From: a virus
Reading direction: 5' to 3' (one strand)
Virus record (IMG/VR): IMGVR_UViG_3300048020_000268
Span: 1-38,333 of that record
Length of the DNA stretch: 38,333 nucleotides
This document shows positions 1 through 38,333 of the stretch, piece by piece. A program made the position numbers and the translations under genes. The stretch's first letter is position 1; the number at the start of each line of letters is the position of its first letter. The notes beneath the pieces are model-generated. The model saw only the letters and a program-made list of their open reading frames with translations. It searched no databases and was not told the DNA's origin.

Positions 1-1
1 T

Positions 2-595
2 GTGTGGTCAATACAAGACTTTACATTTGGTATCGGTTTACCAAAACAAAAATGGACTCATTTGGTAATAATGATATATCCTTCGGGAAAAGCAAGATTG
101 TTTATTGATAATATTTATCGTGCTTCATTTGACGAGGGGATAGTAAGAGATAAGGTTTCGTTTTCTAAAATTGAACTTGGAAGATTTAATGGATATGCTG
201 ATAATATTATGTGCTTTTCGACTACACTTGATTACGGAAATGTAGATATTGACCAAGAAGCAGTATCAGATTTTGCTACACTTTATTATACAAGCAGAAC
301 TGAACCAAAAAAAGCAATAGTGGAGACACCAATTGTACCAAAAAAACAAACTGCTGATAATATACCTTTTTTTTATATGCAATCTGATGAGTATATAGAG
401 GCCGCAACACTGTACGACGAAAATACACGGAAAAAGATAGAAAGTGGTATGACAAGGAAAGAAGCAATTGATTCACAGACGCAAGAAGAACTAATGGTAC
501 AAAAATATGCAATTGAGGGTGGGGTTAATGATAAAACTCGGGTTTATGCAGATAATGAGTTCATGACATTTCCCGGAGAACTAAAGAAATTGTAA
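2..595 (+). CDS. LamG/concanavalin-like structural protein, 5' partial
   Basis: The reading frame is open at the window edge, so the true start lies upstream and only the last 197 codons are seen. Residues about 7-95 look like the end of a LamG/concanavalin A-like jelly-roll: alternating beta strands with WTHLVIMIYPSGKARLFIDN followed by a second strand run (ELGRFNGYADNIMCF). This is typical of carbohydrate- or surface-binding domains on phage tail fibres and baseplates. The remaining hundred residues are charged and unremarkable (IPFFYMQSDEYIEAA, then a Lys/Glu helix). It sits just upstream of other virion genes, which supports a structural role. The jelly-roll call rests on strand pattern only; the family and the missing N-terminus are unknown. 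Confidence 0.6.
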   Translation: MWSIQDFTFGIGLPKQKWTHLVIMIYPSGKARLFIDNIYRASFDEGIVRDKVSFSKIELGRFNGYADNIMCFSTTLDYGNVDIDQEAVSDFATLYYTSRTEPKKAIVETPIVPKKQTADNIPFFYMQSDEYIEAATLYDENTRKKIESGMTRKEAIDSQTQEELMVQKYAIEGGVNDKTRVYADNEFMTFPGELKKL

Positions 596-627
596 ATTGT
601 GACTTTAATGTAAATAAAAAACCAATA

Positions 628-641
628 TATAAATATTTATT
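628..641 (+). promoter_or_regulatory. Candidate late promoter (TATAAATA/ATATTTATT)
   Basis: TATAAATA at 628-635 matches the T4 late promoter -10 element and overlaps ATATTTATT at 633-641, the box that recurs ahead of other units here. It lies 21 bases before the ATG at 663 in a 67-base intergenic gap, and no clear Shine-Dalgarno follows. Confidence 0.5.
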
Positions 642-662
642 AGAAAGAATATATATATTGTT

Positions 663-1355
663 ATGGGTTATTTAAATAATGAAACTATTACAGTTGAGGC
701 AACACTCACAAAACGGGGTCGTGCGTTATTAGCATCAGACTCTGGATTAAATATTACAAGTTTTGCATTGGCTGACGATGAAATTGACTACAAATTGTAT
801 GATCCGAACCATCCAGGTGGTTCTCAGTATTATGATGCAGCTATTAGAAATATGCCAATATTCGAACCACTTTCAGACGAAACACAGGCATTAAAATATA
901 AATTGGTAACTTTACCAGCAGGTACTCAGTATATTCCATTGATAAAACTTGGTCAACAGAGTATCACACTTGACAAAAACTACAACGGAGTTGTTTCAAT
1001 ATCACCAACCACAGATCCTGTATATAACACTACACTTGGATACACGGCAGTATTGTCTGATAAAAGAGTTGGTTCTATAACAGGTTCTGGTGTAGACGGA
1101 ACGGCAGCTGCCTCTTCTGCATTGTTTCTCGGAGATACTTCAAGTGACCAAGCACAAACAGTAGTCGGTTTGACATTTACATTTAGACCAAATTCTGCAA
1201 TCGACAAAGACAGAACTGCAACCTTAACAATAATAGGAAACGAAAGTGGCGGGTCGGTCACGATACCTGTACGAGTTTTCACAGATGATTTAGCAGAAAG
1301 TGGATTGTCAGATTCACTTGGACTCGATTCGTCATCTACAAGTTCAAGTTACTGA
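663..1355 (+). CDS. Virion structural protein, T4-like marine phage type
   Basis: 230 residues. The N-terminus (GYLNNETITVEATLTKRGR, then ITSFALADDEIDYKLYD) is of a kind I associate with baseplate- or tail-linked structural proteins of marine T4-like phages; this is recollection, not a search. The C-terminal half (about 100-215) is strand-rich with an Ig-like pattern (TVVGLTFTFRP, RTATLTIIGNESGG, VTIPVRVFTDD) and ends in a Ser-rich tail. The start at ATG 663 follows a T4-type late promoter box and has no good Shine-Dalgarno. The stop is one base before the ATG of the next gene, so the two are probably translationally coupled. Likely virion protein; exact position unknown. Confidence 0.6.
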   Translation: MGYLNNETITVEATLTKRGRALLASDSGLNITSFALADDEIDYKLYDPNHPGGSQYYDAAIRNMPIFEPLSDETQALKYKLVTLPAGTQYIPLIKLGQQSITLDKNYNGVVSISPTTDPVYNTTLGYTAVLSDKRVGSITGSGVDGTAAASSALFLGDTSSDQAQTVVGLTFTFRPNSAIDKDRTATLTIIGNESGGSVTIPVRVFTDDLAESGLSDSLGLDSSSTSSSY

Positions 1356-1356
1356 T

Positions 1357-2853
1357 ATGATATATAAGCAAATAGAAGAATCGGATAAAGTTTTTGGACG
1401 ATCACTGAGAGTTTCTTCTGGAACTTTCAATGAGGGGTTTCAACTTAAGTCAATGCACATTGATCAAGATGAACTTACCACCAAGATGGCGAAGTATGTT
1501 TTAACTGGTGCAGGTTCTGCATCAAATATATCAGACGCAGAACTTAGTAATTTAGATGCAGATGAACTTGAAGCATTTTCTTCTGATACAATATATGATT
1601 CTTACGAGAGTGCTTTTTTATTACAAGGTTATTCCCCACACATTGTTGCAACACAAAATTATCAACATGGACATTGGACTGATGTTTCTTTTGGTGATTA
1701 CTACGCAAATGTTTATGATGAGCAAACCAAACTTGGTGATATAGAAAATGAAAATGCTCAAGTACAATTTTCTGTTTCTTATGGTCACAAGCATGGTCAT
1801 GGTAGCAGACAAGGTAATAGATCAGCATCTGTTACACAGGCAATATATAATCAATATAGAAATATTTTACTTGGACCTGGTGACGATTCATTTACATTCA
1901 CATCAGACAACTCTGCTCTTTCGGGTGCGGACAGAGATTCTTTTTTTGTTATTAACTTTGCATCATCTGCACTTAAAGATAAAATAGATGAAGGAAACCT
2001 TGAATTTACTCTTAGTCTAAATGCAAGGTTTGAATATACACTTGATAACAATAGAACATTCATTGAACAAACTTTTACCCAAACATTTAGAGACGATTCT
2101 CGTTTTGAAACCGAGATATTATCTACAACCGGTGAGAAAAAAGTAGAAAAATCTTTTAACATAGTTAAGGGTACACTCGCAGATGGTGCTCCACAGACGG
2201 TAGACAAATATGCCGTAGGAACTGGTGACGGAGCAGGTGAGGGTTTCGGATTAATGTATCCTGATCTTGGATTGATTATTTTAAATCCATATGCACTTGC
2301 GTGTGAATTTGGTACTAGAATAGAAACATGGTACGATGAATGGTACTCAACATCAAAAACAAATATTTTTCCTTCAAAAGAAAATAATGTTGGAAGAGCA
2401 ATTTCATGGTCAGGAAACATAAACCCAACATCAACTGATTCAAGTGTATCTGATGATTTAAAACTGGGAATCGAGAGAAACCATCAGAACTTTTTAAAAT
2501 TGTTCTATATGCTAAAGAGTGGAGGTGACTTTAAATCAAGAAGCAGTGAACTCGTCCCATCCAAGCACTATTTTATACGAGTGCGAAATACTGATTTTAA
2601 TTATAGTAACAACCCAAGTTATATAATTCAATCAAAAGAGGCAAGAGAACTTGCGTCAACAACTGGTATGCCACTTGAGTATTATACTGGTAGATTGCGG
2701 TATGATAATTTTGTCAACGATCCGAGAACATATATTACTACAATAGGATTGTATAATGATAACAATGAACTACTTGCCGTGGCAAAAATGAGTGTACCTG
2801 TATTAAAAACATTTGATTCCGAAACTTTAATAAAAGTAAGATTAGATTTCTAA
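1357..2853 (+). CDS. Virion structural protein (tail/baseplate), shares C-terminal tag with next gene
   Basis: 498 residues from ATG 1357. An in-frame upstream start at 1300 would overlap the previous gene by 56 bases; I prefer 1357 because it begins one base after the TGA at 1353-1355. The protein is Asp/Ser-rich and soluble, with a His/Gly-rich segment (SVSYGHKHGHG) around residues 145-160. Such segments occur in tail fibre and baseplate proteins that bind metal. The last 40 residues (TTIGLYNDNNELLAVAK, ending VRLDF) resemble the end of the next gene product, suggesting a shared docking or folding element. Role inferred from context; no enzyme motif seen. Confidence 0.55.
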   Translation: MIYKQIEESDKVFGRSLRVSSGTFNEGFQLKSMHIDQDELTTKMAKYVLTGAGSASNISDAELSNLDADELEAFSSDTIYDSYESAFLLQGYSPHIVATQNYQHGHWTDVSFGDYYANVYDEQTKLGDIENENAQVQFSVSYGHKHGHGSRQGNRSASVTQAIYNQYRNILLGPGDDSFTFTSDNSALSGADRDSFFVINFASSALKDKIDEGNLEFTLSLNARFEYTLDNNRTFIEQTFTQTFRDDSRFETEILSTTGEKKVEKSFNIVKGTLADGAPQTVDKYAVGTGDGAGEGFGLMYPDLGLIILNPYALACEFGTRIETWYDEWYSTSKTNIFPSKENNVGRAISWSGNINPTSTDSSVSDDLKLGIERNHQNFLKLFYMLKSGGDFKSRSSELVPSKHYFIRVRNTDFNYSNNPSYIIQSKEARELASTTGMPLEYYTGRLRYDNFVNDPRTYITTIGLYNDNNELLAVAKMSVPVLKTFDSETLIKVRLDF

Positions 2854-2871
2854 GTATTTTCTAAGAAAAAT

Positions 2872-2880
2872 ATATTTATA
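2872..2880 (+). promoter_or_regulatory. ATATTTATA box before the adhesin gene
   Basis: ATATTTATA lies four bases upstream of ATG 2885 with no Shine-Dalgarno between. It is one of about ten copies of this A/T box at unit starts in the window. It may be a late -10 element or a translation-start context. Confidence 0.35.
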
Positions 2881-2884
2881 TTTT

Positions 2885-5800
2885 ATGATAAAGAATCTAC
2901 GTGTGTCTGACAAAACTGTCAGAAAATTTAAGTCGGCTAAGTCTTGGAAGTATTCTACAATTGACTCTTTATCTAATTTAGTTTTAGAACAAACGAAAAC
3001 AGATGGAACACAAGTACCGATTAGTCTTGATACTACACAATCAATAGCACTTGAACAGGCATCCAATAAGGCAAAAGTAAAAATAAAGTTTGGAAAAAAA
3101 ACCGATGGTAGATTTTATCCAGATGATCACGAATTTCACAATCCAGATATTGAATTAAAAAACACAGATGGGTCTTATTACAGAACTGTTTACGATTCAG
3201 TCAAACATTTATTTTACAATAGTTATGGCATTTATGACAATGAAGAGGATATTAAAAATCCATTAATGGTATTTGGATCACAAACAGGTCATTACAAAAC
3301 AGACGGAGATGACGGAGATGTATTGAGAGACGATACCGATAGATACGAGAAACGAAAATTGACAGATAATGTTCTTGTAATAGAATTTACAAAGAATCAA
3401 TTTGGTGAAACAATTAAGCCAAATAATTTCAAAATTAAAGATTACAGTTCTCCGTATGGTACAATTGAAATAGAAGATGATGGTTGCACTAACTTAGTTG
3501 TAAGTAATTCTTCGTTTAATGAAATTACTGAAATTTCACACGCAAACTCAGATAAAATTGAATTTCCCAACTTAAAACCAAAGTTTGACTCTGAGACACT
3601 ATCATTTGGAAAAAATATAGTTGCCGAGAGTGACTATGTGTTATCTGGTAGTCCAATGGATCAAGATTCTCCAACAGATTTTCTTACAGGTAGTGCTTCG
3701 TTGTTTAAATATGATAAATCTAAAAAGCAATTTAGAAGAATAAGAAAATTTAAATGCCCGTTTACACAAGAAGGTTTGCTATATGAGTCAAAACAAAACT
3801 CAAATGGTTTTTTAGTCACGGAGTTAGGAAACTTAATTGCGTCTGACGATTATTCACAAAATGATAATTTTGGTGGTGCGGTTGAATTAAAAAATGGTAC
3901 GTGTGCAATCGGGAGTTCTCGTTCACATATTACATCTGCCTGCAACGAGGCAAGACAGGGTCATGTCTTTATTTACGACATAAACAAAGGAGGAACTGAA
4001 CACTGGGGACTTGTAAATATATTAGAAGGTACACCGGGTTCTGAGTTTGGTTCATCAATTTCAATAAGTGGCAACTATATGGCAATAGGAGCACCTGGTA
4101 TGTATCATTGCGAAGGTGCGATTTACATTTTTGAAAAGTCTATTAGAGATAAAACATCACCTTGGTATAGAATATCAGACTCACACGATGATTTATGCTT
4201 TAATGAAAAATCAAATAACTTCTTAGGTTTCCCTGTATGCGATAAACTTAAAGAATTGAATGAAACCATATATAGATGGAAAATACAATCCGCATCTCCA
4301 CACGAAACACCAATGACTTATTTTTCAGAAAAAGGTGAAGACATCTGCGATGATTATGAAATTGCAACATTCAACGATGAAACCCTGAGTTACTATGGAA
4401 ATGACTTAGGAATGCCTACTAGTAGATTTTATAAGTTTGACGAGGATAGATATACACCACATTACGGCGAGGGTGATGTTATGTGGAAACTCGTAACTAT
4501 TATACGACAACCCGGAACCGATATGCTTGGTCAAAAAGTAAAATTGTACGGAAGCACACTTATTTCATCGACACCAAATACAGATAATCAGGAAGTTTAT
4601 GTTTTTAGAAAAAGACCAAAACAAGAAACTTCTTGTGATGAGTGGGTGTATACTCAAAAAATTACAAGAACAGGCACCTACAACTATGACCGAAATAAAG
4701 TAAATATGTCAAGTTCTTTTGACAACATAAACTTTAATATAAATAAAAATTCAATTACAATTGATGTAAAAACCAAATCTATTGATAAAAAAACATCACC
4801 AGGATTTATATGGAGATTGAATGAAGTATTTGGTTCTGGTGAAGACTTATATAGCAGTAAGATTTTTCACGGTGGTCGGACTGAATTGACCGAACAATTA
4901 AAACTGGAGAATCTTCCATATGGTGACCATGTTTTATATGTAGGCAGATATGATGGAAATTTTTTAGTTGATACTCCAGCAGCCATTAACTTTTCAATCA
5001 ACCCAACTCCGATTACTCCACAAGAAAGACACGAACAGGTAAAATATCCGTTTACATATAAAGAACCAAAGAAGCATGAATTTGGAATTACACTTGAGAC
5101 AAACGGTAGGTATTTATTTATAGGTGACTCAAGAGATAGAATTTATTCGGATTCTGATTTCAATAGTATTTTCAAAAAAGATTTTAACGCAGGTTCTGTA
5201 TATTTTTACTCAATGGAGGAAAGTTCAATTGAATTTATAAGAAAAATATATGAGGATGACGATGATGAAAGACGATACTCAAGTTCGTTTGGAAGTAGTC
5301 TTTCTATGATAGGAAGAGATTTGTTAATTGGATCACCGTGCCTTGAACAAACAAAAATTTCAATAATTGATAATGGAAAAAGTTTTGTCATACCAGATTT
5401 TTCACATGGTGCTGAAAACAACGAAGAAACTTCTTTTATTGTAGGTGAGTCTATGTTTACTAAATTTGAGCACGAATTTATTGGTGACGATTTTGTAGAT
5501 TTAAAACTTAAAATAGATGTTGCTTCAATTGACGCATTATCAATGGAATCACTTGATGATTTTGAAATAAAAGCATCTTTTCTTTCCGAAGAAGAAAGTT
5601 TGGTTGATGGAGAACACGGAACATTTACCCGTGGTATATATCGTGATAAAACTGAATATGATGGAGACTATGTAACTTTCTATTTAAAAGTATTGGGTCA
5701 TAAATTCGATCCAGACGAGGAGGTCGAATTTATATACTATATCCACAGAAATAGTATTCAAGGAACTGCAACTTATTGCAAAATAACAAGTGAAAACACT

Positions 5801-6997
5801 CTTGAAAAAATAAAAAACATAAAAACAATAAAGCAAAAAAATGGAGTGATGGGAAGTTACGGTACATCTGTTGCACTAAGTTCTGATTTTATATTTGTAG
5901 GTGAACCTATTGTTGGTGATTGGCCAATTGACTCGATTGAAGGGTTTGGTGAAGAATCTATTGTTTCATTTGATGGTTGTTCTCATGTATTTACTTCATC
6001 CGGTGATATCGTTTGGGGTAATTTAGAAAAGCAAGATATATTCGTAGAAGGAAAAATAATTAGTTACGATATCAGAACAATAAGAGATAATGTTAAAATA
6101 CACGTTGGAAACATTTTCTACAAAAATGGAATTGCAGTGATAACAGAACTTGGAAATTATTTTAAAGAAATGCTTACCCGGGGTGGCCGCAGAGGTTTTG
6201 AAATTTTATTTGACGGAGTAAATTCAATTTATGAGAATGAAATATTATGTAAAGTAAATCCAAATGAATTTAATATTAGTACAAACCCAACTTCCGTAAC
6301 ATATTCAGATATTCCTTTTGACGTTACAGGTGATAAGAAATTTACGATACTTGATGTATCCTACATTTATAGATACATAATGGGTACATTTAGAAAAATA
6401 GTTGTAGAATCAAGTGATGACGAAGAAGTACGAGATTCCTTGGTGCTTGAACAAGATAAAAAGTGGCCAAACGAGGATGTATTGTTAAGTGAGTCGGAAG
6501 ATGTCATCTTAATGAATACATTTATGAATATTACAAAAGATAATGTATTAAATCCAGAAGAAGAGTTGAATATACTTGAACGAATAGATACTATTTTTAA
6601 TATGGGTGCAGACGGATTGGATATTGATGGTGACGGTGCCGTTACTGCTAATGATGCAAAACTTCTTGCTAGATACTTTGTAGGTCGTAAAGGAAATTCA
6701 TTAGTTGACGGCTTAATAAATCCACTTGATGATACTATAACACGATACAAACCCTTCCAAATTATTCAGTATTTGGATATAAAGACAGGAAAAGATAGAG
6801 GTAGACGAATTATGCAGGATTTCTTAGATTATGATGAAAATGATAAAAACGATACAACAGGTAGTTATCTTGCACCATTTGCTACTACTATTGGTTTATA
6901 TGACGGACCTGATCTGGTAATGACTGCAAAACTTGGTTCACCTATTAAGATAGTTCCAAACTATCCTATAAATTTTTTGATAAAATACGACTCTTAG
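2885..6997 (+). CDS. Giant tail adhesin-like protein: seven FG-GAP-like blades plus dockerin module
   Basis: 1370 residues, the largest protein here. About seven repeats follow the FG-GAP pattern (xFGssvxxxgxxxxIGxP, then a strand ending in YxF): near residues 240 (SFGKNIVAESDYVLSGSP), 326 (NFGGAVELKNGTCAIGS), 386 (EFGSSISISGNYMAIGAPG), 549 (LGQKVKLYGSTLISSTP), 732 (EFGITLETNGRYLFIGD), 800 (SFGSSLSMIGRDLLIGSP) and 989 (SYGTSVALSSDFIFVGEP). Seven would fit one integrin-type beta-propeller. Beta-sandwich-like insertions sit between blades 4/5 and 6/7. Two dockerin-type calcium loops follow: DVTGDKKFTILD from residue 1146 and DIDGDGAVTAND from residue 1246. The final 40 residues resemble the end of the preceding gene. 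Probably a virion adhesin or baseplate spike; location and ligand are inferred. Confidence 0.7.
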   Translation: MIKNLRVSDKTVRKFKSAKSWKYSTIDSLSNLVLEQTKTDGTQVPISLDTTQSIALEQASNKAKVKIKFGKKTDGRFYPDDHEFHNPDIELKNTDGSYYRTVYDSVKHLFYNSYGIYDNEEDIKNPLMVFGSQTGHYKTDGDDGDVLRDDTDRYEKRKLTDNVLVIEFTKNQFGETIKPNNFKIKDYSSPYGTIEIEDDGCTNLVVSNSSFNEITEISHANSDKIEFPNLKPKFDSETLSFGKNIVAESDYVLSGSPMDQDSPTDFLTGSASLFKYDKSKKQFRRIRKFKCPFTQEGLLYESKQNSNGFLVTELGNLIASDDYSQNDNFGGAVELKNGTCAIGSSRSHITSACNEARQGHVFIYDINKGGTEHWGLVNILEGTPGSEFGSSISISGNYMAIGAPGMYHCEGAIYIFEKSIRDKTSPWYRISDSHDDLCFNEKSNNFLGFPVCDKLKELNETIYRWKIQSASPHETPMTYFSEKGEDICDDYEIATFNDETLSYYGNDLGMPTSRFYKFDEDRYTPHYGEGDVMWKLVTIIRQPGTDMLGQKVKLYGSTLISSTPNTDNQEVYVFRKRPKQETSCDEWVYTQKITRTGTYNYDRNKVNMSSSFDNINFNINKNSITIDVKTKSIDKKTSPGFIWRLNEVFGSGEDLYSSKIFHGGRTELTEQLKLENLPYGDHVLYVGRYDGNFLVDTPAAINFSINPTPITPQERHEQVKYPFTYKEPKKHEFGITLETNGRYLFIGDSRDRIYSDSDFNSIFKKDFNAGSVYFYSMEESSIEFIRKIYEDDDDERRYSSSFGSSLSMIGRDLLIGSPCLEQTKISIIDNGKSFVIPDFSHGAENNEETSFIVGESMFTKFEHEFIGDDFVDLKLKIDVASIDALSMESLDDFEIKASFLSEEESLVDGEHGTFTRGIYRDKTEYDGDYVTFYLKVLGHKFDPDEEVEFIYYIHRNSIQGTATYCKITSENTLEKIKNIKTIKQKNGVMGSYGTSVALSSDFIFVGEPIVGDWPIDSIEGFGEESIVSFDGCSHVFTSSGDIVWGNLEKQDIFVEGKIISYDIRTIRDNVKIHVGNIFYKNGIAVITELGNYFKEMLTRGGRRGFEILFDGVNSIYENEILCKVNPNEFNISTNPTSVTYSDIPFDVTGDKKFTILDVSYIYRYIMGTFRKIVVESSDDEEVRDSLVLEQDKKWPNEDVLLSESEDVILMNTFMNITKDNVLNPEEELNILERIDTIFNMGADGLDIDGDGAVTANDAKLLARYFVGRKGNSLVDGLINPLDDTITRYKPFQIIQYLDIKTGKDRGRRIMQDFLDYDENDKNDTTGSYLAPFATTIGLYDGPDLVMTAKLGSPIKIVPNYPINFLIKYDS

Positions 6998-7008
6998 AGT
7001 TTTTTTTT
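6990..7008 (+). terminator. Weak candidate intrinsic terminator
   Basis: ACTC-TTA-GAGT directly followed by eight T residues, overlapping the stop codon of the adhesin gene. The stem is only four base pairs, so termination would be inefficient. Confidence 0.3.
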
Positions 7009-7009
7009 A

Positions 7010-7018
7010 ATATTTATT
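7010..7018 (+). promoter_or_regulatory. Candidate late promoter box ATATTTATT
   Basis: ATATTTATT lies 30 bases before ATG 7049, with a proper GGAG Shine-Dalgarno (7037-7040) in between. This spacing is what a -10 element with a short leader would give, and it is the best support for the box being a promoter. Confidence 0.45.
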
Positions 7019-7048
7019 AACATACAAACTTAAATTGGAGATTAAATT

Positions 7049-7564
7049 ATGATTACAACACCACCACCAACCGGTTTTAGAGAATTTAGAACACAAGCAG
7101 ATCGTGCTTCAAACAAACTTAGTTTAGAAGACCGTCTTCAAAATTATGATACAATGTATCGTCAATCCGCACCAAGTCCATCTGGAAAAGGAGCACCTGG
7201 AATTGATGACCAAACAAAGGGTCCTGAAGGAGACGGAGCAAACTTTTTTGGTTACGGAAGTAGCGTCGCAACAAATCCATTCGGAGAAGCAGGAAGTGTA
7301 GTTTCAAACGCAAATGCAACCGGGTCCGTAAAAATTAAAGGATTTACTACAAAAAAGAGTGCAGGTAACAAGGTAACTGACTATGGTCATGGTAATCCTG
7401 GTGATGCAGCTGACGGAAGTTTTTATCGTGATAGTAAAATCAACTCAGCAGATGATCCATATATAAACTACATCAAAGGATTTACTGGAACTCAACGTGA
7501 TAACAATGGAAGTTCTACTGCGGGTAGAAGTCGTTCCAACGTTGGTGGTTCAAGTTCACGATAA
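7049..7564 (+). CDS. Gly/Ser-rich hypothetical protein, probably virion-associated
   Basis: 171 residues, low complexity: Gly, Ser, Asn and Asp dominate, and the C-terminus (SSTAGRSRSNVGGSSSR) looks disordered. The N-terminus ITTPPPTGFREFRTQADRAS is followed by a short helix. No signal peptide, membrane segment or enzyme motif is seen. The start is well supported: GGAG at 7037-7040 sits eight bases before the ATG. It follows the large adhesin gene and precedes the replication block with its own promoter box. A disordered linker or decorating virion protein is plausible, but the function is not known. Confidence 0.6.
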   Translation: MITTPPPTGFREFRTQADRASNKLSLEDRLQNYDTMYRQSAPSPSGKGAPGIDDQTKGPEGDGANFFGYGSSVATNPFGEAGSVVSNANATGSVKIKGFTTKKSAGNKVTDYGHGNPGDAADGSFYRDSKINSADDPYINYIKGFTGTQRDNNGSSTAGRSRSNVGGSSSR

Positions 7565-7604
7565 ATAATATTGATTTTTCTTATATTTTGTCATAACATA
7601 GTTT

Positions 7605-8132
7605 ATGCAAGATATAAAAGTATCTCTTGGACTAGACATTAGTTCAACGACAATAGGTTATTGTTATTCATCTTCTGAACAGAAAATAAATCAAGCAGGA
7701 TACATTTCTGTTCATAAAGAAATCTCCATAAGAAACAAAGCACAAAAGGTTGCGGAAGAATTAAGAAAAATTCAACTGCAACCTTTTGTTATTATTGTAG
7801 AAGATTCACTTAGTGGATTTGGTGGTGGAAGAACGAGTCAACAGACTATTGTAAAATTAGCAAAGTGTAATGCCATAATAAGTTATGTTGTAGAAGAGTT
7901 ATATAATTTAGAAGTACAACATATTAATGTATCTACGATGCGTAAAGCAGTATTTGGAAAAAGCAGAGAAAAAGGATTAGATAGTAAAACATTTGTAAAG
8001 TGCAACCTTGAAAATATGCTTGATTTATCCGACTTTATTCACTATAATTCTAAGAATAATTATGATAAAAAAAACTACGATATGCTTGATGCCGTGGTCG
8101 CATCTCTGCATCATTGGTATTCTTTAAAATAG
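7605..8132 (+). CDS. RuvC-like Holliday junction resolvase / RNase H-fold nuclease
   Basis: 175 residues, the length of RuvC. The acidic residues of the RuvC/RNase H fold are in the expected order: D11 in SLGLDISSTTIGY (first strand), E66 in VIIVEDSLSGFGGG, and the pair D159/D162 in NYDMLDAVVASL near the C-terminus. A TSQQT segment and a helix follow E66 as in RuvC relatives. The enzyme would cut branched DNA to resolve recombination or replication intermediates before packaging, a job done in T4 by the unrelated endonuclease VII (gp49). The stop TAG overlaps the GTG of the primase gene. The start ATG 7605 has no clear Shine-Dalgarno. Confident of the fold, less of the exact substrate. Confidence 0.8.
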   Translation: MQDIKVSLGLDISSTTIGYCYSSSEQKINQAGYISVHKEISIRNKAQKVAEELRKIQLQPFVIIVEDSLSGFGGGRTSQQTIVKLAKCNAIISYVVEELYNLEVQHINVSTMRKAVFGKSREKGLDSKTFVKCNLENMLDLSDFIHYNSKNNYDKKNYDMLDAVVASLHHWYSLK

Positions 8133-9061
8133 TGGGCATCTCTGAACAAAAACTTCTCAATCTTCTGCAAAAAGTATTAGGAACTGGAAAAATCGTCTCT
8201 AAAGACGAGGCTATGTTTATGTGTCCATTTTCACATCATAGAAAACCCAAACTTGCTATTAATTTATCTACACAAAGGTGGCAAAGTTGGATTGATACAA
8301 ATGCAAAAGGCAGATCAATCTATGGTTTATTCAAAAAGATGAATGTTGCTCCACAATATCTTACGGAATTATCTAGAATTGTAAAGATACCAAAAAACAC
8401 ACAACAAACCGAAGAGGAAGAGATAAAAGTTCACCTTCCATACGAATTTACATCGTTGCAGTATGACACCAAAAAAACAAGAGCATCAAAGGTTGCGTTT
8501 AATTACCTAAGACAACGAAACATATTTTCTTATGATATAGAAAGATATAATATTGGATATTGTGAAAGTGGTGATTATGCCAATAGAATCATAGTACCAT
8601 CATATGATTGTGACAATAATTTAAATTATTTTATAGCAAGAGATTTTACAGGAACTGCGTATTTACGATACAAAAATCCACCAGTCAGTAAAGATGTTGT
8701 GGTGTTTGAGAATCAAATTGATTTCTCTGAACCACTTATTTTTTGTGAGGGTGTATTTGATGCTATGGCAATTCGTAGAAATGCAATTCCACTATTGGGG
8801 AAGAATATTCCAAGTAAACTAAAAACAAAATTAGTTGAGCATGGAGTTTCTGAAGTATGTATCGTTCTTGATAATGATGCATTCAAAAACGCATTACAAA
8901 TTTCCGAAACATTGATGAACGAAAATGTTCGTGTCAAATTGGTAAAAATGGGAAATGACGATGCGGCGGACATTGGGTTTAATAAAATAATTCATAAAAT
9001 TAGAAATGCAGAACTTCTTGATTTTAGTGAATTGATGAAGCAAAAGTTATGCATGAACTAA
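8132..9061 (+). CDS. DNA primase, DnaG/T4 gp61-like, with Toprim domain
   Basis: 309 residues from GTG 8132, which overlaps the preceding TAG by one base; a TTG at 8114 is an alternative. The N-terminal segment CPFSHHRKPKLAINL followed by WQSW aligns by eye with the zinc-binding region of gp61/DnaG primases, but only C31 and H35/H36 remain of the usual ligands. The Toprim catalytic domain is intact: E206 in FCEGVFDA and the DxD pair D247/D249 in VLDNDAF. The protein would make RNA primers for lagging-strand synthesis with a helicase not in this window. It overlaps the next gene by 13 bases (ATG 9049), so the block is one operon. Confidence 0.82.
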   Translation: MGISEQKLLNLLQKVLGTGKIVSKDEAMFMCPFSHHRKPKLAINLSTQRWQSWIDTNAKGRSIYGLFKKMNVAPQYLTELSRIVKIPKNTQQTEEEEIKVHLPYEFTSLQYDTKKTRASKVAFNYLRQRNIFSYDIERYNIGYCESGDYANRIIVPSYDCDNNLNYFIARDFTGTAYLRYKNPPVSKDVVVFENQIDFSEPLIFCEGVFDAMAIRRNAIPLLGKNIPSKLKTKLVEHGVSEVCIVLDNDAFKNALQISETLMNENVRVKLVKMGNDDAADIGFNKIIHKIRNAELLDFSELMKQKLCMN

Positions 9062-9753
9062 AAACAAATTTAAAGAATGTTGAAAAAGTATATCATCTCG
9101 CAGACATTCATATAAGAAACGTAAAAAGACACAATGAATATTCATTGGTATTTGAAAACTTTTACAAACAAGTAAAAGAAGATAATCTTGATAATGCGAT
9201 AATTTTTATTGGTGGGGATATTGCTCATGCCAAAACAGAAATGAGTCCAGAGTTGATTCACCAAATATCTTCATTTTTAAGAGAGTGTTCTAAACTTCAT
9301 CCAACGATTGTAATTGCAGGAAATCATGATTGTAATTTGAATAATCCTGATCGTCTTGACGTACTATCACCTATACTTGATATGATGGACGATGACAATT
9401 TGTTTTATTTAAAAGATACTGGTGTATATAAATTAGGTGATGTTGCTATTGGAGTTTTTGGGATATTTGAAGAACCAGGTGAATATATCAAAGGTTCTGA
9501 CATAAAAGATGATTCTATTAAAACCAAGATTGCGGTATACCACGGTGCGGTAAAAAGAAGTAGAACCGATATAGGATATGTAGTTATGGGTGGTGATATT
9601 AATCTACCTATGTTTAATGGATATGATATTGTTATGCTTGGGGATATACACAAGTATCAAGTTTTGCAGGAGTATCAAACTGAGCATAGATTTATTCCTG
9701 AGAGTAAGATAGATGAATATAAATTAGAAGGATGGTGCGTTAGTGATGACTAA
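9049..9753 (+). CDS. SbcD/gp47 N-terminal half: metallophosphoesterase subunit of recombination nuclease
   Basis: 234 residues, shorter than full gp47/SbcD (over 330). All Mre11/SbcD metal-binding motifs are present in order: D19 and H21 (HLADIHIR), D57 (IGGDIAH), N92-H93-D94 (AGNHD), H165 (AVYHGA) and H201 (LGDIHKYQ). The protein stops 33 residues after the last motif, at the point where the family continues into a strand-rich cap. That missing part, including the SGSMIQQNHGE segment, is at the start of the gene at 10668. The gene has thus been split, with a glycosyltransferase-like gene in the gap. The stop overlaps that gene by eight bases. The catalytic core is intact, so the halves may work in trans. 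Confidence 0.85.
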   Translation: MHELKTNLKNVEKVYHLADIHIRNVKRHNEYSLVFENFYKQVKEDNLDNAIIFIGGDIAHAKTEMSPELIHQISSFLRECSKLHPTIVIAGNHDCNLNNPDRLDVLSPILDMMDDDNLFYLKDTGVYKLGDVAIGVFGIFEEPGEYIKGSDIKDDSIKTKIAVYHGAVKRSRTDIGYVVMGGDINLPMFNGYDIVMLGDIHKYQVLQEYQTEHRFIPESKIDEYKLEGWCVSDD

Positions 9754-10678
9754 TATACTCATAAGATGTAGAAACATACAAATCGGTGATACTTTGTTTG
9801 CAAGTAGTGTTGCAAAAAAACTGAAAGAAGAAAACCCAAACTGCGTAGTTCATTATGACATTTCTTTTTTACAACCAATTGAGTTGATGATGAACAATCC
9901 ATATATCGATGGGGTGTTTTATAAAGAATCTGCGGATATTCAATATGATGTAGTTTACAATCTAATTGATACAGATTTTGTAATTGATCCATATATATCG
10001 GCCGTTTCTCAACTTCAAAGGTTGTGCAATATTAAAAACTTCGACGATACCTTTGAAATTTATACAAACCCTCACCTTGATTATTCTATAAAGAAAAGTA
10101 TTCAAGAATTAAAAAACATAAATGAATTAGAAGATGGTGTAATTTTGGTAGGATATCAAGTAGATTGGGAACGAAAAAGTTATTTGTTTACAGAAGATGA
10201 ATATGAAAAAGCAGAAGGTGCAGAAGATGGATCAGGATACGGAAGTGGCAAACGAAATATTTATGATATAATAAATCCACTAGAGGTTAACTCAGATGTT
10301 TTGTTGCTTGCACTTGGTATAGAGGAAAAAATTTCCAAGCACTATCCCGAAATAAACTCTACAAACAAATTTTCTTTTACTGCAAGTTTAATTAAAAATT
10401 GCGACTATGTAATTGGTGCTGAAGGGTGTATTACAAATATGTCATCGGCAATTGGAACAAAAACTATTATTACAACTGATTACATTCATCAGTTGTTCGG
10501 TCCCAAAGGAATTAACTGGTTAAAGCAAGGAAGAGATTTTTCTAATTTAGAAAAAAGAACTCCGTTTTTAGGACCTCATGTGTATTTTCCAAATAATGGT
10601 CATGTGCATCTTAGTCCATATCTTACTGATTACGAGGTAGGGGAAGAAATTTTAGAAATTGTAACGAATGGAAGATAA
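9746..10678 (+). CDS. GT9-like (heptosyltransferase-type) glycosyltransferase, inserted in the SbcD gene
   Basis: 310 residues from ATG 9746 (a GTG at 9743 is also in frame). The N-terminus ILIRCRNIQIGDTLFASS matches the family 9 glycosyltransferase start (R..xIGDxxxxxP..). The C-terminal part has IGAEGCITNMSSAIGTKTII followed by QLFGP, like the donor-site motif of ADP-heptose:LPS heptosyltransferases. The middle (about 130-190) is poorly matched and includes an acidic Gly-rich linker (EGAEDGSGYGSG). It overlaps the SbcD half upstream by eight bases and the SbcD-SbcC gene downstream by eleven, so all three should be co-translated. A sugar transferase acting on host surface glycan, virion protein or phage DNA is possible; substrate unknown. 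Confidence 0.65.
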   Translation: MTNILIRCRNIQIGDTLFASSVAKKLKEENPNCVVHYDISFLQPIELMMNNPYIDGVFYKESADIQYDVVYNLIDTDFVIDPYISAVSQLQRLCNIKNFDDTFEIYTNPHLDYSIKKSIQELKNINELEDGVILVGYQVDWERKSYLFTEDEYEKAEGAEDGSGYGSGKRNIYDIINPLEVNSDVLLLALGIEEKISKHYPEINSTNKFSFTASLIKNCDYVIGAEGCITNMSSAIGTKTIITTDYIHQLFGPKGINWLKQGRDFSNLEKRTPFLGPHVYFPNNGHVHLSPYLTDYEVGEEILEIVTNGR

Positions 10679-13268
10679 AGAAACATACATAAAAGTAACA
10701 AGACATAATCCCGAAAAACCGGTTGTGGTTTATTCGGGTAGTATGATACAACAAAACCACGGGGAGTTGCCTTCTGGCCATGGTTATGTTTTATGGGATT
10801 TGAAAAATAGAACACACCAACAATATGATGTACATAATGAATATGGTTATTATACGGTTACGGTTCGTGATGGAAAGTGTGTTAGTGATTTATCTAAACT
10901 ACCAAATAAAGCAAGATTGCGTGTCAAGGTGTACAATACAACCGCAACTGAGACAAAGGAGATTATTGCAGAAATACGAAAGCAAACTAGTATAACGGAT
11001 TTAAATGTTACACGATGTGATGCAATTTCCGAAGCAAAAAAATTTGATCGTGACAACAAATTTGATTTCGGTGACATATCTCTTGCACAGATTCAAAATG
11101 ATTTAATTGAAGATTATCTAACTCGTAATTTTGTGGTTGATGAAGAGCAAATAAAAACTGCTCTTGACATTAATAAAGAAGTAAATGAAAAGTTGGTAAT
11201 TAAAGAGATACTTAAAAACTGTATTTGGAAACCAAAGAAGTTTGAGTTTGGAAATATGTTTAGTTACGGCGATGGAAATGTAATTGACTTTTCTAATATG
11301 AAAAGTGTTATGGGGTTGTTTGCTTCTAATGCAAGTGGTAAAAGTAGTGTAATGAGTGCATTGAGTTTTTGTTTATTTGATAAGTGTGACCGTGCGTTCA
11401 AGGCCTCACACGTATTGAATACACAAACGGATAATTTTTATTGTAAACTTAATTTTGAAATATCCAATATAAATTATTATATTGAAAGAACTGCATCCAC
11501 AAAAAAGAATGGAGATGTTACCGTTGTTGTAGATTTTTGGAAACTAGACGAAGATGGTCAGACCATTTCATTAAACGGTGAACAAAGAGCAGGAACAAAC
11601 GCACTTATTCGTGATCATGTAGGTTCTTATGATGACTTTGTATTAACTACTTTGAGTTTACAAAATAACAATGCGATTTTCATAGATAAAAGTCAGAGTG
11701 AAAGAAAAGACTTGCTTGCTCAATTTATGGGAATTGATATATTTGATCAATTGCACTCTACTGCATCTGAAGATATAAAAGAAATAAATGCATTATTAAA
11801 AAGATTTAATCGTGAAAATTTTGATGAAACATTGGTAGAGGTAACAGAAAAACTAAGCAGTATATCAGAACAATATTCAGAGCAGGAAAGTAAAACTAAT
11901 GTTGCACTACTAGAGCAAAAACGCATTAACAAAATTCTCTCAGATAAAAGTTCTAAATTTAAAAATTGTTCGTTTGATGAAGATAGTTCCGACATAGATA
12001 ATTTGGAATTTAATAAAAAGAACTTAGAAGATAGACTTGTGGTTGCAGAAGAACAAAGAGATGTAGAATCTGCACGAAAAAAAGAACTTGTAAATAAACG
12101 AGGAGACTTATCAAAAAGAATTTCTGAGTTATCTGATGTAGAAGAAAATTATGTAAAGGTTCTTAAAATAAGAGAAGAGGTTGTAATTGTTGATAAAGAC
12201 TTAGCAGTTTTGAGAACTTCGGTTAATGCAAAACTTGATAAATTAAAACATTATGATGATCACGAATATGATCCGAAATGTTCATATTGTGTAAACAACT
12301 CTAAAAACTTAATTGAAAGTGCAGAGCAAACCAAACAAGAACTTGACAAAGATAAAGCAGCCGCAGACGAACTTGTAAAACAAAAAGCAGTATATACAGA
12401 ACAATTAAGTGAATTTGAGAATGTAGAAGATGAATATGAAGAATTAAAAGATTTGAACAACACTTTCACACAAACTTCATTTGAAATCAACGAAGCAGAT
12501 TCAAAAGTTCTTGCTTTATCTAGTATGATAGAGTCACTTGAAAAGGATATAGTAATTAATAACAAGAACATTGATTCATACCATGAGTGTAAAGACATAA
12601 TTGAATTTAATAAAAAACTACAAGTCGAGGTAGATGCTCTTCAAGATAAGTTATTGTCTGTAAACAAAATAGCAAATGATGAAAGTGAAAAACTTCAAAC
12701 TCTTTTTGGTGAGGTAAAAATTGTTGAAAAAGAACACGAAGATATTCTTGCATCAATAGAAGAAGCAAAAAGCTACGAAAGAAAAAAACGAGGATATGAA
12801 CTTTATCTTGATGCTGTAAAACGAGATGGTATATCATATGAACTTATTTCTAAAACTATTCCAAGTATTGAAAGTGAAGTAAATAATATACTTTCTCAAA
12901 TCGTTGATTTCGGTATGAATCTCGAAATGGACGGAAAACATATTTACTCAAAGATTACTTACGAGGATCGTCATTGGCCATTAGAAATGTGCAGTGGCAT
13001 GGAACGATTCATAAGCAGTATTGCTATGCGTGTAGCACTTATCAATGTAAGTAGTCTTCCTCGTTCTAATTTCCTTGTTATTGATGAAGGGTGGGGTTCA
13101 TTAGACGGAGACAATATCAGCAGTGTATTTAATCTATTTACATATCTAAAAGGTCAGTTTGAGTTCATACTTGTTATAAGTCATTTGGATGTTATGAGAG
13201 ATATGGTAGACGAAATTGTAGAAATTCAAAAAGAAGGTTCATTTAGTAAGATAAATTACGGAGCATAA
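10668..13268 (+). CDS. SbcD C-terminal cap fused to SbcC/gp46 ATPase
   Basis: 866 residues. Residues 1-190 are the C-terminal part of SbcD/gp47: VVVYSGSMIQQNHGE, GHGYVLWDLKNRTHQQYD, then LRVKVYN and an RDNKFDFGD segment. Residues about 190-866 are SbcC/gp46: Walker A ASNASGKS (219-226), Q-loop LQNN near 331, a long coiled coil with zinc-hook CSYC (538-541), ABC signature CSGME (775-779), Walker B FLVIDE (802-807) and H-loop H839. gp46 and gp47 together process DNA ends for recombination-dependent replication. Here the ATPase carries the cap domain of its nuclease partner, which would link the two subunits even though the catalytic domain is a separate polypeptide. ATG 10668 overlaps the glycosyltransferase stop. 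Confidence 0.85.
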   Translation: MEDKETYIKVTRHNPEKPVVVYSGSMIQQNHGELPSGHGYVLWDLKNRTHQQYDVHNEYGYYTVTVRDGKCVSDLSKLPNKARLRVKVYNTTATETKEIIAEIRKQTSITDLNVTRCDAISEAKKFDRDNKFDFGDISLAQIQNDLIEDYLTRNFVVDEEQIKTALDINKEVNEKLVIKEILKNCIWKPKKFEFGNMFSYGDGNVIDFSNMKSVMGLFASNASGKSSVMSALSFCLFDKCDRAFKASHVLNTQTDNFYCKLNFEISNINYYIERTASTKKNGDVTVVVDFWKLDEDGQTISLNGEQRAGTNALIRDHVGSYDDFVLTTLSLQNNNAIFIDKSQSERKDLLAQFMGIDIFDQLHSTASEDIKEINALLKRFNRENFDETLVEVTEKLSSISEQYSEQESKTNVALLEQKRINKILSDKSSKFKNCSFDEDSSDIDNLEFNKKNLEDRLVVAEEQRDVESARKKELVNKRGDLSKRISELSDVEENYVKVLKIREEVVIVDKDLAVLRTSVNAKLDKLKHYDDHEYDPKCSYCVNNSKNLIESAEQTKQELDKDKAAADELVKQKAVYTEQLSEFENVEDEYEELKDLNNTFTQTSFEINEADSKVLALSSMIESLEKDIVINNKNIDSYHECKDIIEFNKKLQVEVDALQDKLLSVNKIANDESEKLQTLFGEVKIVEKEHEDILASIEEAKSYERKKRGYELYLDAVKRDGISYELISKTIPSIESEVNNILSQIVDFGMNLEMDGKHIYSKITYEDRHWPLEMCSGMERFISSIAMRVALINVSSLPRSNFLVIDEGWGSLDGDNISSVFNLFTYLKGQFEFILVISHLDVMRDMVDEIVEIQKEGSFSKINYGA

Positions 13269-13283
13269 AACATATTTAGATAT

Positions 13284-13292
13284 ATATTTATT
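13284..13292 (+). promoter_or_regulatory. Candidate late promoter box ATATTTATT
   Basis: ATATTTATT lies in the 43-base gap between SbcC and the kinase gene, 19 bases before ATG 13312. A second related run, TATTTATG, includes the start codon itself. No Shine-Dalgarno is visible. Confidence 0.35.
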
Positions 13293-13311
13293 ATGTACCT
13301 AAAATGTATTT

Positions 13312-14355
13312 ATGGAAAATTCTGAAGAAAATCAAAAAGTCCAAGAAACCCTGATTAAAGCAGGATTGCGTAAAGGATACTTTACACTTGTAGAGGGTGT
13401 ATATGACCCTGGCATTTTAAAAGCAGTATTTCTAGCAGGTGGTCCTGGTTCTGGTAAATCTGCTACTGTTGATACATTATTCAATTTTCCACCGGATGCA
13501 AGAAACTTATCACCAAGTGGATTAAAGATTGTTAATAGTGATCCTGCATTTGAGATATTACTAAAAAAAGCAGGATACGATTTAAATCTTGCTAAAATGG
13601 ACGACAAAACCTTTAGCAAAGTAACAAGCAATGATCCAAATAGTGTTCGTTCCCGTGCAAAGAAAATAATGCTTAAACAATTTGAGTTATTTAAAGATGG
13701 TCGTTTGGGTGTTATCGTTGATGGAACTGGTGATGATTATGCTAAAATATCAAAGCAAAAAAAAGAACTTGAAAAACTAGGATACGATTGTTATATGGTG
13801 TTTGTAAACACAACATTAGATGTGGCACAACAAAGAAACGCAATGCGTAAAAGAAAACTTCCACGAAAAATAGTAAAAGATATTTGGACAGATGTTCAAA
13901 AAAATCTTGGTAAGTTTCAAGGTTTGTTTAAAGCAAATTTTGTTATAGTAGATAATTCAGAAGATACTCGCAGTAAAACAAAACCTGGTAGATTAGATTT
14001 AGTTCCACGACTTATGAAAGAAGTTGCAAGATTTATATCCAAACCAATTCGTAATCCACTTGGAAAAAAGTGGATTAAAATGATGATGGCACATGATAGG
14101 GTGAGTAAGAGTGGTGATAAAAGAAATCGTATGAACGAAGAACTGGATATGGTTTCAATGGGAGATGTAGTTCTACCTATGGATTTGGAAAGACATTTAT
14201 CTCGTTCTATATTTGTAATTAAAAAATTTAAATTAAACGAAAGACGGAATCTTGCAATTATATCAAGACTGGTTGAAAGTTTAGAGTTGGATAGAAACCA
14301 ACTTAATAAATACTTCCATCAAATTAGAACATTAAAGTTCAGAGGAGAAAAATGA
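13312..14355 (+). CDS. P-loop kinase of zeta-toxin/polynucleotide kinase type with C-terminal helical domain
   Basis: 347 residues. A perfect Walker A, GGPGSGKS, lies at 43-50, followed by NSD (75-77) and a second strand GVIVDGTGDD with D137 as the likely Walker B-like acid. Basic residues in RNAMRKRKLPRK fit a lid. The arrangement is that of zeta-toxin/PNK-like small-molecule kinases, which are common in marine phages. Residues about 230-347 form an extra helical, basic domain (KKWIKMMMAHDR, FVIKKFKLNERRN) of unknown role. No antitoxin-like gene is adjacent, so a free-standing toxin is unlikely. A nucleotide, nucleic-acid end or sugar kinase is more probable. The stop overlaps the next gene's start (ATGATG). 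Confidence 0.7.
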   Translation: MENSEENQKVQETLIKAGLRKGYFTLVEGVYDPGILKAVFLAGGPGSGKSATVDTLFNFPPDARNLSPSGLKIVNSDPAFEILLKKAGYDLNLAKMDDKTFSKVTSNDPNSVRSRAKKIMLKQFELFKDGRLGVIVDGTGDDYAKISKQKKELEKLGYDCYMVFVNTTLDVAQQRNAMRKRKLPRKIVKDIWTDVQKNLGKFQGLFKANFVIVDNSEDTRSKTKPGRLDLVPRLMKEVARFISKPIRNPLGKKWIKMMMAHDRVSKSGDKRNRMNEELDMVSMGDVVLPMDLERHLSRSIFVIKKFKLNERRNLAIISRLVESLELDRNQLNKYFHQIRTLKFRGEK

Positions 14356-14705
14356 TGTTTGACAAAATACTTGATGAATTGATACTTGAAGATAAGTTGG
14401 GTGAGACATGGAGACTTGAAATGGCTCCAAATCATGCACATTATAGTTTTTCTTCATCAAAAAGTGGAAATGAAAAGTGGGCAAAACAATTGGCAATGAA
14501 ACTTTTAAAAAATGAAAAAGATGATTTTAAGTTCATTGGAATTTATAGTGAGGGTGAAACTGATCTTGGTCCAATCGTTGATGGATATATATTTCATTGC
14601 ACACCTGAGTACCTTGATAAAGCACCTCATTTGCATCGTGAGAAAAAAAAGGCCTGCAAACAACACATTAAAACAGGAAAAATTATTGAATATTTTGAGG
14701 ACTGA
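14352..14705 (+). CDS. Hypothetical protein, small, operon member
   Basis: 117 residues. AGGAG at 14343-14347 serves a double ATG (14352 and 14355); spacing is better for the second, so the protein may be one residue shorter. The N-terminus FDKILDELILEDKLGE is a short amphipathic helix rich in Leu and Glu. The rest is mixed alpha/beta with His pairs (PNHAHYSF, APHLHREKK) and two cysteines. I do not recognise a family. It overlaps the kinase stop and ends two bases before the next start, so it belongs to the same unit and is real by context. Confidence 0.6.
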   Translation: MMFDKILDELILEDKLGETWRLEMAPNHAHYSFSSSKSGNEKWAKQLAMKLLKNEKDDFKFIGIYSEGETDLGPIVDGYIFHCTPEYLDKAPHLHREKKKACKQHIKTGKIIEYFED

Positions 14706-14707
14706 TT

Positions 14708-15223
14708 ATGAGCATAAAAGAATACAAACGATACAAAGATGATCCGTTTTGGATGAAGTCAAAATATGATGGAGTTTCGGGTGAACAAAGACTACCTGTA
14801 CAACGAAGACTTCGCAAGGGTGGCATTAAGTTTAAGAAAGGTGATGAAATACTTTATTATCCAAAAGGAAAAGTGATTTTAGTCGGAAAAGAAGCAGAGC
14901 AAGCATACCGTGATTTTCAGGCAGCTGCACAGGATGAAGATTTTTATATGTCGATGTACGAGGGCAAAACTATGAATGAAATTAAAATAACAAGTAAAGA
15001 ATATAAACAAGCAATTGATTTTATGTCGGATATGCATTCCAGTATATTAAAAGCAAAAGACAAAGTTATAGCATTTCTTAAAAGAAAAGGATTTGATGAA
15101 ATGGCAGATGAACTTTCTCCTATGTCTAAAATTGAATTTAAGAAGTTTGTTGAAAAACGAGTGTATGAGCAAAAAATTAGAAAACAAATTCGTACAATTC
15201 TTTCTGAAATATTAAAAAAGTGA
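14708..15223 (+). CDS. Hypothetical basic protein
   Basis: 171 residues, Lys-rich. The start ATG 14708 has GAGG seven bases upstream and follows the previous stop by two bases. The N-terminal half (IKFKKGDEILYYPKGKVILV) looks like a small beta barrel or SH3-like strand set. The C-terminal half is helical (KAKDKVIAFLKRKGFDEMAD) and ends in KIRKQIRTILSEILKK, an amphipathic helix resembling the N-terminal peptides of several head-region proteins in this window. The stop TGA overlaps the GTG of the next gene. No known family recognised; nucleic acid binding is possible given the charge. Confidence 0.6.
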   Translation: MSIKEYKRYKDDPFWMKSKYDGVSGEQRLPVQRRLRKGGIKFKKGDEILYYPKGKVILVGKEAEQAYRDFQAAAQDEDFYMSMYEGKTMNEIKITSKEYKQAIDFMSDMHSSILKAKDKVIAFLKRKGFDEMADELSPMSKIEFKKFVEKRVYEQKIRKQIRTILSEILKK

Positions 15224-17727
15224 AAACTGAACTAAGAGAATTGCTTACTCAAAATTTAACTGAGTATGTTGTGAAAGATGTATTGCAAGAAAATTCAATA
15301 CGAAAAGTTATTGGAATATATCCTGGTAGATTTCAACCAGCAGGAGTGCATCACTATAAAACATACAAATGGTTGGATGGTAAGTTTGATAAAGCATATG
15401 TAGCAACTAGTGACAAAACGGATGCCACAAAAAGTCCATTGAATTTCAAGGAAAAGAAAATGGTATGGACAAAGCATGGAGTCCGGAATGTTACAAAAGT
15501 AAAAAATCCATATGTATGTGAAGAAATTTTAAAGAAGTATGATCCAAATACAACGGCAGTCGTTTATATTTTCGGAGAAAAAGATGCGGGTAGATTAAAA
15601 ACAACCAAAGCAGATGGTTCTCCTGCGTATTATCAATCATATGAAAAAAATAAAAATGATTTGAAACCATACGGTGAACATGGATATTTTATTGTAGCAC
15701 CACACGTAAGCATTAAGGTTTTAGGAAAAGAAGTTAGTGGTACTCGTATTCGTGATTTATTAGGAAGTCCTGAACACGACAAAATGACAAAAATTCAAGC
15801 ATTTGAAGAATTGTTTGGTTGGTATGATGAAAAAATATTCAAGTACCTTACAAAGAAATTCAGCACATTGTTTGAAAATGAAGAGTTATTTGAAAGTTTT
15901 TTGCAGAACTATCCAAACTTTACAAAATCAATTTCAACTATATTGAATGAAGTAAGCACAATAGCCGCATCGGGTATTCTGTTGGTTGATGACGGTCCGG
16001 GTTCTTTTTTCCCAAACAAAGTTTACGAAACTGAAAGTGCGGAAAGAGTTCAGCAACTTGGGTATGATCTTTTAGATTATGTAGTGGGTAAAAACGGAGT
16101 AGGTAGAAATGCAGATTATAGAATGTGGAAAGAATACGCAGGACCCGTACCGGCAGTATCTTTTTATCCTGCAGGTGTAACAGACGAAATAACTGCAAAT
16201 AATCAAATTTCAATAGAAAAATCAAAATCAGCACACGAACAATGGGTTGAGGTAATAGATTCTGTTGCTCAAACTTCTGGATATAAATTAGTAGACTTTA
16301 TAGGTTCAGACGCATCTATACGAAAAGTAGATAGGTCCGGAGAAGAAAATGTAGACGGAAATACACTGGATGTTGATGTTGATGAAAAAGAAGATAAAAT
16401 AGAAAAGGGTGTTGAAGGTCAAGTAATCAAAGAAAATCAACTTCTGACGGAAGGAGGTGCAGCGGGACATATGAGCCATCCGTTTGATGATCGTGATTTA
16501 ACGTTTGGTGATTTAAAGGAAATGATTCGTAGATCACTCGCCGGAGAACTAAATGTTGAAAAAGAAGTTACTGAAAAACTTGATGGACAAAATTTAATGT
16601 TTTCTTGGAAAGATGGTGAGTTAGTGGCTGCAAGAAATCAAGGTCATTTAAAAAATGCAGGAGCAGCCGCACCCAATGTAAAAGAATTTTCAAGTATATT
16701 TGCTGATCGTCCTGAGAATATACGTGATGCATTTGTAAGTGCAGTTGAAGATTTGGAAACTGCTATATCTGGTCTTACGGATGCTCAGAAGAATAAAGTA
16801 TTTCGTGAAGGTGAACGTTTTATGAATATAGAGGTAATGACACCTGCTACACAAAATGTTATTCCTCAAAATGCAGATATGTTGGTATTCCACGGAACAC
16901 AGGCATATGATTCCGCAGGAAAACCAGTTAGTGTAGATTCCGAAGGAAATGATATAACAGGTGAACTTAAAGATTCTGCAAGAATGCTTAAAGGTATGTT
17001 GAAACAAATAAATGCAGATGTTCAAAGTCGTTATTCATTGAATGCACCGATTGTGGTGGAACTTCCTAAAAGCAAAACATTTGGAGATTCTTATGCAAAG
17101 TATTCTGCTAAAATAGATAAACTGAAAAATAAATTTAGATTAAAAGACAACGACAAAGTAATGAAGTATCATGATTCTTGGTGGAGAGATTTACTGAACA
17201 AACAACAAACAAAAACTAAAGAGATATTTCCATCAAACGTATACGAAGCACTTATTGGTCGTTGGGCATATAATGATAAGTCTAACAAAATTACTACAAT
17301 TAAAAAAGACTTATCTGATCACCCAAAGTTACTTGCGTGGGTCACTAAGTTTGAAAAAGAAGATATTACAAAACAATTTGAAGAAAATATGTGGCCATTT
17401 CAATTCATCTTTTTGAAATTGGGTGCGGAAGTATTAAAGAATGTAAAAGGATTTGTTGCGGCCGGTGGAAGTGATGATATTGCAAAAGCACTAGATGTTC
17501 ATGTTAAAACATTAGAATCAAAAAAGATTGGTTCTGTTGAATCACCTGATAAGTTTAAGAAAGACATGGAGAAGTTAAATAAAAATCTCAATCGTCTTAA
17601 TTCTATTGGTGGAAGCAACGCAATCGCACCAACAGAAGGTGTTGTATTTCAATATAAAGGTGGAACATATAAACTTACAGGTACATTTGCTCCTATAAAT
17701 CAAATTATGGGTATAATGAGATTTTAA
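15220..17727 (+). CDS. Fusion of cytidylyltransferase-like domain and KxDG (ligase-type) nucleotidyltransferase domain
   Basis: 835 residues from GTG 15220, which overlaps the upstream TGA. Residues 1-24 form an amphipathic helix ending VLQE. Residues about 28-185 are a nucleotidyltransferase of the HIGH/NadM type: IGIYPGRFQPAGVHHYK, with GVHH (42-45) where HxGH is expected, and GTRIRDLLG as the ISSTxxR-like motif. Residues about 190-420 are an unassigned linker region. Residues about 425-835 resemble the DNA/RNA ligase superfamily: K453-L-D-G (motif I), AARNQGHLKN nearby, EGVVF (806-810) and K818 in TYKLTG, near the usual motif IV/V positions. An NAD-related or RNA-repair role is plausible; the substrate is unknown. 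K453 would be the adenylated lysine. Confidence 0.72.
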   Translation: MKTELRELLTQNLTEYVVKDVLQENSIRKVIGIYPGRFQPAGVHHYKTYKWLDGKFDKAYVATSDKTDATKSPLNFKEKKMVWTKHGVRNVTKVKNPYVCEEILKKYDPNTTAVVYIFGEKDAGRLKTTKADGSPAYYQSYEKNKNDLKPYGEHGYFIVAPHVSIKVLGKEVSGTRIRDLLGSPEHDKMTKIQAFEELFGWYDEKIFKYLTKKFSTLFENEELFESFLQNYPNFTKSISTILNEVSTIAASGILLVDDGPGSFFPNKVYETESAERVQQLGYDLLDYVVGKNGVGRNADYRMWKEYAGPVPAVSFYPAGVTDEITANNQISIEKSKSAHEQWVEVIDSVAQTSGYKLVDFIGSDASIRKVDRSGEENVDGNTLDVDVDEKEDKIEKGVEGQVIKENQLLTEGGAAGHMSHPFDDRDLTFGDLKEMIRRSLAGELNVEKEVTEKLDGQNLMFSWKDGELVAARNQGHLKNAGAAAPNVKEFSSIFADRPENIRDAFVSAVEDLETAISGLTDAQKNKVFREGERFMNIEVMTPATQNVIPQNADMLVFHGTQAYDSAGKPVSVDSEGNDITGELKDSARMLKGMLKQINADVQSRYSLNAPIVVELPKSKTFGDSYAKYSAKIDKLKNKFRLKDNDKVMKYHDSWWRDLLNKQQTKTKEIFPSNVYEALIGRWAYNDKSNKITTIKKDLSDHPKLLAWVTKFEKEDITKQFEENMWPFQFIFLKLGAEVLKNVKGFVAAGGSDDIAKALDVHVKTLESKKIGSVESPDKFKKDMEKLNKNLNRLNSIGGSNAIAPTEGVVFQYKGGTYKLTGTFAPINQIMGIMRF

Positions 17728-17729
17728 TC

Positions 17730-18767
17730 ATGGAAGAGAAAAAACTTTCAATTGCAGCCAGAAGAAAACTATCAAGAGCAGCCAAACGAACTGCTAAAAA
17801 ACGTTTACTTAAAAAAAAGTTATTGGCAAAACGAATGAAAACACCTGAAAAGTTAAAAGCATCTGCACAAAAGGCTGCCAAGAATGTTCTTGTAAAAAAA
17901 ATTACAGGAGGGAAGTCGTATTCAGATTTAAGTATTACTCAAAAACAGACAATTGATAATAAACTAAAACCAGCAATAATCGCAAAGGTCGCCAGAAAGA
18001 TGTTACCAAAAATAAAAGCAAAAGAAAAAGAACGACTCAAACGAGTTAGAGCAAATACAAATACGGTGCAGGAAAATAAACACGGAGTTTTGACTTTAAA
18101 AGTAAATGGATCACATCCAGAAGTATCTGCACATTATGAAGATGGGAAACTAAAACCATATATCTTTAAAACAAGAGAAGACGCAAAAAAACATTGTAAG
18201 AAAGTTGGAGGAAAACCATTTGAGTCATTTGAAACTGGTAGGTTCTATGTAGAGTTTACAAAAATAGACGGACCAATAAATGAAAAATCTGTGTCAAAAT
18301 CTCAACAAAGATTATTTGGAATGGTTCACGCATATAACAAAGGTGAGTTAAAAAAGTCTGATGTGGATGGTGGTTTATATTCTAAGATTAAAAAAATAGC
18401 AAACGGAATGACAAAAAAGGATACAAAGAAAATGGCAAAAACTGATCACGATGATTTACCTGAAAAAGTTCCAACGAATGAAAGTAAAGAAAACCAAGAA
18501 AATTTAAAAGATTTAAAAGCAATACTCGATGTTGCTAAAATGCTAAGTGATAAAAGTCCATATTTTAAAGGTCGTGGTAGCAAAAAAGAATATATTAAAA
18601 TGCTTGTTCACAAAATACAAAAGTTGTCCGAGTCAAAAAAGCAAAAGTTATTAACCAAGATGGACGCATATAAAAAAGTTCGTAAAACAACTATGCCAAA
18701 AAGTATTCCTATGAAAAACAAAAAGGCATATGACAGAAAAGACTTTAAACGAGGTAAATATGATTAA
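17730..18767 (+). CDS. Very basic protein with DUF3008-like segment
   Basis: 345 residues, starting two bases after the previous stop. Residues 1-108 are extremely Lys/Arg/Ala-rich (RRKLSRAAKRTAKKRLLKKK), like a histone-tail or DNA-condensing segment. Residues 115-180 are a small alpha/beta region (GVLTLKVNGSHPEVSAHYED). Residues 188-247 match from memory the DUF3008 pattern: SKSQQRLFGMVHAYNKGE, then ANGMTKKDTKKMAKTDHDDL ending PEKV. That domain is widespread in phage head-region proteins but has no known activity. The C-terminus is again basic. DNA binding, possibly as a packaged internal protein, is inferred from charge. The stop overlaps the next gene (ATGATTAA). Confidence 0.65.
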   Translation: MEEKKLSIAARRKLSRAAKRTAKKRLLKKKLLAKRMKTPEKLKASAQKAAKNVLVKKITGGKSYSDLSITQKQTIDNKLKPAIIAKVARKMLPKIKAKEKERLKRVRANTNTVQENKHGVLTLKVNGSHPEVSAHYEDGKLKPYIFKTREDAKKHCKKVGGKPFESFETGRFYVEFTKIDGPINEKSVSKSQQRLFGMVHAYNKGELKKSDVDGGLYSKIKKIANGMTKKDTKKMAKTDHDDLPEKVPTNESKENQENLKDLKAILDVAKMLSDKSPYFKGRGSKKEYIKMLVHKIQKLSESKKQKLLTKMDAYKKVRKTTMPKSIPMKNKKAYDRKDFKRGKYD

Positions 18768-19161
18768 GTTAAATGGAAACATTTATCTAAAGGCAAACGA
18801 ATTAGAAAAATATATAAACGAAGTTGCAAAACGATTTAAAACTTCGCACCGTGCAATATTACCCCAACAAATTACATATCTTGATAAAGAATTTGTTGAT
18901 AGTATAAAAGAAGAAGAGAAAAACTTGTGTTTATCTATTGTCTTTTTATATGGGTATGGAGAGGATCATGCTCCTTTAAAAAAAATAATACAAGGAATAC
19001 ACGACAGATTTAGAAAAGAAAATGAGTGTTGTGAAAAATTATACTTTATGCAATACGACTTAACAGATACTCAACGTAAGAAATATAGAACTCAATACGA
19101 GAACTTTTTAATAAATGTTTTTTTGAATGAGTGTATTAGAAAATTAGAAATACTATCATAG
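18760..19161 (+). CDS. Hypothetical protein
   Basis: 133 residues from ATG 18760. An upstream in-frame start at 18730 lies inside the previous gene; 18760 is preferred because GAGG (18751-18754) precedes it and it overlaps the upstream stop. The protein is helical and charged, with a Cys pair (ENECCEKLYFMQYD) and an aromatic C-terminal helix (YENFLINVFLNECIRKLEIL). No motif or family recognised. It is the last gene of the 13.3-19.2 kb run, just before a separately promoted gene. Confidence 0.6.
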   Translation: MIKLNGNIYLKANELEKYINEVAKRFKTSHRAILPQQITYLDKEFVDSIKEEEKNLCLSIVFLYGYGEDHAPLKKIIQGIHDRFRKENECCEKLYFMQYDLTDTQRKKYRTQYENFLINVFLNECIRKLEILS

Positions 19162-19164
19162 TAT

Positions 19165-19193
19165 TTGACAAAAAATAAAAAATATGGAATAAT
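19165..19193 (+). promoter_or_regulatory. Sigma70-like promoter TTGACA-17-AATAAT
   Basis: TTGACA at 19165-19170, 17-base spacer, AATAAT at 19188-19193 (five of six bases of the -10 consensus). Predicted initiation near 19200 would leave almost no leader before ATG 19202. It differs from the A/T box used at other unit starts. Confidence 0.5.
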
Positions 19194-19201
19194 AATAGGT
19201 T

Positions 19202-19828
19202 ATGGCAAAAATGGATAAAGATGACTTGAAGTATGTGATAAAAAGATCACGTAAATTGTTTAAAGGTGAAGAACTTCCCAAAGTACATGGATACGAGGGA
19301 GAGGTTGAGGAACTTGTAATCCGACAACCAGGTGAAGTTTGGACAGATAAAGCTGGAAAAGAATGGAAACAAGTTGGTTCTAATTCAAAGGTTAGAACAG
19401 AAACTTTAATGGATAAGGTCCGAAAGTCTTTAAGAGAAGCACCGAATTGTCCTAAGAAAATGTGTACGGTTGATCCAACTAAAAACCTAGACAAAAGAAT
19501 GCTTGCTATGAAAGGTATGTGTTTTGATTGTGTTCAAGAATACGAACAAAAACTAAAGGATGAAGGTAAGTACGAAGCATATGAAAAAAAGACTATGCTT
19601 GAAAATGAACTTAGTTTTCTGTTAGACACCAAAACAAAATTGGTGGAATCAAAAGAGCATATTACAAACGATCCCGAGTTTTTAAATGAAGATGGTTCAC
19701 TTGAGCAGTGGAATCTTCCAAATAAACAGCAAGTTATGGGTGATTTGGAAAAAGATTTAGAAGAACTTGAAAATCGTTTAAAAGAAGTTGAAGAGAATTT
19801 AGAAGAATATGTGGATATGACTTTTTAA
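19202..19828 (+). CDS. Zinc-finger/coiled-coil protein upstream of the terminase (possible small terminase)
   Basis: 208 residues. A four-cysteine cluster, C83-x4-C88 (NCPKKMC) and C107-x2-C110 (GMCFDC), looks like a zinc-binding knuckle. Residues about 112-205 are a long acidic coiled coil (QQVMGDLEKDLEELENRLKE). The gene sits directly before gp17, where T4 has gp16, the small terminase. gp16 is also coiled-coil-rich but has no zinc finger, so the assignment is only positional. The gene has its own sigma70-like promoter and a strong terminator, so it forms a one-gene unit. Alternative: a DNA-binding regulator. Confidence 0.6.
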   Translation: MAKMDKDDLKYVIKRSRKLFKGEELPKVHGYEGEVEELVIRQPGEVWTDKAGKEWKQVGSNSKVRTETLMDKVRKSLREAPNCPKKMCTVDPTKNLDKRMLAMKGMCFDCVQEYEQKLKDEGKYEAYEKKTMLENELSFLLDTKTKLVESKEHITNDPEFLNEDGSLEQWNLPNKQQVMGDLEKDLEELENRLKEVEENLEEYVDMTF

Positions 19829-19858
19829 AAGTTTCAAGGTATCCTTGAAACTTTTTTA
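19827..19858 (+). terminator. Strong intrinsic terminator
   Basis: Perfect stem AAAAGTTTCAAGG / CCTTGAAACTTTT around a TAT loop, running into TTTTTT. It overlaps the stop codon of the zinc-finger gene and separates it from the terminase unit. Confidence 0.9.
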
Positions 19859-19882
19859 TATTATAGAAAATTAAATACATAT

Positions 19883-19891
19883 ATATTTATT
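19883..19891 (+). promoter_or_regulatory. ATATTTATT box before terminase gene
   Basis: ATATTTATT directly follows the terminator region and ends four bases before ATG 19896; no Shine-Dalgarno intervenes. Its position after a terminator makes a promoter function likely. Confidence 0.45.
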
Positions 19892-19895
19892 CTTA

Positions 19896-21497
19896 ATGGC
19901 AGGTAATCAAAAAGTTCCATTAAGGGAAATAATAAAACAGGAGTATACGGAGTGTTTAAAATCACCGTCATACTTCATGAAAAAATACTGCAAGATTCAG
20001 CACCCAACTTTGGGTACGATTCCATTTGCACTGTATGACTTTCAGGCAAAAACTCTTGAAAGTTTTCGTGACGAACAATTTAATATTGTTTTAAAAGCAA
20101 GACAAATGGGAATATCCACCCTTGTATCAGGATACGCATTGTGGTTGATGACCTTTTTTACAGATAAAAGTATTCTTTGTATTGCTATCAATCAAGAAAC
20201 TGCAAAAAACATTGTTACAAAAGTAACTCATATGTCTGAACATCTACCGAGTTGGTTGCGAAGTGAGTGTACAGAAAAAAACAAACTTAGTATGCGTTTT
20301 AAAAACGGAAGTAATATTCGTGCAGCCTCAAGTAGTGTAGATGCTTCTCGTTCGTCATCATTGAGTTTACTTATCGTGGACGAGTGTGCGTTTATTACAA
20401 ACATGGAAGATATATGGACTGCGTCACAATCTACAATTACAACTGGTGGTCGTTCTATTCTGTTATCAACTCCGAATGGTATCGGTAACTTTTTCCACAA
20501 AACTTGGGTTGGTACTATGGATGGATCAAATGACTTTAATCCAATTAATTTGCATTGGTCATTGCATCCTGATCGTGATCAAAAGTGGAGAGACCTACAA
20601 ACCAAAGTTCTTGGTGAAAAAGACGCAGCCCAAGAGTGTGATTGTGACTTTATCAGTAGTGGTCGTTCGGTTGTGGATGCTAGTTTAATTGAATGGTACA
20701 AATCCACAATGATGAAGGAACCTGTTGAAAAACGAGGTGCAAACAAAGAATATTGGATATGGGAATATCCAAATCATAACAAAGATTATGTTGTGGCTGC
20801 TGATGTTGCAAGAGGAGACGGAAAGGATAAAAGTGCATTTCATGTATTTGATGTAGAAAACGTAAGACAGGTGGCTGAATTTAAAGGAGAAATAGAAACA
20901 AAAGATTTCGGCAATTTACTTGTTGCAGTAGCAAGTGAATTTAATGGAGCATTGTTGGTGGTAGAAAATGCAAATATTGGGTGGGCTGTGTTGCAACAAA
21001 TAATAGATAAAGGATATAATAATCTTTATTACACACAAAGAGATTACCAATATATAGACGAATTTACTCAACATACAAACAAATTGAACAGAATGGAAAA
21101 GAAGCAGGTTCCTGGTTTCACTACATCGATGAAAACACGTCCACTTATCATTAGTAAAATGGAAACATATGTCCGTGAAAAAGAACTTGAACTTGTATCA
21201 GAAAGAACTATTGAAGAATTATTCACATTTGTTTGGAATGGTCAACGTGCAGAGGCAATGCAAGGATATAATGACGATTTGGTAATAAGTTTGTGTATTG
21301 CTCTGTGGGTTCGTGATACTGCTCTAAGATTTAGATCAGAGAATATTGAAACTCAAAAAAGTTTATTTGACTATATGGGCAGTACGACAAATATGGATGC
21401 AGGACAAGCATTTTTAAATTCTGGTTTAAAGACCAATCCATATGAAATGAAAAATCCCCACGGAGGAAGTGAAAGTTTAGATTGGCTACTTAAATAA
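19896..21497 (+). CDS. Terminase large subunit, gp17-like
   Basis: 533 residues; T4 gp17 is 610. The N-terminal ATPase has a Walker A variant RQMGIST (69-75), Walker B LLIVDE (158-163) and coupling motif STPNG (191-195). The C-terminal nuclease of RNase H fold has D303 (VVAADVARGDG), an acid in VVENANIG, and a final acid pair in GYNDDLVIS. It is the motor that pumps and cuts concatemeric DNA at the portal (gp20), whose gene follows after one lipoprotein gene. ATG 19896 has no Shine-Dalgarno; an ATATTTATT box sits four bases upstream. The family assignment is firm. Confidence 0.96.
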   Translation: MAGNQKVPLREIIKQEYTECLKSPSYFMKKYCKIQHPTLGTIPFALYDFQAKTLESFRDEQFNIVLKARQMGISTLVSGYALWLMTFFTDKSILCIAINQETAKNIVTKVTHMSEHLPSWLRSECTEKNKLSMRFKNGSNIRAASSSVDASRSSSLSLLIVDECAFITNMEDIWTASQSTITTGGRSILLSTPNGIGNFFHKTWVGTMDGSNDFNPINLHWSLHPDRDQKWRDLQTKVLGEKDAAQECDCDFISSGRSVVDASLIEWYKSTMMKEPVEKRGANKEYWIWEYPNHNKDYVVAADVARGDGKDKSAFHVFDVENVRQVAEFKGEIETKDFGNLLVAVASEFNGALLVVENANIGWAVLQQIIDKGYNNLYYTQRDYQYIDEFTQHTNKLNRMEKKQVPGFTTSMKTRPLIISKMETYVREKELELVSERTIEELFTFVWNGQRAEAMQGYNDDLVISLCIALWVRDTALRFRSENIETQKSLFDYMGSTTNMDAGQAFLNSGLKTNPYEMKNPHGGSESLDWLLK

Positions 21498-21514
21498 CAA
21501 AACGGAGAAAACAA

Positions 21515-22123
21515 ATGAAGATAACGCAAAATATACTCATAACAATATGCTTATTATTTTTTACAGGAGGTTGTGCAACTCAATCTTTATTACCAACACA
21601 GGGGGTATATACTGAATCATCGTTTGAGACATACACTCAAGTTGAAGGTGTAGTTGAAAAAATAGTTCTAGGTGAAACAAAGTATTCTGACTTAGTTAAA
21701 ATGGGACTAGACTTGGAAAATATTCCAAATGTAAAACGACTTACTTATCTCGATGTCATGAGTAAATTTAAATTAGATAGTCCGTCGAGATATACGTTAT
21801 TTAATAAGATTGAGTTACCTGCGGGTGTTCTTAAAATGCTGGCTGCACGTGAAGATGGACTTGCATACGAAATTAATTTAGAAAGGATTAAAAATAAACG
21901 AGAAGGAAGTGTCATTTTAGATATACTAAACTTTAGAAAAAATGTACATACAACTGGTTGGAAGATAAGTGTTTTGATATTAATTGTAGATGACACAGTA
22001 GAATATGTATTGTATTCTGGTGAGAAGAATATTGATACTTTAAAACGAGAACGAAATCCTTTGGGTCCGTTTCAAGGATTTGATGGAGGTGACATCATTG
22101 GTGCGGCTAGTGATTTAAAGTAA
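21515..22123 (+). CDS. Lipoprotein of bacterial type, possible superinfection-exclusion moron
   Basis: 202 residues with a good Shine-Dalgarno (GGAG 21503-21506). The N-terminus is a lipoprotein signal: MKI, hydrophobic run NILITICLLFF, and lipobox TGGC with C20 as the lipidated residue. Ala at +2 predicts outer-membrane sorting in a Gram-negative cell. The mature part has VVEKIVLGETKYSDLVKMG, PNVKRLTYLDVMSKF and TTGWKISVLILIVDD, and resembles from memory a family of proteobacterial lipoproteins; this is uncertain. It lies between gp17 and gp20, where T4-like phages normally have no such gene. It may alter the envelope of the infected cell, for example to exclude other phages. Confidence 0.68.
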   Translation: MKITQNILITICLLFFTGGCATQSLLPTQGVYTESSFETYTQVEGVVEKIVLGETKYSDLVKMGLDLENIPNVKRLTYLDVMSKFKLDSPSRYTLFNKIELPAGVLKMLAAREDGLAYEINLERIKNKREGSVILDILNFRKNVHTTGWKISVLILIVDDTVEYVLYSGEKNIDTLKRERNPLGPFQGFDGGDIIGAASDLK

Positions 22124-22134
22124 TATATATTAGA

Positions 22135-22163
22135 TTGACATATATGTATATATTTAATAGAAT
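22135..22163 (+). promoter_or_regulatory. Sigma70-like promoter TTGACA-17-TAGAAT
   Basis: TTGACA at 22135-22140, exactly 17 bases, TAGAAT at 22158-22163, then a 22-base stretch to ATG 22186 containing the Shine-Dalgarno AAGG (22175-22178). A well-formed host-type promoter ahead of a late gene. An overlapping ATATTTA run (22150-22156) is also present. Confidence 0.55.
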
Positions 22164-22185
22164 TTATCATTTATAAGGTTACACA

Positions 22186-24009
22186 ATGGCAGACCCTAAA
22201 CAGAACAAATTATTTGGAGCATTAAAACGACTTTTTTCAAGTGGAGTTATTGTACGAAATGTCGGTGGAAAAAAACTAAAAGTAGCAGACACCGATAATT
22301 TACAGTATTCAAAAAAAACAAGAGACAAATATGATCGTATGCATACTTTGTATAGTGATTATGCAAACGGATTCAATAATATAGGATTTCAGACTGCACG
22401 ACTTGAATTGTTTAGTGATTATGAAGTAATGGACACCGATCCAATTATTTCAAGTGCATTGGATATTTATGCAGACGAATCTACTACACGCAGTGAGTTT
22501 GGTGAAATACTAAAAATATCAAGTAATGATTCAAATGTTAAAGGTATTCTTGAAAATTTATTTTACGATATATTAAATGTAGAGTTTAATTTATGGGGTT
22601 GGATTCGTAATATGTGCAAGTATGGTGATTTTTATCTTCATCTTGAAATTGAACCTGAGTATGGTGTGTTAAATGTCAAACCTGTTTCAACATATGAAAT
22701 GACACGAATTGAGGATATGGATCCTGATAATCCACAATTAGTAATGTTTAAACAAGAAGGTCAGTATCGTGCAAATTACGAAAACTATGAAATAGCACAC
22801 TTTAGATTGCTCGGAGATACAAATTATCTTCCTTATGGAAAAAGTATGGTTGAGGCTGCTAGACGAACATGGAAGCAACTTCAACTCATGGAAGATGCTA
22901 TGCTTATTCATAGAATAATGAGAGCACCTGAAAAAAGAATGTTTTATATTGATATCGGTAATATTCCACCAAACGAAGTTGATAACTTTATGCAAAAGGT
23001 TATTAATAAAATGAAAAAAGTTCCGTTTGTTGACGAAAAGACAGGAGATTATAATCTAAAGTTTAATTTGCAAAACATGACTGAGGACTTCTTTATGCCT
23101 GTTCGTGGTGGTGATAGTGGAACTCGTATTGAAAATTTAGGTGCAATGACCTACGATGGAACGGAAGATATTGAGTATGTTAAAAATAAGATGATGGCTG
23201 CACTTAAAATACCAAAAGCATTTTTAGGATACGAAGAAGGTATAACTGGTAAAGCAACATTGGCTGCCGAAGACATTAGATTTGCAAGAACAATTGAGAG
23301 ATTACAGAGAATCACGATAAGTGAGTTGACAAAGATTGCAATAGTTCATCTTTATTCACAGGGTTACACAGATGCCAAATTAGTTGATTTTAATTTAAAA
23401 TTGACCAACCCTTCTACAATTTTTGAAGAAGAACGTGTAAGAATATTGTCAGAGAAATTATCTACTGCACGTGATATGGTTGATGCAAAAATGTTTTCAA
23501 AAGATTGGGTCTATGATAAAATATTTGGTCTTGCAGAAGACGAGGTTAATGAAATTAGAAGTAACTTTGTGGACGATGCAAAGGAATTTTTCCGACTTGA
23601 AAGTATTCAAAATGAAGGAAATGACCCGGCTGACCCAACTCAAAATCAGACAGATACAGAAGATGATGGGTGGGGTTTTGGTAAACTTAGTGACGAAGAA
23701 AAGCAAGAAAAAATACATCAACGTGAAAAAGACGAAAACAAAAGAAAGAATGACGGAAAAAAATACGATCATCCGGATGATAAACCAATGGGCCGTGATA
23801 GACTCGGTGCGGATGAAAGACGGAATTCTGGACGAGATTGGGGTGATAGTCCTCTAAAACTTGAAGCAGATTTGCAAAAGTTAGATTCTTTCTTGAAAAC
23901 TTCTAAAAAAAGTGAAACAAAAATTGCAAAGTTATTAACAGAAAGTGAAGAAAAATCAAAAGATGATAATAGCAATTTTTTAGGTGAAGATAATTTAATT
24001 GAAAAATAA
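22186..24009 (+). CDS. Portal protein, gp20-like
   Basis: 607 residues; T4 gp20 is 524. Recognisable T4-type portal segments include DTDPIISSALDIYADEST near residue 85, LPYGKSMVEAARRTWKQL near 225, and KNKMMAALKIPKAFLGYEE near 335. These belong to the wing, stem and clip of the dodecameric portal through which DNA enters and leaves the head. The C-terminal hundred residues are very charged and poorly conserved (LSDEEKQEKIHQREKDE), ending in an acidic tail; this accounts for the extra length. The start is supported by AAGG seven bases upstream and a sigma70-like promoter. It is followed by core/head genes, as in T4. Confidence 0.95.
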   Translation: MADPKQNKLFGALKRLFSSGVIVRNVGGKKLKVADTDNLQYSKKTRDKYDRMHTLYSDYANGFNNIGFQTARLELFSDYEVMDTDPIISSALDIYADESTTRSEFGEILKISSNDSNVKGILENLFYDILNVEFNLWGWIRNMCKYGDFYLHLEIEPEYGVLNVKPVSTYEMTRIEDMDPDNPQLVMFKQEGQYRANYENYEIAHFRLLGDTNYLPYGKSMVEAARRTWKQLQLMEDAMLIHRIMRAPEKRMFYIDIGNIPPNEVDNFMQKVINKMKKVPFVDEKTGDYNLKFNLQNMTEDFFMPVRGGDSGTRIENLGAMTYDGTEDIEYVKNKMMAALKIPKAFLGYEEGITGKATLAAEDIRFARTIERLQRITISELTKIAIVHLYSQGYTDAKLVDFNLKLTNPSTIFEEERVRILSEKLSTARDMVDAKMFSKDWVYDKIFGLAEDEVNEIRSNFVDDAKEFFRLESIQNEGNDPADPTQNQTDTEDDGWGFGKLSDEEKQEKIHQREKDENKRKNDGKKYDHPDDKPMGRDRLGADERRNSGRDWGDSPLKLEADLQKLDSFLKTSKKSETKIAKLLTESEEKSKDDNSNFLGEDNLIEK

Positions 24010-24027
24010 TTAGGTAAAATCTATTTT

Positions 24028-24042
24028 ATATTTATATTTATA
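24028..24042 (+). promoter_or_regulatory. Double ATATTTATA box
   Basis: Two overlapping copies of ATATTTATA (24028-24036 and 24034-24042) in the 63-base gap between the portal gene and the GTG at 24073. They leave a leader of about 25-30 bases. Candidate late promoter. Confidence 0.45.
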
Positions 24043-24072
24043 GTCATATATATATTAAGACACTACATCGAT

Positions 24073-24942
24073 GTGAAAAAACTAAAACATAGTAAATACA
24101 AAAACACAGGCATTTTGTTCGAACTTTTGGTCAGACAAATAACGGCTGATGTATTGGATGGCAATACAGCATCAGATGCAAATAAGTTACTAAAAAAGCA
24201 TTTCGCAGAGAATACTGCATTGGGAAAAGAGCAAAGATTATATCAACTATTGATAGAAGAAACAACCGGTGATTCTTCAAAGGCAGAGTCTTTGTTGTCG
24301 GTGGTTGTTGAAAATCATAAAAAATTAACTCAAAAAGAATTAATAGATGCTCGTTATAATTTGGTAAAAGATATTAAAGAGTCTTATCCAATTAATGATT
24401 TATTTAGATCAAAGATAAGAAACTATAAAACATATGCAAGTATTTACAAGTTATTTGAGAGTCACAATCCATTAGTTTATTGTGATCCGAAAGAAATTTA
24501 TGAATCAAAAAACACCATCTTAAAAAGTTTGTGCTCCCGCACTTCTGAAAAAAATGAAGTAGTTGATGTTAATGATTATGAAAAGCAAAATGAAGATTTG
24601 CGATTAATTGCATACAAATTACTCGTAGATAATTTTAATAAAAAATATAGTTCACTTGACGAGTCTCAACAAACTTTACTTAAAAATTATATAAATAATA
24701 TATCAAATACAAATAGTTTGCGTGAGTATATAAACAAACAAGTTCCTTCGATAAAAAATAAAATTAACAAATATTCACAATCAATTGATGATGATGTAGT
24801 TAAAATAAAACTAAAAGAAGTTATTTCTCAACTTGATAAAACAACTGCGGGTAAAGTTGTGAGAGATTCCCAGGTATCAACCATTCTTATTAGTTATGAG
24901 TTAATTAAAGAATTGAAGAGACACACAGATGAAAAAAAGTGA
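24073..24942 (+). CDS. Conserved head-region protein between portal and protease
   Basis: 289 residues from GTG 24073; the ATG at 24071 is immediately followed by an in-frame TGA and cannot be used. The N-terminus KKLKHSKYKNTGILFELLVR is one I recall from hypothetical or structural proteins next to the portal gene of marine T4-like phages. It is largely helical and charged, with no enzyme motif or membrane segment. Position suggests a prohead core or head-vertex role, comparable to where T4 has gp67/gp68, but no sequence similarity to those is visible. It overlaps the next gene by 14 bases. Confidence 0.65.
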   Translation: MKKLKHSKYKNTGILFELLVRQITADVLDGNTASDANKLLKKHFAENTALGKEQRLYQLLIEETTGDSSKAESLLSVVVENHKKLTQKELIDARYNLVKDIKESYPINDLFRSKIRNYKTYASIYKLFESHNPLVYCDPKEIYESKNTILKSLCSRTSEKNEVVDVNDYEKQNEDLRLIAYKLLVDNFNKKYSSLDESQQTLLKNYINNISNTNSLREYINKQVPSIKNKINKYSQSIDDDVVKIKLKEVISQLDKTTAGKVVRDSQVSTILISYELIKELKRHTDEKK

Positions 24943-25408
24943 ATTAAAAACTTTAATAAAAAAAATTATATGTGAGTTACAAGACGAGGATTCCGACATC
25001 CACGAAATAAATACTACCGGTAACATTGAAGGTTATCAAACTCCACACGCATTTAGTTCTGATGATGAAGACGAACATAAAAAAGGAATTAAATCTACTG
25101 CTGAAGTATTTGACTATAAATCAACCGAAAATAAAAAAACAAATACGGTAAAGTTGAACGAAGGCAAAAGTTTATTTCATACATTTAGAGATCATCCCGA
25201 TCTGTCACCTGAACAGAAAATGGGAGTTGCGGTTCGTGAGGTCAATAAGTTATTAAGTGAGGTTGAAAAGATAATGAAAGTTTCTTCTCGTTATAAAACC
25301 GAATCAAATATTAATAGTGGTCGTATGTGGAAGACGACCAATAGATATCTACTAAAACTTGAAGAAAGATTAAAACGAATATCTATGAAAATCAAAGAAA
25401 TGAAATGA
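24929..25408 (+). CDS. Probable internal/core protein with capsid-targeting-like N-terminus
   Basis: 159 residues. It begins KKSELKTLIKKIICELQDE, an amphipathic helix with an (I/L)xE site, like several other proteins here and functionally reminiscent of the T4 capsid-targeting sequence cleaved by gp21. An acidic, probably disordered stretch (SSDDEDEHKKG) follows around residue 50. A conserved-looking helical region comes next (LFHTFRDHPDLSPEQKMGVA) and then a basic C-terminal helix. It overlaps the upstream gene by 14 bases. No enzymatic motif. Packaging inside the head is an inference from the N-terminus and gene position. Confidence 0.6.
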   Translation: MKKSELKTLIKKIICELQDEDSDIHEINTTGNIEGYQTPHAFSSDDEDEHKKGIKSTAEVFDYKSTENKKTNTVKLNEGKSLFHTFRDHPDLSPEQKMGVAVREVNKLLSEVEKIMKVSSRYKTESNINSGRMWKTTNRYLLKLEERLKRISMKIKEMK

Positions 25409-25418
25409 GGTAATTGTT

Positions 25419-25802
25419 ATGAAAAATTGTCAAAGATTAGATAATGTTGCAACCAACATGATTCCGTTTGAAGAAAAAACAGCAAAACTTATTAAGAAAA
25501 ATAAAACAAGTATAAAATTAACAAGTTCAAATACAGGTAAAACTCTTGCAAAAAAACTTGGTGAAAATTGGACCCCCCATGCTAATTTGTGTGAAATATC
25601 ATCCGAATCAAATGGTATTAAAACTTTTATACGGGTTAACAAAAATTCTAAAACAAATGAATTTGAATATTCATTTAGTTTTGATACATCTGAACTAAAA
25701 AATAATTCATTTAGAGATGTTAATGAGTTGAAGCAATCTGTGAGCAACTCACTTGTTGATGTAGTAAAAACAATTGCAGAGTGTGGCAATAAATTAGGTT
25801 AA
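25419..25802 (+). CDS. Hypothetical head-region protein
   Basis: 127 residues, starting at ATG 25419 with GAGG(T) seven bases upstream overlapping the previous stop. The sequence is a small alpha/beta protein (IKTFIRVNKNSKTNEFEYSF) with a C-terminal amphipathic helix (SNSLVDVVKTIAECGNKLG). No family is recognised. It sits between other probable core proteins with short spacing (10 and 3 bases), so it is co-transcribed with them. Role unknown. Confidence 0.55.
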   Translation: MKNCQRLDNVATNMIPFEEKTAKLIKKNKTSIKLTSSNTGKTLAKKLGENWTPHANLCEISSESNGIKTFIRVNKNSKTNEFEYSFSFDTSELKNNSFRDVNELKQSVSNSLVDVVKTIAECGNKLG

Positions 25803-25805
25803 ATT

Positions 25806-26444
25806 ATGTGTGATTGTGGATGTGGAAGTTGTGAGATAGCAGAGGATTCTTCTCAAAGTGATCCAAGTATGGATGATTTTAAATCTGCTCTGAAGCATCT
25901 TGGTGATTCAATTAAATCAGTACACAAGTCAAGTGAGGGTAAAAAATTATCAACGGAATACTGGTTAGACCTTGTAAATCTTTTAAAAAAAGCAAAATTG
26001 GGTGTTTCGATGATGGAACTTGGTATTGATGACGAAGAAGAAATTAAAAATACACACGATGCTACAATCAAAAAAGTGAAACCAACACCTGACGGAGAAA
26101 AAGGTGAAGGTGGTCCTAGAGATGGAACTGAACCACAGAAATCTGATACTGATTCTAAGCAAACTGAATCAACCGATGGCATATATGATAAACTAAACCA
26201 TTTAACTATTTTATTAACAGAGAACTCTTTTGAAAACATTGAAAGTGACGGAACTGAACTTCATATCTGTAAGAATGAAAGAAAGTTTACCATAAAATAT
26301 GATGATTCGTTTTATATGATTTCTGAGAACTACAACTTTGATCTTGGTTGTGATGATTTAAATGATGTAGTAAATATATTTATTAAATTGAGTAATCAAA
26401 CAGAAACTGCATTAAAAGAAGATTATCGTATGTCAGCCCAATAA
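25806..26444 (+). CDS. Hypothetical protein with N-terminal cysteine cluster
   Basis: 212 residues. The N-terminus is MCDCGCGSCE, placing cysteines at positions 2, 4, 6 and 9, a spacing that could bind a metal ion or an iron-sulfur centre. A helical region (DDFKSALKHLGDSIKSVH, ending LLKKAKLGVSMMELG) follows. Residues about 85-125 are a disordered Gly/Pro/Asp linker. A C-terminal alpha/beta domain (ICKNERKFTIKYDDSFYMIS) ends the protein. I recall similar Cys-rich starts in uncharacterised marine myovirus head-region proteins. No function assigned. The stop is 56 bases before the protease gene. Confidence 0.6.
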   Translation: MCDCGCGSCEIAEDSSQSDPSMDDFKSALKHLGDSIKSVHKSSEGKKLSTEYWLDLVNLLKKAKLGVSMMELGIDDEEEIKNTHDATIKKVKPTPDGEKGEGGPRDGTEPQKSDTDSKQTESTDGIYDKLNHLTILLTENSFENIESDGTELHICKNERKFTIKYDDSFYMISENYNFDLGCDDLNDVVNIFIKLSNQTETALKEDYRMSAQ

Positions 26445-26488
26445 CTTTAATTCTAAAAAAAAATAATTAAATTAAGATACATATATAC

Positions 26489-26497
26489 TTATTTATT
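26489..26497 (+). promoter_or_regulatory. TTATTTATT box before the protease gene
   Basis: TTATTTATT differs at one base from ATATTTATT and ends three bases before ATG 26501, with no Shine-Dalgarno between. Candidate late promoter or start-context element. Confidence 0.35.
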
Positions 26498-26500
26498 AGT

Positions 26501-27130
26501 ATGGCAAAAAAAATAATAGTATCTACAATGCCCTTTGAGTTTAGTCCTGAGCAGATAAGTGAAAGCATAGAAAAAAATTCAGGTAAACTATTGGTCAGAG
26601 GTATTCTGCAAAAAGCAACTGAGCAAAACCAAAACGGAAGAGTTTATAGTCGTGCTTTGCTTGAACGTGAAGCAGGTAAATATCAAGAAATGATAAACGA
26701 CAGACGAGCATTGGGAGAGTTAGATCACCCGGAGAGTAGTGTAGTCAATTTACAAAATGTAAGTCACAATGTTACAAAGATGTGGTGGGATGGTGATAAT
26801 CTTTTGGGTGATGTAGAAATACTTGGAACTCCTGCTGGTAATATTTTAAAAGAACTTTTCAAGGGTGGAATTACACTTGGAATCAGTTCACGTGGAATGG
26901 GAACAACCCGTGAGCACGAAGGAAAGACAATGGTAAACGATGACTTTGAATTGGTCGCATTTGATTTTGTCAGTAATCCTTCCACCAGAGGTGCATTTTT
27001 AGAACCGGTTAAATTAAACGAATCAGTTACACATGAGACTAAAGTTGTAACAGAAGGCCGAGTTTGCACAAAATACTGCAAACTTGAAGGAATAATCCAC
27101 GAAATACTTAATGAAGTAGGAGATATGTAA
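26501..27130 (+). CDS. Prohead core protease, gp21-like
   Basis: 209 residues, matching T4 gp21 (212). The family pattern is clear: LLVRGILQKATEQNQNGRVY near the N-terminus, catalytic His76 in GELDHPES, and the serine motif GISSRGMG with S129/S130, followed by DFVSNPSTRGAF. The herpesvirus-type serine protease digests the scaffold and trims head proteins at (L/I)xE sites during maturation. The probable substrates gp22 and gp23 are encoded 2-4 kb downstream. ATG 26501 lacks a Shine-Dalgarno; an A/T box is just upstream. The stop TAA shares a base with the next ATG. Confidence 0.93.
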   Translation: MAKKIIVSTMPFEFSPEQISESIEKNSGKLLVRGILQKATEQNQNGRVYSRALLEREAGKYQEMINDRRALGELDHPESSVVNLQNVSHNVTKMWWDGDNLLGDVEILGTPAGNILKELFKGGITLGISSRGMGTTREHEGKTMVNDDFELVAFDFVSNPSTRGAFLEPVKLNESVTHETKVVTEGRVCTKYCKLEGIIHEILNEVGDM

Positions 27131-27588
27131 TGGCTACTGATAATAAACTACTAAAAAGTGTAATTCTTGAGGTTCTTCGTGAGGAAAAGCAAAAACAATT
27201 AAATGAGTTTAATCCTGATACCGGTAGATTTGCTGACGAGGGGTTGTCAAGTGAGCAAAAAAAATTAACATCTGAGAAAATTTCTAAGTTCGGTAAATAT
27301 CAAAAATATATTGCACTTGAGGCAAGAGACATGAATGTTGCAGAGGATATATGTAATATTGTAGAAAACGCATCCAAATATATTTTAAATGAAACTGATG
27401 ACTGGTTTGATGCTATTAGTGTTAAACGGAATTTAAAAGAGATAAAAACTTTAGCAAAAGAATTCTATAAAACTGCAAGTGAACGACAAGTTTATACACA
27501 AAGAATGCAAAGTTTATATGAAGATATGGGAAATATTTTAAACAGATACTTTGAAATCAAAGGAGAATTATCGGATGAACAGAGATAA
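27130..27588 (+). CDS. Probable prohead core/internal protein
   Basis: 152 residues with an excellent start: AGGAG (27118-27122) and TAATG overlap with the protease gene. It begins TDNKLLKSVILEVLREEKQK, an amphipathic helix with LxE sites similar to the putative capsid-targeting N-termini of neighbouring genes. The remainder is helical, with alternating acidic and basic residues and no recognisable motif. Tight coupling to the protease gene suggests a head-assembly role. The family is unknown to me. Confidence 0.6.
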   Translation: MATDNKLLKSVILEVLREEKQKQLNEFNPDTGRFADEGLSSEQKKLTSEKISKFGKYQKYIALEARDMNVAEDICNIVENASKYILNETDDWFDAISVKRNLKEIKTLAKEFYKTASERQVYTQRMQSLYEDMGNILNRYFEIKGELSDEQR

Positions 27589-28300
27589 CTTAAAAAACTT
27601 TATTACAAAAGTTCTACTAGAAAAGGTAGACACTACACCAAATGTAATCGGCAAACTTGTTAAGAAAACCGTAAGTTTTCGTGGAATAGACAGACAATGT
27701 GTATGCGAAGGAACTATTGAAGATGCAAATCAGTATGCCTTTGAGAATGATCTTTCTTATACATTAGAGTCTTCGTCTCACTTTGGGGGGCATTATGTTA
27801 GTGAAATGACTTCATACGAATTTCAACCAAATGCTGAATTTTACGGAGACTTAATGGAGACCAATTTGTCTGCAAGAGAGCAATTTTCTAGAATATGTGG
27901 AACAAATGACCAAATTTTAAAAGAAGTAGATGCCCAAGGTTCTGAAAACTTAGTCGAGTTTATCTGCACCGATAAGACTTTTCGTGAAGATAGAACTGAT
28001 ATGGTATTTGAAAAGATTAAATCTGATGTGAATGGAAGGATGTACGATAAAACTCAGTTTGTTAAATTATTTGAATATCTCGTAAAACAGGCAAATTTAG
28101 TATGTGAAAATAAAAATTTATCAGAGTCAGAACTAGAATATGCAACAAAATTACTTTCACAAAGATTTTTTAAAAATGAAATTGAGTCTCCGTCTTGGGT
28201 AACCGAAGCAGAAACATTATGTGGAAAAAAATCATTTAAAACAGGAAACGCATTGGAAAATATGCAAAGAATAGTATCAGGACACCAAATGTTCTTATAA
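27575..28300 (+). CDS. Hypothetical head-region protein with capsid-targeting-like N-terminus
   Basis: 241 residues from ATG 27575, chosen over an upstream TTG at 27551 because AGGAGA (27561-27566) lies eight bases before it; it overlaps the previous gene by 14 bases. The N-terminus NRDNLKNFITKVLLEKVD fits the shared amphipathic (L/I)xE pattern. Residues about 25-85 contain a small beta-rich region (VSFRGIDRQCVCEG). The C-terminal two thirds is helical (LVEFICTDKTFREDRTDMVF). No enzyme motif. Probably a head or core protein by context. Confidence 0.6.
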   Translation: MNRDNLKNFITKVLLEKVDTTPNVIGKLVKKTVSFRGIDRQCVCEGTIEDANQYAFENDLSYTLESSSHFGGHYVSEMTSYEFQPNAEFYGDLMETNLSAREQFSRICGTNDQILKEVDAQGSENLVEFICTDKTFREDRTDMVFEKIKSDVNGRMYDKTQFVKLFEYLVKQANLVCENKNLSESELEYATKLLSQRFFKNEIESPSWVTEAETLCGKKSFKTGNALENMQRIVSGHQMFL

Positions 28301-28315
28301 GGAATAAAACTTAAA

Positions 28316-29056
28316 ATGAAAATAACAAAATCAGAACTTAGAGAAATTATTCAAGAAGTAGCAGACGAACTTGGTTTGTTTGAAGGTTTGACCGCTGCCC
28401 AAGAAAAACTACCAGAACCATTAAAGAAAGCAATTCTTAAAAAGCAAGGAAAGCAAGAAGAGTCAGATGATTCTGAAGAAGAAGCAGTTGAAGAAGGTTT
28501 GACCGCAGCCCAAGAAAAACTTCCTGAACCATTAAAGAAAGCAATTCTTAAAAAGCAAGGAAAGCAAGAAAAATCTGATGATGATTCTGATGAAGAAAAA
28601 ATTGAAGAAGGTAATGCGTTTGGAGCGGCAGTAAAGGCTGCACGTGACAACGGAGATTCTGAATTTGAAGTAGGTGGAAAAAAGTATAAGTTAAAAGAGA
28701 AAAAAGAAATCACAGAGGACACAGAAGAATTTACTGGTGAAGAAGACGAAGACGATGTAGAAGAAGGAAATGCATTCGGTGCAGCTGTAACTAAAGCAAA
28801 AGAAGATGGAGATTCTGAATTTGAAGTAGACGGAAAAACTTACCAAGTTAAAGAATCATCATGTGACCAACACGAAGAAGACGAAGATGACGTTGAAGAA
28901 GGAAACGCATTCGGAGCAGCCGTTACTAAAGCAAAAGAAGACGATGACACCGAGTTTGAAGTAGATGGTAAAACATACAAGGTTCGTGAAAATTGGTCTA
29001 AGATTACACTTGCAGAAAAACTAAATAGAATGCTTGGAAATCGTAAAGTTTTGTAA
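28316..29056 (+). CDS. Modular repeat protein, candidate processed internal head protein
   Basis: 246 residues; AAGGA at 28299-28303 serves ATG 28316. It begins KITKSELREIIQEVADELGL, the clearest example of the shared amphipathic N-terminus. Two copies of module A follow (EGLTAAQEKLPEPLKKAILK and a charged tail), then three copies of a 31-residue module B starting EGNAFGAAV and ending DGKTYxVKE. Each module after the first is preceded by an acidic spacer and the tetrapeptide VEEG or IEEG, a possible (I/L/V)xE protease site. The gp21-like protease could release the modules inside the head, as T4 makes internal peptides. A strong terminator follows. Role inferred. Confidence 0.65.
   Translation: MKITKSELREIIQEVADELGLFEGLTAAQEKLPEPLKKAILKKQGKQEESDDSEEEAVEEGLTAAQEKLPEPLKKAILKKQGKQEKSDDDSDEEKIEEGNAFGAAVKAARDNGDSEFEVGGKKYKLKEKKEITEDTEEFTGEEDEDDVEEGNAFGAAVTKAKEDGDSEFEVDGKTYQVKESSCDQHEEDEDDVEEGNAFGAAVTKAKEDDDTEFEVDGKTYKVRENWSKITLAEKLNRMLGNRKVL
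28382..28570 (+). repeat. Direct repeat, module A (2 copies of 78 bases)
   Basis: Copies at 28382-28459 and 28493-28570 are nearly identical, differing mainly at third codon positions. Each encodes EGLTAAQEKLPEPLKKAILK plus KQGKQE. The near identity suggests recent tandem duplication or gene conversion. Confidence 0.9.
28607..28990 (+). repeat. Protein-coding repeat, module B (3 copies of 31 codons)
   Basis: Copies at 28607-28699, 28763-28855 and 28898-28990, each opening with EGNAFGAAV and closing with a GKxYxxxE segment. The second and third are closest to each other; the first has diverged. Spacers are acidic (for example EEDEDDVE). Confidence 0.9.
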
Positions 29057-29085
29057 AATACTACACCAAAAACACTTAAAAAACT

Positions 29086-29115
29086 AAAAAAGGGAAGAAA
29101 ATCTTCCCTTTTTTT
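29086..29115 (+). terminator. Strong intrinsic terminator
   Basis: Stem AAAAAAGGGAAGA / TCTTCCCTTTTTT with an AAA loop, running into a T tract. It ends the protease-to-repeat-protein unit. Confidence 0.88.
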
Positions 29116-29157
29116 ATATATTTTTGTATATTTTTAAATATTTGTTTACATAAGTAT

Positions 29158-29166
29158 ATATTTATC
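29158..29166 (+). promoter_or_regulatory. Candidate late promoter box ATATTTATC
   Basis: ATATTTATC in the 215-base gap, after the terminator and about 105 bases before ATG 29272. It would drive the scaffold-capsid unit with a long leader. Confidence 0.45.
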
Positions 29167-29175
29167 TTTCAAAAT

Positions 29176-29240
29176 GTTTTCACTTTATTGAAAACCACAA
29201 TTAAAGGTTTTAATTATTTGAAGTCCTATTAAAATGACTT
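29176..29240 (+). promoter_or_regulatory. Structured 5' leader of the scaffold-capsid unit
   Basis: GTTTTC (29176-29181) can pair with GAAAAC (29190-29195); the same AAAACC (29191-29196) can instead pair with GGTTTT (29206-29211). A separate hairpin AAGTC/GACTT lies at 29221-29240. The first two are mutually exclusive, so the leader could switch folds. AAGGA (29258-29262) is the Shine-Dalgarno. The pairs are short and AT-rich. Confidence 0.35.
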
Positions 29241-29271
29241 TACCAAACTAATCTATAAAGGATAATTAACC

Positions 29272-30609
29272 ATGAGTAAATTACTTAAAGAAGCTATTGC
29301 TGATGCGAAAGCAGTTCGTGAGACAGCCCTTGCCAACGCAAGACTTGCTCTTGAAGAAGCATTCGCACCACGTTTGCAAAGTATGCTTACCAAGAAACTC
29401 AGAGAAGAAGAATTAGAAGGCGAAGAATCAGAAGTTGAAGTTTCTGATGAAGTTGAAGAAGGTTCTTACTCCGAAGAGGACGAGGAAGTTGCAGTTGAAG
29501 ACGATGAAGTAGAAGAAGGTTCATATGCAGAAGATGACGAAGAGGCACCAGTTGAAGAACCGGCTGCTGAAGAGGCACCTGTTGAAGAACCAGCTGCTGA
29601 AGAAGAACCAGCTGCCGAAGAAGCACCTGCGGACGAAGAAGAAGAAGTCGCTGAAGACGATCTTGAAGCAGAACTATCTGCTGATGAAGACGAAGAGTCA
29701 GTTGAAGAAGACGCATTCGATTTAGATTCCATCATCAAGGAACTTGAAGATGAAATGGCAATCGAAGACGAAAACGAAGAAGAATTAGAAGAGCAATCCG
29801 ACTCATCTGAATTAGGTACAGGTGGTGAAGAACACGTCAACGTTGCTGATAGTGACGATGAAGATCTTCCCGATGACACCGAAGTTCAATCTGCACCAGT
29901 AGGTGAAGAAGACGATGAAATGCCAAAAGTTGCTGACATCGATGAAGATATTGATATCGAAATCGTTGACGAAGAAGCACCTGCAGGTGACGAATCTGAT
30001 GAACCAACTGCAACAGAGTCCGATGAAGAACTTGCTTTTCCAACTAACGAAGCAGAAGGATGCAACCAAGGTGGTGACATCGGAGAAGACGATGAAGAAA
30101 TCAACTTGGAAGAAATTCTCAAAGAACTTGAGGACGAGTCTGCTGAATTGGAATCTGACGAAGAGGAATCTTCAGAAGAAATCGCAGAATTTAAATCTGC
30201 AAACGAAAAGCTTCAAAAAGAAAATGATGAATACCGCAAAGTTTACAAATTTTTGCGAGGTAAGTTAAATGAAGTAAATCTTCTTAATGCTAAATTGCTT
30301 TATACAAATAAGTTGTTTAAGGCACACGTATTAAATGAAGATCAAAAGTTAAAAGTCGTAGAAAGTTTTGACCTTACGAAGAATGTTCGTGAAGCAAAAC
30401 TCGTTTATGCAACACTTGGTGAGAGTTTTCGAACTCAAGCAACACCTCCTGTAAAATCTGCTCCTAAAAAAGCAAAAATTCAAAAGAATCCTCTTACAGA
30501 AGGAATTGCTTCAAAACCAATTAAATCAACAAAACCTTCCAAGAAGATTTTATCTGAAGGCAATGATCTTGCTGACAGATTTAAGAAACTTGCAGGTATA
30601 CAATCATAA
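29272..30609 (+). CDS. Prohead core scaffold protein, gp22-like, with long acidic insertion
   Basis: 445 residues; T4 gp22 is 269. The C-terminal part is gp22-like: YRKVYKFLRGKLNEVNLLNA, KLLYTNKLFKAHVLNEDQKL and KNVREAKLVYATLGESF (about 320-385), a helical scaffold segment. Residues about 45-310 are extremely acidic, with low-complexity repeats (PVEEPAAEEA) and two VEEGSY motifs. The protein would form the transient core around which gp23 assembles, then be digested by the gp21-like protease. Many (L/V)EE sites would allow this. It is directly followed by gp23, as in T4. The acidic expansion accounts for most of the extra length. Confidence 0.85.
   Translation: MSKLLKEAIADAKAVRETALANARLALEEAFAPRLQSMLTKKLREEELEGEESEVEVSDEVEEGSYSEEDEEVAVEDDEVEEGSYAEDDEEAPVEEPAAEEAPVEEPAAEEEPAAEEAPADEEEEVAEDDLEAELSADEDEESVEEDAFDLDSIIKELEDEMAIEDENEEELEEQSDSSELGTGGEEHVNVADSDDEDLPDDTEVQSAPVGEEDDEMPKVADIDEDIDIEIVDEEAPAGDESDEPTATESDEELAFPTNEAEGCNQGGDIGEDDEEINLEEILKELEDESAELESDEEESSEEIAEFKSANEKLQKENDEYRKVYKFLRGKLNEVNLLNAKLLYTNKLFKAHVLNEDQKLKVVESFDLTKNVREAKLVYATLGESFRTQATPPVKSAPKKAKIQKNPLTEGIASKPIKSTKPSKKILSEGNDLADRFKKLAGIQS
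29542..29631 (+). repeat. Low-complexity acidic repeat (EAPVEEPAAE)
   Basis: Three imperfect copies of a short unit coding for (E)APVEEPAAEE/EPAAEEAPA within the scaffold gene. It is a likely site of replication slippage and length variation. Confidence 0.8.
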
Positions 30610-30640
30610 TTAATCATAAAATTCAAAAGGAAATAATATA

Positions 30641-32083
30641 ATGAGCGAAATAGGCAAATTATTACAAGAAAGTCAAAATCCTCAAGAACGTCTTATGGCT
30701 GAAACCCGTGGTTTGGTATCAAAATGGGAAAAGACAGGACTTCTCGAAGGAATTTCGACTGACACAGAAAAGAGTGGTATGTCCATTCTTTTAGAAAACC
30801 AAGCAAAGCAGTTGATCGACGAAGCATCACGCACCGGTACAGGTGGAGGTAACGAAGAATGGAGTGGAGTAGCACTTCCTCTCGTTCGACGTGTGTTCGC
30901 AGAAATCGCATCAAAGGAATTCGTTTCCGTCCAACCAATGAATCTTCCATCAGGATTGATTTTCTACTTAGACTTTAAGTATGGAACAGACCAATCACTT
31001 CAAGGTAAAGGTGGAAGTCTTTTCGGTGGATCAGCAGACGCAAAACTCGGTTCAACCGACAAAGCAGAAGGTGGTCTATACGGTGCAGGACGCCATGGTT
31101 ACTCAATCAATGACAAGCAAGTTACTGTTGAAGTTGGAGACGCACTTCCATCTGATGCAGACTTAGAAAGCATTCGTGCATTCCAAGTTGACGGTAATGC
31201 ACTTGTTCTTGATGCAGATAACAAAATGACACAAGCAGGTACACTTCAGTATCACGCACAAACAACTGCGGACAATCGTGGTGACTTTGAAGATAATCTT
31301 GGAAAGTCAGCAGAAGTTGCAGGTGCTGATCCAGAAGTTCCTTCTGATTCTGGTCTTCAAAAGGACATCGGAATTCCTGAAGTAAACTTGGAACTCAAAA
31401 GTGAACCAATCGTTGCAAAGACACGCAAGTTGAAAGCAGTTTGGACACCAGAGTTGGCACAAGACTTAAACGCATACCATAGTATTGACGCAGAAGCAGA
31501 ATTGACTTCTCTTCTTTCCGAGTACGTTTCAATGGAAATTGATTTGGAAATTCTTGATATGCTTATCGTTAACGCACACACAGACGGTGGTACATTCAAT
31601 GCGGCTGCTGATCTCCAAGGTGGTGAGACTCAAGGAACATTGTTCCAAAAACTCGGCACAAAGATTCAAAAGGTGAGTAACACAATTCATCAATTGACTC
31701 TTCGTGGTGGTGCAAACTTCTTGGTTTGTTCCCCACAAGTTGCTACAGTTCTTGAAAGTATCCCAGGATATGCAGCTGACACAGACGGAAATCAGTCTCA
31801 GTTCGCAATGGGTGTTACCAAGGTTGGTGCATTAAACAATCGTTTCCAAGTCTACAAGAACCCATACATGACAAGTGGTGACGTTCTTATCGGATTCCGT
31901 GGAACAAACTTCCTCGAAACAGGTGCAGTTTATGCTCCGTACATTCCGTTGATCCAAACTCCTTTGGTATACGATCCGGTCAACTTTACTCCACGTCGTG
32001 GTGTAATGACTCGTTATGCTAAGAAGATGGTTCGTCCTGAATTCTACGGAAAAATCTCTGTTACCGGTACAGCAGATCTTTAA
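30641..32083 (+). CDS. Major capsid protein, gp23-like
   Basis: 480 residues; T4 gp23 is 521. The family is clear from ALPLVRRVFAEIASKEFVSV, QPMNLPSGLIFYLDFKYG, RKLKAVWTPELAQDLNAYHS and the C-terminal VYAPYIPLIQTPLVYDP. The first 60 or so residues are the delta-domain propeptide, rich in helix (GLVSKWEKTGLLEG, ILLENQAKQLIDE). A likely gp21 site is I59-D-E61 before A62, which would give a mature protein of about 419 residues. AAAAGGA upstream (30626-30632) is a strong ribosome site. Third-position usage is more GC-rich than in neighbouring genes, as expected for the most expressed gene. It is co-transcribed with the scaffold and ends at a strong terminator. Confidence 0.96.
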   Translation: MSEIGKLLQESQNPQERLMAETRGLVSKWEKTGLLEGISTDTEKSGMSILLENQAKQLIDEASRTGTGGGNEEWSGVALPLVRRVFAEIASKEFVSVQPMNLPSGLIFYLDFKYGTDQSLQGKGGSLFGGSADAKLGSTDKAEGGLYGAGRHGYSINDKQVTVEVGDALPSDADLESIRAFQVDGNALVLDADNKMTQAGTLQYHAQTTADNRGDFEDNLGKSAEVAGADPEVPSDSGLQKDIGIPEVNLELKSEPIVAKTRKLKAVWTPELAQDLNAYHSIDAEAELTSLLSEYVSMEIDLEILDMLIVNAHTDGGTFNAAADLQGGETQGTLFQKLGTKIQKVSNTIHQLTLRGGANFLVCSPQVATVLESIPGYAADTDGNQSQFAMGVTKVGALNNRFQVYKNPYMTSGDVLIGFRGTNFLETGAVYAPYIPLIQTPLVYDPVNFTPRRGVMTRYAKKMVRPEFYGKISVTGTADL

Positions 32084-32108
32084 TTCTGCAAAGGATAACA
32101 CAAAATTT

Positions 32109-32138
32109 AAGAGGGGTTCTTTTGAACCCCTCTTTTAT
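32109..32138 (+). terminator. Strong intrinsic terminator
   Basis: Stem AAGAGGGGTTC / GAACCCCTCTT with a TTTT loop, followed by T-rich sequence. It ends the scaffold-capsid unit. Confidence 0.92.
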
Positions 32139-32164
32139 TTTATAACGATTACTATAAGTGATGT

Positions 32165-32173
32165 ATATTTATA
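32165..32173 (+). promoter_or_regulatory. ATATTTATA box before neck unit
   Basis: ATATTTATA ends three bases before ATG 32177, downstream of the capsid terminator, with no Shine-Dalgarno between. Confidence 0.42.
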
Positions 32174-32176
32174 GAC

Positions 32177-33517
32177 ATGGATGAAACAGAGAATACTGAA
32201 TTAGAGAGAATACGGTGGGACGGAGTGGCAACATCACCAGTCGGAAAAACACCATTTGGTTTTTTTGACTCGGATGCTGAGTTTGTTTCGTTCGCACCAA
32301 GAGCAGCCGACTGGGCAGCTAAAAGACTCGGTTATCCAATTGTTGATGTTGAAATGATTGATGTACAATTTTATACCTGTTTTGAAGAAGCAGTAACTGA
32401 ATATAGTGCTCAGATAAATCAATTCTCAATCAAACAAAATTTATATAGTTTAAAAGGAACATCAACAAGTGTTAATTTAACTACTTCTGTTTTACAAACA
32501 CAACCTTTGCCATTTTATTTAAAACTTTCAGAGGCATATGGAGCAGAAGTTGGTGTTGGTGGAAACGTAGATTGGAGAAAACAAAGTTTAGATGTTAAAA
32601 AAGGAGTACAAACATACGACTTACAAGGTTTGTTTGATCAATATTACACTTGTCCTAAAACCGGTGAAAAGAAACTTGAGCAAATTGAAGTAAAAAGAGT
32701 ATTTCATTTTCCACCACCTGCACTTAATAAAATATATGATCCTATGTCCAACTCGGGTATGAGTCATTCTAATTTATTAGGTGAATTTAATTGGGCAGGT
32801 ATGTCACCTGTTGGTACACAATTTCTATTAAGACCTGTAAATGAAGACTTAATGCGATTACAGGCAATAGAATTCAATGAGCAAATAAGAAGAAGTGCGT
32901 ATGGTTTTGAGTTAGTAAATAACAAACTAACTATATTTCCGGTTCCTGAAAAAGATTTTACACTTTGGTTTGATTACATATACAAACGTGAAAGAGATAT
33001 AGCAGCCGTACAAGGTTATGTAGATGCAGATGATTTCAACACAATTCCAAAAACACAAACACAGGTGACCGAAGAAACAACACAACAGGTAGTTGCGGAT
33101 CAAGTGCAAACAGGACTTCCATCTGACCAAAGTGAACATTGCGATACACGTAATATAGCATCATCACCGGATTCGGTAACAGATTTTAGTAATGTTCCTT
33201 ATCAATTTCATAGTTTTTCTACAATTAACGATGTGGGTAAACGATGGATTATGAAATACTATTTATCAACTTGTAAAGAATTATTAGGTTCAATTCGTGC
33301 AAAATATCAAAGCATACCAATACCTGGTGGAGAAACTTCGTTAGATGGTGATGCTTTGAGAGCAGAGGCACAAACCGAGAAAGAACAATTAATCACAGAA
33401 CTTAGAGAAGATTTAGATGTAACAAGTCGTAGTACAACAAGTGAGCAACTTAATCAGGTATCTGATAACCTACAAGAAAACCTAAAGAAAGTACCTAACT
33501 ATTTATATATTGGATGA
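32177..33517 (+). CDS. Neck protein, gp13-like
   Basis: 446 residues; T4 gp13 is 309. The N-terminal part (TPFGFFDSDAEFVSFAPRAA, RLGYPIVDVEMIDVQFYTCF) matches my memory of the neck/head-completion protein that precedes gp14 in marine T4-like phages. A beta-rich middle (YGFELVNNKLTIFPVPEKDF) and a late helical region (GKRWIMKYYLSTCKELLGSI) follow. The C-terminal 60 residues are a Gln/Glu-rich coiled coil. Gene order capsid, this gene, gp14, gp15 agrees with a connector role between portal and tail. No Shine-Dalgarno before ATG 32177. Extra length relative to T4 lies partly in a Thr/Gln-rich linker near residue 295-320. Confidence 0.75.
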   Translation: MDETENTELERIRWDGVATSPVGKTPFGFFDSDAEFVSFAPRAADWAAKRLGYPIVDVEMIDVQFYTCFEEAVTEYSAQINQFSIKQNLYSLKGTSTSVNLTTSVLQTQPLPFYLKLSEAYGAEVGVGGNVDWRKQSLDVKKGVQTYDLQGLFDQYYTCPKTGEKKLEQIEVKRVFHFPPPALNKIYDPMSNSGMSHSNLLGEFNWAGMSPVGTQFLLRPVNEDLMRLQAIEFNEQIRRSAYGFELVNNKLTIFPVPEKDFTLWFDYIYKRERDIAAVQGYVDADDFNTIPKTQTQVTEETTQQVVADQVQTGLPSDQSEHCDTRNIASSPDSVTDFSNVPYQFHSFSTINDVGKRWIMKYYLSTCKELLGSIRAKYQSIPIPGGETSLDGDALRAEAQTEKEQLITELREDLDVTSRSTTSEQLNQVSDNLQENLKKVPNYLYIG

Positions 33518-33523
33518 TTGGCA

Positions 33524-33985
33524 ATGTCGTATGGTAGATATTTTACAAGAAGAGACGTAAGATTAATGAATAGTCTTAATGGTGAATTGCTAAATGATAT
33601 AATTGAGCAATATGTTATTGTATATAAAATTAATCCAAACGAGACTGAAGCAAATTTATATGGTGAAAGTCTTGATAAAATATATTACGAGGGTGTAAAA
33701 ATAAATTGCTTGGTAGAAAGTGACCCACGAAGCACGAACTATGAAGGATTTGGTCCTGATGTTAAAAAAGGAACACTGTTTAGATTTCATCAGAAATTGT
33801 GTGAAATAAAAAATATATACCCAGAAGTCTCGGATATTATTGAATGGGAGAACGCACATTTTGAAATCAGTAATGTGGTAGAAAATCAATTCTTGGGTGG
33901 CCAACCTGAAAAGAATTATAGTTTAGTGTGCAATGCACATATGAGCAGAAAAAGTAGACTTAACATAACCAACCGAGAAGTGTAA
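33524..33985 (+). CDS. Neck protein, gp14-like
   Basis: 153 residues from ATG 33524; a TTG at 33518 is also in frame but ATG is preferred. Segments YGRYFTRRDVRLMNSLNGEL, ANLYGESLDKIYYEG and FEISNVVENQFLGGQPEKN fit the neck protein gp14 of T4-like phages, shortened relative to T4 (256). The protein would form, with gp13, the neck that seals filled heads and receives the tail. It starts six bases after the upstream stop, and its TAA shares a base with the next ATG, so the three neck/tail genes are translationally linked. Confidence 0.72.
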   Translation: MSYGRYFTRRDVRLMNSLNGELLNDIIEQYVIVYKINPNETEANLYGESLDKIYYEGVKINCLVESDPRSTNYEGFGPDVKKGTLFRFHQKLCEIKNIYPEVSDIIEWENAHFEISNVVENQFLGGQPEKNYSLVCNAHMSRKSRLNITNREV

Positions 33986-35211
33986 TGGACTATGGTAATG
34001 TAAACAATCCTTTTATTACATTAAGAAAATTATCAGGTGATGATTCCGATACATTTACGGCTAAATTAAATACAAGTCCACCAACACTTGCAAATGATAA
34101 ATATATGTCAAATAAAAAGGTTTCAAAAGATTCCTTATATTCTGATAATCGTTCTGATAAAATGAGAATGGACGATGATGGAATATCATTTGAAAATTAC
34201 TCAATTACATTAATGGATATTGACAATATTTTATACGAATATTTCACTAAAGTAATAAACCCACAGGTTGATGATTCAGGTGGAACTATTGCATCGGTAC
34301 CTGTTAGACACGCATCACCTGAAAGATGGAGTGCAATTTTGAATGATGGTGTTTATCGTGATAATAAGGGTCAGATTCAAAAACCAATGATAGTATTTAC
34401 ACGAACAAGTGTATCTAAGGATGATTCATTTGTTTATTTTAATCGTTATTTGTCCGTTCCTTTTATTAAAAAATTTGATAAAAAAAATATGTACGATAAG
34501 TTTAGTTCTTTGACAAATTCAAATCGTCAATATGAAGTGCATAATATAACTTTTCCTGATCATGTAATATTGAATTATGATTTCACAATGACAACCGAGT
34601 ATGTACAACAAATGAATGCTCTTGTTGAACGTATAAATTGGGTAAGTAATGATTATTGGGGTGATCCTTCAAGATTTAAATTTAGAGCATCGGTTGATTC
34701 TTTTTCAAACAGCGTGGAAGTACCTACCGATGATGACCGAGTGGTAAATACAACATTTTCTTTAACTGTTAATGCTTATTTATTACCGGAAGTTTTTGAT
34801 AATACAAAAACAACTAAACGAAACTTAACAAACAGAAAAGTCATATTTGGAACGGAAGTAATTTCTGATAAGGCAGTAACAGGATTGGAAAACGCAGGTC
34901 AACGAGAAAAATTTGTTTTAAATAGAACCAACCGTGAATTATATATTGAAGGTGATGTTGGAGACGAAACTGAGATAAGAATATGGAACGACGAAGAATA
35001 CTATAATATATTCATTGACCAAAATAAATTTGAGATAGCAATTGATGTAGATGACGATGCTAATGACTTTTTAATATGGAACAGAGATTCGGAGTTTGAA
35101 TCAAACTTATTTAAAGACGATCACCTACAAATTCAAGTAGGTAATAAAAAAATAGAAATATCTACACACGAACATACTGTTGAAATAATTAAAATAAAAT
35201 ATATAACTTGA
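33985..35211 (+). CDS. Tail completion/sheath stabilisation protein, gp15-like
   Basis: 408 residues; T4 gp15 is 272. By eye it follows gp15 over its middle: LMDIDNILYEYFTKVI, ASVPVRHASPERWSAIL (T4 has VPITYASKEHF), QKPMIVFTRTSVSKD, YDFTMTTEYVQQMNALVERI and VNTTFSLTVNAYLLPE. gp15 forms the hexameric ring that terminates the tail and joins it to the neck. The N-terminal 60 residues and a beta-rich C-terminal 130 residues (REKFVLNRTNRELYIEGDVG) are additional to T4 gp15. Gene order gp13, gp14, gp15, then sheath supports the call. ATG 33985 overlaps the preceding TAA. Confidence 0.78.
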   Translation: MDYGNVNNPFITLRKLSGDDSDTFTAKLNTSPPTLANDKYMSNKKVSKDSLYSDNRSDKMRMDDDGISFENYSITLMDIDNILYEYFTKVINPQVDDSGGTIASVPVRHASPERWSAILNDGVYRDNKGQIQKPMIVFTRTSVSKDDSFVYFNRYLSVPFIKKFDKKNMYDKFSSLTNSNRQYEVHNITFPDHVILNYDFTMTTEYVQQMNALVERINWVSNDYWGDPSRFKFRASVDSFSNSVEVPTDDDRVVNTTFSLTVNAYLLPEVFDNTKTTKRNLTNRKVIFGTEVISDKAVTGLENAGQREKFVLNRTNRELYIEGDVGDETEIRIWNDEEYYNIFIDQNKFEIAIDVDDDANDFLIWNRDSEFESNLFKDDHLQIQVGNKKIEISTHEHTVEIIKIKYIT

Positions 35212-35243
35212 TTTTTTGATTATATTATTGTATTATTTTAGCA

Positions 35244-35531
35244 ATGAAAAAAAACCAAGTAAAATTAACTAGTGACGAACTAGCTGAGATTTTGGCGTTA
35301 AATAATGAGTATCAGGATATTCTAATAGGACTCGGTCAGGTTAGCATCCGTAGAGACTCTCTTAAAAAAGAAGAAGAATCTATATCAAAAATGGAAAAAG
35401 AATGCTACTCTTCATATGAAGAAACTCAGAAAAAAGAAACTAATTTTAAAGAAAGAATTGCAAGAAAATATGGACAAGGTGAAATAGACCTTGAAACTGG
35501 TGTTTACACTAAATCAGAAAATAATTCATAA
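35244..35531 (+). CDS. Small coiled-coil protein of the tail cluster
   Basis: 95 residues. An almost continuous charged helix (LTSDELAEILALNNEYQDIL, then SLKKEEESISKMEKE) ends in a short conserved-looking tail, KYGQGEIDLETGVYTK. I recall similar short proteins preceding the sheath or tube genes in marine T4-like phages, function unknown. No ribosome site is visible before ATG 35244. A chaperone or assembly factor for the tail is possible but unproven. Confidence 0.6.
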   Translation: MKKNQVKLTSDELAEILALNNEYQDILIGLGQVSIRRDSLKKEEESISKMEKECYSSYEETQKKETNFKERIARKYGQGEIDLETGVYTKSENNS

Positions 35532-35539
35532 ATATAGGA

Positions 35540-35556
35540 TTTTGAAATTTTCAAAA
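35540..35556. promoter_or_regulatory. Palindrome TTTTGAAATTTTCAAAA
   Basis: Seventeen-base perfect palindrome (arms TTTTGAAA and TTTCAAAA around one base) between the coiled-coil gene and the sheath promoter box. It could be an operator-like site or a weak hairpin. There is no T tract typical of a terminator. Confidence 0.35.
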
Positions 35557-35557
35557 C

Positions 35558-35566
35558 ATATTTATC
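35558..35566 (+). promoter_or_regulatory. Candidate late promoter box ATATTTATC
   Basis: ATATTTATC 59 bases before ATG 35626, with a strong AGGAG (35611-35615) in the leader. Same sequence as the box ahead of the scaffold gene at 29158. Confidence 0.45.
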
Positions 35567-35625
35567 ATTAAAAGTAAAACATTTCCAAATTTTCAACCCA
35601 TAACCCATAAAGGAGACTATATAAG

Positions 35626-38277
35626 ATGGCAGAACGAATTGTAAGTCCAGCAGTTTTCACCAACGAAATCGATCAAACGTTTTTAACGCAAGGCATTTCA
35701 CAGATTGGTGGTGCGGTTGTAGGTCCATTCTCAAGAGGACCTGCATATGCTCCAACTATCGTGAGAAGTCACGCAGAATTAGAAGATTTATTCGGTGTAC
35801 CAGAAGGAAAATATTATCAACCATTCACAGCACGTGAGTATTTAACACACCAAGGTGTTGTTACTATCGTTCGTGTTGGTGCATTGGGTGGATACAAACA
35901 AGATAACGCACTTGTAATCAAAGCAAAGGTAACAGATGTACCGGCAGACTTAAGTGGATCACTCGGAAGTGGGTCACTCGGAGTTTCCGTTGGAGACGAA
36001 GTAGTTATCGGTGTATTAGCAAATACTCTTTACGAAGGTATAGCAGATACATCTGGTTTTGAAGGTTCAAGTATTGATAACGACACATCCGTATTGTACT
36101 ATGATACAGAGAGTGTCGATCCTGATTCAGGTGAAGTAGTTTCAGTAGGAAACTTAGAAACAACTCTTTACCTCAGAAAAACAGTTAGAACCGAAGACGA
36201 GTTCACAGGTGAAGTTATTGAGAGTGTTCAAAGTTTGAAAGATGAATTTGATTCTGATTATGCTTTTAACATTGATCCAAAAGAACCAGATAGTCTTCAA
36301 AATATCTTTGGTAGAGCAGCCAAGAAGAATTTAGAACCAGCATATTTCTACTCATATTTCCAAAATTCACAAGAAGATGTTTTCAATAACATCATGTCTG
36401 GTGTAAAGTATAAAGTTGAAGTAGATACTTCTGACGATACAATGATATTTGAAACACGTGATAGTGTAACCGGTGAAGTTGACGATGATCCTTGGAAACC
36501 AGGTGAGGCTGCTTTCAGTTGCCGTCCTGCTGAAACTCCTTGGTTCAAGTCACAAGAAATCAGTGGAAGACGATATGATCTATTTAAGGTTTGGACAAGA
36601 AACATGGGTTCAAGTGCAAATCGTGAAATCAAGATTGCTATCTATAACATCAGAACTCCGGGTTCAATTCAAGATACAGATTATGGTTCATTTAGTTTGA
36701 TGGTTCGTTCATTTAACGATAACGATAAATCACCTGAAATCATTGAGAACTATGATAATTGTACACTTGATCCAATGAGTCCACGATTCCTTCCACGTGT
36801 AATCGGTGATCGTTTTACAACAATTGATTCAAAAGGAAAAATCGTTGATTACGGTGATTACGCAAATTCAAGTAATTGGATTCGTATTGAAATGCCTTAC
36901 GAAAGTACTGCACCTGCAAATGCTATGCCTTATGGTCATGCTCCATATCGTTCACCACTTGGTGGAATTGACATCGGAACACCAAAGTATAGTTATGCTT
37001 CTCAATACTCAAGAAATGTAGGAAGATACTTCAATGGTGCGGTGTTTAATCAAACATCACCTGACGGAATTCTTGAACTTCCACGTTCTGCAAGAGATAC
37101 ATCTGAACTTTTCCAACCACTTCCTGCTAACCCAGGTGATGCTGGAAGAGGTTTCTACATGGATAAATCAAAAGATTTAGAGTGGGTAGGTTCTTATGTA
37201 GAAGAAGTTGACGGAACAACTACCGTAACTGAAGTTGATCCAATTCCTGTTAATCCATCTACTGCTGACGAATTGCTTGTAGCAAAACTTCGTAGATTTG
37301 TAGTTGGTTTCCAAGGTGGATTTGACGGACAATCTCCTGCACATCCAATTATGTTAGGAAAAGACATTTCTGAAACAAATGTTCAAGGTCTTGATTGTAG
37401 TAGAGAATTTAGTTCTGGAACAAAGGGATACAAACGTGCGTTTGCGGCTCTTAGTAACCAAGACGAGTTTGACATCAATCTTCTTGTAACACCTGGTTTG
37501 ACACTTGATCTACATAGATCAGTTATTAATCGTGGTGTTGATTTGTGCGAACAAAGAGAAGATTGCTTCTACATCCTTGACTGCGTAAGTGCTCATAATC
37601 AACCAGGTCGTGTTGATGATGCGGTACAACAAGTTTCTACAATTGATAGTAACTATGCAGCCACATACTATCCTTGGGTAAAGATTATTGATCCAGCAAC
37701 AAATGTTTTACAACCATATCCACCCTCATCACTTATGATGGCTGTGTATGCGGCTAACGACAAAAGTTCTGCTGAGTGGTTTGCTCCTGCCGGTTTAAAT
37801 CGTGGTGGAATTGAGCAAGCAGTTGCAGTAATGGATCGTCTTAACTTTGCAGAAAGAGATACACTTTACGAAGGTAAGGTAAATCCGATTGCGGCGTTTC
37901 CTGGTCAAGGTATTGTTGCATTTGGTCAAAAGACCTTACAACGTCGTTCAAGTGCATTAGACAGAGTTAACGTACGTCGTTTGCTTATTACACTCAAGAA
38001 GTTCATTGCAAGTTCCGCAAGATTCTTGCTTTTTGAACAAAATGTTGCATCAACTCGTAACCGTTTTCTTAGTATTGTTAATCCATACTTGGAAAATGTT
38101 CAGCAACGTCATGGTTTGTATGCTTTCCGTGTTATCATGGATGAGTCAAACAATACACCTGACTTGATTGATAGAAACATTCTTTATGGTCAAATCTTCT
38201 TGCAACCAGCACGTGCAGTTGAGTTCATCATTCTTGATTTCAACTTGACACCAACTGGTGCTAGTTTTGAAGCATAA
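35626..38277 (+). CDS. Tail sheath protein, gp18-like
   Basis: 883 residues; T4 gp18 is 659. The N-terminus (VSPAVFTNEIDQTFLTQGIS, QIGGAVVGPFSRGPAYAPT) and C-terminal part (GIVAFGQKTLQRRSSALDRV, NVRRLLITLKKFIASSARFL, NPYLENVQQRHGLYAFRVIM) are unmistakable contractile-sheath sequence. The sheath wraps the tail tube and contracts to drive it through the envelope. The extra 220 residues are in the middle (about 110-560), where sheath proteins carry surface-exposed, variable domains. The start is well supported by AGGAG ten bases upstream. A strong terminator follows; the tube gene would be expected just beyond the window. Confidence 0.95.
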   Translation: MAERIVSPAVFTNEIDQTFLTQGISQIGGAVVGPFSRGPAYAPTIVRSHAELEDLFGVPEGKYYQPFTAREYLTHQGVVTIVRVGALGGYKQDNALVIKAKVTDVPADLSGSLGSGSLGVSVGDEVVIGVLANTLYEGIADTSGFEGSSIDNDTSVLYYDTESVDPDSGEVVSVGNLETTLYLRKTVRTEDEFTGEVIESVQSLKDEFDSDYAFNIDPKEPDSLQNIFGRAAKKNLEPAYFYSYFQNSQEDVFNNIMSGVKYKVEVDTSDDTMIFETRDSVTGEVDDDPWKPGEAAFSCRPAETPWFKSQEISGRRYDLFKVWTRNMGSSANREIKIAIYNIRTPGSIQDTDYGSFSLMVRSFNDNDKSPEIIENYDNCTLDPMSPRFLPRVIGDRFTTIDSKGKIVDYGDYANSSNWIRIEMPYESTAPANAMPYGHAPYRSPLGGIDIGTPKYSYASQYSRNVGRYFNGAVFNQTSPDGILELPRSARDTSELFQPLPANPGDAGRGFYMDKSKDLEWVGSYVEEVDGTTTVTEVDPIPVNPSTADELLVAKLRRFVVGFQGGFDGQSPAHPIMLGKDISETNVQGLDCSREFSSGTKGYKRAFAALSNQDEFDINLLVTPGLTLDLHRSVINRGVDLCEQREDCFYILDCVSAHNQPGRVDDAVQQVSTIDSNYAATYYPWVKIIDPATNVLQPYPPSSLMMAVYAANDKSSAEWFAPAGLNRGGIEQAVAVMDRLNFAERDTLYEGKVNPIAAFPGQGIVAFGQKTLQRRSSALDRVNVRRLLITLKKFIASSARFLLFEQNVASTRNRFLSIVNPYLENVQQRHGLYAFRVIMDESNNTPDLIDRNILYGQIFLQPARAVEFIILDFNLTPTGASFEA

Positions 38278-38300
38278 TATAGTGTAAGAAACTAAAATTT

Positions 38301-38333
38301 AAAAACCCCTCTGTTCGCAGAGGGGTTTTTTTT
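38301..38333 (+). terminator. Strong intrinsic terminator
   Basis: Stem AAAAACCCCTCTG / CAGAGGGGTTTTT with a TTCG loop and a T tract at the window end. Ends the sheath transcript. Confidence 0.93.

Follow-up and report, generated by a model that had tools for sequence, protein, structure and literature searches.

A phage DNA-recombination nuclease gene split within its catalytic domain by an inserted sugar-transferase-like gene

Fractured genes, whose halves carry split inteins and flank an endonuclease gene, were reportedly found in environmental phages by Dassa in 2009. In Aeromonas phage Aeh1, a free-standing homing endonuclease gene splits an enzyme gene in two with no splicing (nrdA-a / mobE / nrdA-b; PMC2988022), and the alpha component of the RNR consists of two polypeptides in the active enzyme (PMC3267527). 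As far as the account in PMC2988022 goes, T4 topoisomerase gene 39/60, split by mobA, and the split gene 43 of phage 25 also work as two chains; whether an endonuclease made the phage 25 split is left open there. HEG-islands, as outlined in PMC10448857, tie homing endonucleases to essential phage genes, and the endonuclease classes are interchangeable.

Here we describe a DNA-recombination nuclease gene of uncultured contractile-tailed phages whose catalytic domain is interrupted by a gene resembling a sugar transferase. It lies within positions 8132-13268, on the + strand, of IMG/VR record IMGVR_UViG_3300048020_000268, the window of this study (the whole stretch of DNA analysed, 38,333 nucleotides; Table 1). 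The split is real. All three genes occur together in 35 of the 39 related IMG/VR contigs among the matches listed, some at a stretch edge (relatives were the best 80 of at least 537 and the best 80 of at least 572 confirmed, and the counts are not prevalences). These 35 contigs have distinct IMG numbers and a common arrangement, with front halves that are 71-100% identical.

The split gene and its insert

Table 1. Features of the split nuclease locus
Feature	Position	Strand	Description
DnaG-like primase	8132..9061	+	Upstream of the SbcD ORF and overlapping it
SbcD/Mre11 front half	9049..9753	+	234 aa; extra tail at its end; motifs DxH, GD, GNHD, HG, GDIH; Metallophos 4.6e-9, PHROG100 2.8e-17
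Tail EYQTEHRFIPESKIDEYKLEGWCVSDD	9670..9750	+	Missing from the uninterrupted relatives examined; similar tails in five other lineages
Inserted gene, predicted GT9-like (GT-B) fold	9746..10678	+	310 aa; begins at ATG; overlaps neighbours by 8 and 11 bases
Head MEDKETYIKVTRHNPEK	10668..10718	+	N-terminal peptide of the back half; first ~14 residues extra
Rest of SbcD (YSGSMIQQNHGE... plus cap)	10719..11228	+	Sequence alignment, solved-chain comparison
SbcC/Rad50 part, same ORF as rest of SbcD	11229..13268	+	Walker A ASNASGKSS, CxxC hook, SGMERF, Walker B (presumed names); PHROG77 1.5e-44

The front half has the phosphoesterase motifs of Mre11/SbcD, and these metal motifs are invariant in five aligned sequences, the window's own among them. 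It stops 33 residues past GDIH. The original prediction of a split SbcD gene, whose front product keeps all metal motifs and whose halves both overlap the insert, was confirmed in its coordinates and overlaps by the ORFs and in its motifs by the invariant alignment columns. The SbcD part (29.2 bits with TIGR00619, under its cut-off of 77.65) is not complete in one chain and continues in the downstream ORF. This ORF encodes the remaining SbcD fused to an SbcC/Rad50 part (68.1 bits with TIGR00618, under its cut-off of 478.5), with what we take to be a Walker A, a CxxC hook, a signature and a Walker B.

Both halves fall within one ORF in 93 distinct genes, including that of Microcystis phage Mel-JY01, and alignment makes the N-terminus of the back ORF homologous to the SbcD C-terminus. 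Of the 116 distinct sequences among the matches listed, 93 have no interruption, and 12-48 bases lie at their break point. Judged from these sequences, the ancestral gene was a fused SbcD-SbcC. The back ORF had been predicted to start with the missing cap. Its homology to the SbcD C-terminus holds, but the ORF comprises the rest of SbcD plus SbcC/Rad50, and the alignments place the break not at the cap boundary but in the loop straight after GDIH, ahead of a Y-x-G-S-x-I segment. A solved Mre11/SbcD chain has the same order of GDIH and Y-x-G-S-x-I, the latter stretch being weak alone (i-Evalue 1.7). We presume that this segment is part of the nuclease core, which would put the break inside the core.

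The inserted protein is GT9-like, with a GT-B fold, according to its predicted model (pLDDT 76.7). The nearest structures were of GT9 type (3tov, E 1e-9, TM 0.57; WaaF 1psw, 1.9e-7), in agreement with the expectation that a GT9-like gene splits SbcD. GT9 sequence profiles from Pfam, PHROGs and NCBIfam did not match the protein, and tblastn against phage records at 1e-5 gave no match. The GC3 of the gene is near that of the halves (0.22 vs 0.21).

Extra peptides and recurrent cuts at one codon

The insertion had been called clean. It is not, because the junction carries extra sequence at both sides: the front half gained a tail of ~27 residues and the back half a head of ~14 residues. The locus shares these features of the homing-endonuclease genes-in-pieces class: uninterrupted homologues, halves that are separate ORFs without splicing, and extra peptides at both new ends.

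Tails were found at the identical codon in six lineages (the window clade, LR756508, L230/L250, L233, L248 and L265). In LR756508, the cut is filled by a cysteine-rich/TnsA-like endonuclease gene, and in L265 by a 103-aa ORF. The gap holds 133 noncoding bases in L250, 15 bases and no gene in L248, and no gene in L233. L230 and L266 differ from L250 by 154 bases precisely at the junction, which re-fuses the ORF, and the tail and head stay in frame. Only LR756508 was found independently of a DNA pattern that fixes GDIHK and GW at a set spacing; L230/L250, L233, L248 and L265 were found with it, L233 and L265 as one contig each. The L248 copy looks decayed or misassembled, because its SbcC part shifts frame between SLNGEQ and TFDKLY and lacks a conserved stretch. 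The original prediction is supported only in part, as the SbcD-SbcC fusion, the tail and head, and the same-site splits with other cargo were all missed.

An endonuclease is recognisable in only one of the six tail-bearing lineages: the window contains none, its break being occupied by the glycosyltransferase-like gene, and an endonuclease gene at the break was found only in LR756508. Since the same site is split with other cargo in other lineages, the glycosyltransferase gene is probably secondary to a homing-type element. By the patterns used, the LR756508 front half had no close relatives in IMG/VR. Relatives of its endonuclease occurred at 11 loci, with no SbcD-SbcC match better than E 0.066 in the available stretches, and a pattern scan of genome contigs gave 25 matches, none in SbcD. 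Primase homologues that are 39-40% identical lie directly upstream in both LR756508 and Mel-JY01.

The tails are more alike than shuffles in all 15 lineage pairs with the GDIHK and GW columns excluded (p 1e-4 to 0.022). Profile searches of Pfam and PHROGs with the tail or module returned nothing significant, and tblastn of the tail against phage records recovered only LR756508 itself, or 15 weak matches (E 4 to 8). Conserved tails could stem from a shared origin of the elements instead of from function.

Assembly of the two chains and alternative readings

In the reading that we prefer, at a probability of roughly 0.7, the loop separating GDIH from the next conserved segment of the phage SbcD-SbcC fusion would be a hotspot for homing-type mobile elements. 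An inserted element, such as the endonuclease gene in the LR756508 phage, would leave the front chain with a C-terminal tail and the back chain with an N-terminal head, and the overlaps of start and stop codons would couple translation of the pieces. Most likely the tail, a strand and a helix, packs against the head, a strand, and keeps the two chains joined, so that the nuclease would be completed from two polypeptides. We infer this docking from the case of NrdA in Aeromonas phage Aeh1, an enzyme whose extra peptides are reportedly, after Crona 2011, essential for assembly. The cargo would now be the GT9-like gene in the window clade, and elsewhere would have been lost, or the ORF re-fused. 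Median dN/dS in 15 window-clade representatives is 0.081 for the front half and 0.085 for the back half (tail 0.19, head 0.28, glycosyltransferase 0.205). These low values in both halves argue for a working two-chain nuclease, which of the two options first raised (two chains or altered function) is the better one, an altered or decayed nuclease being disfavoured. The analysis shows the split and its conservation, the tails, their recurrence at this site and, for the window clade, purifying selection, whereas mobility in the past, docking, enzymatic activity and the sequence of steps are inferred.

More tentatively, and at somewhat short of even odds, these phages may harbour a class of mobile element with its own two-part docking domain, which splits the sbcDC nuclease at one codon and staples the protein together. 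With the nuclease stapled at the protein level, the gap would be free to serve as a slot for cargo, be it an endonuclease or a glycosyltransferase, a small ORF or nothing at all, and re-fusion would leave the staple as a scar.

The chains could also reassemble via the Mre11 core and the SbcC part, with the tail and head as remnants of the element that are translated but play no part in docking. Such leftovers could explain why the tail and head evolve faster (median dN/dS 0.19 and 0.28 vs 0.06-0.09 elsewhere) and why the heads are weakly alike, exceeding shuffles in only 13 of 21 pairs, one pair inside the window clade, with segments that contain a few native residues. AlphaFold predicts the module of the re-fused form as strand-helix-strand, but at low confidence (mean pLDDT 43, 72, 57 and 32 over successive ten-residue blocks of residues 191-230, with the cap unfolded). 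However, dN/dS of both peptides is still below 1, and a common tail pattern is kept in six lineages, including the gene-free gaps of L233 and L248. We regard reassembly without docking as rather unlikely.

One ancestral insertion that was later lost precisely many times, instead of repeated insertion, would fit the tail at an identical codon in six lineages, and taken by themselves the window clade and LR756508 could share one origin (AU p 0.275). However, a single clade of all tail-bearing rows was rejected (AU p 2e-49, L230 being omitted because of its very long branch). In the trees, which are quick searches, L233 is sister of the intact L160, and L248 (46% of columns filled, partly intein) is nested with the intact L121. 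The sole recognisable re-fusion (L230) kept the tail and head scar, and in none of the 93 distinct intact genes does the linker exceed 48 bases. A single insertion is thus rather improbable. Because the tail-bearing genes do not form one clade, a homing-type element probably struck this site repeatedly, with its cargo exchanged over time.

A dead or altered nuclease, with the split as decay and only the SbcC ATPase or the front phosphoesterase still working by itself, is very unlikely. The cut does pass through the catalytic core, contig L030 seems to shift frame close to the SbcC end, and the SbcC part of L248 is broken. For the window clade, decay was rejected: catalytic motifs are kept, dN/dS is ~0.08 in both halves, and the three genes stay together in the contigs counted above.

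Restoration of a single chain by a split intein or an intron has next to no likelihood, as originally predicted, even if L248 carries an intein elsewhere in this gene and many window-clade heads end in HN, followed in L036 by S, as at a splicing junction. P, A, G, Q or K follows in the other HN-ending heads listed, some heads lack HN, and a 27-aa tail is far too short for an intein. Intein profiles did not match P0001 and P0003, and a split intein was rejected on this and on the +1 S in L036 only. A group I or II intron was rejected with 0 Rfam matches in the window and none in five other tail-bearing loci (L002, L233, L248, L250, L265). An assembly or binning artefact is equally negligible, because the independent contigs answer this concern for the window clade, although one short contig (L042) looks chimeric, with SbcD joined to another gene.

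Comparison with known systems

Among named phage records, the best match is Microcystis phage Mel-JY01, which has the same SbcD-SbcC fusion with the primase upstream; unlike that of the window, its gene is uninterrupted and without tail or head. In contrast to the fractured genes of Dassa 2009, no intein halves were recognised here and no trans-splicing is expected. In HEG-islands, as outlined in PMC10448857, HEGs flank the cargo, whereas here a non-endonuclease gene sits inside the split gene. T4 gene 39/60 and phage 25 gene 43 are phage replication genes whose splitting is linked to homing endonuclease genes; for those two, the account in PMC2988022 on which we draw describes no cargo swap or shared tail module, unlike the series presented here.

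A close parallel is Aeh1 nrdA (Friedrich 2007; Crona 2011), in which an enzyme gene is also in two without splicing; the Aeh1 enzyme is essential, and active as two chains. The gene and the break differ, the window cargo is glycosyltransferase-like, and here several lineages were struck at the same site and bear similar tails. The likeness of the Aeh1 tail to those described here is only marginal (p 0.006 to 0.32), so homology is not claimed. The tail and head pair is a source of naturally evolved two-part tags. The present series permits direct tests of how phages tolerate a gene cut through a nuclease domain, of whether peptides derived from an element serve as assembly domains, and of how a useful gene takes over a selfish-element slot. 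It extends the Aeh1 nrdA precedent to a recurrent, comparable series, with one codon, one enzyme, six lineages, several fillings, uninterrupted sisters and a re-fused relative.

Organization of the split gene

The window, a 38,333-base virus record, comes from a phage that encodes terminase, portal, major head and tail sheath proteins (PHROGs). Its recombination region contains, in order, a RuvC-like resolvase, a DnaG-like primase, the SbcD front half, a GT9-like gene (GT gene) and the back half. The original prediction had the coordinates and overlaps exactly right. It placed the missing SbcD cap at the start of the gene at 10668; this ORF does supply the missing part, but it is not a cap alone, as it also carries a fused SbcC/Rad50.

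The split gene and other features of the window
Feature	Position	Match
1,370-aa protein with FG-GAP repeats and a dockerin type I domain, possibly an adhesin	2885-6997	FG-GAP 9.2e-17; dockerin 1.2e-6
SbcD front half	9049-9753	
GT9-like gene	9746-10678	
Back half, remainder of SbcD fused to SbcC/Rad50	10668-13268	PHROG77 1.5e-44, residues 84-864
Zeta-toxin-like / AAA_33 kinase-like protein, immediately 3' of the split gene	13312-14355	6.8e-11

Both halves form a single 1,066-aa ORF in Microcystis phage Mel-JY01. Among 116 distinct SbcD-SbcC sequences of usable length, taken from IMG/VR scans and phage records, 93 are uninterrupted and 23 are split (22 from the window clade, plus LR756508). The GDIHK block lies 12 to 48 bases from the Y-x-G-S-[LM]-I-Q-Q-N block in the 93 uninterrupted genes. 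A solved Mre11/SbcD chain (2q8u, 4o24; presumably the Thermotoga maritima protein) has the same motif order and a loop just a few residues long, although this stretch matches weakly when taken alone. Thus, the break follows the catalytic motif GDIH and precedes a segment which, judging by Mre11 structures, still belongs to the nuclease core. Uninterrupted arrangements also include a 1,202-aa SbcD-SbcC fusion in the 735-kb uncultured phage LR756501 (L005 5526-9134, minus strand). In Thermus phage phiLo, an 866-aa ORF (L004 6521-9121, minus strand) begins like SbcD and shows a weak SbcC-like match farther along.

The split arrangement is stable in the window clade. The three-gene arrangement is seen in 35 of 39 contigs, in some only partly where the sequence covered ends; for L239 and L247 the sequence covered stops inside the GT gene, and L053 shows the back half only. 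In L042 (2-1798; IMG/VR contig 3300006334_000919), by our own reading, SbcD is joined after FNGYDIVM to ribonucleotide reductase-like sequence, and the contig is probably a chimeric assembly. The GT frame can start eight bases before the front half ends in all 23 representatives (read from the junctions, ATG in 22 and GTG in L040), and its overlap with the back half is 8, 11 or 14 bases. Median dN/dS across 15 representatives, each value followed by the usable pairs out of 105, is 0.081 (67) in the front half, 0.085 (90) in the back half and 0.205 (71) in the GT gene. One contig, L030, has an apparent frameshift close to the SbcC end.

Sequence profiles gave no GT9 placement for the inserted protein. 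Its AlphaFold model (17 sequences, pLDDT 76.7, pTM 0.78) is nearest to GT9 glycosyltransferases, heptosyltransferases and a phage RfaF-like protein. D15 in the IGD motif, presumably the counterpart of the WaaC catalytic Asp, is invariant in the 17 sequences.

Tail, head and the same break in other lineages

Relative to uninterrupted genes, for example L103 with DIHKHQILQEYDDNESLPVVVYAGS at the junction, the split gene has an added tail on its front half, EYQTEHRFIPESKIDEYKLEGWCVSDD, and an added head on its back half, MEDKETYIKVTRHN. Constraint on these peptides is weaker, yet clear (median dN/dS 0.19 for the tail and 0.28 for the head; 58 and 90 of 105 pairs usable).

The gene of LR756508, a 484-kb uncultured phage (38-39% identity), has its break at the same point, and a tail of matching pattern closes the front half. 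Between the two halves is a 305-aa protein that combines cysteine-rich stretches with a TnsA-like endonuclease domain (E 5.8e-6; 27.2 bits, cut-off 26.5). An IS605 OrfB/TnpB-like gene (L002 6881-8098; Cas12f1-like TNB domain, 6.4e-23) lies about 2.4 kb upstream of this split sbcDC.

Of 221 loci, 61 matched a DNA pattern made up of GDIHK, 75 free bases and GW; all 61 are split, and no uninterrupted locus matched. Across IMG/VR it matched 47 stretches: 35 from the window clade, five unrelated reading frames and seven other SbcD-SbcC genes. The halves are separated by a 103-aa ORF in L265, 133 noncoding bases in L250 and 15 bases in L248, and overlap in L233; for L267, which goes with L248, the sequence covered ends shortly past the break, and L230 and L266 are re-fused, with 1,079 codons open. 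The Rfam search was negative for L002 (the LR756508 locus), L233, L248, L250 and L265. The L248 copy may be decayed or misassembled, because its SbcC part (reverse complement, about 1613-4050) goes out of frame between SLNGEQ and TFDKLY and loses a conserved stretch. L248 (reverse strand, 11720-13309) and L267 also carry an intein at GNHD|C of the front half (NCBIfam intein_Nterm, tested on L248, 26.0 bits against a cut-off of 24.5), so that intein and tail-type split occur together in one gene.

Scored on 21 columns without gaps, GDIHK and GW set aside, the tails of all 15 lineage pairs outscore most shuffled sequences (p 1e-4 to 0.022). Nothing beyond GDIHK, GW and their spacing was fixed in the pattern search, and LR756508 was found without that pattern. 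The heads are short, and reach p < 0.05 in 13 of 21 pairs, one of the 13 lying inside the window clade.

Re-fusion and probable repeated insertion

L230 and L250 share 94% DNA identity across 4.8 kb downstream and 89% across 0.55 kb upstream, and the 154 bases by which they differ fall precisely at the junction and have GAAGAAA at each end. A deletion in L230, where tail and head are joined in frame, is the simpler reading; the join lacks one base compared with what a simple repeat-mediated deletion would leave, and the difference may instead be an insertion in L250.

The window clade is monophyletic (SH-aLRT 99 to 100), L233 is sister to the uninterrupted L160 (support 100) and L248 groups with the uninterrupted L121 (support 100). 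Forcing the seven tail-bearing rows tested (five of the six lineages; L230 excluded) into a single clade was rejected (AU p 2e-49); the window clade and LR756508 alone are compatible with one (p 0.275). A single gain followed by many scarless losses is less likely, because the sole recognisable re-fusion kept a scar. Repeated insertion at one site would be the behaviour expected of a homing element.

A proposed two-chain nuclease and its precedents

We propose that coupled translation of the pieces would yield two chains, the back one bearing the SbcC part, that these would complete the Mre11 core in trans, and that tail and head would form a small strand-helix-strand clasp; we give this combined reading a probability of about 0.7. 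In a model of the re-fused L230 protein, the module of tail plus head is predicted as a strand (197-201), a helix (204-212) and two strands (216-220 and 223-229), which lends the clasp weak support because model confidence is low and the cap is unfolded.

Searches of open-access literature turned up no paper describing a split sbcDC, a split of this kind with a glycosyltransferase as its cargo, or a tail module common to several lineages at one site. That genes cut by homing endonucleases can function as two chains is already known; to regard the element class itself as new would be the bold reading. The tails of the Aeh1 ribonucleotide reductase were reportedly required for assembly (Crona et al., 2011). 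Its NrdA-a tail compares with those described here at p 0.006 to 0.32, suggestive at most of a relationship. The split Aeh1 enzyme is described as active in passages of PMC2988022 and PMC3267527, and provides the precedent for the proposed two-chain mechanism.
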